Below are positions 1-64,000 of a stretch of 64,000 nucleotides of DNA, piece after piece. Position 1 is the first letter of the stretch. The number at the start of each line of letters is the position of its first letter. Origin of the DNA: Halomonas sp. H10-9-1 (GTDB lineage Bacteria; Pseudomonadota; Gammaproteobacteria; Pseudomonadales; Halomonadaceae). Location of the stretch: NCBI RefSeq assembly GCF_040147005.1, contig NZ_JAMSHO010000001.1:1984001-2048000 (forward strand), read 5' to 3'. Below the pieces are notes generated by a model. That model saw only the letters and a list, made by a program, of their open reading frames with translations. It ran no database searches and was not told the origin of the DNA. The position numbers and the translations under genes were made by a program.

Positions 1-1530
1 CGCGACGTTGCGCCGGGTAATCGGCAGGTTGCCGAGGATCTGCAGCACGGCCACTGTCTTGGCGATGCGCTGGGGCAGCTCGGCGTCGCGATAGCGGATC
101 TTGGTGACCGTATTCACGGCCTTGTGCCAGTTGGGGAAGGCGCGCTCGATATCTTTCTCCAGGGCGTCGTAGAGGGTCACCGTGGTGGCCAGCCAGCCCA
201 CCGGCTGGTCGGCGACGGGTATGCGCTTGCCATCGCCCTCGATCAGGATGTCCTGGATCACCTTGATGGCCGAGCGCAGGCCGATGCCGCCGGTCGAGCG
301 CGCCAGCGCCCCCAGCAGGTGCAGCAGGATGTCGAAATGCGCCGGCAGGAAGGGGTAGAGGTCGATGAAAGTCTGGCGATCGAAGTCGGCCCCGTAGGCG
401 CGGGCATCCTCCAGCTTGGTGTTGTGGCGCAGCGCCTGGCCGTACTGGTCGAACAGCTCACCGAGCTGCTTGGCTCCGTCCGGCGACTTGCCGAGCAGGC
501 GGGTGTAGCAGATCTCCTTGATGTCATCGGCCTCGAGGTCGATGGAGATCGGGAAACGGTCCTTGAGTTTGAAGAGCTCCGGTGAGTTGAGCGAGGCCCG
601 CGGATCATCCTCGGTCAGAGTCTGCTGGCCGGTGCCGATCAGCCACACCTTGCCGTTGCCCTGGGCCTTGATGTTCTTGGCCAGGCCATCGAGGTTGAGA
701 ATCAGCGGCTGGCGCGCCCCCACGTACTGCCCCACCTCGTCGACGATGAAGATCACGTGCTCCTTGCCGGAGTGCTCGCGCACGATGTCCAGCATCTCCT
801 GCACACGATCATTCTCGAAACGGATCACCTCACTGGTGGCGGTATTGAAAGAGGCCGGAGTGGTAAAGAGCGAGGGGTAGAGCTCGTGGGCGATCTCCGG
901 TATCAGGCTATCGACCACCAGCTCGTCGTTGCGATAGTCACGCCAGGCCTCGCCACCGGTCTTCTCCTCGAAGAGCGTGAGGAACTCCTCATAGCGGCCC
1001 TCCTGCTTCAGGCGACGCTCCAGGGAGGCCACCTTGAGGTTGCGCGAGTAGCCGGCCCACTGCAGCACCTTGTAGTAGAGGACGCTGGAGACCTCCTCCA
1101 TGGTGGCACCACTGACCTGCTCGGTGGCCAGGTCCAGCATCAGCACCGCGGCTGGGAAGCGTTTGGCCACGGTACTCAGCAGCTGCCGGGTGGTGGTGTT
1201 CTTGAGACGGTCCTGAAGGTGCTGGCGGAAGGGCACCCCGTCGATGGTGACGCTGTCGTCGAAGGCCAGGCCGAGGTACTTGGTGAAGGAGCTCTTGCCC
1301 GAGCCGTAGAAGCCCGATACCCAAACGCCGACCTCATTCTCGCCACCGGCTTCCATGGCGACCTGCATCTTGGTCAGCAGCTGGTTGAACTGCTCGTCGA
1401 TGGCGTCGGTGACCACATACTCGGAGATCTCCTTTCTCAGGCGCTCCTCCTGGGAGACACCGTAGGCGATCACCTTCTCGATGCTGCGGTAGATATCGCG
1501 GCTGGGGTCAAAAAGCTGTTTGATTTCCAT
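1..1530 (-). CDS. brxC: BREX P-loop ATPase BrxC (3' end cut by window edge)
   Basis: This is the large P-loop ATPase of the BREX phage-defence system. It acts in the cytoplasm with BrxB, PglX and PglZ, although its exact biochemical step is unsettled. About 510 N-terminal residues are visible. The start MEIKQLFDPSRDIYRSIEKV is typical of the family. A Walker A motif GFYGSGKSS lies near residue 70 and a Walker B-like IFIVDEVGQY near residue 250. The ATG at 1528-1530 follows an AAGGAG-type ribosome site, 14 bases after brxB. The reading frame is still open at base 1, where roughly half the usual protein of about 1,200 residues would remain. The remaining BREX genes (pglX, pglZ and others) should lie to the left. 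The family call is firm. Confidence 0.93.
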   Translation of the reverse strand, partial: MEIKQLFDPSRDIYRSIEKVIAYGVSQEERLRKEISEYVVTDAIDEQFNQLLTKMQVAMEAGGENEVGVWVSGFYGSGKSSFTKYLGLAFDDSVTIDGVPFRQHLQDRLKNTTTRQLLSTVAKRFPAAVLMLDLATEQVSGATMEEVSSVLYYKVLQWAGYSRNLKVASLERRLKQEGRYEEFLTLFEEKTGGEAWRDYRNDELVVDSLIPEIAHELYPSLFTTPASFNTATSEVIRFENDRVQEMLDIVREHSGKEHVIFIVDEVGQYVGARQPLILNLDGLAKNIKAQGNGKVWLIGTGQQTLTEDDPRASLNSPELFKLKDRFPISIDLEADDIKEICYTRLLGKSPDGAKQLGELFDQYGQALRHNTKLEDARAYGADFDRQTFIDLYPFLPAHFDILLHLLGALARSTGGIGLRSAIKVIQDILIEGDGKRIPVADQPVGWLATTVTLYDALEKDIERAFPNWHKAVNTVTKIRYRDAELPQRIAKTVAVLQILGNLPITRRNVA

Positions 1531-1544
1531 GAGTCACTCCTTCC

Positions 1545-2117
1545 TTAGCCGCCGACGTGGACCGACCGGTAGTTGCCATCTTCCGGGTAGAAGCCCAGAA
1601 ACTTGAGCCGCGTCTTGCCGGTGCGCACACCCGGGTAGAGGAATACGGTGGGCACGTGGAAGCGTCCCTGTAGCTGGCCTTCGATGACCCCGATGCGCAT
1701 GTAGGGGTGCAGCGCCTCCAGGTCGGTCACAAGCAGGATGCTGGCTGGGTTGCCCTCCAGCTCGCTCAGCTTGGCCTCGAGACGCTCCTGCAACGCGCCG
1801 TTGGCCACGGCGTTGGCGAGCGACGCATTGGTCTTCTTCCAGTCCAGGGGGTTGCGACGATCGGCGGCCAGCCTGATCCTGCGCATGGGCGCCTGGGTGA
1901 GGATCTCATCGACGGCCTCGGCAATCGAGAAGGTGTGGACATCCCAGCCCTCGTTGCCCAGCCGGCTCTTCCAGGCCGCCAGATGACGCTTCACGGCCAG
2001 GATCTGCTCCGGGCGAAACACCAGGTAGAAGATCGGCTCGAAGCTGGCGTGGCCGAATTCGCGGCCGTGGCGTATCCGCTCCATCAGCTCGTTGAAGTCA
2101 GTATCCAGCGAGGACAT
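1545..2117 (-). CDS. brxB: BREX protein BrxB (DUF1788)
   Basis: This is a small cytoplasmic BREX component of the DUF1788 family, 190 residues from the chosen start, which is the normal size. BrxB is found in most BREX types, and its role in the complex is not well defined. The stretch FYPEDGNYRS near the C-terminus fits the family. The open frame continues further upstream, but I chose the ATG at 2115-2117 (MSSLDTDFNELMERI). That start gives family-like length and overlaps the end of brxA by 20 bases, so the two are probably translationally coupled. It sits between brxA and brxC in one transcription unit. Confidence 0.9.
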   Translation of the reverse strand: MSSLDTDFNELMERIRHGREFGHASFEPIFYLVFRPEQILAVKRHLAAWKSRLGNEGWDVHTFSIAEAVDEILTQAPMRRIRLAADRRNPLDWKKTNASLANAVANGALQERLEAKLSELEGNPASILLVTDLEALHPYMRIGVIEGQLQGRFHVPTVFLYPGVRTGKTRLKFLGFYPEDGNYRSVHVGG

Positions 2118-2883
2118 CGACCACCTCCTGCATGTTCTTGTGCTGCCAACTGATGTGGGTGACGTCACCGGCGGTCTGCATGATCAGCAGCCCCTCGAGC
2201 GAGAGCCGCTTGAACTGCTCCCGCACATCCACGCGCTCCAGGCCGAAGAGCTGCCAGTCGGGATGGTTGAGCACCTGATTGTCGCCCAGATCCTGCAACT
2301 TGAGGTCATAGGCCAGGTAGCCGGCCACGCGGGTGGAGAGACGCACGGAATAGAGCCGGCGTGGCCCACGCAGCCGATCCTCCAGCAAGCCGAAGTCGGC
2401 GCAGGCACTGAGCAAGTAACCGGACATCCGGCTGATGGTGCTGTCAGCCCAGCGCTTCTGGGTCCTGCCCTCGCGCACGGCATCCTCGACGAAACGCAGC
2501 GCATCATCCCGGGAGAGGCTGTTTCGCCCGGAGGTATAGCGCGGCCAGTACACCTCGCGAATGAAGTCGGCAAGGATGACGTTGGCTCGCGCGGTATGCA
2601 GCATCAGCAGCTGGCGGCGCTCGTCGCTATCGAGACAGGGAAAGAGCTGCTTCACCGATTCGGCGACACCCGGCTGGCGCAGGTAGCGCGGGGCAAAGCA
2701 CTCCTTGACGATGTTGAGCAGGCGACGTGCTGTCACCAGGGGAAACTGGCCGGACTCTAGGGCTCGCTCGTATAGCTGCTGAGTAGACATGTCCGGCTCG
2801 TAGAGCTCGAGAAGCCGCTGGGTCTCCTCGATCAGCCCCAGGCCGGCCTGCAGCTGGGTAGTGTAGAGAGGCGGCTGACTCAC
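2098..2883 (-). CDS. brxA: BREX protein BrxA (DUF1819)
   Basis: BrxA is the DUF1819 protein of BREX, a winged-helix-rich DNA-binding protein in the characterised type I systems. It has 261 residues, against about 200 to 260 for the family. Family-like features are the N-terminal LYTTQLQAGLGLIEETQ, the LLNIVKECFAPRYL region and the TSGRNSLSRDDALRFV region. Its start overlaps the end of brxE by four bases (ATGA), and its end overlaps brxB. The tight packing indicates one polycistronic message starting at brxE. Confidence 0.9.
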   Translation of the reverse strand: MSQPPLYTTQLQAGLGLIEETQRLLELYEPDMSTQQLYERALESGQFPLVTARRLLNIVKECFAPRYLRQPGVAESVKQLFPCLDSDERRQLLMLHTARANVILADFIREVYWPRYTSGRNSLSRDDALRFVEDAVREGRTQKRWADSTISRMSGYLLSACADFGLLEDRLRGPRRLYSVRLSTRVAGYLAYDLKLQDLGDNQVLNHPDWQLFGLERVDVREQFKRLSLEGLLIMQTAGDVTHISWQHKNMQEVVDVLAGY

Positions 2884-3377
2884 TGCGCCTCCCGCAGGTA
2901 GGGATAGGTCTGTATGCCACGCCGGAAGGCGTCCAGGTACAAGCCGGCCATGGTAGCGAGCACGCTGCCGAGATCCTCCCCGAGGTCACCCACCACTACC
3001 GGACCTTCTTCTGCCTGCTGAGGCGAGGCCAGCGCCTCCAGCCTCGCCAGGGCACTATCGGGTGAATCCGTGTGGGCGAGGAGCCGCTCACCCTGCTCGC
3101 GCTCGGCGATCAGGCTGGCGGCGCCCTGTTCGTAGTGTTCCGGCATGTGGAAGAGGTGCAGGGTGCGGCCCACCCCGATGCGTTCATCGTGGACCCGGCG
3201 CGCGGCCTCCAACACACCCTGGTATTGCGCCTGATGAGCGGAACGCCCGAAGACGGGCATCAGGAAGGCCATGGCGGTCTGGCCGAAGAAGTGGGAGCCC
3301 CACCAGGCGGGGGACTGCTCCCCCAGGTAGCCGACGAGCACACGCAGCTCGGCCAACTTTGCTGCATCCTTGATCAT
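2880..3377 (-). CDS. brxE: BrxE family protein, first gene of the BREX locus
   Basis: This 165-residue protein is recognised as BrxE, a small protein of unknown biochemical role that marks BREX type 6 loci. Visible family features are the N-terminal LAELRVLVGYLGEQ and WWGSHFF, a central region rich in R and H (IGVGRTLHLFHMPE), and an acidic middle. It starts with ATG at 3375-3377 after a GGGGA ribosome site and overlaps brxA by ATGA. As the first gene after a 151-base gap it probably follows the BREX promoter. The brxE-A-B-C order is the published type 6 order. The type assignment stays inferential because pglX, pglZ, brxD and brxHI are outside the window. Confidence 0.8.
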   Translation of the reverse strand: MIKDAAKLAELRVLVGYLGEQSPAWWGSHFFGQTAMAFLMPVFGRSAHQAQYQGVLEAARRVHDERIGVGRTLHLFHMPEHYEQGAASLIAEREQGERLLAHTDSPDSALARLEALASPQQAEEGPVVVGDLGEDLGSVLATMAGLYLDAFRRGIQTYPYLREAQ

Positions 3378-3499
3378 GTTGTCCCCTGCATTCCCGCGAA
3401 GGTGAACGCTAAACCACTGATAAACCTTGGGCTAACGGTAGCCTGATCACCCCTCGTCTTTGTGCATTCATGTTACGCCACGCTAACAAAGCGTGCGAG

Positions 3500-3511
3500 G
3501 CCTGATCAGGC
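3500..3511. promoter_or_regulatory. 12-base palindrome between fic and brxE
   Basis: GCCTGATCAGGC is a perfect palindrome, and the half GCCTGATCA recurs at 3441-3449. It lies about 18 bases beyond the fic stop codon and about 120 bases upstream of the brxE start. It could be an operator for BREX expression or a weak stem at the end of fic. There is no T-tract, so an operator reading is slightly favoured. No regulator gene is visible nearby. Confidence 0.3.
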
Positions 3512-3528
3512 AACCGTAGCCAGCATAG

Positions 3529-5055
3529 TCATGGGCCAGCGGGCTCACCCTGCTCCTCATCGACAAGCGCCTTCCGGGCTTCCGCTTCGATGGCGTCCAG
3601 CACCTCTTCGGGTACCTGGTAGCGAAACTGCTTGCGGCGATTCTTCGAGAGCACGCCGTCATGGCTCAGGCACATCATCACCAGCCGTGACAGATCGCTG
3701 CCGCGCACATCGAAACGCGTGTCGATGGCGCGATAGACGCGGTCGAAGCAGGCCAGGTAGCGAGTTTCCGCCTTCAGGTCCTCCCTTAGTGCCTCCCTCG
3801 CCATACGCAGCGTGAAGGCCACCGCCTGGGTGGCATCCCAGTAGCGATAGAGGTTTTCGCTCCCCTCGAAGTGGAAATCATGATGGTCGGCATCGATCCA
3901 GTTGACCCGCCACTGCTCCCGAGCCGGTGTCGAGAAGGCTTCGAGTGCCGCGAGGTAGTCGCCTTCATGCCGCTTCATGGCGATGGAAATGGGCAGCAGA
4001 TTGCCACGCGGCAACTCGCCCAGCCGGCACAGCGTATGGTGCAACAGAAACCGGGAGATGCGGCCGTTGCCGTCCATGAAGGGGTGCAGGAGGACGAAGC
4101 CGAACGAGATCACGGTGGCGGCGACAAGTGCCGGCACTTGTTCGGCGGGAGATCCGCCCTGCCCCTCGGGCAGCCCATTGGCCCACCCCATGAGCGCATC
4201 CATCAATGTCTCACAGAGCCCGGGTGGTGGCGGCAGATAGCTGACACCGATGGCACCCGGCAACCCGTTATGCAGATAGTTCTGTTCATGGCGAAAGGCG
4301 GCCGCCTTGTCGAAGGGATTGCTGACAACGCTGTTCTGAAGGGCCACCAGATAGTCTTCATCCAGTGGCTGGCCATCATGTGCCCTGCGCAGCAGTTGCA
4401 TGAAGCGGTGCTGCTTGTCGGGGGATGGCGATTCGCGCTCGATCTCGAACGAGGACTGCGTCTCGCTGAGATAGGCCCATTGGATGGCGCGATCCAGCAT
4501 GCCTGGCGGCAGAGACGCCATGAAGTCACGCGCCTCGGCCAGGATATCCTCCCGCAGTAGCGCCTCGATCTCGGGAGTCCGACGCACCACTGGGCAGTAT
4601 TGGAGGGTGCCCAGGCCATTGACGTCCACACGCCAGCGGCTGTTACGCCTGGCCGGGCCCGTCACGTAGCGCTCAGGGTCGAACAGCGGTACGGCACTGC
4701 CCTTGACCGAGGGTTCCAGTGGCAGCGGCTCCACGAAGCTCTCGTACAGGCAAGCCACTCGACGTAGATAGATGCCGTTGGGTGACGCCTCCAGGGCCGC
4801 AACAAGCGTCTCGACCGGCAGGTGTGGCAGCGTCTCGGCAAGAATGGCCAGGTCCACGCCCTCATGCTTCAGGGCGAACAGCAGATGCGAAAGCACGTCA
4901 TCATCTGATGGCGCACGCTCCGGCGGCACGGCAAGCTCTTCCTCGAGCCGCATCAGGCGCGTCACCGGGCGCACTCTCGCCGGGCAGCGCGGCGGCAGGA
5001 CACCCAGCGCCAGGTGCTGATGAAGGTGCGCATAGCCAACGTTTTTCATCACCAT
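3529..5055 (-). CDS. Fic family protein (probable AMP-transferase)
   Basis: Fic enzymes move AMP (sometimes other phosphate groups) from a nucleotide to a hydroxyl of a target protein. This one has 508 residues. The catalytic motif HPFMDGNGRISR spans residues 324-335 and keeps the histidine and all anion-binding residues. Upstream, SFEIER at residues 202-207 occupies the place of the inhibitory helix motif (S/T)xxxE(G/N). The glutamate is present but arginine replaces G/N. A C-terminal extension after the Fic core probably forms a winged helix, the common multidomain Fic layout. It lies between BREX and an SNF2 helicase, all on the minus strand, but 151 bases from brxE, so it may be its own unit. 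The protein target is unknown. Confidence 0.85.
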   Translation of the reverse strand: MVMKNVGYAHLHQHLALGVLPPRCPARVRPVTRLMRLEEELAVPPERAPSDDDVLSHLLFALKHEGVDLAILAETLPHLPVETLVAALEASPNGIYLRRVACLYESFVEPLPLEPSVKGSAVPLFDPERYVTGPARRNSRWRVDVNGLGTLQYCPVVRRTPEIEALLREDILAEARDFMASLPPGMLDRAIQWAYLSETQSSFEIERESPSPDKQHRFMQLLRRAHDGQPLDEDYLVALQNSVVSNPFDKAAAFRHEQNYLHNGLPGAIGVSYLPPPPGLCETLMDALMGWANGLPEGQGGSPAEQVPALVAATVISFGFVLLHPFMDGNGRISRFLLHHTLCRLGELPRGNLLPISIAMKRHEGDYLAALEAFSTPAREQWRVNWIDADHHDFHFEGSENLYRYWDATQAVAFTLRMAREALREDLKAETRYLACFDRVYRAIDTRFDVRGSDLSRLVMMCLSHDGVLSKNRRKQFRYQVPEEVLDAIEAEARKALVDEEQGEPAGP

Positions 5056-5146
5056 GCCCGGTTAGCGAGATATTTCGTTGACTACAGCAAGAAAATCTTC
5101 AGTTCTCAACAAACGCTGGATTTTTTCTTGACCCTGCCCCCGCTCG

Positions 5147-8100
5147 TTACACCACCGGCGCAAACAGCAGCGCCAGGTCTTCCTCGTCGAACAGTGGGCC
5201 GTCGCTCCTTTGCTCGGCCCCACCTTCGAGGATAGAGGCGGCGAGGTCGGCCTTGCGTGCCTGCAGGTCGAGGATGCGCTCCTCCACGGTGCCGGCGCAG
5301 ACCAGCTTGTAGACGAACACCGGATTCTGCTGGCCCATGCGGTGGGCGCGGCCGGTGGCCTGGGCCTCCACCGCGGGGTTCCACCAGGGGTCGTAGTGGA
5401 TCACGGTATCGGCGGCGGTCAGGTTGAGGCCGGTGCCGCCGGCCTTGAGGCTGATCAGGAACACAGGGATCTCGCCCTGCTGGAACAGCGCCACCCGTTG
5501 GGTACGGGTCTTGCCCGGGGTATCGCCGGTCAGGGTGGTGAAGGGAATGCCGTCCTTCTCGAGGGCGTCACCGATCAGCGCCAGCATCTCGGTGAACTGG
5601 GAGAAGATCAGGATCCGCCTGCCCTCCTCCACCAGCGGCGGCACCAGCTCGCGCAGCTGATCGAGCTTGGCCGAGCGCTTCGCCTTGCGTGCGCTGTCCA
5701 GCTTGACCAGCCGCGGGTCGCAGCACACCTGGCGCAGCTTGAGCAGCGCATCGAGCATGACGATACCGGAGGCGGCCAGACCGCGCTCGGCGACCGCCTG
5801 CTGCACCCGCTGGTGCTGGGCCAGACGCAGGCTCTCGTAGAGCTCGCGCTGGGCACCGCTCAGGGTGACCTCGCGACGGGTTTCGGTCATCTCCGGCAGC
5901 TCGGCCAGCACCTGCTGCTTGGTGCGGCGCAGCATCAGCGGGGCGATGCGCCGGGAGAGACGCTGACGTAGCTCGACATCGCTCTCCTTCTCGATGGGGG
6001 TGCGGAAGCGCTGTCCAAACCATTGCTGGCTGCCCAAGGCGCCCGGGGCCACGGCATCGAGCTGAGCCCACAGCTCGCCCAGGTGGTTCTCCAGGGGCGT
6101 GCCGGTCATGGCGATGGCGCGCTGGGCGTTAAGCTCGCGCACCGCGCGGGCGGTCTGGCTGGCGGCGTTCTTGATCGCCTGGGCTTCGTCGAGCACCAGC
6201 AGGCCAAAATCATGTGCGCGCAGGCGCTCGAGATCGCGGATCAGCAGCGCATAGGTGGTCACCGCCAGGTCGGCGCCGGGCAGCGCTTCCTCGAACTGTC
6301 GCTCGCGCTGGGCACGGCCGCCCTGCAGGGCCACCACCTTGAGCTCGGGGGCGAAGCGCTCGGCCTCCGCACACCAGTTGCCCACCAGGCTGGTGGGCGC
6401 CACCACCAGGGTCGGGCGGGTCAACGCGCCGCGGGCGCGCTCGTCGAGCACATGCGCCAGCACCTGCACCGTTTTGCCCAGGCCCATGTCGTCGGCCAGT
6501 ATCCCACCGGTGCTTAGCTCCGAAAGGAAGCGCAGCCAGGCGAGGCCGCGCGCCTGGTAGTCGCGCAGCTCGCCGGTAAAGCCGGGTGGCGCCGGCAGGC
6601 GGGCGGGCAGCTCGCGCAGGCGCCGGGCCAGGGCGGTGACGTCCTCGCGCCCTGCCCAGCGCTCGTGTTCGGCGAGTGGGGCCACCTTCTCGGCGGCGGT
6701 GAGCGGCAGGCGTACGGCCGCCTCGTCATCTTTCTCGTCGCCCAGCCAGTCGAGGATCGGCGCCATCAGCGCGCGCAGCCGGGCAAGGGGCATCACCAGG
6801 CGGCGGTTCTCCGGCAGGCTCAAGGTCCAGCTGGCGTCGTCGGCCTCGCCCTCGGCGGGCTCCAGCGGGAAGGCGGGATCCCGGAACAGCCGGCGCAGGA
6901 TCGGCAGCAGGTTAAGGCGCTCGCCCTCCACCTCGATATCCAGCGCCAGGTCGAACCAGCCGTTGCCGGCCGGCTCAAGCTCGCCGACCCAGTCGTCGGG
7001 TTCGACGACGGTGGGTTCCTCGGGGAAGTCATCGCTGAAGTCGACCACACAGCCGGCCTCCCGCAGCTTGGCGATCATCTCCCACCACTCGTCAGGCCCG
7101 GCCAGATGGGTCGGCCACTCATTGGCACTGCGCGGCGGCGTGCCTTCGCGCGGCAGCAGCAGCGTCCATTCGGGCAGATCGAGATGCGCCGGCACGGCAT
7201 CGATCTGCTGCAGGCGCTCCAGGGTCACCATGCCGGGCGGCAGGGTGCGCACCAGGGCCAGCTCCGCCTCGCGGTCGCGCTTCACGGTAAGGTGCTGGCC
7301 GTCGCGGAAGGCCTGGTGGGAGTCGCTTTCCTCCGGTGGCACCTCGATGCCGGCGTAGTCGAAGCCCACCACGGCGGCGCCCACCTCGATCCAGTGCGGC
7401 ACCATGGCGCCGTCCCGGTAGCCCAGTTGCCCGGTGGCGACTTGCAGGGTGGCCTTGAGGCGGGGCGTCACCCCTTCCAGGGTGCGCTCCTCGACTTCCT
7501 GGGGGGCCGGCAGCCGCCTGGAAAGGCCCGGGACCCGATGCAGACGCTCAGTCAGCCATCCGCTCATCTCCGGGGGCAGCGGCGGGGCTTGGCGCAGGCA
7601 CATCAGCAGGTCGGGGTCACCTTCCAGTCGCCCGATGCGACCGCGCCGCTCATCGAGATAGCACAGCTCGGTGCCGGCGCGCACAATCACCGCCTCAGCG
7701 GAGATGACGTCCAATGGATCGGTGTCGGCGCGCAGGTGCTGATAGCCCTCGGCGTCAGGCTCCCAAGCCAGGGTCAGCCGACAACTGGGGCCGGGGTCGA
7801 GCATGGTGCCGGTCTGCTTGGGATGGAACAGCAGCGGCGGAGTATCGCTCTCCAGCAGCGACCACAGGGCGCGCGCCTGGAAGGCGTGGGTAACACGGCT
7901 CCAGCGCTGCTCATTGGCTCCCACATACTGCCGCCGCTGCTCGCCCAGCATAAGCAGCTCCAGCGCCTCTTCCTCATCCGCTGCCAGTCCGTGAGGCGGC
8001 CTGGGGGTGAGCCCGCCACCGATGCGGACCATGATGGGTCGCGGCTTGACCCAGCCGTTGCCGCGGCTGCGCTGTTTGGCGGGGCGCAGCCACACCGGCG

Positions 8101-8617
8101 ACACCTGCAGGGTGGGGGCACGCGGGTCAGGGTCAACGTCGAGGAACAGCGCCAGGCGATAGTCACTCTCCAGTTCCTCGACGTAACGCCTGCCGCCAAG
8201 TGGCGTCTGGAGCTCGGCAAGCCAGGACTCCCAGCGCTGCTCCAGCAGCGCCGTGTCGTCACGTGGCGGAATGCCATCGGCCTCCAGGTCATCGATGAAG
8301 CTCTGGATCACCGCCACCGCATGCTTGCACTGGCGTCCCACCGGGCAGCTGCAGTCGCTGACCACCCCCATGCTGTGGTCATCAGGATCCACCGCGAGAC
8401 TGGTGAGGTAGCGCCTGTGACCGCTGCCCTCCACCTGGGCCCGCAGCACCAGCATCTCTCGTTCTCGCTCGAGTCGGATTCCGTGACGCACCTTGCCCTG
8501 CCGCGCATAGCCACGCCCACGGGTCAGCGAGCGTGGATCGAAGCTGCGCTGCCAGGGGATATCCTCCAGGGTGTGGTAGAGCGTCAGGGCGGGGGCGGCG
8601 AGATAGGGGTCCGGCAC
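5147..8617 (-). CDS. SNF2-family DEAD/DEAH helicase with N-terminal SWIM zinc finger
   Basis: This is a 1,156-residue ATP-dependent DNA translocase of the Swi2/Snf2 (Rad54-like) class. A SWIM-type zinc site (C89, C91, C97, H99 in SDCSCPVGRQCKHA) lies in the N-terminal part. It is followed by a long middle region without recognised motifs (about residues 120-650). The helicase core has Walker A DDMGLGKT near residue 705, the DEAQ box near 809, and motif VI region GRAHRMGQQ near 1,092. Such proteins remodel protein-DNA complexes and are common both as chromosomal genes and next to defence systems. The neighbours (BREX, Fic, DUF4236, toxin-antitoxin) suggest a defence-island setting, but a direct role is not shown. 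Confidence 0.9.
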   Translation of the reverse strand: MPDPYLAAPALTLYHTLEDIPWQRSFDPRSLTRGRGYARQGKVRHGIRLEREREMLVLRAQVEGSGHRRYLTSLAVDPDDHSMGVVSDCSCPVGRQCKHAVAVIQSFIDDLEADGIPPRDDTALLEQRWESWLAELQTPLGGRRYVEELESDYRLALFLDVDPDPRAPTLQVSPVWLRPAKQRSRGNGWVKPRPIMVRIGGGLTPRPPHGLAADEEEALELLMLGEQRRQYVGANEQRWSRVTHAFQARALWSLLESDTPPLLFHPKQTGTMLDPGPSCRLTLAWEPDAEGYQHLRADTDPLDVISAEAVIVRAGTELCYLDERRGRIGRLEGDPDLLMCLRQAPPLPPEMSGWLTERLHRVPGLSRRLPAPQEVEERTLEGVTPRLKATLQVATGQLGYRDGAMVPHWIEVGAAVVGFDYAGIEVPPEESDSHQAFRDGQHLTVKRDREAELALVRTLPPGMVTLERLQQIDAVPAHLDLPEWTLLLPREGTPPRSANEWPTHLAGPDEWWEMIAKLREAGCVVDFSDDFPEEPTVVEPDDWVGELEPAGNGWFDLALDIEVEGERLNLLPILRRLFRDPAFPLEPAEGEADDASWTLSLPENRRLVMPLARLRALMAPILDWLGDEKDDEAAVRLPLTAAEKVAPLAEHERWAGREDVTALARRLRELPARLPAPPGFTGELRDYQARGLAWLRFLSELSTGGILADDMGLGKTVQVLAHVLDERARGALTRPTLVVAPTSLVGNWCAEAERFAPELKVVALQGGRAQRERQFEEALPGADLAVTTYALLIRDLERLRAHDFGLLVLDEAQAIKNAASQTARAVRELNAQRAIAMTGTPLENHLGELWAQLDAVAPGALGSQQWFGQRFRTPIEKESDVELRQRLSRRIAPLMLRRTKQQVLAELPEMTETRREVTLSGAQRELYESLRLAQHQRVQQAVAERGLAASGIVMLDALLKLRQVCCDPRLVKLDSARKAKRSAKLDQLRELVPPLVEEGRRILIFSQFTEMLALIGDALEKDGIPFTTLTGDTPGKTRTQRVALFQQGEIPVFLISLKAGGTGLNLTAADTVIHYDPWWNPAVEAQATGRAHRMGQQNPVFVYKLVCAGTVEERILDLQARKADLAASILEGGAEQRSDGPLFDEEDLALLFAPVV

Positions 8618-8721
8618 GATGAGTCCTCACGGCTTGCAGGCAAGGCCGCTATTGGAACGAAACCCGCCGCCGAGAGCAACCAGAGAACCACCCCACGCTA
8701 CGCCTGACGCCCGGCGTCACC

Positions 8722-9936
8722 TTACACCAGCTTCAGCGGCTCGATATCCCGGAAGATGCCGGTCCTGGTCATGTCCCGGCGCAGGGTGAAGGCCTCCAGG
8801 GCGGCGACCGGGTCGACCTGGTCGAGGCGGTCGAAGCGGATCGCCTGCCACTGGGCGCGGGTGACCTTGACGCTGTAGAGGTACTGGTCGCGCTCGGCGC
8901 CGGTGGCGGGGTCGACCACCTGGCGGTAGCCGGAGACCCGCGCCTCCTTGACCCCCGGCAGGCGGACGAACACCGCCCCCATCACGCGGAAGGCGATGCC
9001 GTGGACATGGTCGCGGTAGAGCTTGCGCTGGCGGGTATCGCTCAGCCGGCGCGGCGAGAGCTTGAGCTGCTTGGGGGGCATGCCCCAGTAGCGATCGGGC
9101 ATCTCCTCCTCGCCGGGCAGGTCGATGTCCACGGCGATGGTCGAGATGTCGCTGCCCAGGTCGAAGTCGATCAGCGTCTCCCGCGGCCAGTCGATCTCCT
9201 CCAGCCGCTCACGCAGGGTGGCCTCCATCGCCTCCGGATCGTCCCAGACGCCCTCGCTCTCGCGGCGATGGCGGGCGAACTCGGCGGCATCGTGCTCCGC
9301 CTTGCGCCACTCCCAGGCGCGGTAGCGCTCGTCGAACTCGGCGCGGTGCCGGCGGTTGTGCGCCTCCCGGGCACGTTTCGCCGGCGGCCACAGCGCATGC
9401 CACCAGGCCGCCGGCGGCGGCTGGAACGGCGGCGGGGGCGGCTCGTCGAAGTCGCGCATCGCATAGCCTGTGGCCTCGGGCGCCGGAGTCTCCTCGTGGA
9501 GGCGCCCCAGGCGGTCGAGGTCGGCGTTGAGGCGCTCGCAGTGGGCCTGAAGCTGCTCGCGCAGGCTCGCCTCGGCATGGCGACGCACCGCCCGCGCCTC
9601 GGCGTCCGACATCGCTGTGCCATCGCCATGGAAGTAGCGGAGCTGGCCGCTCTCGTCGATCTCGAGGGTCAGCGCCAGGCTATCGCCCTCGGCCAGCCGC
9701 TGGGCCAGAGCCGAAGCGGCGGCGTCGCGGGTGCCACGCCGCCGGCGATCGGCGCCGGAGAGCTTCTGCCGATAGGAGAGGCCGGTGCCGGGGATCCCGG
9801 CATGGCCATGCACGCCGCTCGGCCCCAGGCTGAGGCTGGCACCGCGCGGGCCCAGCGAGAGGCCGAGGCCGCGCTTGCTGAGGTTGAGGCGCACCCCGGG
9901 CGCCAGGCGGATGCGACGCTGGAAACGAAAGGCCAT
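8722..9936 (-). CDS. DUF4236 domain-containing protein
   Basis: This 404-residue protein begins with the DUF4236 module at residues 1-60 ([20 protein letters not shown], then G/L/S-rich beta-repeats ending in [10 protein letters not shown]). A charged helical region follows (about 80-150), then a proline-rich linker ([11 protein letters not shown]), a tryptophan/arginine-rich region, and a C-terminal globular part. The family has no agreed function. It is often a small domain fused to varied C-terminal parts. The ATG at 9934-9936 begins the canonical domain directly. It is followed by the SNF2 helicase on the same strand after about 100 bases and is divergent from mntA. I cannot give it a function. 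Confidence 0.85.
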
Positions 9937-10070
9937 CTCGACTCCCTGCTCCCTATGCTGACTTCCTGCGGTGCTACCCCCATGGGCTCAACGGCTGCGT
10001 GCCTGCCGCCTGAACCTGTGATGGGGATGGTAGACTGGCGGCAAACCTTCATCACGCCAAGGGATCCACT

Positions 10071-10472
10071 ATGCCGGATATCGACATCTTGCTCGAGGCC
10101 CTCGCCGACATGGCCAGACGCGAGCCCAGCATCGCCGTGCTGTGGCTCTACGGCTCCCACGCCAAGGACACGGCGACCGCCCAGAGCGACATCGACCTGG
10201 CCGTGGCCTTCCGCGACTTCGAGCAGGATCCGCTGGAGCGGCGCCTGCGGCCCGAGCTGCTGGCTCAGGCCTGGCAGGATGCCCTGGGGCTGGAGGCGGA
10301 GCGCCTCTCCATCGTCGATATCAACCTGGCTCCCCTGCCACTGGCCCATGCCGTGATCCGTACCGGAAGGGTGTTGCAGACCAACGACCGCCTGCGCCTG
10401 GCCCGCGAGGAAAACCGCATCACTTCGATGTGGGAGCTGGATCACCTCTACCATCAGCAGCAATTCGCCTGA
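10071..10472 (+). CDS. mntA: MntA-type nucleotidyltransferase antitoxin of a type VII TA pair
   Basis: This is a minimal nucleotidyltransferase of 133 residues. The signature GSX10DXD is complete: G28-S29, then ten residues, then D40 and D42. In the characterised Shewanella pair, MntA neutralises HepT by adding AMP units to a HepT tyrosine. It is followed after 31 bases by the hepT homologue in the same direction, which is the standard pairing. The ATG at 10071 is preceded by a purine-rich stretch (CAAGGGATCC). Divergent transcription from the DUF4236 gene leaves a 134-base control region. Confidence 0.9.
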   Translation: MPDIDILLEALADMARREPSIAVLWLYGSHAKDTATAQSDIDLAVAFRDFEQDPLERRLRPELLAQAWQDALGLEAERLSIVDINLAPLPLAHAVIRTGRVLQTNDRLRLAREENRITSMWELDHLYHQQQFA

Positions 10473-10503
10473 CGCCTCAGGTACCGACCACAGGACCCCC
10501 GCG

Positions 10504-10908
10504 ATGGACCCCGAATACATCGATGCCATGGGCGAGCACCTGGCGACGCTTGCCGAAGAGCTGGAGCAGCTACATGAGGCGTCCACGATGGCGAACGGTC
10601 TCAACGCCCTGCTCTACCGCGCCGCCGAACGCAACCTGCAGCTGCTGACGGAGGCCTGCATCGGTATCGCCAAGCAGCGCCTCAAGTCGCAGGGCTGCGT
10701 TGTTCCGAGCGATGCCCGCAAGGCGTTCGACAAGCTGCGCGAACAGGGACTCGATGCCAGCGACGTCCCCTGGAACAAGGTGATCGGGCTGCGCAATGCG
10801 CTGGTGCACGACTACCTCAACCTCGATGCCGCGATCGTCGAGTCCATCATCCACCAGCGAGAGTATCGCCGGCTGCTCGACTTCGCCAAGGTTCAGCTCC
10901 GCGCCTGA
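10504..10908 (+). CDS. hepT: HepT-like RNase toxin of a type VII TA pair
   Basis: This is a HEPN-domain toxin of 134 residues. The catalytic motif RX4HXY is complete: R97, H102, Y104 in RNALVHDY. In the characterised system this RNase is silenced when MntA adds AMPs to the motif tyrosine, which has the same number (104) in Shewanella HepT. A coiled start region (residues 8-28) and helices typical of HEPN dimers are seen. It is downstream of mntA in one operon. Its last 16 bases overlap the end of the convergent rmuC gene, so the two messages would be complementary at their 3' ends. Confidence 0.9.
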   Translation: MDPEYIDAMGEHLATLAEELEQLHEASTMANGLNALLYRAAERNLQLLTEACIGIAKQRLKSQGCVVPSDARKAFDKLREQGLDASDVPWNKVIGLRNALVHDYLNLDAAIVESIIHQREYRRLLDFAKVQLRA

Positions 10909-12347
10909 TCGTCGCTCCGCTCATCACCCGACGTGGCGGTGCCCACCTCGAGCCGGGCGCGCTCCAGCACCTCGGCAGGCAGCTCCTTCTTTACCGCCAC
11001 GCCCAGTTCGCGGAACTCGCTGGCCTGCTTGACCAGGTTGCCACGGCCGTTGACCAGCTGCCCCAGCGCCCGGCCGTAGCTCTCCCGGGCGCCGTCGAGC
11101 TTGCGCCCCACGTCCTGCATGCTGTCGAGGAAGGTGGCGAGCTTGCTGTGGAAGCGCTCGGCCTTGCGGGCCAGCTCGGCGCTGTGGCGGCTCTGGTTCT
11201 CGAAACGCCACAGCTGGCCGACGATATTCAGGCTGGTGAGCAGCGTGGTGGGAGTGGCTACCAGCACGTTGCGCTCGATGGCGCGCTGGTAGAGGGTGGC
11301 GTCGTGGCGCAGCGCCTCGATATAGGCCGACTCCACCGGGATGAACATGATCACCACCTCCGGCGAGTTGAGCCCCGGCAGGTCGTAGTAGTGCTTGTCG
11401 GCCAGCTCCTCGATGCGCTCGCCCACCGCCCGGGCATGGGCGGCCAGTGCCCGCTGGCGGGTCGGCTCGTCCTCGGCGTTGACGTACTCAAGATAGGCGG
11501 CAAGCGAGGTCTTGGCGTCGATCACCAGGTGGCGCCCCTCGGGCAGGTAGACCAGCGCATCGGGGCGACGCTTGCCCGCCTCGGTGGTGAAGCTCTTCTC
11601 GCGCTGGTAGTCCTCGCCGGGGCGCAGGCCGGCGCTATCGAGCACGTTCTCCAGCATCAGCTCGCCCCAGTTGCCCTGGACCTTCTTCTGCCCCTTGAGC
11701 GCCTCGGTCAGCTGGGCGGCCTGGTCGGTGATATCGCGATTGAGCTGCTGCAGGTGCTTGAGCTCGGTGGTCAGGCTGGCGCGCTGGGCGGTCTCCTGGT
11801 GGTGGAGGGTCTCGACCTTCTCGCGGAAGCCCTTGATCTCCTCCTGGAAGGGCTTGAGCAGCCCCTGCAGGTTGCGCTCGGAGAGCGACGAGAAGGCCCT
11901 GCCCTTCTGCTCCAGCAGCTCGTTGGCGAGGTTCTCGAACTCCACCTTGAGCTGACCCTTGCTCTCCTCCATCCACTGAAGCTGGCGGGCGAAGTGCGCC
12001 TCCTTCTCTTCCAGGCGGGTGGTCAGCTCGCCATGGGTCTGCTTGAGCGCATAGTAGGCCTCGCGCAGGCGCTGCATCTCGTGGGCCTGCTCGCGGTTCG
12101 CCTCGCGCTGTGTCTCCACCTCGCCTTCGGCCACCTGCAGCGCCACCGTCTGCTCGCGGGCCTCCAGCTGCTGGGCATGCAGCTCGCCACGCATGGCCTC
12201 CCGCTCGCGGCGTGCGTTGCTCAGGCGACGTTGCTGGAGGGCGAAGGCGATCACGAGGCCCGCTGCGAAGGTGGCCAGCCCCAGGATCAGCTGGGTCGTG
12301 TCGAGTGTCTGCAGGAGTTCCACGGTGGCGTCTTCCGGTTGGGGCAT
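10893..12347 (-). CDS. rmuC: DNA recombination protein RmuC
   Basis: RmuC limits recombination at inverted repeats and carries a PD-(D/E)XK-like nuclease fold by family annotation. It has 484 residues: an N-terminal membrane segment (LILGLATFAAGLVIAFAL), a long coiled coil (about residues 30-190), and the RmuC core with the conserved VIDAKTSLAAYLEYV and EVVIMFIPVESAYIEAL. The open frame reaches 60 bases further upstream, but the ATG at 12345-12347 is preferred. It overlaps the stop codon of the TOPRIM gene by one base (TGATG), implying translational coupling. Coupling to the SMC-type operon suggests that RmuC is co-expressed with that complex. Confidence 0.93.
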   Translation of the reverse strand: MPQPEDATVELLQTLDTTQLILGLATFAAGLVIAFALQQRRLSNARREREAMRGELHAQQLEAREQTVALQVAEGEVETQREANREQAHEMQRLREAYYALKQTHGELTTRLEEKEAHFARQLQWMEESKGQLKVEFENLANELLEQKGRAFSSLSERNLQGLLKPFQEEIKGFREKVETLHHQETAQRASLTTELKHLQQLNRDITDQAAQLTEALKGQKKVQGNWGELMLENVLDSAGLRPGEDYQREKSFTTEAGKRRPDALVYLPEGRHLVIDAKTSLAAYLEYVNAEDEPTRQRALAAHARAVGERIEELADKHYYDLPGLNSPEVVIMFIPVESAYIEALRHDATLYQRAIERNVLVATPTTLLTSLNIVGQLWRFENQSRHSAELARKAERFHSKLATFLDSMQDVGRKLDGARESYGRALGQLVNGRGNLVKQASEFRELGVAVKKELPAEVLERARLEVGTATSGDERSDDQARS

Positions 12348-13237
12348 CAGGGAGTCGGGCGGGGGTGCAGCGGCACCGCGACCCAGTCGTCGGCGCTGCC
12401 GAACCACTGCTGCAGCAGGCCGCGCTGCTCACCGAGCAGGATGGCGAGATAGCGAACCAGCGGATGCTCCTCGGGCAGTCGCGTAGCATGCTGGCGCAGC
12501 GCCGCCTGGTAGCGCTGTTGCTCAGGGGGCAGCTGCTGGGCATTGGCACGCTCGGCCACCAACTCAAGGGGTGGCAACAGCTGGTGGCTGGCACCGCGCT
12601 CCAGGGCAATGCTCACCCCCTTGGCATCGAAGTCGCCCAGGTAGAGGTGCGGCCGACCGCTGGCGGCCCAGTCGGTGGCCAGGTCGGTGAAGCCGCCGCC
12701 ATAGAAGCTATCGCCGCGGTAGAGCACCAGCGGGCGCGGCCAGGGCGAGAGTGCCGGCAGCGTGTCGGGCAAGCCGTAGAAGCTGTCGAGGTTCTCGACC
12801 TGCACCAGGGCGTCGAAGGCGGCGAGGTCGAGATCGCGACGATCGAGATCGAGGCAGTCGTGCGCCCGGCAAGCGACCCCGGGACGGCTCACCGCCGGCA
12901 GGCTGGCCAGCACCCGCCGCTCGCGCGGCTTCTCGCGCACGCCCTTCGCCTCACGGTTGCCGAGCTCCGCCTGCTCGGCGGTGGAGAGGCCGGAGAGCCT
13001 GGCGGCGATGGCGGGCTCGCCCAGGGCGTCCAGGGCCTCGTCGATGCGGTCCAGCAGCTCACGGTCAAGCACCAGGCGGGCATGGGTGAGGCGCGCACCG
13101 AGTTCGATATCGTGCGCCTGGCACCAGGCCACAATCTGGTCGACCGCCCTGCCCCGGCGTTTCTCCACCACGGGCTCGCAGCGGAGCCTTTCGGCGGCAT
13201 CGCGAAGCAGGTTGCGGGCGCTTGTGGTCAGGTGCAA
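12347..13237 (-). CDS. TOPRIM nuclease-like protein, JetD/MksG-like (DUF7281-type)
   Basis: This is a 296-residue protein placed like the DNA-cleaving subunit of a Wadjet/MksBEFG complex. The TOPRIM pattern is readable: E148-N149 in LVQVENLDSFYGL, then D202 and D204 in YLGDFDAKG. These resemble the VEN and WGDxDxHG motifs of JetD. In Wadjet, the TOPRIM subunit nicks or cuts circular plasmid DNA held by the SMC motor. The N-terminal 140 residues are mostly helical and may include a DNA-binding part. At 296 residues it is shorter than typical JetD (about 380-400). It is separated by 112 bases of REP-like sequence from the kleisin gene and overlaps rmuC by one base. Family-level identity is strong by context and motif; plasmid cleavage is inferred. 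Confidence 0.72.
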   Translation of the reverse strand: MHLTTSARNLLRDAAERLRCEPVVEKRRGRAVDQIVAWCQAHDIELGARLTHARLVLDRELLDRIDEALDALGEPAIAARLSGLSTAEQAELGNREAKGVREKPRERRVLASLPAVSRPGVACRAHDCLDLDRRDLDLAAFDALVQVENLDSFYGLPDTLPALSPWPRPLVLYRGDSFYGGGFTDLATDWAASGRPHLYLGDFDAKGVSIALERGASHQLLPPLELVAERANAQQLPPEQQRYQAALRQHATRLPEEHPLVRYLAILLGEQRGLLQQWFGSADDWVAVPLHPRPTP

Positions 13238-13257
13238 GGGGGTCTCCTCCTATATCG

Positions 13258-13333
13258 GGCGCCTGCGGCGCCATCGCGCAGGATCTGCGCTCCTACAGTC
13301 AGGCCTTCCGCCTGTGGGAGCCCGATTTATCGG
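13258..13333. repeat. REP-like cluster of three hairpins inside the SMC operon
   Basis: Three perfect short inverted repeats follow one another in the 112-base gap between the kleisin and TOPRIM genes. They are GGCGCC-TGC-GGCGCC at 13258-13272, GCGCAG-GAT-CTGCGC at 13276-13290, and CCGAT-TT-ATCGG at 13322-13333. On the minus strand the text reads GGGCTCCCACAGGCGG then TGTAGGAGCGCAGATC, which looks like extragenic palindromes of Pseudomonas and Halomonas. It may stabilise or attenuate the message between the SMC genes and TOPRIM-rmuC. Confidence 0.7.
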
Positions 13334-13349
13334 CGATCAAGTCCGTCCG

Positions 13350-14585
13350 TCAGGCAAGCTGCAGGGTGACGTCGTGGATCAGCCGGACATGATTGTAGCG
13401 GCTCGCCTGGCTCTCCTGCTGGCTGAGGCGGAAGGCGCGCTGCTCGCTTCTGGGTAGCCCCTGGAATTCGGCGATCACCTGGAACAGCCAGATCTCCTCG
13501 CTCCACTCGTACTCCCCCTGCTGCAGGAACTCCAGGGCGCTGAGCCCCTCGCCGCCGTCCACCACCGCCAGATAGAAGCGCTCCACGTCCTCCTTGAGGG
13601 CCTGCTGGCGAGCGGCCACGAGGGTGTCCTCCTGAGGCGCGGCGGCCCCCGCGGCGGTCACCGGTTGCGGGCGCGGAGCGGGCCGCGGCAGGCGGTGCAG
13701 CAGTTCGCCGAGCACACGGCTATCGGGGTGGTGGTCCAGGGCGGCGGCACCGGCGGCGACCAGCGGGGCGGCGCGGTTGACCAGTGCCGGCACCTCGCCG
13801 CGCCGGGCGTAGTTGCCGGGCACGAAGCCGGGGTGCTCACGCAGGAAGCCGGCCATGCCGGCCACCAGGCGGCTGCGCGACTGCTGCTGGCGGAAGCGCG
13901 CCATCAGCTCGACCAGGCGCCGCTGTACCTCGCGCAGGCTGGTGTAGTGCTGGGTAAGCTGCTGCTGCAGGCCGCTGACCAGCAGCTTGCGCAGGGCGCC
14001 GTCGCTGCCCACCAGCTCGATCAGCTCGTCGAAGTCGATCAGCGCCAGGCCGTCGAGCAGGCGCACGATCTGCTTCTGGGCGCGCTGGTTCTCGCGGATC
14101 TTGTCGCCCAGGCGGCTGACGAAGCCGAAATCGCCGTTAAGGCGTCGCCACAGGCTGTCGATGGCATCGGCGAAGCGGCCATTGAGATCATCCACCTCCT
14201 GGCGCAGGTGCAGCAGCTGCTGTTCCTGGCGCCAGTACTCACCGCCGTCGCGGACCTCGCGGTAGCTCTGCACCAGGCTGCGCAACAGCTCCAGGGTCTC
14301 GGCCACATCGGCGTTGACGTGGCGGCGGCTCTCGTCGGCGAGCATCTCGGCGATCAACTCGCGCACCTTGGGTGTGAGCTTCACCCCGCCCTGCTCATCC
14401 GGCCGCCACAGGATGCGTGCCGCCAGCAGCCGGTTGAGGGCGGTGGTGCTCAGCCCCTCCAGCGGCACCTCGTCCCGGGCGTAGCCCGCCATCAGCGCCT
14501 CGGCGTGCTTGCCCAAAAGCGCCAGGCGCTCGACCCCGGTGCTGACCAGGCGGCTCTCCAGGGCGTGGGGATGGTCGACACTCAC
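13350..14585 (-). CDS. Kleisin-like subunit, MksF/JetA-like
   Basis: This is a 411-residue, mostly helical protein in the place of the kleisin that bridges the SMC heads in MukBEF/MksBEF and Wadjet complexes. It starts with a winged-helix-like N-terminus (GLSTTALNRLLAARILWRP, about residues 40-60). Long helices rich in R, Q and L follow (residues 110-240), then an alanine/proline linker (about 290-320) and a C-terminal helical part. The GTG start at 14583-14585 overlaps the stop of the preceding gene (GTGA), so the pair is coupled. Assignment rests on the operon order and general architecture rather than on a catalytic motif. Confidence 0.7.
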   Translation of the reverse strand: MSVDHPHALESRLVSTGVERLALLGKHAEALMAGYARDEVPLEGLSTTALNRLLAARILWRPDEQGGVKLTPKVRELIAEMLADESRRHVNADVAETLELLRSLVQSYREVRDGGEYWRQEQQLLHLRQEVDDLNGRFADAIDSLWRRLNGDFGFVSRLGDKIRENQRAQKQIVRLLDGLALIDFDELIELVGSDGALRKLLVSGLQQQLTQHYTSLREVQRRLVELMARFRQQQSRSRLVAGMAGFLREHPGFVPGNYARRGEVPALVNRAAPLVAAGAAALDHHPDSRVLGELLHRLPRPAPRPQPVTAAGAAAPQEDTLVAARQQALKEDVERFYLAVVDGGEGLSALEFLQQGEYEWSEEIWLFQVIAEFQGLPRSEQRAFRLSQQESQASRYNHVRLIHDVTLQLA

Positions 14586-15238
14586 AGCAGGCTCTCCTGG
14601 CCGCTCGGCGCCTGGTCATCCACCGGCAGGTTCTCCTCGTCGCGGATGAAGCGCGCCAGGTCGATGAGGTAGTCGATCTTGGCGGTGACCAGGTAGTACT
14701 GGCGGTCGGCATGGGGCTGGAGCAGGTAGCCGTGCTCCTTGAGCCGCTTGAACACCTGCTTGAGCTGGGCGTCGAGCTGGTCGCTCTGGGAGCCGAAGAA
14801 GGGGTCGCTGGCCAGGCGCTCGAGACGCTCGCGCAGCCCCTGGTTGTCCTCGCAACGCGAGCTGAAGTCGGCGGGCTTGAGCACCTCTCCGGGCGCGGCC
14901 GGCCCGTCGCGCCCCAGCGCCTCCTGGACCAGCTGCAGCCACTCCAGCAGCGGCAGCAGGCTCGCCACGGTCTCGCCCAGCTGCCGCGACAGCTGCTCCC
15001 GGGCAGCCTCATCGAGCACACGCCAAGCCAGGAAATAGACGCTGCCCTCGTCGTTGCTGGCCAGGCGGCGGTTGAGCGGGCGCAGGTAGGCGTCGATCCG
15101 CTCGCGGGTCTCATCGTCCTGCAGGCGGCGAAAGGCGCCCTCGTCGCTCACCGCGCAGATGAACTCGCCGGCCAGCAGGCGCTCCAGCAGAGGACCGAAC
15201 TCCACCATGGAACGCTCCATCGGGGTATGTTCACTCAT
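14582..15238 (-). CDS. Condensin accessory subunit, MksE/JetB-like
   Basis: This is a 218-residue protein of the size and position of the KITE subunit (MukE/MksE/JetB), which binds kleisin and DNA in bacterial SMC complexes. The N-terminus (FGPLLERLLAGEFICAVSDE) and the central LKEHGYLLQPHADRQYYLVT fit a tandem winged-helix fold. It overlaps the SMC gene by ATGA at its start and the kleisin gene by GTGA at its end. Both overlaps indicate stoichiometric co-translation. Confidence 0.72.
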   Translation of the reverse strand: MSEHTPMERSMVEFGPLLERLLAGEFICAVSDEGAFRRLQDDETRERIDAYLRPLNRRLASNDEGSVYFLAWRVLDEAAREQLSRQLGETVASLLPLLEWLQLVQEALGRDGPAAPGEVLKPADFSSRCEDNQGLRERLERLASDPFFGSQSDQLDAQLKQVFKRLKEHGYLLQPHADRQYYLVTAKIDYLIDLARFIRDEENLPVDDQAPSGQESLL

Positions 15239-18200
15239 GATGCCGCCTCCTCGGCGCGGGCCTGCAGGCGCTGGGCCAGGCGGCTCAGGCGCGGCTCGAT
15301 GCGCTTGAGACGGCGCTTGGCTGGGGCGGCCTCGTCACGGTCGATCAGGTAGCGATTGTGGAACAGCAGCAGCACGTCCGACTCCGGATTGGGGAAGGCG
15401 CCGACGATATGGATGCGGTTGTTGTCACAGGCGTCGAACAGCTTCTCGACGTTGTGGTAGGCCAGGGTGCCGATCTCGTCGATGGGCCAGTGGATGGCGA
15501 TCTCGGCCGGGCCACGCAGCAGTCGGGTGAAGGCGAGAAGGAACTTGCACAGGATCAGGTAGGCCATGCCGTGGCTGGAGGACTCCAGCAACTGGCGGTC
15601 GTTGCGGATCACCAGGTCGGTGCCGCCCTCGTTGAGGTGCAGCTCCAGGCGCAGCAGGCTCTCGAAGCTGTACTGCTGGTCGCTGCGCAGCAGCTCCACC
15701 ACGTCGGCCAGGGCATCCAGGTAGTCGTCGCCGGGGAGCGGCTGACCCGAGTCGCGCCACTCGCGGTAGCGCTGGGCGAAGCGCTTGAGCGGCTCCCAGA
15801 AGCCCAGCTCATCGATGGTCGACTGGATCCTCACCTCGGCGCGGCCGATGCCCTCGAGCACCAGGTCGTCGGCCACCTCGTCGGAGAGGCGCCGGCTCTG
15901 GGCGCTGATGCGCCGGTTGAGATCGCTGAATACGGTGAAGAACTTGTCGAGGTCGTCGGAGAGGTTGCGCCCCTCCTGCAGCAGCTGCTGCTGTTGCCCC
16001 TCGAGCAGCTGGAGCATGCCGGCGATCACCGGCAGCAGGCGGCGCGGGCTCTCGCCGTCGAGCCGGGCGCGTTCGGCCGCCAGGGTGGCCTGGAAGTCGG
16101 CGCTGGCTCCCTTGATCAGCTCGGACTCGAGCTTCTCGCAGCCACGGCGCAGGGCATCGAGCTCACGGGCGTGGTCGGTGAGACCCTGGCGCAGGCGCTC
16201 GATGCGCTCCTCCACATCCCCCGGTGCCTCGCCGAGGGGCTCGGGAGCCGGCTCCAGGGCCAGGGTTTCCAGCTTGGCGAGCAGCGGCGCAAGCGTCTCC
16301 ACCCGCATCCTGGCCGCGTCGCGGCGAGTGGCCAGCTCGCCCACCGCGGCCCGGTGTTCGCCCCGGGCGGCGCGGAAGTCGGCCCGATGCTGCTCGCGCT
16401 CACGCTCCAGGGCATCCCGGTCGCGGGCAAGCTCGGCCTCCTTCGCTACCAGGCGCGGCTTGCGCTCGCCCCACTCCACGCGCATGAAGCGCGCATAGGC
16501 GTCGAGCTCCTCACGGCGCGCCTCGGTGTCACGCATGCGCTTGCCCAGCGCCTCCAGGCGGGAGCGGGTGTCACGCACGGTCTCGGGGTCGACCCCCTGC
16601 GCCGCCAACTCGCGATCGAAGGCGGCGGTGAGCTCATCACGCTGGCGGCGATTCTCCGCTCGGTGGTCGTCCAGCTGGCGGCGGTACTGGGCGATCTGCT
16701 GGTCGACGCCGGCCAGCCGCCCCTGGAAGTCGGCGGCAAGCTCCAGGCGTTGGGCACGGTGGCCGTCGGCCAGCGCCTCCAGCGCCTGGCGCTGCTCGTC
16801 ACGCAGCGCCTGGTGGGCGGCCTCCTGCTCCGCCAGCGTCTGCTGAGCGCTGGCCTTGCGCGCCTGCTGGGCGACGGTGTGGCGCTGCTGGCACTGGCTG
16901 CGGGCCTGCAGGGCGTAGTCCACCTCCTCGGCGGCACGCCGGCGGGCGGCGCGCGCCCGCTCGAGGCGGGCATCGGCCTCCTGCACCTTGTGGTGGCCAC
17001 TGCGCAGCGCCTTCTCGGCGGCCGCTTCGGCCTCCTCGGCCTGGGCCAGCGCCTGCTCGGCGGCCGCGATCTCGGCCAGCAGGCTGACCTCGTCCTGGGC
17101 GTAGTCGGGCGGCGCGATGGCCGAGAGATCCAGGGCGAGCCCGAACAGGTCGTCACTGCCACCCTCGTGGCACTGGGGAGCGAGGTCGCGGCGCTCCAGC
17201 AGCTCCGGGGCGATCACCTTGCCCAGGCTCTGCTCCCAACCCGGGCGGTGATGGCGCAGGAAGTGGCGTAGGCTGCCCTGGGCGGGGTCACGCTGGATCC
17301 GCAAGTCGTCGAGGTGCCCGCGGGCACGCGACAGCTGGGTGCGGGCCAGCTCCAGGTCGCGCTCGGCCAGTCCCCGGGCCTGGCGGCACTCATCGAGCTC
17401 GCCACGCAGCGTCTCCACGCTGCCGGCGGCGGCGCTCTGTTCGCTCTGGGCCTGGTCGACCCGGGCCTGGGCCTGCTCCGCCTCGTGGATCTCCTCCGCG
17501 CTCTGGGCGGTGTGCGCCAGCTGCGCCTTGAGCTCGGCGAGCCGCACGGTCATCTGCTCCAGGCGGGCACCATAGTCGTCATCCAGGGCCTGGCGGCGAG
17601 CCTGGTAAGCGGCCTCCAGGCGCCCCTCGGCCTCGCTCTGCTGGTCGCGACAGGTCTCCTTCTCCTCCCCCAGGGCATCGATCAGCGCCTGGAGCTCGTC
17701 GCGGCGCGACTCGAGCAGGTCGCCCAGCTCCACCAGGCGCGCCTCCAGCTTGGCCTTGCTCTCCTTGACCGCTTGCTGCATCAGCTCCAGGTGATCGCGC
17801 AGCTGTTGCTGCTGCTCGCGCCACTGGGGCAGCGCCCTGAGATCCTGCTCCAGGCCCGGCATGTCGGCCGCCTCGAAGGCCTCGTACTGATGCTGCAGAT
17901 CATCGAGCACGCCGCGGGTCTGGTCGAGCTCGCTGTCGACCCGGCTGGCGCGGTCGTTGAGGGCATCACGACGCTCCTGGTAGGCCGTCTCGCGGTCCTG
18001 GAAGTCGCGCTGGCGCTGCTGGATCTCGGCCTCATGCTCGGCCTGGTCCCGCGCGGCCCGGTGGCGGTCGGCCTCCAGCTGGGGCCTGAGCTGCCATAGC
18101 GTGGCCTCGAGGTCGGCGATTGCGCGGTCCAGGCGTTCGAGCTCGGCCAGCGAGCGCTGCAGCGGCTCCAGGCGCATGGATTGGCGCATGCGGGCGATCC

Positions 18201-18912
18201 ACTCGCGCGCCTTGGTGTTGCGGATGCGGGTCACCGGCAGTTCGACGCCATCCTCCTCGAAGATCGCCGCCAGCATGGTCTTGAGGGTGTCCATCTTGCC
18301 CTCCTTGGCATGCACCGCCGAGACCAGCTTCTCCATATGCCGGATGCGCTGGCCGGGTCGCACCAGGCTGAAGCGGGCGGCCACCTGGCGCAGACGCAGT
18401 CCCTCCTTGCGGTTGCCCCTGGCCGGGCTCCCGGCCTGGGTAAAGTCGTTCTGGATCACCGCGCGATACTCCGTGGTGGCCCCCAACTTGGGCGAGACCG
18501 ACACGCCCCGCCGGCGCAGGCCGTTGGCCCACTGGGCATAGTCCAGGGCAGCCACGCCGGCCTCGCTCTCGACCAGGTAGTCCTCGGGGCGGTAGGCATC
18601 GCCGACGAAGCGGTACTCGACCCCGCCCTCGCTGCGGCGGGTCAGCACCGCCTGGCACACATCGCCCTCCTCGCGGCGATACTCGTAGACGAGGTAGCTG
18701 TTGCGATGCGGCAGGTAGAAGGCGTCGAACTTGAGGCGCGTGCGCGGCACCACCTTGTTGGGCAACTCGCCATAGAATACCGGCACCAGACGCTGCAGGG
18801 TGGTCTTCCCCGAAGCGTTGGTACCACAGATGTTGGTGTGGCCATCCACACTGAGCTCGACCACGCCCTCGAGGTGGCCGTGGATCATCACGATGCGAAG
18901 CAGCTGAGCCAT
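15235..18912 (-). CDS. SMC-like ATPase, MksB/JetC-like
   Basis: This is a 1,225-residue SMC-type motor. The N-terminal head has Walker A GTNASGKTT at residues 30-38. Two very long coiled-coil arms rich in E, R, A, L and Q flank a middle hinge region. The C-terminal head has an SSHG signature near residue 1,110 and Walker B-like HWPIDEIG near 1,143. In Wadjet and MksBEF such motors extrude DNA loops. The open frame extends 54 bases further upstream. I chose the ATG at 18910-18912 because AGGGA lies six to seven bases before it and MAQLLRIVMIHGHLEG leads straight into the head. It is first in the operon, with a 182-base divergent region to the protease gene. Confidence 0.85.
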   Translation of the reverse strand: MAQLLRIVMIHGHLEGVVELSVDGHTNICGTNASGKTTLQRLVPVFYGELPNKVVPRTRLKFDAFYLPHRNSYLVYEYRREEGDVCQAVLTRRSEGGVEYRFVGDAYRPEDYLVESEAGVAALDYAQWANGLRRRGVSVSPKLGATTEYRAVIQNDFTQAGSPARGNRKEGLRLRQVAARFSLVRPGQRIRHMEKLVSAVHAKEGKMDTLKTMLAAIFEEDGVELPVTRIRNTKAREWIARMRQSMRLEPLQRSLAELERLDRAIADLEATLWQLRPQLEADRHRAARDQAEHEAEIQQRQRDFQDRETAYQERRDALNDRASRVDSELDQTRGVLDDLQHQYEAFEAADMPGLEQDLRALPQWREQQQQLRDHLELMQQAVKESKAKLEARLVELGDLLESRRDELQALIDALGEEKETCRDQQSEAEGRLEAAYQARRQALDDDYGARLEQMTVRLAELKAQLAHTAQSAEEIHEAEQAQARVDQAQSEQSAAAGSVETLRGELDECRQARGLAERDLELARTQLSRARGHLDDLRIQRDPAQGSLRHFLRHHRPGWEQSLGKVIAPELLERRDLAPQCHEGGSDDLFGLALDLSAIAPPDYAQDEVSLLAEIAAAEQALAQAEEAEAAAEKALRSGHHKVQEADARLERARAARRRAAEEVDYALQARSQCQQRHTVAQQARKASAQQTLAEQEAAHQALRDEQRQALEALADGHRAQRLELAADFQGRLAGVDQQIAQYRRQLDDHRAENRRQRDELTAAFDRELAAQGVDPETVRDTRSRLEALGKRMRDTEARREELDAYARFMRVEWGERKPRLVAKEAELARDRDALEREREQHRADFRAARGEHRAAVGELATRRDAARMRVETLAPLLAKLETLALEPAPEPLGEAPGDVEERIERLRQGLTDHARELDALRRGCEKLESELIKGASADFQATLAAERARLDGESPRRLLPVIAGMLQLLEGQQQQLLQEGRNLSDDLDKFFTVFSDLNRRISAQSRRLSDEVADDLVLEGIGRAEVRIQSTIDELGFWEPLKRFAQRYREWRDSGQPLPGDDYLDALADVVELLRSDQQYSFESLLRLELHLNEGGTDLVIRNDRQLLESSSHGMAYLILCKFLLAFTRLLRGPAEIAIHWPIDEIGTLAYHNVEKLFDACDNNRIHIVGAFPNPESDVLLLFHNRYLIDRDEAAPAKRRLKRIEPRLSRLAQRLQARAEEAAS

Positions 18913-19094
18913 ATCGCGTCCCTGGTCGTTTGGCATGGCGGTGCCGGGTATCACCGGCGAGCGCACATAGTGCCGGAGCGACGCAGGCTTCTCAATTGAG
19001 TCTGCAGGACGCAGGGCAGACGCGGGGCCAACACACGCCAGGAGGTGCCATCACGCCATCCGGCGCGCTAACCTGTCCGTATCAGGAGGATACG

Positions 19095-20045
19095 ATGCCC
19101 TCTCTTACCGCCCAGCGTCTGCACAACACCTTCCAGCACCTGCTGATCCTGGCCGGCATGTCGTTGCTGCTCGCGGTGCCCGCCTGGCTGCTCGCCGGAA
19201 GCGCGGGGGTGCTGTGGACCTTCGGCCTGGTGATCCTGACCCTCTACCTCGGCGGCCGGGTGCCGGCGCGGCTGGTACTGGCGCGCACCGGTGCCGGCGT
19301 GCTGCACCGTCACCAGGCGCCGCAGCTCTACCGCGTGATGGACCTGCTCTATCGCCGGGCGGGGCTCAGCCAGCAACCCTGGCTATTCTATGTGCCTTCG
19401 TCGGATCTCAATGCCTTCGCCGTGGGGGATGCCGAGGACGGCGGCATCGCCATCACCGAGGGCTTGCTGCACGGCCTCTCCCTGCGCGAGCTGGCCGGGG
19501 TGCTGGCCCACGAGGTCAGCCACCTGCGCCACGGCGACACCCGGGTGATGTCCATGGCCGCCACCATGACGCGGCTGACGGTGTGGGGCGCCTTCCTGGT
19601 GCAGCTGGCGCTGATCGCCATGCTCCCCCTGGCCATGGCCGGCGAGCTCCGCATGCCGTGGCTGGAGCTGATGGTGGTGGGCCTGGCCCCCCTGGCGAGC
19701 ACCCTGCTGCAGCTGGCGCTGTCACGCAACCGCGAGTTCACCGCCGACCTCGAGGCCAGCGTGCTGACCCGGGACCCCCAGGGACTCGCCGACGCCCTGG
19801 CGGCCCTGGAGCGACGCAACGGGATGTGGCTCGCGTCCCTGTTCGGCCGCCGACAGCTACCAGGCTGGCTGTACTACCTGCAGACCCACCCGCCGACGGA
19901 TGAGCGGGTGCGACGCCTGATGGCACTGGCCTCGCGCCAGGGCCCCCGGCCGCTCTCCTCGCGCCCCTATCGACCCAGCCAGCCGCTGGTGGAGACGCGA
20001 CCGAAACGCCAGGGGCATCGCTACTGGCTGGGCCGCCGGCGCTAG
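19095..20045 (+). CDS. M48-family zinc metalloprotease (HtpX-like)
   Basis: This is a 316-residue membrane-bound peptidase related to HtpX. Two membrane segments occupy residues 12-60. The zinc motif HEVSH begins at residue 139, and the third metal ligand is probably the glutamate in NREFTADLEA, as usual for M48. A further hydrophobic hairpin (about 165-215) lies between them. HtpX-type enzymes degrade damaged inner-membrane proteins. The ATG at 19095 follows a strong AGGAGG six bases away, which rules out the longer upstream frame. It stands alone, divergent from the SMC operon. Its C-terminus is rich in arginine. Confidence 0.88.
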   Translation: MPSLTAQRLHNTFQHLLILAGMSLLLAVPAWLLAGSAGVLWTFGLVILTLYLGGRVPARLVLARTGAGVLHRHQAPQLYRVMDLLYRRAGLSQQPWLFYVPSSDLNAFAVGDAEDGGIAITEGLLHGLSLRELAGVLAHEVSHLRHGDTRVMSMAATMTRLTVWGAFLVQLALIAMLPLAMAGELRMPWLELMVVGLAPLASTLLQLALSRNREFTADLEASVLTRDPQGLADALAALERRNGMWLASLFGRRQLPGWLYYLQTHPPTDERVRRLMALASRQGPRPLSSRPYRPSQPLVETRPKRQGHRYWLGRRR

Positions 20046-20049
20046 GCTA

Positions 20050-20180
20050 TGTCCGAAAACTGGCTGCGCTCGGCCATACGGCGTTAAAAATCGACTCAAA
20101 GTACTCATTTACACCCCGTAAACTCCGTCTTTTCGCCGATTTTTGCCTTGTTTGACCTTCGCTCGCCGACTTTTCAGACA
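20050..20180 (+). repeat. MITE-like dispersed repeat, complete-looking copy
   Basis: This element of about 131 bases starts TGTCCGAAAACTGGC and ends, read in reverse, TGTCTGAAAAGTCGGC, giving imperfect terminal inverted repeats. The first 60 bases match an inverted copy at 24001-24075 with six substitutions. It carries no open frame and lies between the M48 protease gene and nfo. Size and terminal repeats suggest a small non-autonomous mobile element or a family of regulatory repeats. Confidence 0.65.
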
Positions 20181-20265
20181 AAGCTTAGTGCCCCGAGGGC
20201 CATGGCACCCACAGGGCCGTAGCACCTACAATGCTGGCCTTGCCCAGTCACCCGGAGAGCATCCA

Positions 20266-21120
20266 GTGAAGTACATCGGAGCCCACGTCAGCGCCGCCGG
20301 CGGGGTCAACCAGGCGGTCGCGCGCGCCGTCGAAATCGGCGCCAACGCCTTCGCGCTGTTCACCAAGAACCAGCGCCAGTGGAAGGCCAAGCCCCTCGAC
20401 GAGGAGGTCATCGTCGCCTTCCGCGACGCCTGCCGGCGCCACGGCTTCGGCCCCGGCCAGATCCTTCCCCACGACAGCTACCTGATCAACCTGGGCCACC
20501 CCGAGGCCGAGGGGCTCGCCAAGTCGCGCGCCGCCTTCCTCGAGGAGTTCCGTCGCTGCGAGCAACTGGGCATCGATCGCATCAACTTCCACCCCGGCAG
20601 CCACCTGCGCAAGATCAGCGAGAGCGACTGCCTGGCCCGCATCGCCGAGTCGATCAACCTGGTACTCGCCGACACCACAGGCGTCACCGCGGTGCTCGAG
20701 AACACCGCGGGCCAGGGCAGCAACCTGGGCTGGCGCTTCGAGCATCTCGCCGAGATCATCGAGGGGGTCGACGACAAGACGCGCGTCGGCGTCTGCCTCG
20801 ACACCTGCCACGCCTTCGCCGCCGGCTACGACCTGCGCACCCGGGAGGCGACCCTGGCCATGCTCGACGAGTTCGCTGCCGTGGTGGGCATCGACTACCT
20901 GAAGGGCATGCACCTCAACGACGCCAAGAGCGAACTCGGCAGCCGGGTGGACCGCCACCACAGCCTGGGCCGGGGCAATATCGGCACGGCGTGCTTCACC
21001 GCCCTGATGCAGGACCCGCGCACCGACAACATGCCGCTGGTGCTGGAAACCATCGAGCCCGCCATCTGGGCCGAGGAGATCGCCTGGCTGCGCGGACAGG
21101 CCGCCGCGTTGGCCCAGTGA
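20266..21120 (+). CDS. nfo: Deoxyribonuclease IV (AP endonuclease Nfo)
   Basis: Endonuclease IV cuts DNA at abasic sites and clears 3' blocking groups in base-excision repair. It has 284 residues, close to the 285 of E. coli Nfo. The start [12 protein letters not shown] and the metal-binding regions [24 protein letters not shown] and MHLNDAK are all present. The start is GTG at 20266, with CCGGAGAG upstream. The open frame extends upstream into the repeat element, but that part is not homologous. It lies upstream of the TRAP genes, 91 bases away, and is probably independent of them. Confidence 0.96.
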
Positions 21121-21211
21121 CGCCTCGGCAAGATTGACCACGGCGCGCGGCGCGGTGCATTCTTTCCGGCGCTGGACTTCGCAACACGCTGACACCAAAA
21201 GGAAACCAACA

Positions 21212-22207
21212 ATGAAAAGCTTTGCACGCAGCTCGCTGGCAGTGGGCATCTCCCTGGCCGTGATGGCCTCTGCCAACGCGTCGGATCTCGCCGACATGGA
21301 CCCGGTCACCCTGCGCCTGGCCCACGTGGTCAACGAACAGGATGGCTTCCATATCGCCGCCATGAAGTTCGAGGAGCTGGTCGAGGCGCGCACCGAGGGC
21401 AAGGTGGATATCGAGCTCTATCCCAACGCCAGCCTGGGTGACGAGCGCACCCTGCTCGAGGGCATGCAGATCGGCACCGTGGACATGGGCGTGATCACCA
21501 ACGGCCCGGTGGCCAACTTCCTCGAGGAGATGGCGGTGTTCGAGCTGCCCTTCCTCTTCCCCAGCCCCGAGGCCGCCTATGCAGTGCTCGACGGCGAGAT
21601 CGGCCAGGAACTGCTGGACCGGCTCAGCGAGGTCAACCTCAAGGGCCTGGCCTACGCCGAGCGCGGCTTTCGCAACCTGACCAACAGCGAACGCGCCGTG
21701 ACCTCTCCCGCGGACATCGAGGGCCTGCGTATCCGCGTGATGGAGAACCCGGTCTACGTCGACACCTTCCGCGAGCTTGGCGCCAACGCCGTGCCCATGG
21801 CCTGGACCGAGGCCCTCACCGCCATGCAGCAGGGCACCATCGACGGCCAGGAGAACCCGGTCAACGTGATCCATTCGTTCAAGTTGAACGAGACCCAGGG
21901 CCATATGACGCTGTCGCGCCACACCTATGCGCCGGCGCTGTTCGTGATGGGCATGCCGTCCTGGAACGCCCTGCCCGAGGCCGCCCAGGAAGTGGTCGAG
22001 CAGGCCGCCCAGGAAGCCGCCGAGCACGAGCGCAGGATCAACGCCGAGATGCAGGCCGAACAGCTCGCCGAGCTGCGCGAGGCGGGCATGCAGATCGTCG
22101 AGGAGCCCGACATCGCCGCCTTCCAGCAGGCCGTGGCCCCGGTCTACGCGCAGTACGGCGAGCAGTTCGGCGACTACCTGCCGCGCATCCAGGAGGCCCT
22201 GAAGTAA
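21212..22207 (+). CDS. dctP: TRAP transporter substrate-binding protein (DctP family)
   Basis: This is a periplasmic solute receptor of a tripartite ATP-independent transporter, 331 residues. A signal peptide covers about residues 1-24 (MKSFARSSLAVGISLAVMAS, then an ANAS cleavage region). The mature part has the DctP hallmark IEGLRIRVMENPVYVDTFRE, whose arginine usually contacts a substrate carboxylate, and the QEGTIDGQENP-like stretch QQGTIDGQENPV. The ATG at 21212 follows AAGGAAA. The gene abuts dctQ with no spacer. The substrate is probably a carboxylate or related osmolyte, but it cannot be read from the sequence. Confidence 0.92.
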   Translation: MKSFARSSLAVGISLAVMASANASDLADMDPVTLRLAHVVNEQDGFHIAAMKFEELVEARTEGKVDIELYPNASLGDERTLLEGMQIGTVDMGVITNGPVANFLEEMAVFELPFLFPSPEAAYAVLDGEIGQELLDRLSEVNLKGLAYAERGFRNLTNSERAVTSPADIEGLRIRVMENPVYVDTFRELGANAVPMAWTEALTAMQQGTIDGQENPVNVIHSFKLNETQGHMTLSRHTYAPALFVMGMPSWNALPEAAQEVVEQAAQEAAEHERRINAEMQAEQLAELREAGMQIVEEPDIAAFQQAVAPVYAQYGEQFGDYLPRIQEALK

Positions 22208-22738
22208 GTGCCCGACCTCGCCCATTCCCTGCTGCGACCGCTGCGCTGGAGTGAGCGCGCCCTCGACGCCGCCATCGCCCCCGTGGTCTTCACGGCGATG
22301 GCGGCGTTGATCGGTGTGATCACCCTGCAGATCGTCTCGCGGGTATTCTTCACCGCGGTGGGCTGGACCGAGGAGGTCGCCCGCTTCCTGCTGGTCTGGA
22401 TCACCTTCCTGGCCGCCACCCTCGCCTTTCGCCGCGGCCGGCATATTGCCGTGACCTTCGTGGTGGACGCCCTGCCCGGGCTGCCCCGGCGCCTGGCGCG
22501 CATCGCCGCCCTGCTGGTGTCGCTGGGCTTCCTGCTCGGGCTGGTCACCATCGGCTGGGAGTACATGCAGGTGCAGAGCTTCCAGAAATCCGCCTCACTG
22601 CGCCTCTCCATGACCTGGGTCTACGCGGTGATCCCGCTCTCCGCGGCGATCATGGCCTGGTATGCCCTGGTGGACATCGCCGGCCTGGCACTGGGCGATG
22701 ACCCCGTGCCACACGCCGACGACGAGGAGCAGCCATGA
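22208..22738 (+). CDS. dctQ: TRAP transporter small permease (DctQ family)
   Basis: This is the small membrane subunit of the TRAP transporter, 176 residues with four hydrophobic segments. It contains the family stretch WTEEVARFLLVWITFLAATL followed by RRGRHIAV. The start is GTG immediately after the dctP stop codon. Its end overlaps dctM by ATGA. It pairs with dctP and dctM to form one Na+-coupled uptake system. Confidence 0.92.
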   Translation: MPDLAHSLLRPLRWSERALDAAIAPVVFTAMAALIGVITLQIVSRVFFTAVGWTEEVARFLLVWITFLAATLAFRRGRHIAVTFVVDALPGLPRRLARIAALLVSLGFLLGLVTIGWEYMQVQSFQKSASLRLSMTWVYAVIPLSAAIMAWYALVDIAGLALGDDPVPHADDEEQP

Positions 22739-23994
22739 CCGCGCTGCTCTTCGTGCTGTTCCTGGTCTTCATGCTGCTGGGGGTACCCATCGCCCTGGCC
22801 ATCGGCGCCAGCACCCTGGCCGCGCTGCACGCCCAGGGCGTGCCGCCGATGGTGGTGACCCAGCAGATGTTCCAGGGCATCAACTCCTTCGCCCTGGTGG
22901 CGGTGCCGATGTTCGTGCTGGCCGGCGACCTGATGGCCCAGGGCAAGGTCAGCGAGAAGCTGGTGGCCTTCGCCGATGCACTGTTCGGCTTCCTCAAGGG
23001 CGGGCTCTCCATCGTCTCGGTGGGTGCCGGCATGTTCTTCGCCGCCATCTCGGGCTCCGGGGCCGCCACCACCGCGGCGGTGGGCGCAAGCCTGGTGCCG
23101 GAGCTGCGCAAGAAGGGCTACGAGCCCGCCTCGGCGGCCAGCCTGATCGCCGCCAGCGGCACCATCGGCGTGGTGATCCCGCCCTCGGTGCCGATGATCA
23201 TCTACGCGGTGATCGCCCAACAGTCGGTGTCGTCGCTGTTCCTGAGTGGCATCCTGCCCGGTATCGCCATGGGGCTGGGCCTCGCCACCATCGCCATCGT
23301 GCAGGCCTACCGCCGCAACTATCCACGCGGCACCGCCCTCTCGGCCGCCACCATCTGGCGCACCTTCAGGAGCGCCAGCTGGGGCCTGATGACACCGGTG
23401 ATCATCCTCGGCGGCATCTTCTCGGGGGTCTTCACCCCCAGCGAGGCGGCGGTGGTAGCGGTCAACTACGCCCTGCTGGTGTCGCTGTTCATCTACCGCG
23501 ACCTGCGCCTGGCCGACGTCTACCGCATCCTGATCCGCTCGGCCATCACCACCTCGGTGATCATGCTGGTGATCGCCACCTCGGCGGTACTCAGCTGGAC
23601 CCTCTCCAGCTGGCAGGTGCCCGGCGCCATCGCCCAGGCGGTGCTGTCGCTCTCCACCGACCCGCTGGTGATCATGCTGCTGGTGGTGGCGGTGATCCTG
23701 CTCACCGGCGTGTTCATCGAGACCGCCAGCGCCCTGATCATCCTCACCCCGGTACTGCTGCCGCTGGTCACCCAGCTGGGCATCGACCCGATCCACTTCG
23801 GCCTGATCATCGTGGTGGGCCTTGCCATCGGCATGATCACCCCACCGGTGGCGATCAACCTCTACGTGGCCTCCTCGGTCACCCAGCTGCCGCTGGAGCG
23901 TATCACCCGGGCGATCATCCCCTATCTGCTGGGGCTGATCGCGGTGCTGCTGCTGGTCGTCTATGTGCCGATCCTGGCCGGCTGGTCGGGTTAA
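22735..23994 (+). CDS. dctM: TRAP transporter large permease (DctM family)
   Basis: This is the transport channel subunit, 419 residues with about twelve membrane spans. Typical DctM stretches are seen: VPMFVLAGDLM, ISGSGAATTAAVG, ASGTIGVVIPPSVPMIIYAV and GLIIVVGLAIGMITPPVAIN. The start overlaps dctQ by ATGA, so P, Q and M are one unit. The stop is at 23992-23994, and a truncated repeat copy follows directly, with no clear terminator. Confidence 0.94.
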   Translation: MTALLFVLFLVFMLLGVPIALAIGASTLAALHAQGVPPMVVTQQMFQGINSFALVAVPMFVLAGDLMAQGKVSEKLVAFADALFGFLKGGLSIVSVGAGMFFAAISGSGAATTAAVGASLVPELRKKGYEPASAASLIAASGTIGVVIPPSVPMIIYAVIAQQSVSSLFLSGILPGIAMGLGLATIAIVQAYRRNYPRGTALSAATIWRTFRSASWGLMTPVIILGGIFSGVFTPSEAAVVAVNYALLVSLFIYRDLRLADVYRILIRSAITTSVIMLVIATSAVLSWTLSSWQVPGAIAQAVLSLSTDPLVIMLLVVAVILLTGVFIETASALIILTPVLLPLVTQLGIDPIHFGLIIVVGLAIGMITPPVAINLYVASSVTQLPLERITRAIIPYLLGLIAVLLLVVYVPILAGWSG

Positions 23995-24000
23995 GCGGCC

Positions 24001-24075
24001 TTTACCCGGACCGTGAATGAGTGCTCTGAGTCGATTCTTAACGCCGTCTGGCCGAGTGCTGCCAGTTTTCGGACA
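24001..24075 (-). repeat. MITE-like dispersed repeat, truncated inverted copy
   Basis: Read on the minus strand this begins TGTCCGAAAACTGGC and matches the first part of the copy at 20050-20180, in opposite orientation. It stops at the end of dctM, so the second half is missing. It separates dctM and rluF, which converge. The two copies bracket nfo-dctPQM as a long inverted repeat and could promote inversion of that segment. Confidence 0.65.
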
Positions 24076-24081
24076 GAGCGC

Positions 24082-25167
24082 CTAGGACTTCCTGCCGCGC
24101 GGCTTGCCACCCGGGGCAATGGCCTTGGCTCGTGAGCCCGAGGGGCGCCCCCCCTTGGGCTTGCCACCCGCCTGCTTGCCACCCGACTTCTTGGCTGTCG
24201 CCTTCGTTCCTGCCGGCTTCTTGCCGGGTACAGCGCCCTGCTCGCTCACCTTGCGCCTGGGAGGCCTGCCAGCGGCGGGCTTTCCGGCACTGGGGGCGGC
24301 GCCATCACCGCGGCGAGACGCACTCCGCTGCCCATTTGCTGCCTTGCCCGTCGACTTGCCTCCCGGCTTCCCGGCACCGCCCCTCGTGGCCTTGCCTGCC
24401 TTGCGGCGCGCCACACGACGCTCGGGCTGCTGGGCTTCGGAACGGGAGTGCTCGGTCATGGCGAGGATCGTCGACACCTCGGTAGGCGTCAGGTCCCGCC
24501 AGTCGCCGTTGGCCAGCCCCTTGAGCGAGACATTCATGATGCGGATGCGCTCCAGCTTCACCACCTCGTAGCCGAACACCTCGCACATGCGACGGATCTG
24601 GCGATTCAGCCCCTGGACCAGGGTGATGTTGAAGACGAAGCGGGACTCCCTGACCACGCGGCATTTCTTGGTGACCTCGCCGAGGATCGGCACGCCCCCT
24701 CCCATGCCGGCGATGAAGTCGTCGGTCACCGGCTTGTTGACGGTGACCCGATATTCCTTTTCGTGATTATTGCTGGCCCGCAGGATGCGGTTGACCAGGT
24801 CACCGTTATTGGTCAGGAAGATCAGCCCTTGGGAATCCTTGTCCAGCCGGCCGATGGGAAAGATCCGCGCGCCATGCTTGATGAAGTCGACGATATTGGC
24901 CTTTTCGACGGAGTCCGTGGTGCTGACGATGCCCACCGGCTTGTTCAGCGCGATGAACACCAGGTCCTCCTCCTCCAGTTCCAGGGGCTCGACGATCCGG
25001 CCATTGACCTTTACGACGCTGCCGGGGACGACCCGGTCACCCGGGGTGGCGCGGCGGCCATCGATCTGCACGTTGCCCTGCTCAATGTAGCGATCGGCCT
25101 CGCGCCGCGAACACATGCCGCTTTCGCTGATGTACTTGTTGATCCTTTTCGAGAGGGTCTGGGCCAT
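24082..25167 (-). CDS. rluF: 23S rRNA pseudouridine synthase RluF with long basic tail
   Basis: RluF converts uridine 2604 (and 2605) of 23S rRNA to pseudouridine. It has 361 residues. An S4 RNA-binding domain comes first (residues 5-60, [20 protein letters not shown]). The catalytic domain follows with the aspartate in [13 protein letters not shown] and the [11 protein letters not shown] stretch. The last 110 or so residues are a low-complexity tail of K, R, G, A and P, longer than the E. coli enzyme's tail. The ATG at 25165-25167 starts the S4 domain directly, though no strong ribosome site precedes it. Longer starts upstream lack homology. Confidence 0.92.
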
Positions 25168-25400
25168 GGGGTGGTATCCGCAGGGAGGTGGGCTGGTCAC
25201 ATCGAGCCCCCATTCTAGCAACTGCAGGCCAGGGCCTCGACCGAGCTCACCGCGCAGGCCCGGAGCACCAGGCCGCACCGCATCATTTCAGTGGCTTGTC
25301 GTTGAAACTTGTCCGCGGTCACTGCGCTGCAGCATCGACTGTGTTACACCTTGGGGCTCACCACCACGGGCTCATCATGCCCGCAGCCGGAGGTCACAGG

Positions 25401-28124
25401 ATGTCCGAACCCCATGCCCAGAAGGCCATCGCCTGGCACGCCCGGCCCGCCCAGGAAGCCCTGGAACGTCTCGCGACCGACGGCAACGGGCTCCCCGCTC
25501 ACGAGGCCCGCTCGCGGCTGGCACGCTTCGGCCCCAACCAGCTCCAGCGGGCCGAACCCCGCCCTGGCTGGAAACGCTTCCTCGATCAGCTCGCCAACGT
25601 GCTGATGCTGGTGCTGATCGGCGCCGGGGTGGCGAGCCTGGGCCTGGGCCACCGCCCGGACGCCATCGCCATCTTCGGCGTGGTGCTGGTCATCGCCCTG
25701 ATCGGTTTCATTCAGGAGGGCAAGGCCGAGCAGGCGCTGGAGAGCATTCGCAACATGCTCGCGCCCCAGGCCAAGGTCCTGCGCGACGGCAAGCGCCAGA
25801 CGATTCCCGCCGAAGAGCTGGTGCCGGGCGACGTGGTGCTGGTGGAGAGCGGTGACCGGGTGCCGGCGGACCTGCGCCTGCTGGAGGCCAGGCGGCTGCG
25901 CACCGAGGAGGCCTCGCTGACCGGCGAGTCCAGCGCGGTGGACAAGGATACCGCGCCGGTGGAGGCCGCGGCGGAGCTGGCCGAGCGCAGTGGAATGGCC
26001 TACGCCGGCACCATCGTGGTCCAGGGCACCGCCCGTGGCCTGGTGGTGGAGACCGGCACCCGCACCGAGCTGGGACGCATCTCCGAGATGCTGCGCGGGG
26101 TCGAGCAGCTCAAGACCCCCCTGCTGCGCCAGATCGATCGCGCCGGCCGGGCGCTGGCCCTGATCATCCTGGTGATCGCCCTGCTCACCGCGGCCTTCGG
26201 CGTGCTGGTCCATGGCCAGCCCGTCGGCGACATGTTCATGGCCGCGGTGGGCCTGGCGGTGGCGGCCATCCCCGAGGGCATGCCGGCCATCGTCACCATC
26301 GGCCTGGCGCTGGGGGTGCAGGCCATGGCCCGCCACAATGCCATCATCCGCCGCCTGCCGGCGGTGGAAACCCTGGGCTCCATCTCCACCATCTTCTCCG
26401 ACAAGACCGGCACCCTCACCCGCAACGAGATGACCGCCCAGGCGATCTGGCTTCCCCAGGGCGAGATCCGCATCGACGGCACCGGCTTCGCTCCCCAGGG
26501 CGACTTCCACGCCGTGGGTGTCGACGGCGAGCCCCTGGCGGCGCTGGACCTCGACGACCAGCCTGCCCTGCGCCACTTCCTCAAGGTCGGGGTGCTGTGC
26601 AACGACGCCGAGCTGGCCCACGAGGAGGGTCACTGGAAGATCCACGGCGACCCCACCGAGGGGGCCCTGGTCGTGGCGGCGGCCAAGGCGGGCCTGGAGG
26701 CACGCCCCCTGCGCGGCGACCACGACCGCCAGGACGCCATCCCCTTCGAGTCCGCACGCAAGTACATGGCCACCCTCCACGAGGTCGACGGCAGGAACCG
26801 CCTGCTGGTCAAGGGGGCCCCGGACCGCCTGCTGGAGATGTGCCACCGGGTGCGACGCGAGGATGGCGAGGAGGACGAGCTGGAGCGCGCCGAGTGGGAG
26901 GCGCGCATCCATGCACTCTCCTCCCGGGGACTACGTGTGCTGGCGCTGGCCGAGAAGGCGATCGATGACGTCCAGGCGCTGGAGGATCATCACGCCGAGG
27001 ACGGGCTGGTGCTGCTGGGCCTGGTGGGCCTGCTCGACCCGCCCCGCGACGAGGCCATCGAGGCGGTCAGGGAGTGCCTGGCCGCCGGCATCCGCCCGGT
27101 GATGATCACCGGCGACCACGCGGTGACCGCCCTGGCCATCGCCCGCCAGTTGGGCTTCGTGCACACCCAGCGCGCCATCAGCGGCCGCGAGATCGAGGCG
27201 ATGTCCGACGCCGAGCTCGCCGAGGTGGTCCTCGAGGTGGATGTCTTCGCCCGGGCGGCACCGGAACACAAGCTGCGCCTGGTGCAGGCCATGCAGGCCC
27301 ACGGCGGCATCTGCGCCATGACCGGCGACGGAGTCAACGACGGCCCGGCGCTCAAGCGCGCCGACGTCGGCGTGGCCATGGGCATCCAGGGCACCGAGGC
27401 GGCCAAGGAGGCCGCGGAGATGGTGCTCGCCGACGACAACTTCGCCACCATCGTCGGCGCCATCCGCGAGGGCCGCAAGGTCTACGACAATATCCGCAAG
27501 ACCATCACCTACCTGCTGCCCACCAACGGCGCCCAGGGCCTGGCGATCCTGCTCGCCGTGCTGGCCGGCAGCCAGCTGCCGGTAACCCCGGTCCAGGCGC
27601 TGTGGGTCAACATGGTAGTGGCGGTGACCCTGGGCCTGGCGCTGGCCTTCGAGAAGGGCGAGGCGGACCTGATGCGCCGCCGCCCCCGCGACCCCGACGC
27701 CGCGCTGCTCGACCTCTTCCTGCTGTGGCGGGTCGGCTTCGTCTCCCTGCTGTTGCTGCTCGGCGTGTTCGGGGTCTTCTCGTGGATCCTCAACGCCCAG
27801 GGGGGAAGCATCGAGCAGGCCCGCGCGGGGGCGGTGAACATGCTGGTGGTGGGCAGTGCCGCCTACCTGATCAACAGCCGCTTCCTCACCGCCAGCACCC
27901 TCTCCTTGCAGGGGATCTTCGGCAGCAAGCCGATATGGGGCTCCATCGCTGCCGTGACAGCATTGCAGCTAGGCTGGACCTACCTGCCGTTCATGCAACG
28001 GGTATTCGGCGCCGAAGGGCTGGCCTCGAGCCATTGGCTGGCGATCGTGGCGGTGGGTGTGGCCATCTACCTGGCGGTGGAGCTGGAAAAATGGGTGCTA
28101 AGGCGGCGGCGCCACGGCGCCTAG
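25401..28124 (+). CDS. Cation-transporting P-type ATPase (P2-like)
   Basis: This is a membrane pump of 907 residues. It has the N-terminal cation ATPase domain, the TGES loop at about residue 174, and the M4 motif PEGMP. The phosphorylated aspartate is D334 in SDKTGTLT. Also present are MITGDH and the hinge TGDGVNDGPALK, followed by about six C-terminal membrane segments. The fold is that of Ca2+/Na+/K+-type P2 ATPases. In M6 it has NMVVAVTLGLALAFE, lacking the N..TD residues of classical Ca2+ pumps, so the ion is uncertain. The ATG at 25401 follows GGAGG. It stands alone, divergent from rluF. Confidence 0.9.
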   Translation: MSEPHAQKAIAWHARPAQEALERLATDGNGLPAHEARSRLARFGPNQLQRAEPRPGWKRFLDQLANVLMLVLIGAGVASLGLGHRPDAIAIFGVVLVIALIGFIQEGKAEQALESIRNMLAPQAKVLRDGKRQTIPAEELVPGDVVLVESGDRVPADLRLLEARRLRTEEASLTGESSAVDKDTAPVEAAAELAERSGMAYAGTIVVQGTARGLVVETGTRTELGRISEMLRGVEQLKTPLLRQIDRAGRALALIILVIALLTAAFGVLVHGQPVGDMFMAAVGLAVAAIPEGMPAIVTIGLALGVQAMARHNAIIRRLPAVETLGSISTIFSDKTGTLTRNEMTAQAIWLPQGEIRIDGTGFAPQGDFHAVGVDGEPLAALDLDDQPALRHFLKVGVLCNDAELAHEEGHWKIHGDPTEGALVVAAAKAGLEARPLRGDHDRQDAIPFESARKYMATLHEVDGRNRLLVKGAPDRLLEMCHRVRREDGEEDELERAEWEARIHALSSRGLRVLALAEKAIDDVQALEDHHAEDGLVLLGLVGLLDPPRDEAIEAVRECLAAGIRPVMITGDHAVTALAIARQLGFVHTQRAISGREIEAMSDAELAEVVLEVDVFARAAPEHKLRLVQAMQAHGGICAMTGDGVNDGPALKRADVGVAMGIQGTEAAKEAAEMVLADDNFATIVGAIREGRKVYDNIRKTITYLLPTNGAQGLAILLAVLAGSQLPVTPVQALWVNMVVAVTLGLALAFEKGEADLMRRRPRDPDAALLDLFLLWRVGFVSLLLLLGVFGVFSWILNAQGGSIEQARAGAVNMLVVGSAAYLINSRFLTASTLSLQGIFGSKPIWGSIAAVTALQLGWTYLPFMQRVFGAEGLASSHWLAIVAVGVAIYLAVELEKWVLRRRRHGA

Positions 28125-28212
28125 CCGGCAGCCCCAGGGCTCGGCCACCGTCGTTGGGCCTCCACGGATCCATGCCGCTGTCGCCACCGAACGGCGCCGC
28201 CCAGGCCGAGCA

Positions 28213-28815
28213 TCAGTGCTCGCGGCGCAGCACCACGCTGAGGTTATTGGCCGGCATCTCCACGATCCGCACGAGGCGCAGCCCGTGAGCTTCCGCCGTG
28301 GCGACCACGGCCTCGAGATCGCGCACGCCCCAGCGCGCATCCCGCGCCTTCAGGTCGGCATCGAAGGCCGCATTGCTCGGCGCCGTATGCTGGCCGGCCC
28401 GTCGATAGGGGCCATACAGGTAGAGCACGCCGCCCGGCACCAGGCGCTTACCGGCATGCGCCATCAGCGCCTCGCTGACGCTCCAGGGTGAAATGTGCAC
28501 CAGGTTGATGGCGACGATGGCGTCGACCTCCGCGCCCGGCCACTCGGCGGTCACGTCGAAGGCGATCGGCGCGCCAAGGTTGGGCGTACCAGCGGCCCTG
28601 CGCCAGGCCGCGATGGAGGCCAGGGCGCGCGGATCGGTATCGCTGGGCTGCCAGTGCCAGCCCGGCATGGCAGCGGCGCAGTGCAGCGCGTGCTCGCCGC
28701 TGCCGCTGGCCAGTTCCAGCACCCGGGCAGACTCGGGCAGCGACTCGCGCAGCACCGTCAGGATCGGGTCGCGATTGCGGGCAGCGGCGGGACTCTGTAG
28801 GCGGTCGTCGGTCAT
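28213..28815 (-). CDS. DUF938 SAM-dependent methyltransferase-like protein
   Basis: This is a 200-residue cytoplasmic protein with a class I methyltransferase fold. The SAM-binding stretch VLELASGSGEHALH begins near residue 32, then the acidic PSDTDP, and AINLVHISPW in the motif IV place. DUF938 proteins are widespread and small, and their substrate is unknown. It is a single gene on the minus strand, convergent with the P-type ATPase gene. A possible frameshifted gene remnant lies just upstream (28848 to about 29030). Confidence 0.88.
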   Translation of the reverse strand: MTDDRLQSPAAARNRDPILTVLRESLPESARVLELASGSGEHALHCAAAMPGWHWQPSDTDPRALASIAAWRRAAGTPNLGAPIAFDVTAEWPGAEVDAIVAINLVHISPWSVSEALMAHAGKRLVPGGVLYLYGPYRRAGQHTAPSNAAFDADLKARDARWGVRDLEAVVATAEAHGLRLVRIVEMPANNLSVVLRREH

Positions 28816-28847
28816 GGGGCCTCCCGGCGGTTGATGGCGCAGGCCGG

Positions 28848-29030
28848 CTAGTCACCCGCACCGAGATGATGGCGGCGCCCGGAGATCACCTTGTCGATGA
28901 TGACCTCAGGGGGCGATGGATGATCGCATGGATCGCCTCCTCACGCTCGTCATCGACGTCGCTCACCACGGCGACGCGGCGCTCAGCACGACCTTCACTA
29001 CCCAAGGACGACCACCGCGAGTGGCGTCCG
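28848..29030 (-). pseudogene. Possible frameshifted gene remnant
   Basis: On the minus strand a coding-like stretch reads VAVVSDVDDEREEAIHAIIH and then goes out of frame at a run of five G/C bases (28909-28913). Restoring one base continues PEVIIDKVISGRRHHLGAGD to a TAG at 28848-28850. Third-position bases are G/C-rich as in neighbouring genes. There is no credible start codon, because an in-frame stop lies upstream. I do not recognise the family. It may be a decayed C-terminal fragment, or chance. Confidence 0.3.
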
Positions 29031-29099
29031 GGCCCCTGATGGTTACAATGTGCGGCTTGTCTTTAGCCAACTAAAAAAACGTCCCCGCAAGGAATCCTC

Positions 29100-30443
29100 A
29101 TGAACGCCATTGTGCTTTCCATCCTGATCATGGTCACCCTCAGCCTAATGCGGGTCTCGGTGGTCTTCGCCTTGATCGCCGCCGCGGTGGTCGGCGGGCT
29201 CTATGCCGGCCTGCCGGCCGGCGAGATCGTCACCGCCTTCAACGACGGCCTCGGCAACGGCGCGCCGGTGGCCCTGGCCTACGCCACCCTGGGCGCCTTC
29301 GCGGTGATGCTGTCGCGCTCGGGGATCACCCAGCGACTCTCGGGCCGGGTGATCGCCAGCTTCCAGGGCGGCGCCCACAGCCCGACCCATGCGCGGCTGG
29401 TGACCTGGGGCCTGTTCGTATGCCTGATCCTGGCCGGCTTTATCTCGGGCACCCTGATCCCGGTGCATATCGCCTTCATCCCGATCCTGGTACCGCCGCT
29501 GCTGCTGGTGATGAACCACCTGGACCTGGACCGCCGCGCCGTGGCCTGCGCCATCACCTTCAGCATCACGGTGATGTACATGACCACGCCGATCGGCTTC
29601 GGAGTGATCTTTCTCAACGATATCCTGATGGCCAACGTCAACCAGGCCGGCGAGGCCGCGGGACTGGTGGTCACCCGGGACATGCCGCCACGCGCGATGC
29701 TGATTCCGGCGCTGGGCATGTGCCTGGGGCTGCTGGTGGCGATCTTCGTCAGCTACCGCCGCAAGCGCGCCTATCAGGATCAGCCGCTGTCGAGCATGGA
29801 GCAGATCCCTGCGGCCTCGGCGCTCGCCCCCTGGCAGCTCGGCGGCATCGTGCTGGCACTGGTGGTGGCCCTGGTGGTCCAGGTGTGGAGCGGCTCGATG
29901 ATCTTCGGCGGCCTCACCGGCTTCGCGCTGCTGTCGCTGTGCGGCATCGTCCACTGGAACGAGCAGGACACCGTCTTCACCCAGGGCATGCGGCTGATGG
30001 CGATGGTCGGCTTCATCATGATTGCCGCCGCCGGCTTCGCCGGGGTGATGAAGGCCACCGGCGAGGTGCCCGCCCTGGTGGAGAGCTCGGTGACGCTGAT
30101 CGGCGACAACCGTGGCCTCGCCGCCCTGGTGATGCTGCTGGTGGGTCTGTTCATCACCATGGGCATCGGCTCGTCATTCTCGACCATTCCGATCATCGCC
30201 ACCCTCTACGTGCCGATGTGCCTGAGCTTCGGCTTCTCGCCGCTGGCCACCACGGCGCTGGTCGGCACCGCCGCCGCCCTGGGCGACGCCGGCTCCCCGG
30301 CCTCCGACTCCACCCTGGGGCCCACTGCCGGTCTCAACGCCGACGGCCAGCACGACCATATCTGGGACACCGTCGTGCCCACCTTCCTGCACTTCAACCT
30401 GCCGCTGATCGCCTTCGGCTGGCTCGCGGCCATGACCCTCTGA
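29100..30443 (+). CDS. Na+/H+ antiporter family membrane protein
   Basis: This is a 447-residue membrane protein with about eleven hydrophobic segments, of the NhaC/YuiF-like ion-transporter group. Family-like stretches are the start MNAIVLSILIMVTLSLMR, FISGTLIPVHIAFIPILVPP and GTAAALGDAGSPASDSTLGP near the C-terminus. It probably exchanges sodium for protons, which would suit a halophile, but amino-acid or organic-ion exchange is possible for this group. The ATG at 29100 follows AAGGAATCCTC. The phytanoyl-CoA dioxygenase-family gene follows after 16 bases in the same operon, so the two may share a substrate context. Confidence 0.82.
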   Translation: MNAIVLSILIMVTLSLMRVSVVFALIAAAVVGGLYAGLPAGEIVTAFNDGLGNGAPVALAYATLGAFAVMLSRSGITQRLSGRVIASFQGGAHSPTHARLVTWGLFVCLILAGFISGTLIPVHIAFIPILVPPLLLVMNHLDLDRRAVACAITFSITVMYMTTPIGFGVIFLNDILMANVNQAGEAAGLVVTRDMPPRAMLIPALGMCLGLLVAIFVSYRRKRAYQDQPLSSMEQIPAASALAPWQLGGIVLALVVALVVQVWSGSMIFGGLTGFALLSLCGIVHWNEQDTVFTQGMRLMAMVGFIMIAAAGFAGVMKATGEVPALVESSVTLIGDNRGLAALVMLLVGLFITMGIGSSFSTIPIIATLYVPMCLSFGFSPLATTALVGTAAALGDAGSPASDSTLGPTAGLNADGQHDHIWDTVVPTFLHFNLPLIAFGWLAAMTL

Positions 30444-30459
30444 CGCCAGGAGCGCGCCC

Positions 30460-31284
30460 ATGACACAGCCCTCATCCCCCATCGCCACCCGCGTCACCGC
30501 CGAGATCGTCGAGGCCTTCGCCCGCGACGGCGCCGTGGTCATTCGCGGCCTGTTCAACGCCGACTGGATCGCCGAGCTGACCGCCGGCATCGAGGATAAC
30601 CTGGCCCACCCAAGCCCCCGGGCCAAGGTCGCCAGCCGGCCCGACGACCCCGGCTGGTTCTTCGAGGATTTCAGCAACTGGCAGCACAACCCTGCCTATC
30701 GGCGCTTCATCTTCGACTCCGGGGTCGGCGAGGTCGCAGCCCGCTTGATGGACAGCCGCGAGGCGCGCCTCTACCACGACCACCTGCTGGTCAAGGAGCC
30801 CGGCACGCGCCAGCGCACCCCCTGGCATCAGGACCAGCCCTACTACAACGTTGAGGGCCATCAGAACGTCAGCATGTGGCTGCCGGTGGACCCGGTCTCC
30901 CGGGCCGACAGCCTGGAGTTCGTGGCGGGCTCGCACCGCGGCCCCTGGCTGATGCCGCGCACCTTCATGGACCATCAGGCCAAGTGGTTCCCCGAGGGCA
31001 GCCTCGAGGAGCTGCCGGACATCGAGGCTCGGCGTGACGCCTACCCCATTCTCGGCTGGGCGCTGGAGCCCGGCGATGCGGTGTTCTTCAACATGTTGAC
31101 CCTGCATGCCGCCGCCGGGGTCAGCGGCACCCATCGCCGCCGGGCCTTCTCGCTGCGCTTCCTCGGCGACGACATGGTCCATGCGCCGCGCAGCTGGACC
31201 ACCTCGCCGCCCTTCCCCGGCCTCGACCAGGAACTGCCGGCGGGCGTGCCGATGGATCATCCGCTGTTTCCGCGCCTGGTATAG
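30460..31284 (+). CDS. Phytanoyl-CoA dioxygenase family protein
   Basis: This is a 274-residue iron(II)/2-oxoglutarate-dependent oxygenase. The metal triad is visible as the HxD in TPWHQDQPYYN (about residues 123-133) and the distal histidine in NMLTLHAAAG. The 2-oxoglutarate-binding arginine is probably among the following HRRRAFSLRF. The family hydroxylates small substrates. Ectoine hydroxylase belongs to it, but this protein lacks clear identity to EctD and no ect genes are nearby. It is co-directional with the antiporter gene 16 bases upstream. The substrate is unknown. Confidence 0.85.
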   Translation: MTQPSSPIATRVTAEIVEAFARDGAVVIRGLFNADWIAELTAGIEDNLAHPSPRAKVASRPDDPGWFFEDFSNWQHNPAYRRFIFDSGVGEVAARLMDSREARLYHDHLLVKEPGTRQRTPWHQDQPYYNVEGHQNVSMWLPVDPVSRADSLEFVAGSHRGPWLMPRTFMDHQAKWFPEGSLEELPDIEARRDAYPILGWALEPGDAVFFNMLTLHAAAGVSGTHRRRAFSLRFLGDDMVHAPRSWTTSPPFPGLDQELPAGVPMDHPLFPRLV

Positions 31285-31396
31285 GCCAGGCGCTTGTGCG
31301 GCCGCACCTTCAGCCTCCGCGGCCGCAGCGGGCCTTGACGATGCGCGCTGCCGCAGGAGCCGCCTGTCGTTAAGTGACGAGACCGATCCTCGCCGC

Positions 31397-33826
31397 CTAG
31401 CGGCGGCGGGTACGCGCGGTGGCCTCGGCGGACCAGGGGTCCTCGGGCCACGGATGCTTGGGGTAGCGGCCGCGCATCTCGCGGCGCACCTCGGCATAGC
31501 CGCCCGCCCAGAAGCTCGCCAGGTCAGCAGTGACCTGCAGTGGGCGACGCGCCGGCGAGAGCAGGTGCAGCAGCACCGCCACACGCCCATCGGCCACCCG
31601 CGGCGACGCCCCCCAGCCGAAGCACTCCTGCAGCTTGACCGCCAGCACCGGCGGCTTGCCCTCAAGGCAAGGCGCGTAGTCGACCCGATGACGCGCACCG
31701 CTGGGCACCAGCAGGTATTCCGGGGCGTGCTCATCGAGGCGCGCACGCAGCCCCCAGTCGAGGGTCTCCAGCAGCAGCCGCGAGAGTGGCAGGCGCGCCA
31801 CGGCGTCCAGGCGGGTGATGCCGTCGAGGTGCGGGCCAAGCCAGCTCTCGAGGGTCTCGAGCAAGGCCTCTTCCGAGACATCGGGCCAGTCGTCGCCCAG
31901 GGTGCGGCGCAGCAGCGCCAGGCGGCCACGCAGTTGGATGAACGCCTCGCTTGCCGGCAGGCCTCGGCGGCGCAGCGCCTCGAGCAGGGCCTCCCGCACC
32001 GCCTCCGGTGGCAACGCCTGGAGCGCTCGGCGCTCGAGCACCACGGCCCCCAGGCCACGCACCTGCTCGCCGATGAGGCGGCCCTGCGCATCCGACCACT
32101 CCAGGCGAGTGCGCCACTCGGCGCACTCGGGATAGAGCGCCTCCAGCCGCTCGACGCCCAACGCTACCGCCCGAAAGATCCGCGCCCCGCTCGCCTCCCC
32201 CGAGAGCTCCGCGGCCACCAGCAACTCGGCATGGGCCAGTGGGTGCGCCTCGGGCAGGGTCGCGAGTCCCCCGGCGGCCAGGCGGAAGCGCCCTGGTGCG
32301 TCGCCGCGCTGGGCGATGCGCTCCGGATAGGCGACCGCCAGCAGCGCCCCCAGCGGAGCCAGGCTCGCCACCTCGAGGCGCACGCCGGCGAGGCGGGCCA
32401 GCCGCTCGGCATCGCGCCGCCACTGGCGATGGGCCCCGCGGTCGCGAAGACGGACATCCAATGCCCGCTCGAGGTCACGCTCGTCATCCAGGCCGCGCTG
32501 CTCGAGTGCCGCCACCAGGGCGCAGGCCAGCGCCACCGCGTCGAGTTCGGCGGCACGCTCCAGCATCGCCGCCAGGCGCGGATGGGTGGGCCAGCGGGCG
32601 GCGGCCCGACCCCGCTCGGTCAGATGATAGGCGTCATCGAGCAGGGCCAGGCGGTGCAGCAGGTCGCGACCCGCGGCCAGCGCCGCCTCGGGCGGCGGGG
32701 TTACCCAGGCCAGGCTTGCGGGATCGGTGATACCCCAGCGGGCCAGCTCGAAGGCCAGCGGCGCCAGGTCCGCCTGGCGAATCTCTGGCTCACCGTGGGG
32801 CACCAACGGCTGCTCCTCGGCCCACAGCCGCAGGCAGAGGCCAGGGCCCTGACGGCCGGCGCGCCCGCGACGCTGGTCGGCGCTGGCGCGATTGACGCGG
32901 CGGGTCTCGAGTCGGGTCAGGCCGCTCCTGGGCTGGAACACCGGCACCCGCTCGAGACCGGCGTCCATGACCAGGCGGACGCCATCCACGGTGACGCTGG
33001 ATTCGGCGATGGCGGTGGCCAGCACTACCCGCCGGCGCCCTTCGGTGTCCGGACACAGGGCGCGGCGCTGCGCCTCGAGGGGCAGGCGGCCGTGCAGCTC
33101 CATCACGGCGAGCTCGGCTGCCCGAGCGGCGAGCTCGCGGGCCAGGCGGCGGATCTCCGCCACCCCGGGGAGGATCACCAGGGCATCCCCCGGCTGTTCG
33201 GTCATCGCCTCGAGCAGCACCCTGGCCTGCTGGGGCGCGGTGTCTTCGCGGCTGGTGAGGGCGCGGTAGCGGGTGGCGACGGGAAAGCTGCGCCCCGGGC
33301 AGTCGATCACCGGGGTGTCGCCGCCCAGTACCCCGAGCAGGGCACCGACATCCAGGGTTGCCGACATCACCAGCAGGCGCAGGTCGTCGCGCACCGACTG
33401 GGCATCCAGTGCCAGCGCCAGCCCCAGGTCTGCCTCGAGGCTGCGCTCATGGAATTCATCGAAGATCACCCCGGCCACCCCTTCGAGCAGCGGGTCCTCC
33501 TGTAGCATCCGGGTCAGCACCCCCTGGGTGACCACCTCGAGCCGGGTGCCTGGGCCGACCCGGCTCTCGCCGCGCATCCGGTAGCCCACCGTCCCTCCCA
33601 CGCCCTCGCCCAACTGCTCGGCCATAAAGCCGGCGGCCAGCCGCGCCGCCACCCGCCGCGGCTCCAGCAACAGCAGCCGGCCCTCGCGGGCCCAGGGCGC
33701 CTCCAGCAGGGCAAGTGGCACCCGGGTGGTCTTGCCGGCGCCGGGCTCGGCCACCAGCAGCACCCGGGCATGCTCCGCCAGGGCCTCATGGATCGCCGCG
33801 AGGCGTGCGTCGATGGGCAGGGACAT
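31397..33826 (-). CDS. hrpB: ATP-dependent helicase HrpB
   Basis: This is a DExH-box helicase of 809 residues, the normal HrpB length. Walker A is EPGAGKTT at about residues 27-34, motif II is DEFH, and the RecA2 motifs include RRGRAGRQGPG. The C-terminal HrpB region ends in WPEDPWSAEATARTRRR, close to the family ending. It is presumed an RNA helicase, and its physiological role is poorly defined. It starts seven bases after the TetR gene and so is probably co-transcribed with it. Confidence 0.95.
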   Translation of the reverse strand: MSLPIDARLAAIHEALAEHARVLLVAEPGAGKTTRVPLALLEAPWAREGRLLLLEPRRVAARLAAGFMAEQLGEGVGGTVGYRMRGESRVGPGTRLEVVTQGVLTRMLQEDPLLEGVAGVIFDEFHERSLEADLGLALALDAQSVRDDLRLLVMSATLDVGALLGVLGGDTPVIDCPGRSFPVATRYRALTSREDTAPQQARVLLEAMTEQPGDALVILPGVAEIRRLARELAARAAELAVMELHGRLPLEAQRRALCPDTEGRRRVVLATAIAESSVTVDGVRLVMDAGLERVPVFQPRSGLTRLETRRVNRASADQRRGRAGRQGPGLCLRLWAEEQPLVPHGEPEIRQADLAPLAFELARWGITDPASLAWVTPPPEAALAAGRDLLHRLALLDDAYHLTERGRAAARWPTHPRLAAMLERAAELDAVALACALVAALEQRGLDDERDLERALDVRLRDRGAHRQWRRDAERLARLAGVRLEVASLAPLGALLAVAYPERIAQRGDAPGRFRLAAGGLATLPEAHPLAHAELLVAAELSGEASGARIFRAVALGVERLEALYPECAEWRTRLEWSDAQGRLIGEQVRGLGAVVLERRALQALPPEAVREALLEALRRRGLPASEAFIQLRGRLALLRRTLGDDWPDVSEEALLETLESWLGPHLDGITRLDAVARLPLSRLLLETLDWGLRARLDEHAPEYLLVPSGARHRVDYAPCLEGKPPVLAVKLQECFGWGASPRVADGRVAVLLHLLSPARRPLQVTADLASFWAGGYAEVRREMRGRYPKHPWPEDPWSAEATARTRRR

Positions 33827-33833
33827 GGGCGCC

Positions 33834-34505
33834 TCAGTCGGCAGGAGAGGTCCGCGGCTTGACGCCGCACCCCTTGAGGATCACTCGGGTCAGGAAGGCG
33901 GTGATCGCCTCCACGTCGGCGTCGCTCAGCGACTCGCGGTCGGTGATGCCGACCACCTGGGCCTCGAAGTCGGCGTAGTGCTGGGTGGCCGACCAGATCA
34001 GGAAGATCAGCCACACCGGGTCCACTGGGTCCATCAGGCCGCGCTCGGCCCACTGGCGGAAGATCGCCGCCCGCGCCTGCACCCAGTCGCGCAGGTCGCC
34101 GCGCAGGTACTCCTGCAGGAAGGGGGCGCCGCCCAGGATCTCGGCGGCGAACAGGCGCGAGCCTTCGGGATGGCGCCGCGAGAGGTGCATCTTGCTGCGG
34201 ATGAAGGCCTCCAGCACCGCGGCCGGGTCGTCGTCCACGCAGATATCGTCGAGCAAGGCATTCCAGCGCGCCATCATCCGCTCCAGCAGGCGAACATAGA
34301 GGCCCCGCTTGCTGCCCATATAGTAGAGCACGTTGGACTTGGGCAGCCCCGCCTGCTCGGCGATGGCGGCCAGGCTGGCGCCACGGTAGCCGTGGGCGGC
34401 GAAGACCCGCTCGGCGGCGGCCAGGATCTCACGCTCGTTGCGCTCCCGGGTGGCGCCATTGCCACCCTCTGCCCTGGGGGTCACGGGGTCGTCGCCCTGG
34501 CTCAT
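33834..34505 (-). CDS. TetR-family regulator, RutR-like
   Basis: This is a 223-residue repressor. The helix-turn-helix lies at about residues 20-65 (REILAAAERVFAAHGYRGAS, then AIAEQAGLPKSNVLYYMGSK). The C-terminal ligand domain resembles RutR (AEILGGAPFLQEYLRGDLRD and WLIFLIWSATQHYADF). RutR senses pyrimidines and binds TTGACCAnnTGGTCAA. A close match lies at 34626-34641 between this gene and xdhA, so it probably controls the purine genes and itself. The ATG at 34503-34505 is supported by AGGAGG six bases upstream. hrpB follows directly. Confidence 0.88.
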   Translation of the reverse strand: MSQGDDPVTPRAEGGNGATRERNEREILAAAERVFAAHGYRGASLAAIAEQAGLPKSNVLYYMGSKRGLYVRLLERMMARWNALLDDICVDDDPAAVLEAFIRSKMHLSRRHPEGSRLFAAEILGGAPFLQEYLRGDLRDWVQARAAIFRQWAERGLMDPVDPVWLIFLIWSATQHYADFEAQVVGITDRESLSDADVEAITAFLTRVILKGCGVKPRTSPAD

Positions 34506-34626
34506 CAAGCGCCTCCTGGCCATGTGAAAGGTTGCGGCGAGTTTGCCGCATGCCCTGTAGGCGTGCAAACGGGCGTGCCTGGAACCTTGCAAAGCCCCCA
34601 TGTCTGGACCATGCTGGAAGCATTCC

Positions 34627-34640
34627 TGACCGAACGGTCA
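34627..34640. promoter_or_regulatory. RutR-like operator upstream of xdhA
   Basis: TGACCG-AA-CGGTCA is a perfect six-base inverted repeat with a two-base spacer. The wider sequence CTGACCGAACGGTCAA matches the RutR consensus TTGACCAnnTGGTCAA at 13 of 16 positions if the spacer is ignored. It sits in the divergent region, 44 bases before the xdhA start and 120 bases from the TetR start. It would be a shared control site. A TACACT element follows at once and could be a -10 box. Confidence 0.72.
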
Positions 34641-34683
34641 ATACACTCCCTGGCACGATCTCCCAAACAACAGAGACAAGGCG

Positions 34684-36177
34684 ATGATCGACTTCCTGCT
34701 CAACGGGCGGCCCCACCGGTGTGAGGCCTCGCCCGACACCAGCGTGCTCGAGCTGCTGCGCGACACCCTCGGCCAGACCGGCACCAAGGAGGGCTGCGCC
34801 TCCGGCGACTGCGGCGCCTGCACCGTCGCCATCGGCGAGCGCGACGCCGATGGCCGGCTTCAGTATCAGGCCATCAACGCCTGCATCACCCCGGCCCACC
34901 AGCTCCACGGCCGCGCCCTGGTCAGCGTGGAGGGGCTGGCCCGGGGCGCTGACCTGCACCCCGCCCAGGCGGCCATGGTCGCGCATCACGCCAGCCAGTG
35001 CGGCTTCTGCACCCCGGGCATCGTGATGTCGCTCTTCACCCTGCACGAGGCGCGGCCGACTCCGCAGACCCCCGAGCGCCTGGAGGCGGCGCTAGGCGGC
35101 AACCTGTGCCGCTGCACCGGCTATCGCCCGATCCGCGATGCGGCGCTGGCCATGGGCGACTTCCCCGAGGCGCGCCCCGAGTGGCTCGACCTCGCCGTCG
35201 ACGCCACGCCACCGCGACAGGAGCTGGAGCCCGAGGCCACCTTCGTCCAGCCGACCACCCTCGCGGCGCTGATCGATGAACGCCGCGCCCATCCCGAGGC
35301 GCCGCTCGTCGCCGGCGGCACCGATCTTTGGCTGGAGGTGACCCAGCGCCTGGCCCGCTTGCCGCGGGTGGTGGATGTCACCCGGGTCGCCGAGCTCGCG
35401 ACTATCGTGGAGACGACCCTGGAGGATGGCCGCGCCGGCTGGTGGATCGGCGCTGCCGTGACCTACGCCCGCCTCGAGCCGCTGCTCGCCGGGCACTACC
35501 CGGCCTTCGCCCACATGCTGCACCGCCTGGGCTCGGCCCAGGTACGCAATCGCGGCACCCTGGGCGGCAACATCGCCAATGCCTCGCCCATCGGCGATAC
35601 CCCGCCGGTACTGCTCGCCCTGGGCGCACGACTATGGCTGACGGGCCCCGGGAAGGGGACGGGAATGGCCGAACGCGAGCTGCCCCTCGACGACTTCTTC
35701 CTGGACTACAAGAAGACCGCCCTGAACTCGCACCAGGAGCACCAGGGCGAGGTGATCCGCGCCATCTTCCTGCCCCGCCCCGAGGCGGGACGCCAGCTCA
35801 GGGTCTGGAAGCTCTCCAAGCGTCGCGAGGACGACATCTCCGCGCTGCTGGGCGCCTTCGCCTGGCGCCTCGATGGGGGCGTGCTGCGCGACGTACGCCT
35901 CGCCTTCGGCGGCATGGCGGCGATTCCGAAGCGTGCCACGACCGCCGAGGCGGCGCTCGAGGGGCAGGCGCCGTCGCCCGCGGCCTTCGCGGCGGCCCGC
36001 ACTGCCCTCGCGGAGGCGTTCCAGCCGCTGAGCGACGTGCGCGGCAGCGCCGACTACCGGCGCCTGGCGGCGGCCAACCTGCTGGAGCGCCTGCGCCTGG
36101 TGGTGACCCACGGCGACCAGGACCCGAACGAATCCCCAAGCACCCGGGAGGTGATGCTCGATGCGTACGCTCGCTAG
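34684..36177 (+). CDS. xdhA: Xanthine dehydrogenase small subunit XdhA
   Basis: This is the iron-sulphur/FAD subunit of xanthine dehydrogenase, 497 residues. The first [2Fe-2S] site is C38-C43-C46 in EGCASGDCGACTV, and the second is in CGFCTPG and LCRCTGYRPI. The FAD-binding domain follows (LVAGGTDLWLEV and RNRGTLGGNIANASPIGDTP). It passes electrons from the molybdenum subunit to NAD+, oxidising hypoxanthine to xanthine and xanthine to urate. It is the first gene of xdhABC behind the RutR-like operator. Its end overlaps the start of xdhB by 17 bases. Confidence 0.96.
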   Translation: MIDFLLNGRPHRCEASPDTSVLELLRDTLGQTGTKEGCASGDCGACTVAIGERDADGRLQYQAINACITPAHQLHGRALVSVEGLARGADLHPAQAAMVAHHASQCGFCTPGIVMSLFTLHEARPTPQTPERLEAALGGNLCRCTGYRPIRDAALAMGDFPEARPEWLDLAVDATPPRQELEPEATFVQPTTLAALIDERRAHPEAPLVAGGTDLWLEVTQRLARLPRVVDVTRVAELATIVETTLEDGRAGWWIGAAVTYARLEPLLAGHYPAFAHMLHRLGSAQVRNRGTLGGNIANASPIGDTPPVLLALGARLWLTGPGKGTGMAERELPLDDFFLDYKKTALNSHQEHQGEVIRAIFLPRPEAGRQLRVWKLSKRREDDISALLGAFAWRLDGGVLRDVRLAFGGMAAIPKRATTAEAALEGQAPSPAAFAAARTALAEAFQPLSDVRGSADYRRLAAANLLERLRLVVTHGDQDPNESPSTREVMLDAYAR

Positions 36178-38590
36178 GCTGGCACAGGCCGCCGCACCGG
36201 ATACGACCCACCCGAAAGATCGTGCGTCGACGCGGCGGCGCGCCGCCGGCCACGCCTGCGCCCACGAGAGCGCGATCAAGCATGTCACCGGTCGGGCCGC
36301 CTACATCGACGACCTCAAGGTGCCGGCGGACTGCCTGCACCTGGCGCTTGCCCTCTCGCCGGCGGCCCACGGCCGGCTCGTTCACCTCGACCTCGAGCAA
36401 GTCCGCACCCTGCCGGGCGTGGTGGATGCCGTCGGCTTTCCCGATGTGCCCGGCCACACCGATATCGGCCCGGTCTTCCCCGGCGACCCCCTCTTCGTGG
36501 AAGAGGAGATCAGCTACGCCGGCCAGGTACTCTTTGCGGTGGCCGCCGAGAGCCAGCGCGCCGCCCGCGAGGCGGTAAAGGCGGCCCTCGACGCCGGCGT
36601 CGTCGAGATCGACGAGCGCCCGGCGAGCCTCGATGCGGTGGCCGCCGCCGAACGCGGCGAGTTCGTGCGCCCCAGCCACGTGCAGCAGAGCGGCGACTGG
36701 CAGGCCGCCCTGACCACGGCCCCCTTGGTCGTGGAGGGCGAGCAGTTCGTCGGCGGCCAGGAGCACTTCTACCTGGAGGGCCAGGCCTGCCTGGTCACCC
36801 CCACCGAGGACGAGGGCGTGGTGGTGCACACCTCCAACCAGCACCCCAGCGAGACCCAGAAGCTGGTCGCCGAGGTGCTGGGGGTGCCCCTGCACGCGGT
36901 CACCGTGGAGGTGCGGCGCATGGGCGGCGGCTTCGGCGGCAAGGAGACCCAGGCCTCGCCGTGGGCCTGTATCGCCGCCCTGATCAGCCGACGCACCGGC
37001 CGCGCGGCCAAGCTGCGCCTGCCCCGCGCCGAGGACATGCGCGTCACCGGCAAGCGCCACCCCTTCCATAACCGCTACCGGCTGGGGGTGGACGAGCGAG
37101 GCGTGATCCAGGGGGGCGAGATCAGCGTGATCGGCGATTGCGGCTACTCACCGGATCTCTCGGACGCCATCGTCGACCGCGCCATGTTCCACGCCGACAA
37201 CGGCTACTCCCTGGGCCAGGCCCGGGTCACCGGCCACCGGGCGCGGACCCATTTCGCCTCCAACACCGCCTTCCGCGGCTTCGGTGGTCCCCAGGGCATG
37301 ATGGCGATCGAGGCGGCCATGGATGACATCGCCCGGCGCGTGGGCGAGGATCCGTTGACGATCCGCAAGCGCAACCTCTATCGCGAGGCGCAGGACGACA
37401 TCCGCCGCGATATCACCCACTATGGCCAGAACGTGGAGCAGCTCGGCCTGCTGCATGCGCTGGTGGAGCGGCTGGAAGCGAGCAGCGACTACTGGGCGCG
37501 CCGCCGCGAGATCGCCGCCTTCAACGCCCAGAGCCCGGTGATCAAGCGCGGCCTGGCGCTGACCCCGGTGAAGTTCGGCATCTCCTTCACCGCCCAGCAC
37601 CTCAACCAGGCGGGCGCCCTGCTCCACGTCTATACCGACGGCAGCGTGCAGATCAACCACGGCGGCACCGAGATGGGCCAGGGGCTGCACACCAAGATCT
37701 GCCAGGTGGTGGCCCGGGAACTGGCGCTCGACCTCGACGCCGTGCGCATCACCGCCACGCGCACCGACAAGGTGCCCAACACCTCGCCCACCGCCGCCTC
37801 CAGCGGCGCCGACCTCAACGGCATGGCCGCCCGCGACGCCTGCCTGACACTCAAGGCGCGGCTGTTCGACTTCGCCGCCGAGCATCTTTACCCAGGTCAG
37901 GCCCTCGAGCGCGAGGGCATGCGCCTGGAGGACGGCCACCTGGTGGCGGGCTGGGGGGAAAGCGAGCGGCGCATCCCCTGGATCGAACTGGTGCAGGCGG
38001 CCTACTTCGGCCGGGTCTCACTCTCCGAGAAGGGCTTCTACGCCACTCCCCTGATCCATTACGACCGCCAGACCGGCCAGGGGCGCCCCTTCTACTACTT
38101 CGCCTTCGGCGCCGCCGTGGCCGAGGTGCGCGTGGACACCCTGAGCGGCGAGTACCGGGTGGAGCGGGTCGACATCCTCCACGACGTCGGCGACTCCCTC
38201 AATCCGGCCATCGACATCGGCCAGGTGGAGGGCGGCTTCATCCAGGGCATGGGCTGGCTGACCAGCGAGGAGCTGCGCTGGAACGACGCCGGGCGGCTGA
38301 TCTCCGATGGTCCCGCCAGCTACAAGATCCCCACCTTCGGCGACCTGCCGCCCGTGTTCAACGTCGAACTGATGGAGGGCCACCCCAACTCCATGGCCAG
38401 CCTCTACCGCTCCAAGGCGGTGGGCGAGCCGCCCCTCATGCTGGCCATCTCGGTGTGGTCGGCGCTGCGCGACGCCCTGGCGAGCCTGGTCGACTATCGC
38501 CAGGCGCCACGGCTCGACACCCCGGCCACCCCGGAGCGGGTGTTGATGGCCGCCGCGGCGCTGCGCCGCCGCGGGGAGTCGACACCATGA
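36161..38590 (+). CDS. xdhB: Xanthine dehydrogenase molybdopterin-binding subunit XdhB
   Basis: This is the catalytic molybdenum subunit, 809 residues. Cofactor and active-site stretches are present: GGGFGGKETQASPWA, AFRGFGGPQGMMAIEAAMDD with the substrate arginine, GGTEMGQGLHTKI, and the C-terminal region with the catalytic glutamate (YRSKAVGEPPLMLAISV). The first 30 residues are arginine- and alanine-rich and unusual for the family, so a later start is possible. The ATG at 36161 has GGGAGG upstream. It overlaps xdhA, and its end overlaps xdhC by ATGA. Confidence 0.96.
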   Translation: MRTLARLAQAAAPDTTHPKDRASTRRRAAGHACAHESAIKHVTGRAAYIDDLKVPADCLHLALALSPAAHGRLVHLDLEQVRTLPGVVDAVGFPDVPGHTDIGPVFPGDPLFVEEEISYAGQVLFAVAAESQRAAREAVKAALDAGVVEIDERPASLDAVAAAERGEFVRPSHVQQSGDWQAALTTAPLVVEGEQFVGGQEHFYLEGQACLVTPTEDEGVVVHTSNQHPSETQKLVAEVLGVPLHAVTVEVRRMGGGFGGKETQASPWACIAALISRRTGRAAKLRLPRAEDMRVTGKRHPFHNRYRLGVDERGVIQGGEISVIGDCGYSPDLSDAIVDRAMFHADNGYSLGQARVTGHRARTHFASNTAFRGFGGPQGMMAIEAAMDDIARRVGEDPLTIRKRNLYREAQDDIRRDITHYGQNVEQLGLLHALVERLEASSDYWARRREIAAFNAQSPVIKRGLALTPVKFGISFTAQHLNQAGALLHVYTDGSVQINHGGTEMGQGLHTKICQVVARELALDLDAVRITATRTDKVPNTSPTAASSGADLNGMAARDACLTLKARLFDFAAEHLYPGQALEREGMRLEDGHLVAGWGESERRIPWIELVQAAYFGRVSLSEKGFYATPLIHYDRQTGQGRPFYYFAFGAAVAEVRVDTLSGEYRVERVDILHDVGDSLNPAIDIGQVEGGFIQGMGWLTSEELRWNDAGRLISDGPASYKIPTFGDLPPVFNVELMEGHPNSMASLYRSKAVGEPPLMLAISVWSALRDALASLVDYRQAPRLDTPATPERVLMAAAALRRRGESTP

Positions 38591-39444
38591 GCGCGCGCGG
38601 CGAGAGCTGGCACGCTGCCCTGCACCGGCTGCAGGGCGAGGGACTGCCCCACGTCCTGGCCACCCAGGTCACCAGCGCCGGCTCCACCCCCCGGGAGCCC
38701 GGGGCGCGGATGGTGATCACCTTGGATGCCGTCTACGACACCCTGGGTGGCGGCACCTTCGAGTGGCAGACCATCGAGGCGGCCCGCCGCCGCCTGGACG
38801 GCCTCGATGGACAGCCAGAGCCCGGCATGAGCCTCGAGGCCTTCAGCCTCGGCGGGCGCAGCGGCCAGTGCTGCGGCGGCTTCGTCAATGTGCTGCTGGA
38901 GGTCTTCCCGGGCAGCCCGGTGACCCTGGCGCTATTCGGCGCCGGCCACGTCGGCCGCGAGATCGTGCGGCTGGCCGAGCCCCTGGGCTGGCGTATCCTG
39001 TGGCACGACAGCCGCGACGACGCCTTCCCGGCATGGGCCGGCGAGATCCCGCGCCTGGACTGCCGACGCACCACGGGGCCGGCCGCCGCCGTGGCCGGGC
39101 TGCCCGCCGGCTGCCACGCCCTGGTGATGACCCACGACCACGCCGAGGACCGCGCCCTGGTGGACGCACTGCTGCGTCGCGACGACACGGCCTCGCTGGG
39201 CCTGATCGGATCAAGGAGCAAGTGGGCCAGCTTCCGCTCGCGGCTGTCAGACGCCGGCCATGATGCCGAATCGCTGGCCCAGGTGCGCTGCCCGATCGGC
39301 ATGTCGACAGGGGGGACGGGCGGCGACAAGCGCCCCTACGCCATCGCGCTTGCCACCCTCGCCGAGCTGCTGCCGCTGACGGCCGACGCTGAGCGCCCCG
39401 ACCAGCGCGGCCTGGACCCCGCCGTGCTGCGTGACCTGTTCTAG
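38587..39444 (+). CDS. xdhC: XdhC, molybdenum cofactor loading chaperone
   Basis: XdhC binds molybdenum cofactor, helps its sulphuration and inserts it into XdhB. It has 285 residues. An N-terminal XdhC/CoxI domain (VTSAGSTPREPGARMVIT) comes before a Rossmann-like domain (LALFGAGHVGREIVRLAEPL). The cysteine pair in SGQCCGGF and the end region PIGMSTGGTGGDKRPY fit the family. The open frame extends upstream inside xdhB, but the ATG at 38587, overlapping the xdhB stop by ATGA, is the natural start. Confidence 0.94.
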   Translation: MSARGESWHAALHRLQGEGLPHVLATQVTSAGSTPREPGARMVITLDAVYDTLGGGTFEWQTIEAARRRLDGLDGQPEPGMSLEAFSLGGRSGQCCGGFVNVLLEVFPGSPVTLALFGAGHVGREIVRLAEPLGWRILWHDSRDDAFPAWAGEIPRLDCRRTTGPAAAVAGLPAGCHALVMTHDHAEDRALVDALLRRDDTASLGLIGSRSKWASFRSRLSDAGHDAESLAQVRCPIGMSTGGTGGDKRPYAIALATLAELLPLTADAERPDQRGLDPAVLRDLF

Positions 39445-39518
39445 CCGGCGACCCCGAACGATCCACTGTGCCCCGAAACGATGGCCAGCGGGCGCCGGGA
39501 ATAGGCCGAAGAGGAGGT

Positions 39519-39540
39519 CATTTGCCAAGGATGGCAAATG
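39519..39540. promoter_or_regulatory. Perfect inverted repeat between xdhC and guaD
   Basis: CATTTGCCA-AGGA-TGGCAAATG has nine-base arms and a four-base loop, 84 bases before the guaD start. It is AT-richer than its surroundings and lacks a T-tract. It could be a regulator-binding site for guaD or a hairpin trimming the xdh message. Confidence 0.4.
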
Positions 39541-39624
39541 TAGCGTCTAGGGAAGGATTCACAGCGCCTCCTCGAAGGCCTGTTGCCGGATGAGCCCGAT
39601 GGCGGTAACAAACGAGCCCAAAAG

Positions 39625-40941
39625 ATGACGAACAACGACTCGCGCGTGCTGCGCGCCGAACTGCTGAGCTTCGATGCCGACCCCGGCGACGACGATACCC
39701 CGGCACCGGGCAGCGTGCGCCACCACCCCGATGGCGCGGTATGGATCGAGAACGGCCGCATCCGCGCCGTGGACGACTACGCCACCCTGGCCCCCGACCT
39801 GCCCCCCGGCATCGAGATCATCGATCACCGCGGCAAGCTGATCACCCCCGGCTTCATCGACAGCCATGTCCACTACGTGCAGCTGGAGATCATCGCCTCC
39901 TACGGGCGTCAGCTGCTCGATTGGCTGAACGACTACACCTTCCCCGAGGAGCTGCGCTTCGCCGACCCCGACCACGCCGCGGCGCTCTCCGAGGCCTTCC
40001 TCGATGAACTGCTACGAGTCGGCACCACCACCGCCCAGGTGTTCTGCTCCAGCCACCCCGCCTCGGTGGACGCCTTCTTCGCCGCCAGCCACCGCCGTGG
40101 CCTGCGCATGCTCGCCGGCAAGGTGCTGATGGACCGCCACGCCCCCGCGGGGCTCACCGACGACCTCGAGGGCGGCATCCGCGACAGCGAGCGACTGATC
40201 GGCGACTGGCACGGCAAGGGGCGTCTCGGCTACAGCCTGACCCCGCGCTTCGCCCCCACCTCCACCCGCGCGCAGCTCGACGCCACCGGGGCGCTGCTGC
40301 GCAACGACGAAAGCCTGTGGCTGCAGACCCATCTGGCCGAGAACAGCGGCGAACTCGACTGGGTAGCCGAGCTCTTCCCGGGCAGCCGCGACTACCTCGA
40401 GGTCTACGAGCGCTCCGGCCTGGTGGGGCCGCGCAGCACCTTCGCCCACGGCATCCACCTCGACCAGGCGATGCGCGGCCGGCTCGCCGAACGCGGCGCC
40501 AACCTCGCCTTCTGCCCCAGCTCCAACCTGTTCCTCGGTAGCGGCCTGTTCGATCGCCGGGCGGCGCGGGAGATGGACCTCAACGTCACCTACGCCAGCG
40601 ACGTGGGCGGCGGCACCGACCTCTCGGGGCTGGCCACGCTGAAGGCCGCCTACCAGGTCGGCCAGCTGCGCGGCCAGCCGCTCACCGCCTGGCAGGGGCT
40701 CTACGGCCTGACCCTGGGCAACGCCCGGGCACTCTCGCTGGATAAGCGCATCGGCCGCCTGGCGCCGGGCCTGGATGCCGACCTGGTGGTCCTCGACCCC
40801 GCAGCCACGCCGCTGCTGGCGCGACGCACCGCGCGCAGCCGCAGCCTGGCCGAGACCCTCTTCGCGCTGATGATGATGGGCGACGATCGCAGCGTCGCCG
40901 AGACCTGGGCGGGCGGGCGCCTGCAGCATCGCCGCGGGTGA
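39625..40941 (+). CDS. guaD: Guanine deaminase
   Basis: This is a zinc hydrolase that turns guanine into xanthine, the substrate of the xdhABC enzyme next door. It has 438 residues, normal for the family. Metal-site and active-site stretches are PGFIDSHVHYVQ, QTHLAENSGELDWV, FAHGIHLDQ and YASDVGGGTDLSGL. A TTG start 42 bases earlier is possible, but the ATG at 39625 gives family-like length. Both lack a strong ribosome site. It is 180 bases after xdhC in the same direction and is probably co-regulated with it. Confidence 0.95.
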   Translation: MTNNDSRVLRAELLSFDADPGDDDTPAPGSVRHHPDGAVWIENGRIRAVDDYATLAPDLPPGIEIIDHRGKLITPGFIDSHVHYVQLEIIASYGRQLLDWLNDYTFPEELRFADPDHAAALSEAFLDELLRVGTTTAQVFCSSHPASVDAFFAASHRRGLRMLAGKVLMDRHAPAGLTDDLEGGIRDSERLIGDWHGKGRLGYSLTPRFAPTSTRAQLDATGALLRNDESLWLQTHLAENSGELDWVAELFPGSRDYLEVYERSGLVGPRSTFAHGIHLDQAMRGRLAERGANLAFCPSSNLFLGSGLFDRRAAREMDLNVTYASDVGGGTDLSGLATLKAAYQVGQLRGQPLTAWQGLYGLTLGNARALSLDKRIGRLAPGLDADLVVLDPAATPLLARRTARSRSLAETLFALMMMGDDRSVAETWAGGRLQHRRG

Positions 40942-41032
40942 CTCGCTACCGAACTTCCCTGGAACGCGATGGCGTCCGCTTCCATGACAGTACAGGCAGG
41001 GTCCAGATGGCGAAGACTGTCGGGATGATTTC

Positions 41033-41046
41033 TTGATACAGGTCAA
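41033..41046. promoter_or_regulatory. FNR/ANR-type box upstream of cytochrome c peroxidase
   Basis: TTGAT-ACAG-GTCAA differs from the FNR/ANR consensus TTGATnnnnATCAA at one position. It lies about 170 bases before the peroxidase start. Bacterial di-haem peroxidases are known to be induced by ANR/FNR under low oxygen, so an activator role is plausible. No -10 box could be fixed with confidence. Confidence 0.6.
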
Positions 41047-41214
41047 GCCACCCCCTTTCCCGAGTACTGCACTGGGTTGATTTATCACAAGGTAACTGAG
41101 TAACTGGCTGATATAAGGTTAAACGCCGATTAACGGCGTGCCTTGCCAGCGTCCGTGCCTTGCCACCGCTTGGATGTCAGTCACGGATGGATCATCAGCA
41201 GAAGGGGAACTGTC

Positions 41215-42204
41215 ATGCTCAACAAGCGCCTGCTGGTCAGCGCCGTCGCCATCGGCTCGGCCCTTTCCATCTCGGCTCCGGCCCTGGCCGACGACGGGCT
41301 TAGCGACTATCGCGACCGCTTCGAGCCGCTGCCGCACCTGCCGCCGATCCCGGCGGACAACTCCCTCACCGCCGCCAAGGTAGAGCTCGGCAACATGCTG
41401 TTCTTCGAGCCGCGCATCTCCTCCAGCGGCGTGATCAGCTGTGCCACCTGCCACAACCCGGCGCTGGGCTGGAGCGATCGCATCCCTCGGGCCACCGGCC
41501 ACGACGGCCAGATCGGCGAACGCAACACCCCCACGGTACTCAACTCAGGCTTCCTCGGCTCACAGTTCTGGGACGGCCGCGAGCCCGACCTCGAGGGGCA
41601 GTCCCTGGGTCCCATCGAGGCCAGCGTAGAGATGGCCATGGAACTGGGCCAGGCCCTGAAGCGTCTGGAGGACTTCGAGGTCTACCAGCAGAAGTTCGCT
41701 GCCGCCTACCCGGGCGACGAGAACCCGATCAATGCCGACAACCTGGCGCACGCCATCGCCAGCTTCGAGCGCACCCTCAATACCCCCGACTCACCCTTCG
41801 ACCGCTACCTGCACGGCGACCTGGATGCCCTGAACGAGCAGCAGAAGGATGGCATGGTGGCCTTCGTGGACAACGGCTGCATCGCCTGCCACCGCGGCCC
41901 GGCGCTGACCGACAGCCAGTTCCACCGCATCCAGGTACCCGGCTCCACCGACGTCGGTCGCTTCGACGTCACCGGCGAGGAGAGCGATCGCCATCGCTTC
42001 CGTACCCCGACCCTGCGCAACGTCGCCGTCACCTACCCCTACATGAACAACGGCGCCACCGAGACCCTCGAGGAGGCCGTGGCCATCATGGGCAAGGAGA
42101 TGCTGGGTCGTGACTTCGAGGAGCAGACCATCGCCGACATCACCGCCTTCCTGCACACCCTGACCGGCGAACAGCCGGACTATGAGGTGCCGGCCCTACC
42201 GTGA
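41215..42204 (+). CDS. Di-haem cytochrome c peroxidase
   Basis: This is a periplasmic enzyme that reduces hydrogen peroxide with electrons from c-type cytochromes. It has 329 residues. The signal peptide covers about residues 1-25 (ending APALA). Two haem-attachment motifs are clear: CATCH at 76-80 and CIACH at 222-226. Other family stretches are NTPTVLNSGFLGSQFWDGR and HRFRTPTLRNVAVTYPYMNN. The ATG at 41215 follows GAAGGGG. It is a single gene between guaD and a convergent deaminase gene. An FNR-type box upstream points to low-oxygen control. Confidence 0.93.
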   Translation: MLNKRLLVSAVAIGSALSISAPALADDGLSDYRDRFEPLPHLPPIPADNSLTAAKVELGNMLFFEPRISSSGVISCATCHNPALGWSDRIPRATGHDGQIGERNTPTVLNSGFLGSQFWDGREPDLEGQSLGPIEASVEMAMELGQALKRLEDFEVYQQKFAAAYPGDENPINADNLAHAIASFERTLNTPDSPFDRYLHGDLDALNEQQKDGMVAFVDNGCIACHRGPALTDSQFHRIQVPGSTDVGRFDVTGEESDRHRFRTPTLRNVAVTYPYMNNGATETLEEAVAIMGKEMLGRDFEEQTIADITAFLHTLTGEQPDYEVPALP

Positions 42205-42257
42205 CCCCGATAGCGGTCCCATACGGGCCGGTCCTTTACCGACGACAAGGCCAGGCG

Positions 42258-42281
42258 GGCCCCGGGAGCACTCCCGGGGCC
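42258..42281. terminator. Bidirectional terminator hairpin
   Basis: GGCCCCGGGA-GCAC-TCCCGGGGCC is a perfect ten-base stem with a four-base loop. It lies about 55 bases after the peroxidase stop and 32 bases beyond the deaminase stop on the other strand. The T-tract is weak on both sides. Its position between convergent genes suits a terminator for both. Confidence 0.65.
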
Positions 42282-42312
42282 GCCTTGGGTATGGGCAAGC
42301 GGGTCGCGGCGC

Positions 42313-43305
42313 CTATGCCTCGGCCAGCAGGCGACGCAGCTCCTCGCGGCGACCCTCGTCAACGAAGGCCGCCTCGATGGCGTTGCCGGCCAGGCGGCGG
42401 CACGTGGCCTCGTCCCAACCGAAGGCGCGCTGGCAGGCGAGGAAGTTATCCAGCAGGCCGCCGCCGAAGTAGGCCGGGTCGTCGGAGTTGAGGGTGACAT
42501 TGAGCCCCTCCGCCAGCAGCTGGGGCAACGGGTGATCCGCGAGGCGCTCGACCACCCTGAGGCGCACGTTGGAGAGCGGGCAGACGGTGAGTACCGTCTG
42601 TTCGTCACGCAGGCGGGCGACCAGCTCGGGATCCTCCAGGCAGCGCACCCCGTGATCGATGCGGCAGACATCGAGCCGGTCGAGGGCGCTGCGAATATAC
42701 TCCGGCGGCCCCTCCTCGCCGGCGTGGGCCACCCGCGGGATGCCCAGGCGCCGAGCGCGCTCGAATGCCTCGACGAACTTCTCGGGCGGATTGCCAAGCT
42801 CGGCGCTGTCCAGGCCCACCGCGTCGAGGGTCTCCCAGTAGGGCGCCGCCGCCTCGAGTACCTGCACCGCCTCATCGGCGTCACGATCGCGCAGGAAGGC
42901 CATGATCAGGGCGCTGGAAAGCCCCAGCTCCCGGGCCGCCTCACGCCTCGCCAGGGAGAGCCCTTCCATGACCACCGGCAGCTCGATGCCGCGGGCCAGG
43001 TGCGCCTGGGGGTCGACGTGCATCTCAACGTGCACCACCCCCTCGGCGCGGGCGCGACGAAAGTAGTCCATCGCCAGGTCATGGAAGTCGGCGGCGGTCT
43101 GGAGCACGCTCATGCCCTGGTAATAGAGATCGAGGAAGGACTGCAGATCGCGGAAGTCATAAGCGGCACGGGCCGCCTCCACCGAGGCGTAGGGCAGCGC
43201 GACCCCATTGCGCTCGGCCAGGGCGAACATCAGCTCGGGCTCCAGCGAGCCCTCGATATGCAGGTGCAGCTCGACCTTGGGCAGGCGGGTCAGGAAGTCA
43301 CGCAT
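42313..43305 (-). CDS. Adenine/adenosine deaminase (adenine deaminase type 2-like)
   Basis: This is a zinc enzyme of the adenosine deaminase superfamily, 330 residues. The metal motif HLHIEGSLEPE is near residue 15. HAGEEG, CRIDHGVRCLED and TLNSDDPAYFGGG carry the other active-site residues. The short length and the NSDDPAYF form (rather than NTDDP) fit the adenine-specific branch, which converts adenine to hypoxanthine. True adenosine activity cannot be excluded. It would feed xanthine dehydrogenase. It is transcribed on its own, opposite to the peroxidase gene. Confidence 0.88.
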   Translation of the reverse strand: MRDFLTRLPKVELHLHIEGSLEPELMFALAERNGVALPYASVEAARAAYDFRDLQSFLDLYYQGMSVLQTAADFHDLAMDYFRRARAEGVVHVEMHVDPQAHLARGIELPVVMEGLSLARREAARELGLSSALIMAFLRDRDADEAVQVLEAAAPYWETLDAVGLDSAELGNPPEKFVEAFERARRLGIPRVAHAGEEGPPEYIRSALDRLDVCRIDHGVRCLEDPELVARLRDEQTVLTVCPLSNVRLRVVERLADHPLPQLLAEGLNVTLNSDDPAYFGGGLLDNFLACQRAFGWDEATCRRLAGNAIEAAFVDEGRREELRRLLAEA

Positions 43306-43408
43306 GGCTCGTCTCGCTCTCCTCGGGTCCTGTCACCACATCCTGATCGAAAGCAGGCCAGCGCGCAAAGCCCATGGCCTCAACGCCCCCTTGACCCTGG
43401 CGACGCCC

Positions 43409-45388
43409 TCAGGGCAGTTCACGCAGGGTCTCGGCGAGCGCCTCACGGCGCTCCTCGCGCTCGGCCTCGGCACCGGCGCGTCGGGATTCCAGCTCGGCGA
43501 TGCGCTCCTCCGCGGCCTCGAGATCGGCCAGGTAGCGCTGCCCGAGGTCGTTGTCGGTGCCCACCGCCCCCAGGTTGTCGCGGATCCGTGCCTGGCCCTC
43601 GGCGGCGCGTTCCAGCTCCTGGCCGATGCGCGCGAGCCGGCGCTCCACTTCGGCCAGGGCCCGGCGCCGCTCCAGCACCGCGGCGAGCCCTTCGGCGGTC
43701 TCTCCCTCGGCGGCCTCACGCCACTGCACCAGTTGCGCCTCGCCGGCATCGGCCAGGGCCACGCTCTGGCGACGCGTCAGCGTCTCGAGCGCCTCCACCT
43801 CGCCGCTCTCGCCGGCGGCCAGTCCCAGCGACAGGCGGTGGTGGCTCGGCGTGCTCTCGGCCAGGGCATCCGAGGCGAACTGCCAACCCTCACGGCGCGG
43901 GTGCTCGATCAGCACCTCGCGAGCCTCGCGGGCGTCGTTCTCCACCACATAGCGGGTGAGACGCCGCGACAGGTGGGTGAGGCGCAGAGCGCCGTCGACG
44001 ATCACCATCCGCTCGAGCCGCTCCTCGGGGCGTGAACTCTCCACCACCCGCACCTGGCGGTCGGCGGCGAAGCTCGCCAGCCGCGTCTCGCCAGCCGGGA
44101 TACCGGGCAGGTCGACATCCCCCACATGGCCGACCTCGGCGTCATACACGGTGACCAGTCCCGGCGGCAGCCAGGCGTCGGTGGTGTTCTCCAGGCGCAC
44201 CGCGGCGACCGGATGGCGCTCGCCACGCTCGGGCTGGTAGAGAGAAACGCGCCGCGCCGGCAGCTCGGCATCGATAAAGGGCAGTGACAGGGTGCGACCG
44301 GCGTCGAGGTCCACCGGGACGGGCAACCGCCAGGTGGCCGCGGTGGCGCTGTCGCGCACCTGGGGGCGCGAGGCGGGCGGGGCCGCGGCGGACTGGACGC
44401 GATCCCCGGCCGCGGCGCCGAAGGCCATGGCCGACTCCAGGCGGGCCGCGCGAGGCTCGGCGATGGCACCCTCGTCGGCGCGCACCGGCGCGATGGCATC
44501 GGCGCTTACCGGCACCTCCGGGCGGGTCGGCCAGTAGCGCTCCAGCAGGCGCTGGGTCAGGGTCACCGGGGCGCCGCTGGAGAGGGTCAGGGCGACGTCG
44601 TCCCAGTCGCTGCCGCTGGCGTTCTCGATCACCGACCAGGCCTGCAGCCGCGCCCTGTCGTCGGCCTCGAGCAGCAGGCGGTAGGCGCTCTTCCAGACCG
44701 GGGCGGCCACCACATAGGTCAGCGACACCTCACGCTCGCCCTCCCCCTCCAGGGCGATGGCGATGCGGCGTATCTGATCGGTGCGTGCCCGGCCGCTGAC
44801 CTCGGCGGCCTGGACCAGGCGCTCGCGCAGGGTCGCATCGAGGATATCCAGGCGCGCATCGTCGCCCAGGCGCAGCGTCGCCACAGCGCCCTCCTCATCG
44901 AGCAGCGACAGGGTGGCGACGCGGCGCCCCTGGTCGTCGGGATCGCTCATGGCGACGCCCAGCAGCACCCCCTCGAGATGCTGACCAGCGGCGCTGACGC
45001 GCACCTCCACCCCCTGGAGGGTCGCGGCCAGGCGCGCCACCGATCCCAGGTCCTCGGGCCCGAAGGGCAGCCGGCGAAACGTCTCCTCCTGGGTGGCCAG
45101 GCCATCGAGGCTGAGGCCCCGCAGGCGCCCTGCAGGGTCACGTACCACCAGGCTCTTGAGCACATCGTCGACCTGCTCGAGGGGCACCTCCAGCAGCAGG
45201 GTTCCGTCCCCGTCGAGGGTGGTGCTGCGCTGCACCTCGGCCAGTCCGCCGGAGGAGAGGGTCACCGCCTCTACCGGCAGCGCCTCGGCCAGGGCCGCGC
45301 CCATCGGCCAGAGGGCGGCCAGGGCGGCGGCGATGCGCAGGGGGGAATGGCAGCGGCCGCGCCGAGATGATGGATCCCTGACTGGCAT
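43409..45388 (-). CDS. Secreted DUF4139 domain-containing protein
   Basis: This 659-residue protein has a signal-peptide-like N-terminus (about residues 17-34, AALAALWPMGAALAEA). The DUF4139 core contains TYVVAAPVWKSAYRLLLEAD and WDDVALTLSSGAP, a central A/P-rich insert (about 300-350), and a coiled C-terminus with RIRDNLGAVGTDNDLGQRYL, which is typical of the family. Function is unknown. The location is probably periplasmic. It lies 37 bases after cydC on the same strand with its own AAGGAG ribosome site, so it could be the last gene of the cyd operon. Confidence 0.88.
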   Translation of the reverse strand: MPVRDPSSRRGRCHSPLRIAAALAALWPMGAALAEALPVEAVTLSSGGLAEVQRSTTLDGDGTLLLEVPLEQVDDVLKSLVVRDPAGRLRGLSLDGLATQEETFRRLPFGPEDLGSVARLAATLQGVEVRVSAAGQHLEGVLLGVAMSDPDDQGRRVATLSLLDEEGAVATLRLGDDARLDILDATLRERLVQAAEVSGRARTDQIRRIAIALEGEGEREVSLTYVVAAPVWKSAYRLLLEADDRARLQAWSVIENASGSDWDDVALTLSSGAPVTLTQRLLERYWPTRPEVPVSADAIAPVRADEGAIAEPRAARLESAMAFGAAAGDRVQSAAAPPASRPQVRDSATAATWRLPVPVDLDAGRTLSLPFIDAELPARRVSLYQPERGERHPVAAVRLENTTDAWLPPGLVTVYDAEVGHVGDVDLPGIPAGETRLASFAADRQVRVVESSRPEERLERMVIVDGALRLTHLSRRLTRYVVENDAREAREVLIEHPRREGWQFASDALAESTPSHHRLSLGLAAGESGEVEALETLTRRQSVALADAGEAQLVQWREAAEGETAEGLAAVLERRRALAEVERRLARIGQELERAAEGQARIRDNLGAVGTDNDLGQRYLADLEAAEERIAELESRRAGAEAEREERREALAETLRELP

Positions 45389-45425
45389 GGTCGACTCCTT
45401 GAGAAAGCGGATTATAAAAGCGGCT

Positions 45426-47153
45426 TCAGATATACCCTACCAGGCGTCCTTCAACCAGCGTCAAGCGCCGCTCGACCCCCGGCGGGTCGAATGCCCCGCC
45501 CTCCAGTTGATGCACCAGGAAGATCGTGGTGCGTCCCGCCAGCCAGGCATCCAGGCGCGGCGCGAGCCGTGCCACGCTGGCGGCGTCGAGGCCGGCGAAG
45601 GGCTCGTCGAGCAGCACCAGGTCGGGATCCATCAGGTGCAGTCGCGCCAGGGCGAGCCGCCGCGCCTGTCCCCCGGAGAGGCGCCGGCCGCCCTCGCCCA
45701 CCCGTGTTGCGAGCCCTTCCGTAAGCGCCTGCGCCCAGGCGGCCAACCCCACCCAGGCCAGCGCCGTCCATAGGGCGTCCTCCGTCGCGTCGGGCCTGGC
45801 CAGGCGCAGATTGGCGGCCAGGCTGTCATCGAGCAGGTCGATGCGCTGGGTCAGCGCCGCCACGCGGTGACGCAGCTCGGCCTCGGGCCAGGCCGAGAGC
45901 GCCATCCCGCCTAGCCGGATCTCGCCGGCGCCGGGTGTGAGCTGGCGCAGCAGCAGTGCCGCCACACTGGACTTGCCCGCCCCCGAGGCACCGCACAACG
46001 CCAGCCGCTCGCCGCGGGCCAGGCACAGCGAGAGCCCCGTCAAGGCCGGCAGCGGCGCCCCGGGGTAGTGCAGCGACACCGCCGCCATCGCGACCGAGAG
46101 CGGCCCGGGAGGTGGCGTCTCGCCAGCCGTCGCCGCGGACTTGTCCGCGGCCTTGCGCAGCCCATTGAGCCGCGCCGCCGCGCCCCGCGTGGCCCCCAGC
46201 CAAGTGAAGGCCGAGGGAAGGCCGGCCAGCGCCTCGCTCATGGCCAGCACCGCCAGGGGCATCATCACCGCCAGGGCGCCCGAGAGCTCACCGGCCTGCC
46301 AGGCCGTGGCGGCGAGCCACAACGCCACGAGCGCCGCCGCCCCCACCAGCAGGGCGGCCAGGGCATTGCCCAGCGCCACCAGGGTGCCGAGCCGCTGCTG
46401 ATCCCGGTAGAGCTCGGCCTCAAGGGCCTCGAGGTGGCGGCGATGATCCGCCAGGGCCCCATAGGCCTCCAGCTCCGCCATCCCCTGCAGTTGCTCCACC
46501 AGGCGCCCTCTCAGCGCCTCGCGACCCGCGACCTGCCGCCGGCTGGCGGCCATCCCCAGCCGCGCCTGCCCGACCACCAGCCAGGCCCAGCCGGCCAGCA
46601 GCAGCATGCCCACGACGAGCCCCGCCGTCGCCGCGAACAGGGCCAGGAAGGCCGCCAACCCCAGGATCGCCAGCAGTGCCACCGCGGCCGGTGCCAGCAG
46701 GCGCAGAAAGAGGCTGTCCAGGGTATCGATATCGGCGGTCAGGCGGTTGAGCCAGTCGCTGGCGCGGCGCTGTGCCAGGGCGTGGGCATCGAGCCCCGCC
46801 ACCACGCCGAACAGCCGCCCACGCAGGTCGGCCAGCAGGCGCAGCACCGTGTCATGATTGTAGAGCCGCTCCAGGTAGCGGCTCACCGTGCGGGTCACCG
46901 CAAAGGCGCGGATGCCTCCCCCCGGCAGGTAGACATCCAGCCGCGCCGCCACGCCAGTGGCCAGCAGCAGCCCGGTGAGGCCGGTGGCGGTGATGAACCA
47001 GCCCGAGAGGGCCAGCAGGCCGATGGCCGAGACCAGCGTCAGGGCCATCAGTCCACTGCCAGCGGCCAGCCGCCCACGGTGACGGTCCAGCATGGCCAGC
47101 CAGGGGGTGAGCTCGGCGAACAGGCCTCGTTGCCCCTCGTCGGGTCGACTCAT
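45426..47153 (-). CDS. cydC: CydC, ABC exporter subunit for cytochrome bd assembly
   Basis: This is one half of the heterodimeric CydDC transporter, which moves reductants and haem-related thiols to the periplasm and is needed to mature bd oxidases. It has 575 residues. Six membrane segments come first ([20 protein letters not shown]). Then come the nucleotide-binding domain with Walker [10 protein letters not shown], signature [13 protein letters not shown] and Walker [13 protein letters not shown]. The ATG at 47151-47153 overlaps the cydD stop (ATGA). The open frame extends six codons further, which is less likely. Confidence 0.94.
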
Positions 47154-48823
47154 GGCGCCCTCCCTTGGCATTCATCCAGTGCCAGGCGCCGGTCGGCCAT
47201 TGCCATCAGCGCCGGATGGTGGCTGGCAATCACCAGGCAGCGCCCCTCCCGGGCAAGCTCGCCCAGCGCTTCGACGACGGCCGCCTCGGTCGCGGCATCC
47301 AGGCTCGCCGTGGGCTCATCGAGCAGCACCAGGGGCGCGTCGCTGAGAAATACCCTGGCCAGCGCCAGTCGCTGGGCCTGGCCCCCGGAGAGCCCGGCGC
47401 CCCGCTCGCCCAGCGGCGTGGCAAGTCCCGCGGGCAGCCGCGCCAGCAACTCACCCAGGCCGGCACGCCGGAGCGCCTCGCGCAGGCTCGCATCGTCGGC
47501 AGCGGGGGCGGCCAGGCGCAGGTTATCGGCCAGGCTGCCCTGCACCAGCAGCGGGCGCTGGTCCATCCAGGCGATACTCAGCCCCGGGGCCGTCAGCCGT
47601 TGCCCCTCCACGGGCCCCAGGAAGCCGGCGAGAAGCGAGAGCAGCGTGGACTTGCCGCCTCCCGAGGGGGCAGTGATCACCACCACCTCACCCGGCGCAA
47701 GGGTCAGGTCCAGCGGCCCCAGCACGCGGCCGCGCCCCGGGTAGTGCACGCACACCCCCTCGAGCCGCACCAGGCAGCTTATGGTTGCCGCCGGCTCCTC
47801 GGCGGGGTGACCGCGCAGCACGACGGGGTCCTCGTCGAGCAGCGCCACCAGGCCATCGGCGGCTCCCAGGGCCGCCGCACGGTCGTGATAGTGCTGGGAG
47901 AGCACGCGCAGCGGCTGGAAGAACTCCGGGGCGAGCAGCAGCACCAGCAGGCCGCTGTAGAGGGTGAGCTCGTGCGAGGGACCGAAGCGGAGATAGCCGA
48001 GCAGGCCGAAGCCGACATAGATCGCCACCACGGCGATGGCCACCGAGGCGAAGAACTCCAGTACCGCCGAGGAGAGAAAGGCCACGCGCAGGGTGCGCAG
48101 GCTGCGCAGGCGGTAGTCGTCGGCGGCGGCGTGGACCTCCGCGGTCGCCTCTCGCGTGCGCCCGAAGAGTTGCAGGGTACTGACCGCCCGCACCCGGTCG
48201 ATGAAGTGGCCGGAGAGCCGCGCTACCGCCTCGAACTGCTCGCGATTGAGGCGCTCGGCGCCCATGCCCACCAGGGCCATGAAGAGGGGAATCAGCGGCG
48301 CCGAGAGCAGCAGGAAGAGCGCCGCCAGCCAGTCGAGCCAGGCCACCGCGGCGAACACCAGCAGCGGCTGGATGACCGCCAGGAGTCGCTGGGGGCGATA
48401 GCGCGCCACATAGCCGTCCAGGGCCTCCACTTGTTCCACCAGCTGACTGGCCAGGGAGGCCGAGTGACGGGCGGCGAGCCCCGCCGGCCCCAGGCATGCC
48501 AGGTGGTCGAGCAGCTCGGCCCGGGCCCGACGACGCAGCGCCAGGCTGGCGGCGAGCCCCAGGCGCTCCTGGGTGAACAACGCCAGGCTGCGGGCCACCA
48601 CCAGCACCAGCATGCCAAGCACCAGGGGGAGCAGCGCGGCTGGCGGGACCTTGTCGACCAGCAGGTCGCTGACAACGCGGGCCAGCAGCGCCAACTGGAC
48701 CAGGGTCGCCAGGGTGGCGGCCATCCCGGCGGCGACCGCCAGGCCGAGGCGAACGCGCTCCTCGGCGGCATGCGCGGCCAGCCACCGGGACGCCCGCCCG
48801 GTGGTGCTGCTACGACCAGCCAC
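47150..48823 (-). CDS. cydD: CydD, ABC exporter subunit for cytochrome bd assembly
   Basis: This is the partner of CydC, 557 residues. It has the membrane region with [20 protein letters not shown], which is typical of CydD, Walker [10 protein letters not shown], signature [13 protein letters not shown] and Walker [13 protein letters not shown]. The GTG start at 48821-48823 is three bases after the cydB stop. The continuous packing cydA-cydB-cydD-cydC shows one operon for oxidase and assembly factor. Confidence 0.94.
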
Positions 48824-48826
48824 CGC

Positions 48827-49828
48827 CTAGTGGTAGCCGTCGCCGGGACGGACCTTGCCGCGGAACACCCAGTAGCTCCAGGCGGTATAGGCCAGCACGA
48901 TGGGGATCACGAAGAGCACGCCGATCAGCAGGAAGAGCTGGGACTCGGGCGCCGAGGCGGCGTCCCAGATGGTGTAGTTCGGCGGCACGATCACCGGCCA
49001 CTTGCTGGCCACCAGGCCCAGGTAGGTGAAGATGAACAGCCCCAGGGTGGCGATGAAAGGCTGGCCCTCCTGGCGCCGGTAGACGGCCCTCAACAGCCAG
49101 GCGGCACAGGCCAGGGCCAGGGTCGGCAGCACCCAGATCAGGTGGATATGGTTGAACCAGCGCTCGAATACCGCGGGGTCCACCAGCGGGGTCCAGAAAC
49201 TGATCATGGCGAAGGCGGAGAGCACCGCCAGCAACAGGGACGGGGTGATGCGATAGGCCCAGCGCTGCACCTCGCCTTCCGACTTGAGGATCAGCCAGGT
49301 GGCGCCGAGCAGCGCGTAGCCCGTCATCAGGCTGACGCCGGTGAGCACCGCGAAGGGGGTCAGCCAGTCCAGGGCGCCGCCGACGAAGACGAACTCCTCC
49401 ACCGGGAAGCCCTCGATATAGGCGCCCACCACGGCGCCCTGGGCGAAGGCGGCCACCGCGGAGCCCCAGCAGAAGGCGCGATTCCACCACACCCGGTTGC
49501 GCCGCGACTTGAAGCGGAACTCGAAGGCGATGCCGCGGAAGATCAGCCCGGCGAGCATCAGGAAGACCCCGATGTAGAGCGCCGGCAGGTAGACCGAGTA
49601 GACCAGCGGGAAGGCGCCCAGCAGGCCGGCCCCGCCCAGCACCAGCCAGGTCTCGTTGCCGTCCCACACCGGCGCCACCGAGTTCATCATCACGTCCCTG
49701 GCCTCCTCGTCCGGCGCAAACGGGTAGAGGATGCCCAGGCCGAGGTCGAAGCCATCCATGAGCACATACATGATCACGCCAAAGCCGATGATCAGCGCCC
49801 AGATCACGGAGAGGTCGAAGGATGCCAT
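48827..49828 (-). CDS. cydB: Cytochrome bd ubiquinol oxidase subunit II (CydB)
   Basis: This is a membrane subunit of the bd quinol oxidase, 333 residues with about eight spans. The opening WALIIGFGVIMYVLMDGFDL and VAPVWDGNETWLVLGG are hallmarks. The start ATG at 49826-49828 is one base after the cydA stop. With CydA it forms the terminal oxidase that reduces oxygen to water. Confidence 0.96.
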   Translation of the reverse strand: MASFDLSVIWALIIGFGVIMYVLMDGFDLGLGILYPFAPDEEARDVMMNSVAPVWDGNETWLVLGGAGLLGAFPLVYSVYLPALYIGVFLMLAGLIFRGIAFEFRFKSRRNRVWWNRAFCWGSAVAAFAQGAVVGAYIEGFPVEEFVFVGGALDWLTPFAVLTGVSLMTGYALLGATWLILKSEGEVQRWAYRITPSLLLAVLSAFAMISFWTPLVDPAVFERWFNHIHLIWVLPTLALACAAWLLRAVYRRQEGQPFIATLGLFIFTYLGLVASKWPVIVPPNYTIWDAASAPESQLFLLIGVLFVIPIVLAYTAWSYWVFRGKVRPGDGYH

Positions 49829-49829
49829 G

Positions 49830-51242
49830 TCACTGCCTCCAGGTCGGGGCCGCATCGTCGTCGAAGCGGGCGTTGGCTGCCGAGAAGGGACGCTTGGCGT
49901 GATGGGCCTGGCCGGCATCATCACCCGATTCAGGCAACATGCCCTGGCGCACCACACGGGTCAGGTAATAGAGGCCGCAGGCGAACACCACGGCATAGAC
50001 CGCCATGTAGCCGAGCAGGGTGAACAGCGCCATGCCGCCGGTGAGGGACGGGGTCAACCCCTCGGCGTGGGTCATGATGCCGTAGACCAGCCAGGGGGCA
50101 CGTCCGGTCTCGGTCACGAACCAGCCGGCCAGCACCGCGACGAAGGGCGTCACGCTCATCACGCGCAGCGTCTGCAGGAAGCCACGATGCCGATAGACAC
50201 GGCCACCGCGCCGCAGCCACAGCCCGACCAGGGCGACCCCGATCATCAAGAAGCCCAGCCCGACCATGACCCGGAACGACCAGAACACCAGCCATACCGG
50301 CGGCTGCTCCTCCTCCGGCACCTCGCTGATCCCGGGCACCACACCGTCGGCATGATGGGTCAGGATCAGGCTGGCCAGGTTGGGGATGCCGATCTCGAAG
50401 CGGTTCTCCTGGGCTCCCCGGTCGGGCCAGGCGGCCAGCAGCAGGGGCACATTGGGGCCGGTATCCCAGTTGCCCTCCATGGCGGCCACCTTGGTGGGTT
50501 GGTGCTCCAGGGTGTTGAGGCCATGGAAATCGCCGATCACCGCCTGGGCGGGGGTCAGCACCAGCAGCAGCCACAGGCACATGGAGAGCGCGCGGCGGTT
50601 GGCCTCGACGTCACGGCCGATCAGCAGGTACCAGGCGCTGACCCCCGCCACCACGAAGCCGCCGGTGACGAATGACGCCATCACCTTGTGGGAGAAGCGC
50701 CACGGGAAGGAGGGATTGAAGATCGCCGCCGCCCAGTCGGTGATATGGAAGCGACCATCGATCAGCTCGGCACCGGCCGGGGTCTGCATCCAGCTGTTGG
50801 CGGAAAGGATCCAGAACGAGGAGATGAAGGTGCCCAGCGCCACCATCAGCGAGGCGAACAGATGCACCCCCTGGGGCACCTTGCCGCGACCGAACAGCAG
50901 CACTCCGAGGAAGGCCGCCTCCAGGAAGAAGGCCGTGACCACCTCATAGCTGAGCATCGGCCCGATGAAGTTGGCGGTGGCGTAGGAGAAGTTGCTCCAG
51001 TTGGTGCCGAACTGGAAGGACATCACGATGCCCGACACCACGCCCATGCCGAACACCACGGCAAAGACACGCGTCCAGAACAGCGCCAGGCGATCCCAGG
51101 CGGGGTTGTCGGTCTTGTAGAAGAGGCCGTTGAGCACGGCAATATAGGACGCCAGGCCGATGGTAAACACCGGAAAGATGGCGTGGAAGGAGACGACGAA
51201 GGCGAATTGCAATCGCGACAACAGAAGAGGATCCAGTTCCAT
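49830..51242 (-). CDS. cydA: Cytochrome bd-type quinol oxidase subunit I (CydA/CioA-like)
   Basis: This is the haem-bearing subunit, 470 residues. RLQFAFVVSFHAIFPVFTIG contains the haem ligand H20. GWFVTETGRAPWLVYG is the conserved region after the quinol loop. The protein is about 50 residues shorter than E. coli CydA, and the quinol loop is short, which matches the CioA (cyanide-insensitive oxidase) group. The ATG at 51240-51242 begins the canonical MELDPLLLSRLQF. Upstream in-frame sequence is not homologous. A 225-base region upstream contains GTTACATGGGTAAC at 51255-51268. Confidence 0.95.
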   Translation of the reverse strand: MELDPLLLSRLQFAFVVSFHAIFPVFTIGLASYIAVLNGLFYKTDNPAWDRLALFWTRVFAVVFGMGVVSGIVMSFQFGTNWSNFSYATANFIGPMLSYEVVTAFFLEAAFLGVLLFGRGKVPQGVHLFASLMVALGTFISSFWILSANSWMQTPAGAELIDGRFHITDWAAAIFNPSFPWRFSHKVMASFVTGGFVVAGVSAWYLLIGRDVEANRRALSMCLWLLLVLTPAQAVIGDFHGLNTLEHQPTKVAAMEGNWDTGPNVPLLLAAWPDRGAQENRFEIGIPNLASLILTHHADGVVPGISEVPEEEQPPVWLVFWSFRVMVGLGFLMIGVALVGLWLRRGGRVYRHRGFLQTLRVMSVTPFVAVLAGWFVTETGRAPWLVYGIMTHAEGLTPSLTGGMALFTLLGYMAVYAVVFACGLYYLTRVVRQGMLPESGDDAGQAHHAKRPFSAANARFDDDAAPTWRQ

Positions 51243-51467
51243 GACGCTTGCCTCGTTACATGGGTAACTCGAGAAGGTCGCAAGGGATGCGGATGCACAC
51301 TGGCGAGTGCATTGTGCCTCGGGAACCGATAGTCGCCGGTACCGTGACGCATTCCTCCTGGACACCAAGGGACAGGCAAAGCCTAGGCGCCCGTCGGATG
51401 TAACGCTACTCTAGCGCGACGGCGCAATCCCCGTCTCGGGGGGGTGTCGCGTTGTCGCAGCCGACCA

Positions 51468-52451
51468 TCAGCCGGCACCACCGCTGATCACCAGGTTCAC
51501 CATCCAGCCGGTGTAGGCGATGAACATCGCCAGCAGCGCCGCCCCCTCGAAGCGGTTGATGCGCCCCTGGCGCCCCCGCCAGCCCAGGGCGAACACCGCC
51601 AGCATGAGCGTCATGACGCTCATCAGGCTCCAGTCGCGCAGCAGCACCTCGCTGCCCACCTCGATAGGATGGATCACCGCCGCAAGACCGACCACACCCA
51701 GGGTATTGAAGAGATTGGAGCCGACCACATTACCCAGTACCAGGTCGTGTTCGCGGCGACGCAGCGCGCTGATCGAGGAGGCGAGTTCGGGAAGCGACGT
51801 GCCCACCGCCACCACGGTCAGGCCGATGATCAGGTCGCTGACCCCGAAGCCCTGGGCGATGGCCACGGCCCCCCATACCAAGACGCGCGAGCTGATGACC
51901 AGCAGCACCAGGCCGACACCCGTCCAGACCAGGCCGGCCTTCAGGGTCATGGGATGGACCTGCAGGCTCTCCTCGGTCTCGGCGGCCAGCGGGTCCGCCC
52001 CTTCGCCACGGGCCCGCCAGATGCTGACGCCCATGAAGGCGGCCAGCAGTACCAGCAGCAGCGCACCCTCCGGGCGACCGACCACTCCCTCCCACATCAG
52101 CAACGCCGAGAGCAGCGTCACCGCACCCAGCACCGGCAGTTCGCGACGCACCACCGAGGAGTGCACCACCAGCGGCGAGACCAGTGCCACCAGCCCCAGG
52201 ATCAGGCCGATGTTGGCGATGTTGGAGCCATAGGCGTTGCCCAGCGCCAGGCCGGGATTGCCCTGCCCCGCCGCCAGCGCCGAGACCACCAGCTCAGGCG
52301 CGGAGGTGCCGAAGCCGATCACCAACATGCCGATCAGCAGGGGGGAGAGCCCCAGGCGAGCGGAGGTCGCCGCCGCACCATCAACGAAGCGCTCGGCGCT
52401 CCACACCAGCAGGACAAGGCCTGCCACTACCGCCACTGCGGGTAGGATCAT
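51468..52451 (-). CDS. Calcium/sodium antiporter (CaCA family, YrbG-like)
   Basis: This is an inner-membrane cation exchanger of 327 residues with about ten spans. The duplicated alpha motifs are clear: GFGTSAPELVVSALAAGQGN then NAYGSNIANIGLILG in the first half, and VGTSLPELASSISALRR then GNVVGSNLFNTLGVVG in the second. It is probably a Ca2+ or general cation exchanger. The ATG at 52449-52451 gives family length; the open frame runs on upstream without homology. It is divergent from pqiA. Confidence 0.92.
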   Translation of the reverse strand: MILPAVAVVAGLVLLVWSAERFVDGAAATSARLGLSPLLIGMLVIGFGTSAPELVVSALAAGQGNPGLALGNAYGSNIANIGLILGLVALVSPLVVHSSVVRRELPVLGAVTLLSALLMWEGVVGRPEGALLLVLLAAFMGVSIWRARGEGADPLAAETEESLQVHPMTLKAGLVWTGVGLVLLVISSRVLVWGAVAIAQGFGVSDLIIGLTVVAVGTSLPELASSISALRRREHDLVLGNVVGSNLFNTLGVVGLAAVIHPIEVGSEVLLRDWSLMSVMTLMLAVFALGWRGRQGRINRFEGAALLAMFIAYTGWMVNLVISGGAG

Positions 52452-52587
52452 CGTCTCGTTCCCGTTACATTCAGGTTTGCATGTTGGAATATGGTAGTGC
52501 CCGCGGGGACGTGTCACACTTTCATCCAGCCCGCGGCCCGCGCGCAGTGTACGCCCGCGCCGGGCATCGAGTGAAGCCGGGCACCGA

Positions 52588-54018
52588 ATGCAGCCGAGCC
52601 CCTGGAGAGACGCCCCCTTGGCCATCCCCCCCCTGCGCATCCCCCACCGCCTGAGCTCCCCGCCATTGCTGCAGGGCGAGGCGCCGCGGGTCGAGCGTAC
52701 GCCGCCGGAGAGTCGTGCACGCCGCCGCCTGCGCGCCTGCGCGGAGTGCGACTGGGTAGTGGCACTGCCGCCGCTGCGCCCCGGCGAGAAGGCCGACTGC
52801 CCGCGCTGCGGGCATACCCTGGCCAAGCGCCACTTTCGACCCGCCCAGCGCAGCATGGCCCTGGCCCTGGCGGCCCTCATGGCCTTGGGCCTGGCGCTCG
52901 CCTTCCCCTTCCTCAGCTTCAGCGTGGGCGGCATCGGTAACCGCATCGAACTGACCCAGACCGCCACCACCCTGATCGGCTTCCACCAGCCGGTGGTGGG
53001 CGGGGCGGTGATCATGACCATCGTCGTGCTCCCGGCGGTCTACCTGGCCGGGGTGATCTGGCTGCAGCTGGGACTGCTGCGCGACGACCCCCTGCCGGCC
53101 AGTCGCACCATCGCCCGCTCCCTGTCGCACCTCAACCCCTGGATGATGGCCGATGTGTTCATCATTGGTGCCCTGGTCAGCCTGATCAAGATCGCCAGCA
53201 TGGCCGACATCAACCTGGGCGTGTCGTTCTGGTCATTCTGCGCCTTCGCCCTGCTGCTGCTGCTGACCACCCAGTCGCTGGATGCCGACTGGATGTGGTT
53301 CTCCCTGGCCGGTGAACCCCGCGCCCCGCAGGGCACTCGAACCGGGGAGACCGCCGCCCCCCAGGGGCTCACCGGCTGCCACACCTGCGGCCTGGTCGGC
53401 CGCCTCAATGCCGCTGGCCAGGGTCGCTGTGAACGCTGCAGCGAGGCGCTGCACGCCCGCTACCCCCACAGCCTGCAACGCACCTGGGCGCTGCTGGCCG
53501 GCGCCTCGATCATGTATATCCCGGCCAATGTCTATCCCATCATGACCACCACCAGCCTGGGGCATAGCCTACCCTCCACCATCATTGGCGGCGTGGTGGA
53601 GCTGATCCAGATGGGCTCCTGGCCGGTGGCCGCGATCATCTTCATCGCCAGCGTGATCGTGCCGGCGGGCAAGCTGGTGGCCCTGGCCTGGCTGTGCCTG
53701 GTGGTCCGCCGCAGCAACGAGCTCAATGCGGCCACCCGCACCCGGCTCTACCGGCTCACCGAGTTCATCGGTCGCTGGTCGATGATCGACATCTTCGTGG
53801 TCGCCATCCTGGTGGCACTGATCCGCGCCGGCTCGCTGATGTCCATCGAACCGGGGCCGGCCGCCCTTGCCTTCGGCGCCGTGGTGGTGATCACCATGGT
53901 GGCCGCCATGACCTTCGATCCGCGCATGATCTGGGACAGCCCGCTGCCACGCAGCAAGCAATCGCCACCCACCTCCCGCCCGCTGGACGACACCCGGAAG
54001 GAAACTCTGGATGAGTGA
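52588..54018 (+). CDS. pqiA: Paraquat-inducible protein A (PqiA family)
   Basis: This is the inner-membrane component of the Pqi lipid-transport system, 476 residues. It has two zinc-ribbon-like motifs: CAECDWVV with CPRCG near residues 50-75, and CHTCGLVG with CERC near 265-285. Each precedes a membrane domain of about four spans, for example LAGASIMYIPANVYPIMTTT. The start could also be the TTG at 52618, which sits behind GGAGAG. The ATG at 52588 is given. Its end overlaps pqiB by eight bases. Confidence 0.92.
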   Translation: MQPSPWRDAPLAIPPLRIPHRLSSPPLLQGEAPRVERTPPESRARRRLRACAECDWVVALPPLRPGEKADCPRCGHTLAKRHFRPAQRSMALALAALMALGLALAFPFLSFSVGGIGNRIELTQTATTLIGFHQPVVGGAVIMTIVVLPAVYLAGVIWLQLGLLRDDPLPASRTIARSLSHLNPWMMADVFIIGALVSLIKIASMADINLGVSFWSFCAFALLLLLTTQSLDADWMWFSLAGEPRAPQGTRTGETAAPQGLTGCHTCGLVGRLNAAGQGRCERCSEALHARYPHSLQRTWALLAGASIMYIPANVYPIMTTTSLGHSLPSTIIGGVVELIQMGSWPVAAIIFIASVIVPAGKLVALAWLCLVVRRSNELNAATRTRLYRLTEFIGRWSMIDIFVVAILVALIRAGSLMSIEPGPAALAFGAVVVITMVAAMTFDPRMIWDSPLPRSKQSPPTSRPLDDTRKETLDE

Positions 54019-55687
54019 AGAGACATCGCGTCACGACGACGCCTCCGCCCCGCCTGACCGCGCCAGGGCCACGCCCCAGGCGCGTTTCTCGCCGATCTGG
54101 ATCGTGCCCATCGTGGCGCTGCTGATCGGCGCCTGGCTGGTGTGGGACAACTACCGCAGCCGCGGTCCGCAGATCACCCTGACCATCGCCAATGCCGAGG
54201 GCATCGAGGCCGGCAGCACCCTGATCAAGACGCGCAATGTGGAGGTGGGGCGGGTCGAGCAGGTGCAGCTCTCCGAGGACCTTTCCAGTGCGGTGATCAC
54301 CGCGCGCATGAGCCCGGGCAGCGAGGCGATGCTGCTCGAGGACAGCCAGTTCTGGGTGGTCAAGCCGCGCGTCGGTCGCGAGGGCATCAGCGGCCTGGGC
54401 ACCGTGCTCTCCGGCGCCTATATCCAGCTGCAACCCGGCAAGAGCGAGATCGAGTCCCGCGAGTTCGAGGTCAGCGACCAACCCCCGGTCGCACCGGCCG
54501 GCACCGCGGGCCTGCGGATCAACCTGATCAGCCAACTGGGCAACTCGCTGCGTGCCGGCGACCCGGTCACCTACCAGGGCTACACCGTGGGCCGCATCGA
54601 GGAGGCCACCTTCGACGCCACCACGCGGCGCATGCAGCATCGCGCATTCATCGAGGCCCCCTACGACAGCCTGGTCACCGACAGCACCCGCTTCTGGTCG
54701 GCCAGCGGCATCGACCTGCGCCTGGACTCCGAGGGCTTTCGGGTCAACGTCGAATCCTTCGAGGCCCTGCTGGGTGGTGGCGTCACCTTCGGCGTGCCCG
54801 AGGACCTGCCACTGGGCGGCACGGTGGAGGCCGACACCACCTTCAACCTCTACCCGGACGAGGACACCGCGCGCCAGGGTACCTTCAACCGTTACCTGGA
54901 GTTCGTGCTGCTGGTCGACGATTCGGTGCGTGGCCTCTCCAAGGGTGCTCCGGTGGAGTTCCGCGGGGTCCGCGTGGGCACCGTGGCCGCCGTGCCCTGG
55001 AACTTCACCGCCGAGCAGCCCACCGGTCGCGGTGGCTTCGCCATTCCGGTGCTGATCCGCATCGAACCCCAGCGCCTGGGCATCGAGAATCAGGAGGTCG
55101 ACATCGAGGAGTGGCGAGAGCGCTATGACCGCTTCTTCGAGCTGGGCCTGCGTGCCACCCTCAAGAGCGGCAACCTGCTGACCGGGGCGCTGTTCGTGGA
55201 CCTCAACTTCCACCGCGACCTCGAGGACGACTATGCGCCGCTGACCTTCGCCGAACAGCGTGTCTTCCCCACCACCTCCGGCGGCTTCGCGCTGATCGAA
55301 TCCCAGGTCACCGACCTGCTGGCCAAGCTCAACGACCTGGAGGTGGAGCCGCTGCTCGAGGGCCTCGATCGCAACCTGACCGCCTCCCAGGCAATGCTCG
55401 AGGAGGTACGCAGCCTCTCCACGTCACTGCGAGAAGTGGTCGAGGATCCCGGCACGCGACAGATGCCGGCCAACCTCAACGCCACCCTGGCGGAGCTGCG
55501 TGGCACCCTGGAGGGGCTCTCGCCCGAATCCGCGGCCTACCAGGAGCTGGTCGGCGCCGTGGGACGCCTGGAGCGGCTGATGCGCGACCTGCAGCCGGTG
55601 GCCAGGACGCTCTCCGACAACCCGCGCGCCCTGCTCTTCGACAGCCTCGATGCCGAGGACCCCATGCCGCGCGCACCGCGCGACTGA
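54011..55687 (+). CDS. pqiB: Paraquat-inducible protein B (PqiB, MCE/MlaD domains)
   Basis: This is a periplasmic protein anchored by one N-terminal membrane segment (IWIVPIVALLIGAWLVWDNY). It carries three MCE domains (about residues 42-135, 155-250 and 285-390) followed by a helical C-terminus. In E. coli, PqiB forms a hollow tube across the periplasm for lipid movement. It has 558 residues, about the usual length. It is coupled to pqiA by overlap and to pqiC across 32 bases. Confidence 0.94.
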   Translation: MSEETSRHDDASAPPDRARATPQARFSPIWIVPIVALLIGAWLVWDNYRSRGPQITLTIANAEGIEAGSTLIKTRNVEVGRVEQVQLSEDLSSAVITARMSPGSEAMLLEDSQFWVVKPRVGREGISGLGTVLSGAYIQLQPGKSEIESREFEVSDQPPVAPAGTAGLRINLISQLGNSLRAGDPVTYQGYTVGRIEEATFDATTRRMQHRAFIEAPYDSLVTDSTRFWSASGIDLRLDSEGFRVNVESFEALLGGGVTFGVPEDLPLGGTVEADTTFNLYPDEDTARQGTFNRYLEFVLLVDDSVRGLSKGAPVEFRGVRVGTVAAVPWNFTAEQPTGRGGFAIPVLIRIEPQRLGIENQEVDIEEWRERYDRFFELGLRATLKSGNLLTGALFVDLNFHRDLEDDYAPLTFAEQRVFPTTSGGFALIESQVTDLLAKLNDLEVEPLLEGLDRNLTASQAMLEEVRSLSTSLREVVEDPGTRQMPANLNATLAELRGTLEGLSPESAAYQELVGAVGRLERLMRDLQPVARTLSDNPRALLFDSLDAEDPMPRAPRD

Positions 55688-55719
55688 CCCTATCTATGAA
55701 TACACCTGGAGACCCCGTG

Positions 55720-56325
55720 ATGAAGGCAAGGAGATGGATCGTCGGCGCCCTGACGGGACTGCTGCTGGGCGGCGCACTGGGGGGCTGTGCCAGCAACACG
55801 CCGGCACCCGAGCGCTACACCCTGCCCGCCGCCCCGGTCCAGGACCCGGCCGGTGCCGAGGCGCGCCACCAGCTGCTGCTGGCGGCGCCGCGGCTCGCCC
55901 ATTACCTGGATGTGGATGGCATCGTCATGCAGGTCGACGACATCACCCTGGTGGAAGCCCGCCAACATCAGTGGGCCGAGGCCCTGGGTCGCCAGCTGCA
56001 GCGTGCCCTGCGCGACCGCCTGGCGAGCCGCCTGCCCGATACCCGAGTCATGCTCGACGAGCCCGCGAGCCGAGAGACACAGGCGCAGCACCTGGTGCTG
56101 GAGGTCGACCGCTTCCAGGGTCGCCACGACGGCCAGGCGGTGATCGGCGGGCACTTTCGGCTCTATGCCCCCGACGGCAACCTGCTCGCCATGCACAGCC
56201 TGGACATGGAGACCGTCCTTGCGGCCGACGGTTATCCGGCGCTGGTGCGCGCCCTGGGTCGTGGCTGGGACGACGTGGCCGACCGGCTCGCCACGGCCAT
56301 TGAGCAGGCGCGGCCGCAAGAGTAG
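55720..56325 (+). CDS. pqiC: Lipoprotein PqiC (ABC-type transport auxiliary)
   Basis: This is an outer-membrane lipoprotein of 201 residues that docks the PqiB tube. The signal peptide ends in the lipobox LGGC. The mature part has YTLPAAP and VDRFQGRHDGQAVIGGHFRL, typical of the PqiC/YmbA family. The ATG at 55720 has GGAG eight bases upstream. An ATG at 55696 without a ribosome site is a possible alternative. Confidence 0.9.
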   Translation: MKARRWIVGALTGLLLGGALGGCASNTPAPERYTLPAAPVQDPAGAEARHQLLLAAPRLAHYLDVDGIVMQVDDITLVEARQHQWAEALGRQLQRALRDRLASRLPDTRVMLDEPASRETQAQHLVLEVDRFQGRHDGQAVIGGHFRLYAPDGNLLAMHSLDMETVLAADGYPALVRALGRGWDDVADRLATAIEQARPQE

Positions 56326-56478
56326 CTGCGTCGCGGCCAGCGTTCTGACATAATGGCGCTCGCGGCAAATCGGCGAGTCCCTCCTGCCGCGCCCTGACCC
56401 CCGAATTCTTATACGCCCCGGCCCGGGACTGGTCACGCGCGACTGCGTGACACGGCCGAGGCGTTCTGCGGAGACCGC

Positions 56479-57798
56479 ATGACCTTTTCCGACCTCGGCC
56501 TGCGTGCCGAACTGCTGAGTGCCGTCGAGGCACAAGGCTATACCACCCCGACTCCGATCCAGTTCAAGGCGATTCCCGCCGTGCTCAAGGGCGGCGACCT
56601 GCTCGCCAGCGCCCAGACCGGGACCGGCAAGACCGCCGGCTTCACCCTGCCGATGCTGCAGCGCCTGGCCGACGGCCCGCGTCCCGGCAAGCGCCAGGTG
56701 CGTGCCCTGGTGCTGACACCGACCCGCGAGCTGGCCGCCCAGGTGGGTGAGAGCGTGGCCGACTACGGCCGCCACCTGACCCTCAAGAGCCACGTGATCT
56801 TCGGCGGCGTCGGCCAGCAGCCCCAGGTGGATGCCATCCGCCCGGGCCTGGACGTGCTGGTCGCCACTCCGGGACGCCTGCTCGACCTCCAGCAGCAGAA
56901 GCATGTCGACCTGTCGAAGGTCGAGATCCTGGTGCTCGACGAAGCCGACCGCATGCTCGACATGGGCTTCATCCACGACATCAAGAAGATCCTGCGCGTG
57001 CTGCCCGCGAAGCGCCAGAACCTGCTCTTCTCGGCGACCTTCTCCAACGAGATCCAGGCACTGGCGGGCAAGCTGCTCGACGATCCCGAGATGATCGAGG
57101 TGGCGCGCCGCAACACCACCGCCGAGACCGTCGACCAGGCGATCTATCGCGTGGACCGCGAGAAGAAGCGCGAGCTGCTGGCCCACCTGATCACCACACA
57201 CGACTGGCATCAGGTACTGGTCTTCACCCGCACCAAGCATGGCGCCAACCGCCTGGCCGAACAGCTCTCCAAGCAGGAGATTCCGGCCATGGCGATCCAT
57301 GGCAACAAGAGCCAGTCCGCGCGCACCAAGGCGCTCGCCGCCTTCAAGACCGGCGACCTGCAAGTGCTGGTGGCCACCGATATCGCCGCCCGCGGCCTGG
57401 ATATCGAGGAGCTGCCCCATGTGGTCAACTTCGAGCTGCCCAACGTTGCCGAGGACTATGTGCATCGCATCGGCCGCACCGGCCGCGCCGGCAGCGAAGG
57501 CCAGGCGGTATCGCTGGTCTGTGTCGACGAGCATGGGTTGCTCAAGGGCATCGAGCGGCTGATCAAGCGCGACCTGGAGAAACGCATCGAGCCCGGCTAC
57601 GAGCCCGATCCCAATGCCAAGCCCGAACCCATCGAGAACGGTCGCAACCGTCGCGGCGGTGGCGGTGGCCGCGGCGGCAATGGCCAGAAGCGCGGTGACG
57701 CCGGCCAGAACCGAGGCCAGGGGCAGCGCCGGAGCGCCGAGCAGCCCACGGCCACCCGCCGTCGCCGGCGGGGCGGCGGCGGTCGCCAGCAGGCCTGA
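56479..57798 (+). CDS. rhlE: DEAD-box RNA helicase RhlE
   Basis: This is an ATP-dependent RNA helicase of 439 residues. The helicase motifs are Q (TPIQFKAIP), Walker [25 protein letters not shown] and HRIGRTGR. The C-terminal 70 residues form a basic tail rich in G, R and Q, probably for RNA binding. RhlE assists ribosome assembly and RNA turnover. It has a 153-base upstream region containing a TTATAC element near 56409. It is a stand-alone gene. Confidence 0.94.
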
Positions 57799-57959
57799 CG
57801 CCGGACTGGCAGGCAGCATCGCAATATGCGAATGTAACCCGCCTCCACCCCCAAACGTCACGCCACCATGCTGCAACGTCTGCTCGGTAATCGGCCACTC
57901 GAGGCCTGGGTCATCACGCGAGCCCCCTCTGATCGCTTCCCGAGAGGAGGGGTTGCAGC

Positions 57960-59210
57960 ATGCCCAACGACGCAAGCCCGGATGGGAACGACGCAACGAT
58001 GATGACTGAGCGTACGCCGAAGGCCAGCCTGGCCCTGTTCATAGCCCTGATGGTGCTGGTGGGACTCAACCTGCGCCCCGCCCTCTCCTCCCTGGCCCCG
58101 GTGCTCGCCCGTATCCAGCAGGATACCGGGCTCTCGCCACTGGCCATCGGCGCCCTTACCACCCTGCCGGTACTCTGCCTGGGGATCTTCGCCCCGCTGG
58201 CCCCCTGGCTCGCCAAGCGGGTCGGTCCCGAGAACACCCTGGCCGGCGCCCTGCTGCTGCTGGCCGGCGGCCTGGCGCTGCGCGGCGTGCCGGCGGTAGT
58301 GGCGCTCTACGCTGGCACCCTGATGGTGGGCGCCGCCATCGGCGTGGCCGGCACCCTACTGCCGGCCTTGGTCAAGCGCGAGCTGCCGGCCGGCGCCGAC
58401 CTGATGACCGGCGTCTATACCATGGCGCTGTGCCTGGGCGGCGCCCTGGGGGCGGGGCTCAGCGTGCCGCTGGCCGATTGGCTGGGGAGCTGGTCGGCGG
58501 GGCTCGCCAGTTGGGCGCTGCTGGCACTGATCGCCCTGATCGCCTGGCACCTGCTGATGCCTCGCCATGCACCCGCCGCGGCCGCCCCCGAGACCGGCGG
58601 CTCCATTCGCGAGCTGCTCGGCCAGCCGCTGGCCTGGCAGGTGATGCTCTTCATGGGCAGCCAGTCGTCGCTCGCCTATATCGTCTTGGGTTGGCTGCCC
58701 ACCCTGCTGATGGCCCGCGGCTACAGCGAGGCCGAGGCCGGCTGGATGATGGGCGCCTCGGTGATGGTGCAACTGCTCGCGGCCCTGGCCGCCCCCTGGC
58801 TGGCGCGCCTGGGCCGCGACCAGCGCCCCGCCCTGGTGCTCGTGCTGGCCATGATCGCCGGCGGCTTCTGGCTGCTGCTCCAGGCGCCGGCGGCGTGGCG
58901 CTGGCCCGGCGCGGTGCTGCTAGGGCTCGGCCAGGGCGGCGGTTTCAGCCTCGCGCTCACGCTGATCGTGCTGCGCACCGCCACCTCGCGTCTGGCCGGC
59001 AAGCTCTCGGGCCTGGCCCAGGGCGGCGGCTACACCCTGGCCGCCCTGGGCCCACTGGCGATCGGCGTGATGCTGCAGTTCGACGTCGGGCTCGCCGCCC
59101 TGACCCGCGTGCTGCTGGGCATCGTCGCCTTCAGCATGAGCTTCGCCCTGTTCGCCGGGCGCAACCGCCGCCTGGAGCTCGATGACGACGGGCAACTGGT
59201 GACCCGCTAG
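57960..59210 (+). CDS. MFS transporter, CynX/NimT family
   Basis: This is a 416-residue inner-membrane transporter with about twelve spans. The opening LVGLNLRPALSSLAPVLARI and LPVLCLGIFAPLAPWLAKR are typical of the CynX/NimT (YeaN) group, members of which export or take up cyanate, 2-nitroimidazole or other small compounds. The substrate cannot be told here. The ATG at 57960 follows GAGAGGAGG. It is not linked to any cyn genes. Confidence 0.9.
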   Translation: MPNDASPDGNDATMMTERTPKASLALFIALMVLVGLNLRPALSSLAPVLARIQQDTGLSPLAIGALTTLPVLCLGIFAPLAPWLAKRVGPENTLAGALLLLAGGLALRGVPAVVALYAGTLMVGAAIGVAGTLLPALVKRELPAGADLMTGVYTMALCLGGALGAGLSVPLADWLGSWSAGLASWALLALIALIAWHLLMPRHAPAAAAPETGGSIRELLGQPLAWQVMLFMGSQSSLAYIVLGWLPTLLMARGYSEAEAGWMMGASVMVQLLAALAAPWLARLGRDQRPALVLVLAMIAGGFWLLLQAPAAWRWPGAVLLGLGQGGGFSLALTLIVLRTATSRLAGKLSGLAQGGGYTLAALGPLAIGVMLQFDVGLAALTRVLLGIVAFSMSFALFAGRNRRLELDDDGQLVTR

Positions 59211-59297
59211 CGCCGGGCCATGCGGGCCCCGGGTCAATGGCGGACAATGTGGCCCCAGCGCTAGACTGTGGGCAGGAGATCGCCAGGAGGGCCCGCA

Positions 59298-59747
59298 ATG
59301 GAGGACGCCAAGGAGATCGCCCTGGAGGCCTGCGGGCTGACCCGCCGCTATCGCATGGGCGAGGTCACCATCCAGGCCCTGCGCGGTGTCGACCTGGCGC
59401 TCTATCATGGCGAGCTGCTGGTGCTGCTGGGCGCCTCGGGTTCCGGCAAGTCGACGCTGCTCAATATCCTCGGCGGGCTCGACAGCGCCAGCGAAGGCAA
59501 GGTGCGCCATCGCGATCGTCACGGCCGCGTCCGGGACCTTACCCGCGCCAGCCAGCGTGAGCTTACCCGCTACCCCTGCTCAACCGCCTCCACCTGGTGG
59601 CCGGGAGCTTGCCCGAGGCGGGCCGCGACGACCAGGCGGTGGTCTCCGACGCCTTCGCCGAGGCCCATGGCCTGGCACCGGGGGACCGCCTGGAGGCGAT
59701 CATCAATGGACGCCGGGTACCCCTACGGCTTACGGGCATCGCCCTGA
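59298..59747 (+). pseudogene. ABC exporter ATP-binding protein, truncated by deletion
   Basis: The first 90 or so codons encode the start of an ABC ATPase of the MacB/LolD type, including Walker [10 protein letters not shown] near residue 55 and [16 protein letters not shown]. After [10 protein letters not shown] (about base 59571) the similarity ends, and the frame runs on in unrelated sequence to 59747. The Q-loop, signature and Walker B are missing. The next bases, read in another frame, encode the middle of the permease ([17 protein letters not shown]). A deletion has therefore joined the two genes. About 140 residues of ATPase and the first part of the permease are gone. Confidence 0.75.
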
Positions 59748-60385
59748 GCCCGGAATTCCTCTACCAGGTCGCCCCCGGCGACCTGATGCCCGACTATCGA
59801 CGCTATGCCGTGTTGTGGATGAACCGCCGGGCGCTGGCCAACGCCCATGGCATGGAGGGCGCCTTCAACCGCCTTACCCTGACCCTGCAGGCCGGTGCCC
59901 GCCGCGAGGACGTGATCGATGCCCTGGACCTGGCCCTGGCCCGCCACGGCGGCAGCGGCGCCTGGAGCCGTGAGGAGCAGCCTTCCCACCGCTTCATCGA
60001 GGAGGAGCTCGCCCAGCAGCGCATCCAGGCCACGGTACTGCCGGCGATCTTCCTCACGGTATCGGCCTTCCTGCTCCACGTGGTGATGGGGCGCCTGATC
60101 CAGACCCAGCGCGAGCAGGTCGCCGTGCTCAAGGCCTTCGGCTATCGCGACCACGAGCTGGCGCGCCACTTCGCGCTGCTGGCCGGGGCGATCGTGCTGC
60201 TCGGCTGGGTGGTTGGCGTCATCCTCGGTGCCTGGGCCGCGAGTGGCCTGGCCACGATCTATCGCGACTATTTTCGTTTCCCCGAGATGCCCTTCCGGGT
60301 GCCCGCCTGGGCCCTGGTGGTGTCGTTCGCCATCGTGACCCTGGCCGCCCTGCTCGGCACCTGGCAGGCGGTGTGGCGCTGCTGA
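59597..60385 (+). pseudogene. FtsX-type ABC permease, central fragment
   Basis: This encodes part of a MacB/FtsX-like permease: a periplasmic domain ([13 protein letters not shown] [20 protein letters not shown]), then membrane segments and the FtsX stretch QTQREQVAVLKAFGYRDHEL. The N-terminal membrane segment is missing. It ends at GTWQAVWRC with a stop at 60383-60385, where intact relatives continue for about 60 residues to the second membrane domain. Homology begins at about 59576, upstream of the first usable start codon here. Confidence 0.75.
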
Positions 60386-61407
60386 TGATGGGCGCCTATC
60401 AGCTCGACGCGGTGGAGGCGATGATCGACCAGCAGTATCGCCAGGTGCTGCGCATGGACCTCGAGCTGACCTTCAACGAGCCGACCTCGATGCGCGCCAG
60501 CGGCGAGCTTCGCCACCTGCCCGGGGTGATGGCGGTGGAGGGCTGGCGCCGGGTCCCGGTGACCCTGATCCATGGCCATCGCGAGGAGCGACTCAGCCTG
60601 CTGGGCATGGCGCCGCCCCCCCAGCTGCGCCAGGTACTGGATGCCGAGGGGCACCCACAGCGCCTGCCCGAGGCGGGACTGATGCTGACCCGCTACCTGG
60701 CCGACGCCCTGCACGCCCGGGTCGGCGACACCTTGGAGGTGGCCGTCATGGAGGGGCGGCGCCAGCGGCTGCAGCTACCGCTCGCCGCCCTGGTCGACGA
60801 GCCACTGGGCATGGGTGCCTATTTGCCGCAGCGCCACCTCAACACCCTGCTGGGCGAGGGGCCTTCCATCAGCGGGGCCTGGCTGCTGGTGGATGACGCC
60901 CAGCGCGAGGCGCTCCATGAGGCCCTGTGGACGATGCCCGGCGTGGCCGCCATCGGCCGCCTGGATGACGCCGAACGCGGTATCCGCGACTATCTGGACG
61001 AGACGCTGCTGCTGTTCGCGCTGATCTTCGTGGTTATCGCCTCCTCCATCGCCTTCGGCGTGGTCTACAACGATGCCCGCATCACCTTCGCCGAGCGCGC
61101 CCGGGAGCTGGCCACCCTGCGGGTGCTGGGCTACACCCGGGTGGAGGTGGCGCGCATCCTGCTCGGCGAAATCACCCTGCTGACGTTGGCCGCCATACCG
61201 CCGGGCTGGGCCCTCGGCACGGCCTTCAGCCACTTGCTTAACCGGGCCTTCAGCAACGACATGTTCCGTATCCCGCTGGTCCTCACCCCCCAGGCATTCG
61301 GCATCGCCGCCGGGGGCGTGCTGGTGGCCTCGCTACTGGTCGGTATCATGCTGGTACGTCGCCTGAACCGGCTGGATATGGTCAGCTCGCTCAAGGCATC
61401 CGGATAA
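60373..61407 (+). pseudogene. FtsX-type ABC permease, C-terminal fragment
   Basis: This is the second half of the same permease in another reading frame, 344 codons. It contains a periplasmic domain and the final FtsX domain (ARELATLRVLGYTRVEVARI and the end LNRLDMVSSLKASG). It starts at GTG in the overlap with the central fragment. The junction reads GVALLMMGAYQLDAVEAM, where a longer first membrane segment is expected. A second deletion with a frameshift is the simplest explanation. The two permease fragments might still be made as separate peptides, but an active exporter is unlikely without the ATPase. Confidence 0.75.
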
Positions 61408-61420
61408 GGGGAGAAGCACC

Positions 61421-62632
61421 ATGAAACCGTTACAGCGCTGGATTCGCCGCCTGGCCTGGAGCCTGCTCGCCGTCGGCCTGCTGGCGCTGCTGGCCTGGGC
61501 GCTGCGACCGGCACCGGTGGCGGTGAGCGTGGCCCGGGTAGAAGTCGGCCCCTTCGTCGACTCGATCAGCGAGGAGGGGCGCACCCGGCTGCGCGACACC
61601 TGGAACGTCTCGGTGCCCATCGCCGGCTACCTGCAGCGCGTGACTCTCGAGGTCGGTGACCCAGTGGAGCGGGGGCAGGTCCTGTTTCGCCTCGAGCCCA
61701 GCCCCGCCCCGGCGCTCGACCCGCGCTCGCGCCAGCAGGCCGAGGACATCCTGCATGCGGCCGAGGCACGACTGCGCGCCGCCGAGGCCATCCTGGAAAC
61801 GGCCCGCGCCGAACGACGCTTCACTGAGGCCGAGTTCGAGCGCTACCAGACGCTGCACCGGCGCAACCTGGTCTCCGGCACCGATCTTGACCAGCGCCGC
61901 AGCCAGCGTGACCGACAGCGCGCCGTGGAACGCGCCGCCGCCTTCGGCGTGGAAGCGGCACGCTTCGAGGTAGAGAGCGCCCGGGCAGTCCTGGCGGTGT
62001 CCAGCGGCCAGCGTGGCGACATCGAGCACCCCGAACTGGAGGTTCGCGCGCCCATCGACGGCACGGTCTTGAGCCGCTACCGCTGCTGCGAGGGGAGCGT
62101 GGCTGCCGGCGAACCGGTCCTCGAACTCGGCAGCCTGGACACCCTGGAGGTCCAGGTGGACCTGCTCTCCATGGACGCGGTCAGGGTGCGACCGGGCATG
62201 GCAGTGCGCTTCACCGGCTGGGGCGGCGAGGTTCCCCTTGCGGGCCGGGTGCGGCGCATCGAGCCTGCCGGCTTCACCCGGGTCTCCGCGCTGGGCGTCG
62301 ACGAGCAGCGAGTACCGGTGATCGTGGATTTCAGCGAGGCGCCTATCCCCGCCGCGCTGGGCCTGGGCAGCGGCTTCAGGGTCGACGCCGAGTTTCTGGT
62401 CTGGCAGGCCGACGAGGTGCTGCAGCTGCCTACCAATGCCCTGTTCCGCACCGCTGGCCAGTGGTCGGTGTTCCGCGTCGAGGCGCAGCGAGCCCGGCGC
62501 ATCGCGGTCACGCCGGGGCGGCGTAGCGGGCTGGTCACCCAGGTACTCGCGGGCGTGGAGGAAGGAGACCACGTGATCGTGCACCCCGGCGAGCGTATCG
62601 AGGATGGCACCCGGGTCGAGGTAGATCCGTGA
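61421..62632 (+). CDS. Periplasmic adaptor of an ABC efflux system (HlyD/MacA-like)
   Basis: This is a 403-residue membrane-fusion protein. An N-terminal membrane anchor (residues 13-28) precedes a lipoyl-like half (VPIAGYLQRVTLEVGDPVER), a long helical hairpin rich in A, E and R (about 100-190), the second lipoyl half (IDGTVLSRYRCCEGSVAAGE) and beta-barrel domains. It bridges an inner-membrane exporter with an outer-membrane exit duct. It follows the broken permease by 13 bases in the same operon and is itself intact. It may be on the way to decay or may serve another exporter. Confidence 0.88.
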   Translation: MKPLQRWIRRLAWSLLAVGLLALLAWALRPAPVAVSVARVEVGPFVDSISEEGRTRLRDTWNVSVPIAGYLQRVTLEVGDPVERGQVLFRLEPSPAPALDPRSRQQAEDILHAAEARLRAAEAILETARAERRFTEAEFERYQTLHRRNLVSGTDLDQRRSQRDRQRAVERAAAFGVEAARFEVESARAVLAVSSGQRGDIEHPELEVRAPIDGTVLSRYRCCEGSVAAGEPVLELGSLDTLEVQVDLLSMDAVRVRPGMAVRFTGWGGEVPLAGRVRRIEPAGFTRVSALGVDEQRVPVIVDFSEAPIPAALGLGSGFRVDAEFLVWQADEVLQLPTNALFRTAGQWSVFRVEAQRARRIAVTPGRRSGLVTQVLAGVEEGDHVIVHPGERIEDGTRVEVDP

Positions 62633-62715
62633 CACCGGACAGGATGGCCGGCCCAGGGTTGTGACACCATGGCCAGCGCGTATCATGGGGCGCTGTCACC
62701 CCTCCGGAGCCGCCC

Positions 62716-63774
62716 ATGACCGTCCCCGCCCCTCCCCCCCACCGTCCCCTGCTGGTGATCTATACCGGCGGCACCCTGGGCATGCAGGCGACTCCCCGAG
62801 GGCTGGCCCCGGGCGGCAATATCGCCGAGCGCCTCGAGCGCGCCCTGCGGCAGCTGCCTGCCGGGCTCGGCGCCGGCTTGCCGGCCTACCGGCTGCTCGC
62901 CTTCGACGCGCCCATCGACTCCAGCGCCGCCACCCCCCGCGACTGGTCGCGGCTGGCCGGGGTGATCGCCGCACGCTATCGTGACCACGCCGGCATCGTG
63001 GTGCTCCACGGCACCGACACCCTGGCCTGGAGCGCCGCGAGCCTCGCCTATCAGCTACAGGGCATCGACCGCCCGGTGGTGCTCACCGGCGCCATGCAGC
63101 CCCTGGAGGCGGTGGGCAGCGACGCCGCGGAGAACGTGGCCCTGGCACTGCACTATGCCGCCAACCCGGCGCTCCAGGAGGTCGCCATCGCCTTCGGTGG
63201 CCGGCTGCTGCGCGGCGTACGTGCCCGCAAGTGGCATACCCAAGACGCGGCGGCCTTCACCAGCCCCAACTATCCGCTGCTCGGCGAACGGGTCGGATCG
63301 GATGCCGTGCTCTATCCTGGCCGCGGCCTGGAGCGCCAGCAACGCGGGGCGCCACGCTTCGAGCTGCCCGACTACGCTCCCCTGGCCGATGGCGGGGTGG
63401 CCCGAATCGTCCTGTGGCCGGGCATCAGCGCCCGTCAGTTGGCGGCCTGGCTGGAGGATCAGCATCTCAAGGGGGCCCTGCTCGAGGTATGGGGAGGCGG
63501 CAACCTGCCCGAGGATCCGGCCCTGCTGGGCGTGCTCGCCCAGGCCAGCGGCGAAGGCAAGCTGCTGGCCGCCATCAGCCAGTGCCCGCATGGTGCCATC
63601 AGCCCCGGCGACTACGCCGCCGGGCAAGGGCTCAGGGATGCCGGGGTACTCTCGGGCGATGCCATGACAGCGGAGGCCGCCTTGACCAAGCTCGTGCATC
63701 TGCTTGCCCAGCCGCTGGCAGACGCCGAGCGGCGGCGACGCTTCCTGACGCCGCTGGCAGGCGAGCGGTGGTGA
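62716..63774 (+). CDS. Type I (cytoplasmic) asparaginase
   Basis: This enzyme hydrolyses L-asparagine to aspartate and ammonia. It has 352 residues and no signal peptide, so it is of the AnsA type. The catalytic motif YTGGTLGM contains T17 and T20, and HGTDTLAWSA with the second active-site group begins near residue 98. GAMQPLEAVGSDAAEN is also family-typical. The ATG at 62716 follows CCGGAG. It stands alone. A related glutaminase-asparaginase activity cannot be excluded. Confidence 0.92.
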   Translation: MTVPAPPPHRPLLVIYTGGTLGMQATPRGLAPGGNIAERLERALRQLPAGLGAGLPAYRLLAFDAPIDSSAATPRDWSRLAGVIAARYRDHAGIVVLHGTDTLAWSAASLAYQLQGIDRPVVLTGAMQPLEAVGSDAAENVALALHYAANPALQEVAIAFGGRLLRGVRARKWHTQDAAAFTSPNYPLLGERVGSDAVLYPGRGLERQQRGAPRFELPDYAPLADGGVARIVLWPGISARQLAAWLEDQHLKGALLEVWGGGNLPEDPALLGVLAQASGEGKLLAAISQCPHGAISPGDYAAGQGLRDAGVLSGDAMTAEAALTKLVHLLAQPLADAERRRRFLTPLAGERW

Positions 63775-63900
63775 CAGCGGTCGACGGCAAGCGTTGACGC
63801 CGGCCAGGCAAGGGCCTCACCGACAGGCTATGGTGGGAAGGGCATTCCCTGCGGTCGCCTCCTCGGCACCGCTCTCCCAACCCACGCAAGGAGCGCCGTC

Positions 63901-64000
63901 ATGGAGCATCCCGACCACCCCTTCACCGAGCTCTTCGAACAGCTTGGACTCGCCTCCGACCCCGCGGCGATCAAGCGCTTCATCGACCGCCACGCCCCGC
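63901..64000 (+). CDS. DUF2789 family protein (3' end cut by window edge)
   Basis: Only the first 33 codons are visible. The start MEHPDHPFTELFEQLGLASD matches the small DUF2789 family, which is about 75-80 residues long and of unknown function. The ATG at 63901 follows AAGGAG. It lies 126 bases after the asparaginase gene. Confidence 0.75.
   Translation, partial: MEHPDHPFTELFEQLGLASDPAAIKRFIDRHAP

What the first reader, a model, noticed from the sequence alone, without database searches (positions are those of the whole stretch)
12347..18912. SMC / KITE / kleisin / TOPRIM operon with inverted gene order: Wadjet- or MksBEFG-like candidate
Four tightly packed genes encode an SMC-like ATPase (Walker A at residues 30-38, SSHG signature, IDE Walker B), an MksE/JetB-like protein, a kleisin-like protein and a TOPRIM protein with E148 and D202/D204. 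These are the parts of Wadjet, which cuts plasmids. The published jet order is A-B-C-D; here it is C-B-A-D, with ATGA and GTGA overlaps at the first two junctions. The TOPRIM protein is shorter than JetD. This may be a separate branch of condensin-based defence or a chromosomal condensin with a nuclease.
Basis: partly seen in the sequence, partly recalled or inferred. Interest (0 to 1): 0.78.

Follow-up and report, generated by a model that had tools for sequence, protein, structure and literature searches.

The report
Condensin operon with detachable DNA cutter
These four genes encode a DNA-folding motor joined to a likely DNA-cutting enzyme, a cousin of a bacterial anti-plasmid machine; in several relatives the cutter has been deleted while the motor was kept, so the group may show how a defence machine turns into a chromosome-folding one.

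Summary
Window 12347-18912 (-) encodes SMC (1225 aa), KITE (218), kleisin-like (411) and TOPRIM (296) proteins in order C-B-A-D with ATGA and GTGA overlaps. SMC is full-length DUF3584 (775 bits), KITE is MksE, TOPRIM is DUF7281; its AlphaFold model (pLDDT 92) matches JetD best. The order marks a branch seen in other Gammaproteobacteria and on 110-341 kb plasmids. PADLOC's Wadjet models score it weakly; the same genome also has a type I Wadjet. I found no report of three features. (1) The KITE ends in a sliding-clamp-type motif, Q-x-x-L-[L/I/F], in 79 of 79 related KITEs; 9 KITEs of other-order operons lack it. (2) The terminal TOPRIM glutamate of JetD and MksG is glutamine in this clade (65 of 65). 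(3) The nuclease is missing beside 10 of 76 untruncated related operons, with deletion scars at four, while the motor stays under purifying selection (dN/dS 0.03-0.07). Most likely: a Wadjet-like circular-DNA-cutting SMC complex whose core also has a nuclease-independent role. Cleavage, plasmid restriction and clamp binding are inferred. The host's own 5.8 kb plasmid counts against strong restriction.

The parts
15235..18912 (-). SMC ATPase, 1225 aa, DUF3584 family (JetC/MksB position); Walker A 30-37, SSHG 1112-1115, WPIDE 1142-1146
   Evidence: Pfam PF12128 774.8 bits over residues 8-1191; motifs; only DUF3584 match in the genome
14582..15238 (-). KITE, 218 aa, MksE family (JetB/MksE position)
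   Evidence: Pfam PF21980 33.9 bits, cut-off 27; ATGA overlap with the SMC gene
14585..14599 (-). Codons of the KITE C-terminal motif QESLL, residues 214-218, a sliding-clamp-binding-type motif
   Evidence: Q and L in 79 of 79 usable KITEs of the named loci, tail otherwise variable; 119 of the 120 listed database KITEs; clamp binding itself is inferred from the motif
13350..14585 (-). Kleisin-like protein, 411 aa (JetA/MksF position)
   Evidence: No Pfam hit with E under 0.01; best fold hits JetA and MukF but weak (E 6.7e-3 and 1.2e-2); position between KITE and TOPRIM genes conserved
12347..13237 (-). TOPRIM protein, likely nuclease, 296 aa, TTG start, DUF7281 family (JetD/MksG position)
12626..12796 (-). 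TOPRIM metal-site codons: E148 (12794-12796), D202 (12632-12634), D204 (12626-12628)
   Evidence: Invariant (17 sequences; 65 of 65)
12407..12412 (-). Codons Q276-Q277: the position where JetD, MksG and most other DUF7281 proteins seen here have Q-E
   Evidence: Q277 65 of 65 in this clade; of 23 other DUF7281 proteins 19 have QE and 4 have QQ; 4 of 4 plasmid ones QE

Best explanation
It is a separate lineage of nuclease-armed SMC complexes that works like Wadjet. SMC dimers bridged by the kleisin and KITE load on DNA and extrude loops. On a small circle the motor runs out of DNA and stalls, and the bent DNA is passed to the TOPRIM dimer, which cuts it. Two features are specific to this lineage. 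The KITE tail carries a sliding-clamp-binding-type peptide, so I propose that the complex loads on freshly replicated DNA through DnaN. The core also has a nuclease-independent job, probably MksBEF-like chromosome handling, which is why the nuclease can be deleted while the motor is conserved. Shown here: operon architecture, SMC and TOPRIM motifs, the predicted TOPRIM fold, the conserved tail motif, the E-to-Q change, repeated nuclease loss and continued selection on the core. Inferred: loop extrusion, cleavage, size discrimination, clamp binding and the second role.
For: TOPRIM fold closest to JetD/MksG/Top6A; profile link to JetD, the host's own included, over residues 144-221 (hhalign E 6.2e-5, prob 64.7); two plasmid homologues also touch Pfam JetD_C below its cut-off of 22 (16.1 and 18.7 bits). 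Intact ATPase motifs. Mobile, defence-like settings: conjugative or mobilizable plasmids of 110-341 kb, one with CBASS genes close by; in the same genus a second, remote lineage of the same gene order lies beside TniQ, in one case with a Csy2-domain gene, as in Tn7-like CRISPR transposons. Patchy presence: close kleisin in 39 of 90 genomes of the genus. Clamp-type tail 79 of 79. Core dN/dS 0.03-0.07 in the three pairs without nuclease, and 0.02-0.09 in eight pairs with it, apart from one KITE value of 0.15 at very low dS.
Against: The host genome carries a 5,783-base contig with a plasmid replicase (170.6 bits) and a ParE toxin (67.1 bits) and a frame open across its ends: a small plasmid coexists with both this system and a type I JetABCD. 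In this clade the terminal glutamate implicated in JetD/MksG catalysis is Gln. The core is very conserved, whereas PMC10586767 describes conflict systems as highly divergent (passage). Ten of 76 operons have no nuclease beside them. The kleisin assignment by fold is weak. In this window the operon lies between rmuC and an M48 peptidase gene, not in an obvious defence island.
Confidence: 0.58

Rival explanations
1. In this clade it is mainly a chromosomal condensin, like MksBEF of Pseudomonas aeruginosa, and the TOPRIM gene is a declining or regulatory remnant of an ancestral defence system.
For: Nuclease missing in 10 of 76 untruncated named loci with scars in L110, L133, L123 and L166 and a truncated copy in L138; at least 11-12 changes of nuclease presence on the SMC tree; core dN/dS as low in nuclease-less pairs as in nuclease-bearing ones; TOPRIM evolves faster (49% mean identity where the kleisin is 73%); terminal Glu lost. 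[quoted passage not shown]
Against: E148, D202 and D204 are kept in 65 of 65 complete copies; TOPRIM dN/dS is 0.08-0.39 in the six of eight nuclease-bearing pairs with usable dS, so the gene is still selected; 66 of 76 operons keep it; the host has ScpA (112 bits), so presumably SMC-ScpAB, and a second condensin is not required.
Confidence: 0.27
2. It is a defence system against phages or replicating linear or large DNA rather than small plasmids; the sliding-clamp tag directs it to active replication forks.
For: Clamp-type motif on the KITE tail; carriage by large plasmids, once close to CBASS; a small plasmid coexists in the host.
Against: No direct support for phage activity; Wadjet complexes are reported to cut circles and spare linear DNA (PMC10586767, passages read). 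No homologue in 50,697 phage records, which is neutral.
Confidence: 0.08
3. The E-to-Q change made the nuclease leaky or hyperactive, so it is costly and is deleted often.
For: In M. mazei topoisomerase VI the E342Q change in the TOPRIM tetrad makes the enzyme much more prone to break DNA (PMC13040014, passages and section 11 read); the same letter change occurred once here, and the nuclease losses counted lie within that clade.
Against: That Q277 is the residue of Top6A E342 is inferred from the shared Q-E motif and spacing, not from a residue-level structural alignment. Most E-type operons in the sample were found through their DUF7281 gene, so absence of losses there is biased. Top6 cleaves through a tyrosine that JetD and MksG are reported to lack in the CAP domain (PMC10123090, PMC10586767).
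Confidence: 0.07

Closest known systems
Wadjet type I JetABCD (incl. MksBEFG of Corynebacterium glutamicum, EptABCD of Mycobacterium smegmatis)
   Same: Subunits of the same kinds (kleisin by position and weak fold match); TOPRIM of JetD/Top6A type with E and DxD; short overlapping genes; patchy distribution; carriage by mobile elements
   Different: Order C-B-A-D; SMC is DUF3584 with only weak PADLOC JetC scores; nuclease is 296 aa DUF7281 without DUF3322/JetD_C at cut-off; neither glutamate of the JetD E-Q-E motif in this clade; KITE tail with clamp-type motif; a type I JetABCD coexists in the genome
MksBEF of Pseudomonas aeruginosa PAO1 (three-gene condensin)
   Same: KITE is of the MksE family; some members of this lineage have just SMC-KITE-kleisin
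   Different: Opposite gene order and longer SMC (order and size of PAO1 MksB are recalled; PMC10123090, section read, says the mksFEBG order is conserved in Pseudomonas)
Operons kleisin-KITE-SMC(~920 aa)-DUF7281 (loci L057, L061, L192 here; L058 without a confirmed kleisin frame)
   Same: DUF7281 protein; KITE of L057 is MksE (121 bits)
   Different: Order A-B-C-D (first gene by position), short SMC, no clamp-type KITE tail
Topoisomerase VI A subunit / Spo11
   Different: No B subunit gene in the operon; terminal Glu is Gln; catalytic tyrosine of the CAP domain not assigned here

Membership tests
Wadjet types I-III (PADLOC-DB 2.0.0 models) | SMC matches JetC models | tested here: not met
   Best JetC3 24.2 bits on residues 236-522, JetC1 19.5 bits; the host's type I JetC scores 1603 bits. 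PADLOC shows no curated cut-off here, so 'not met' rests on this contrast
Wadjet types I-III (PADLOC-DB 2.0.0 models) | Nuclease matches JetD models; DUF3322 plus JetD_C (type I) | tested here: not met
   JetD3 12.8 bits, E 0.014; the Pfam hit is DUF7281 only; the host's own JetD has both Pfam domains
Wadjet types I-III (PADLOC-DB 2.0.0 models) | Kleisin and KITE match JetA/JetB models | tested here: not met
   Kleisin: no hit; KITE: JetB1 15 bits, E 0.0039
Wadjet type I | Gene order jetA-B-C-D | tested here: not met
   C-B-A-D in the window and in its relatives
Wadjet-like SMC nuclease (by architecture) | SMC + KITE + kleisin + TOPRIM nuclease in one operon | tested here: inconclusive
   SMC, KITE and TOPRIM met; kleisin fold model pLDDT 73 with weak JetA/MukF matches
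Wadjet-like SMC nuclease (by activity) | Cuts circular DNA, restricts plasmids | not testable with these tools
   Needs protein and cells
MksBEF(G) | KITE of the MksE family | tested here: met
   PF21980 33.9 bits, cut-off 27; NCBI names for homologues include 'condensin complex protein MksE'
MksBEF(G) | Order mksF-E-B-G and MksG with DUF3322+DUF2220 | tested here: not met
   Order C-B-A-D; DUF7281; the definition is from PMC10123090, section read
Top6A/JetD-type TOPRIM | TOPRIM fold with E and DxD | tested here: met
   Predicted fold; residues
Top6A/JetD-type TOPRIM | Terminal conserved glutamate (JetD and MksG E-Q-E) | tested here: not met
   Gln in 65 of 65; present in 19 of 23 other DUF7281 proteins
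Sliding-clamp client | QxxL[LF]-type peptide in a flexible tail | tested here: met
   79 of 79; 16 of 17 distant C-B-A-D KITEs, L054 lacks it; on plasmids 1 of 4 strictly; the consensus is recalled
Sliding-clamp client | Binds DnaN | not testable with these tools
   No complex prediction or assay available

The most novel reading that the evidence does not exclude
A sliding-clamp-tethered SMC-nuclease lineage is being converted, repeatedly and recently, from a plasmid-cutting defence machine into a chromosome-handling condensin. A single Glu-to-Gln change in the TOPRIM metal site, the same letter change that makes topoisomerase VI over-cleave, came first; clean deletions of the nuclease followed in several genera, while the clamp-tagged motor stayed under full selection. 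It would be a natural, replayed version of the proposed JetABCD-to-MksBEF transition.
Probability: 0.27. Interest if true: 0.86.

Novelty: new variant of a known kind. Interest (0 to 1): 0.66.

Why it matters
PADLOC's Wadjet models score this lineage only weakly, and its nuclease family (DUF7281) has no paper in the searched library. It adds a KITE tail that could couple an SMC motor to the replication clamp, a possible answer to how a plasmid-cutting SMC finds replicating DNA. Close pairs with and without the nuclease at the same locus (Chromohalobacter sarecensis and C. nigrandesensis, Onishia taeanensis As1101 and BH539) make the proposed origin of MksBEF condensins by loss of the nuclease directly testable.

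Tried and rejected
Rejected: a peculiarity of this genome (the order recurs). Rejected: sequencing or annotation artefact (Pfam scores, conserved overlaps). Rejected: one common replacement effector. After the kleisin of the nuclease-less loci no single gene recurs in all: two Chromohalobacter have a short globin-like ORF, L156, L064 and L071 have 5-oxoprolinase-type genes (both named by eye), L136/L073 have an Xre-RES toxin-antitoxin pair, L110 and L133 have genes on the other strand. Rejected: rmuC as a constant fifth member (2 of 16 loci, 11 of L063-L090, 6 of 80).

Led nowhere: viral contigs scan (no relative), phage records (no match), PDB sequence searches with TOPRIM, KITE and kleisin profiles (no credible relative; the SMC profile hit coiled-coil stretches, SMC6 among them), promoter/terminator scan (none found). 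The kleisin model is poor and its fold hits are mixed with unrelated helical proteins. The best Foldseek hit to JetD has a low TM-score (0.26), as the two domains sit differently; the domain-level support is VIA's. Residue-level proof that Q277 equals Top6A E342 was not obtained; hhalign aligned only residues 144-221. DxD was not matched by my pattern in 2 of 23 distant proteins, L190 and L193, not followed up.

Limits: the named scan used one peptide pattern and kept the best 80 of 235 confirmed loci, so it is biased to close relatives; most E-type operons were found through DUF7281 itself. Absence of the nuclease was judged within the held flank (8 kb); only two of the nuclease-less genomes (G013, G025) were searched whole, with no match. 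The tree used 33 of the 64 complete four-gene operons, 11 loci with a missing or truncated nuclease, 21 others and the window; it is a quick tree with long branches among the distant rows. One TOPRIM pair gave dN/dS 0.90 at dS 0.01 and another had saturated dS 3.14. Four named loci are cut by contig ends (L103, L109, L135, L151) and were left out of the 76; fragmented L111 and truncated L138 count as nuclease-bearing in the 66 of 76. L110 and L133 have nearly the same scar, so scars at four loci need not be four events.
Full report
OBSERVATION. The junctions read ATGA and GTGA; the TOPRIM stop overlaps the rmuC start as TGATG. The SMC is full-length Pfam DUF3584 (774.8 bits), the KITE is MksE (33.9 bits, cut-off 27), the TOPRIM is DUF7281 (37.6 bits, cut-off 27) and the kleisin has no family. 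It is the only DUF3584 match of the genome.

A BRANCH, NOT AN ODDITY. In the genus (Halomonas in the broad sense, from the names), a kleisin at 72-100% identity is in 39 of 90 genomes and a remote one (22-23%) in six more. The window's TOPRIM has a match in 17 of 58 relatives, all in the genus (17 of 37, own included). The six remote ones are a second lineage with the same order SMC-KITE-kleisin-TOPRIM. Two of these operons (L067, L070) lie beside TniQ genes, one followed by a Csy2-domain gene, as in Tn7-like CRISPR transposons. In the class, DUF7281 exceeds its cut-off in 11 of 369 genomes and DUF3584 in 10 of 369, with six holding both; in the phylum sample DUF7281 does so in 12 of 398. DUF7281 also follows operons in the order kleisin-KITE-SMC(~920 aa) (L057, L061, L192, the first gene by position; L058 alike but its kleisin frame was not confirmed) and occurs in other arrangements. 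Operons of the window's order sit on plasmids: Marinobacter (213 kb), Enterobacter (IncC, 196 kb, SMC gene interrupted by ISSod4, CBASS genes close by), Vibrio breoganii (341 kb), V. campbellii (110 kb) and, by annotation and gene sizes, Acinetobacter johnsonii (129 kb). The fourth gene of the first four is DUF7281 at 80.6-150 bits; the Acinetobacter one is annotated DUF2399.

NOT WADJET TYPES I-III BY MODEL. PADLOC's JetC, JetB and JetD models give at most 24.2, 15 and 12.8 bits and the kleisin none. The same genome encodes an operon (kleisin by position)-KITE-SMC-JetD (C1:3336500-3354000, locus L207), whose last three proteins score 283 (JetB1), 1603 (JetC1) and 481 bits (JetD1). It also has ScpA (112 bits).

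THE KITE TAIL. In 79 of 79 usable KITEs of the 80 named loci (L111 left out as fragmented) the last five residues are Q-x-x-L-[L/I/F]: Q at -5 in 79, L at -2 in 79, and L 74, I 4, F 1 at -1, after an acidic stretch that varies. Of the 120 database KITEs listed (of 437 found), 119 have it within the last ten residues. Of 17 distant KITEs of the same gene order, 16 have QxxL plus a hydrophobic residue; L054 does not. On plasmids one of four fits strictly (QQGLF); two end QGEF[DN]F and one QMRLA. Of nine KITEs from other operons (three type I JetB, six beside other DUF7281 genes, some assigned by position only), none has it. This is the shape of a bacterial sliding-clamp-binding peptide (consensus recalled, not from a call). 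It is kept in nuclease-less operons (one search counts them too), so it belongs to the motor. A paper search for clamp terms with MukE, MksE or Wadjet found 25 papers and listed 15; none of the listed titles or abstract starts reports such a KITE motif (listing only).

THE TERMINAL GLUTAMATE. The host's JetD ends its TOPRIM with L-E-Q-E-R-I and MksG with I-E-Q-E-R-I, presumably the E349 and E351 that PMC10123090 names (section read). Of 23 other DUF7281 proteins 19 have x-Q-E and four (L186, L189, L190, L191) have Q-Q; four of four plasmid ones have Q-E. The window's clade has Q-Q in 65 of 65. On the SMC tree the E/Q state needs one change. In PMC13040014 (passages and section 11 read), M. mazei Top6A E342 belongs to the metal tetrad and clasps R102; E342Q makes the enzyme much more prone to break DNA. 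That Q277 corresponds to E342 is my inference.

THE NUCLEASE IS LOST REPEATEDLY, THE MOTOR IS KEPT. Of 80 named loci, four are cut by contig ends; of the other 76, 66 have a TOPRIM hit and ten have none within the held flank. On the SMC tree of 66 rows the nuclease state changes at least 11-12 times, not more clustered than shuffled labels (145 of 500 shuffles as low). The loss is in place. Chromohalobacter sarecensis and C. nigrandesensis align at 94-96% on both sides of a gap that is the TOPRIM gene, and Onishia taeanensis As1101 and BH539 at 94% next to it. Scars prove deletion: 117 bp of the gene's start in L110, 116 bp in L133, 65 bp in L123, and 51 plus 45 bp fused in L166; L138 has a truncated copy; the other six (L122, L128, L136, L156, L167, L168) show none. 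The SMC ATPase motifs remain: Walker A and B in all ten, and SSHG in nine (for L168 my script printed only the last SS.G match, which lies elsewhere). dN/dS of the three core genes is 0.03-0.07 in the three pairs in which both lack the nuclease, and 0.02-0.09 in eight nuclease-bearing pairs apart from one KITE value of 0.15; the TOPRIM gene is at 0.08-0.39 in the six pairs with usable dS. Where kleisins are 73% identical, TOPRIMs are 49% (716 pairs). In the type I Wadjet of the same genus JetD is nearly as conserved as its partners (80-81% against 82-90%, two genomes compared over all three proteins).

AGAINST A SIMPLE ANTI-PLASMID ROLE. The host's second contig, 5,783 bases, carries a plasmid replicase and a ParE toxin and has a frame open across its ends (539 codons); partial matches are to Halomonas plasmids of 4.3, 4.7 and 24 kb. 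So a small plasmid lives with this system and with JetABCD, as an evader or because neither is fully active.

LITERATURE. [quoted passage not shown] DUF7281: no paper. DUF3584: five papers, none on condensins by title or abstract start (listing). The listings (some capped) showed no title on this gene order. The founding Wadjet, MksBEF and ABC-ATPase papers are not held or were not read, so an earlier mention of this lineage there cannot be excluded.

VERDICT. A real, separate lineage of nuclease-armed SMC complexes, a new variant of a known kind. Its most interesting features are the clamp-type tail, the E-to-Q change and the repeated loss of the nuclease.

Noticed in passing
window 10071-10908 (+): Nucleotidyltransferase (Polbeta, 56 bits) and HepT-like (80.5 bits) gene pair, an MNT-HEPN toxin-antitoxin type, convergent with rmuC downstream of the operon.
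   Followed up: partly
window 5147-8617 (-): SNF2-family helicase with a SWIM zinc finger; scores against PADLOC DpdE (617 bits) and ZorD (377 bits) models through its helicase part, probably family resemblance only.
   Followed up: partly
L171 (contig 2 of the window's genome): 5.8 kb plasmid with a replicase, a ParE toxin and a frame across the ends, coexisting with two SMC-nuclease systems.
   Followed up: partly
L067 12925-16241 and L070 4619-5890: Operons of the second lineage beside TniQ genes, in L067 followed by a Csy2-domain gene, suggesting carriage by a Tn7-like CRISPR transposon.
   Followed up: partly
L136 13560-14565 and L073 10855-11744 (same locus): An Xre-RES toxin-antitoxin pair sits where the nuclease is in relatives.
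   Followed up: partly
L057, L061, L192 (and L058 in part): Kleisin-KITE-SMC(~920 aa)-DUF7281 operons: possible nuclease-bearing relatives of PAO1-type MksBEF.
   Followed up: no
L064 and L105: In L064 5-oxoprolinase-type genes (named by eye) occupy the place of the nuclease of its close relative L105.
   Followed up: no
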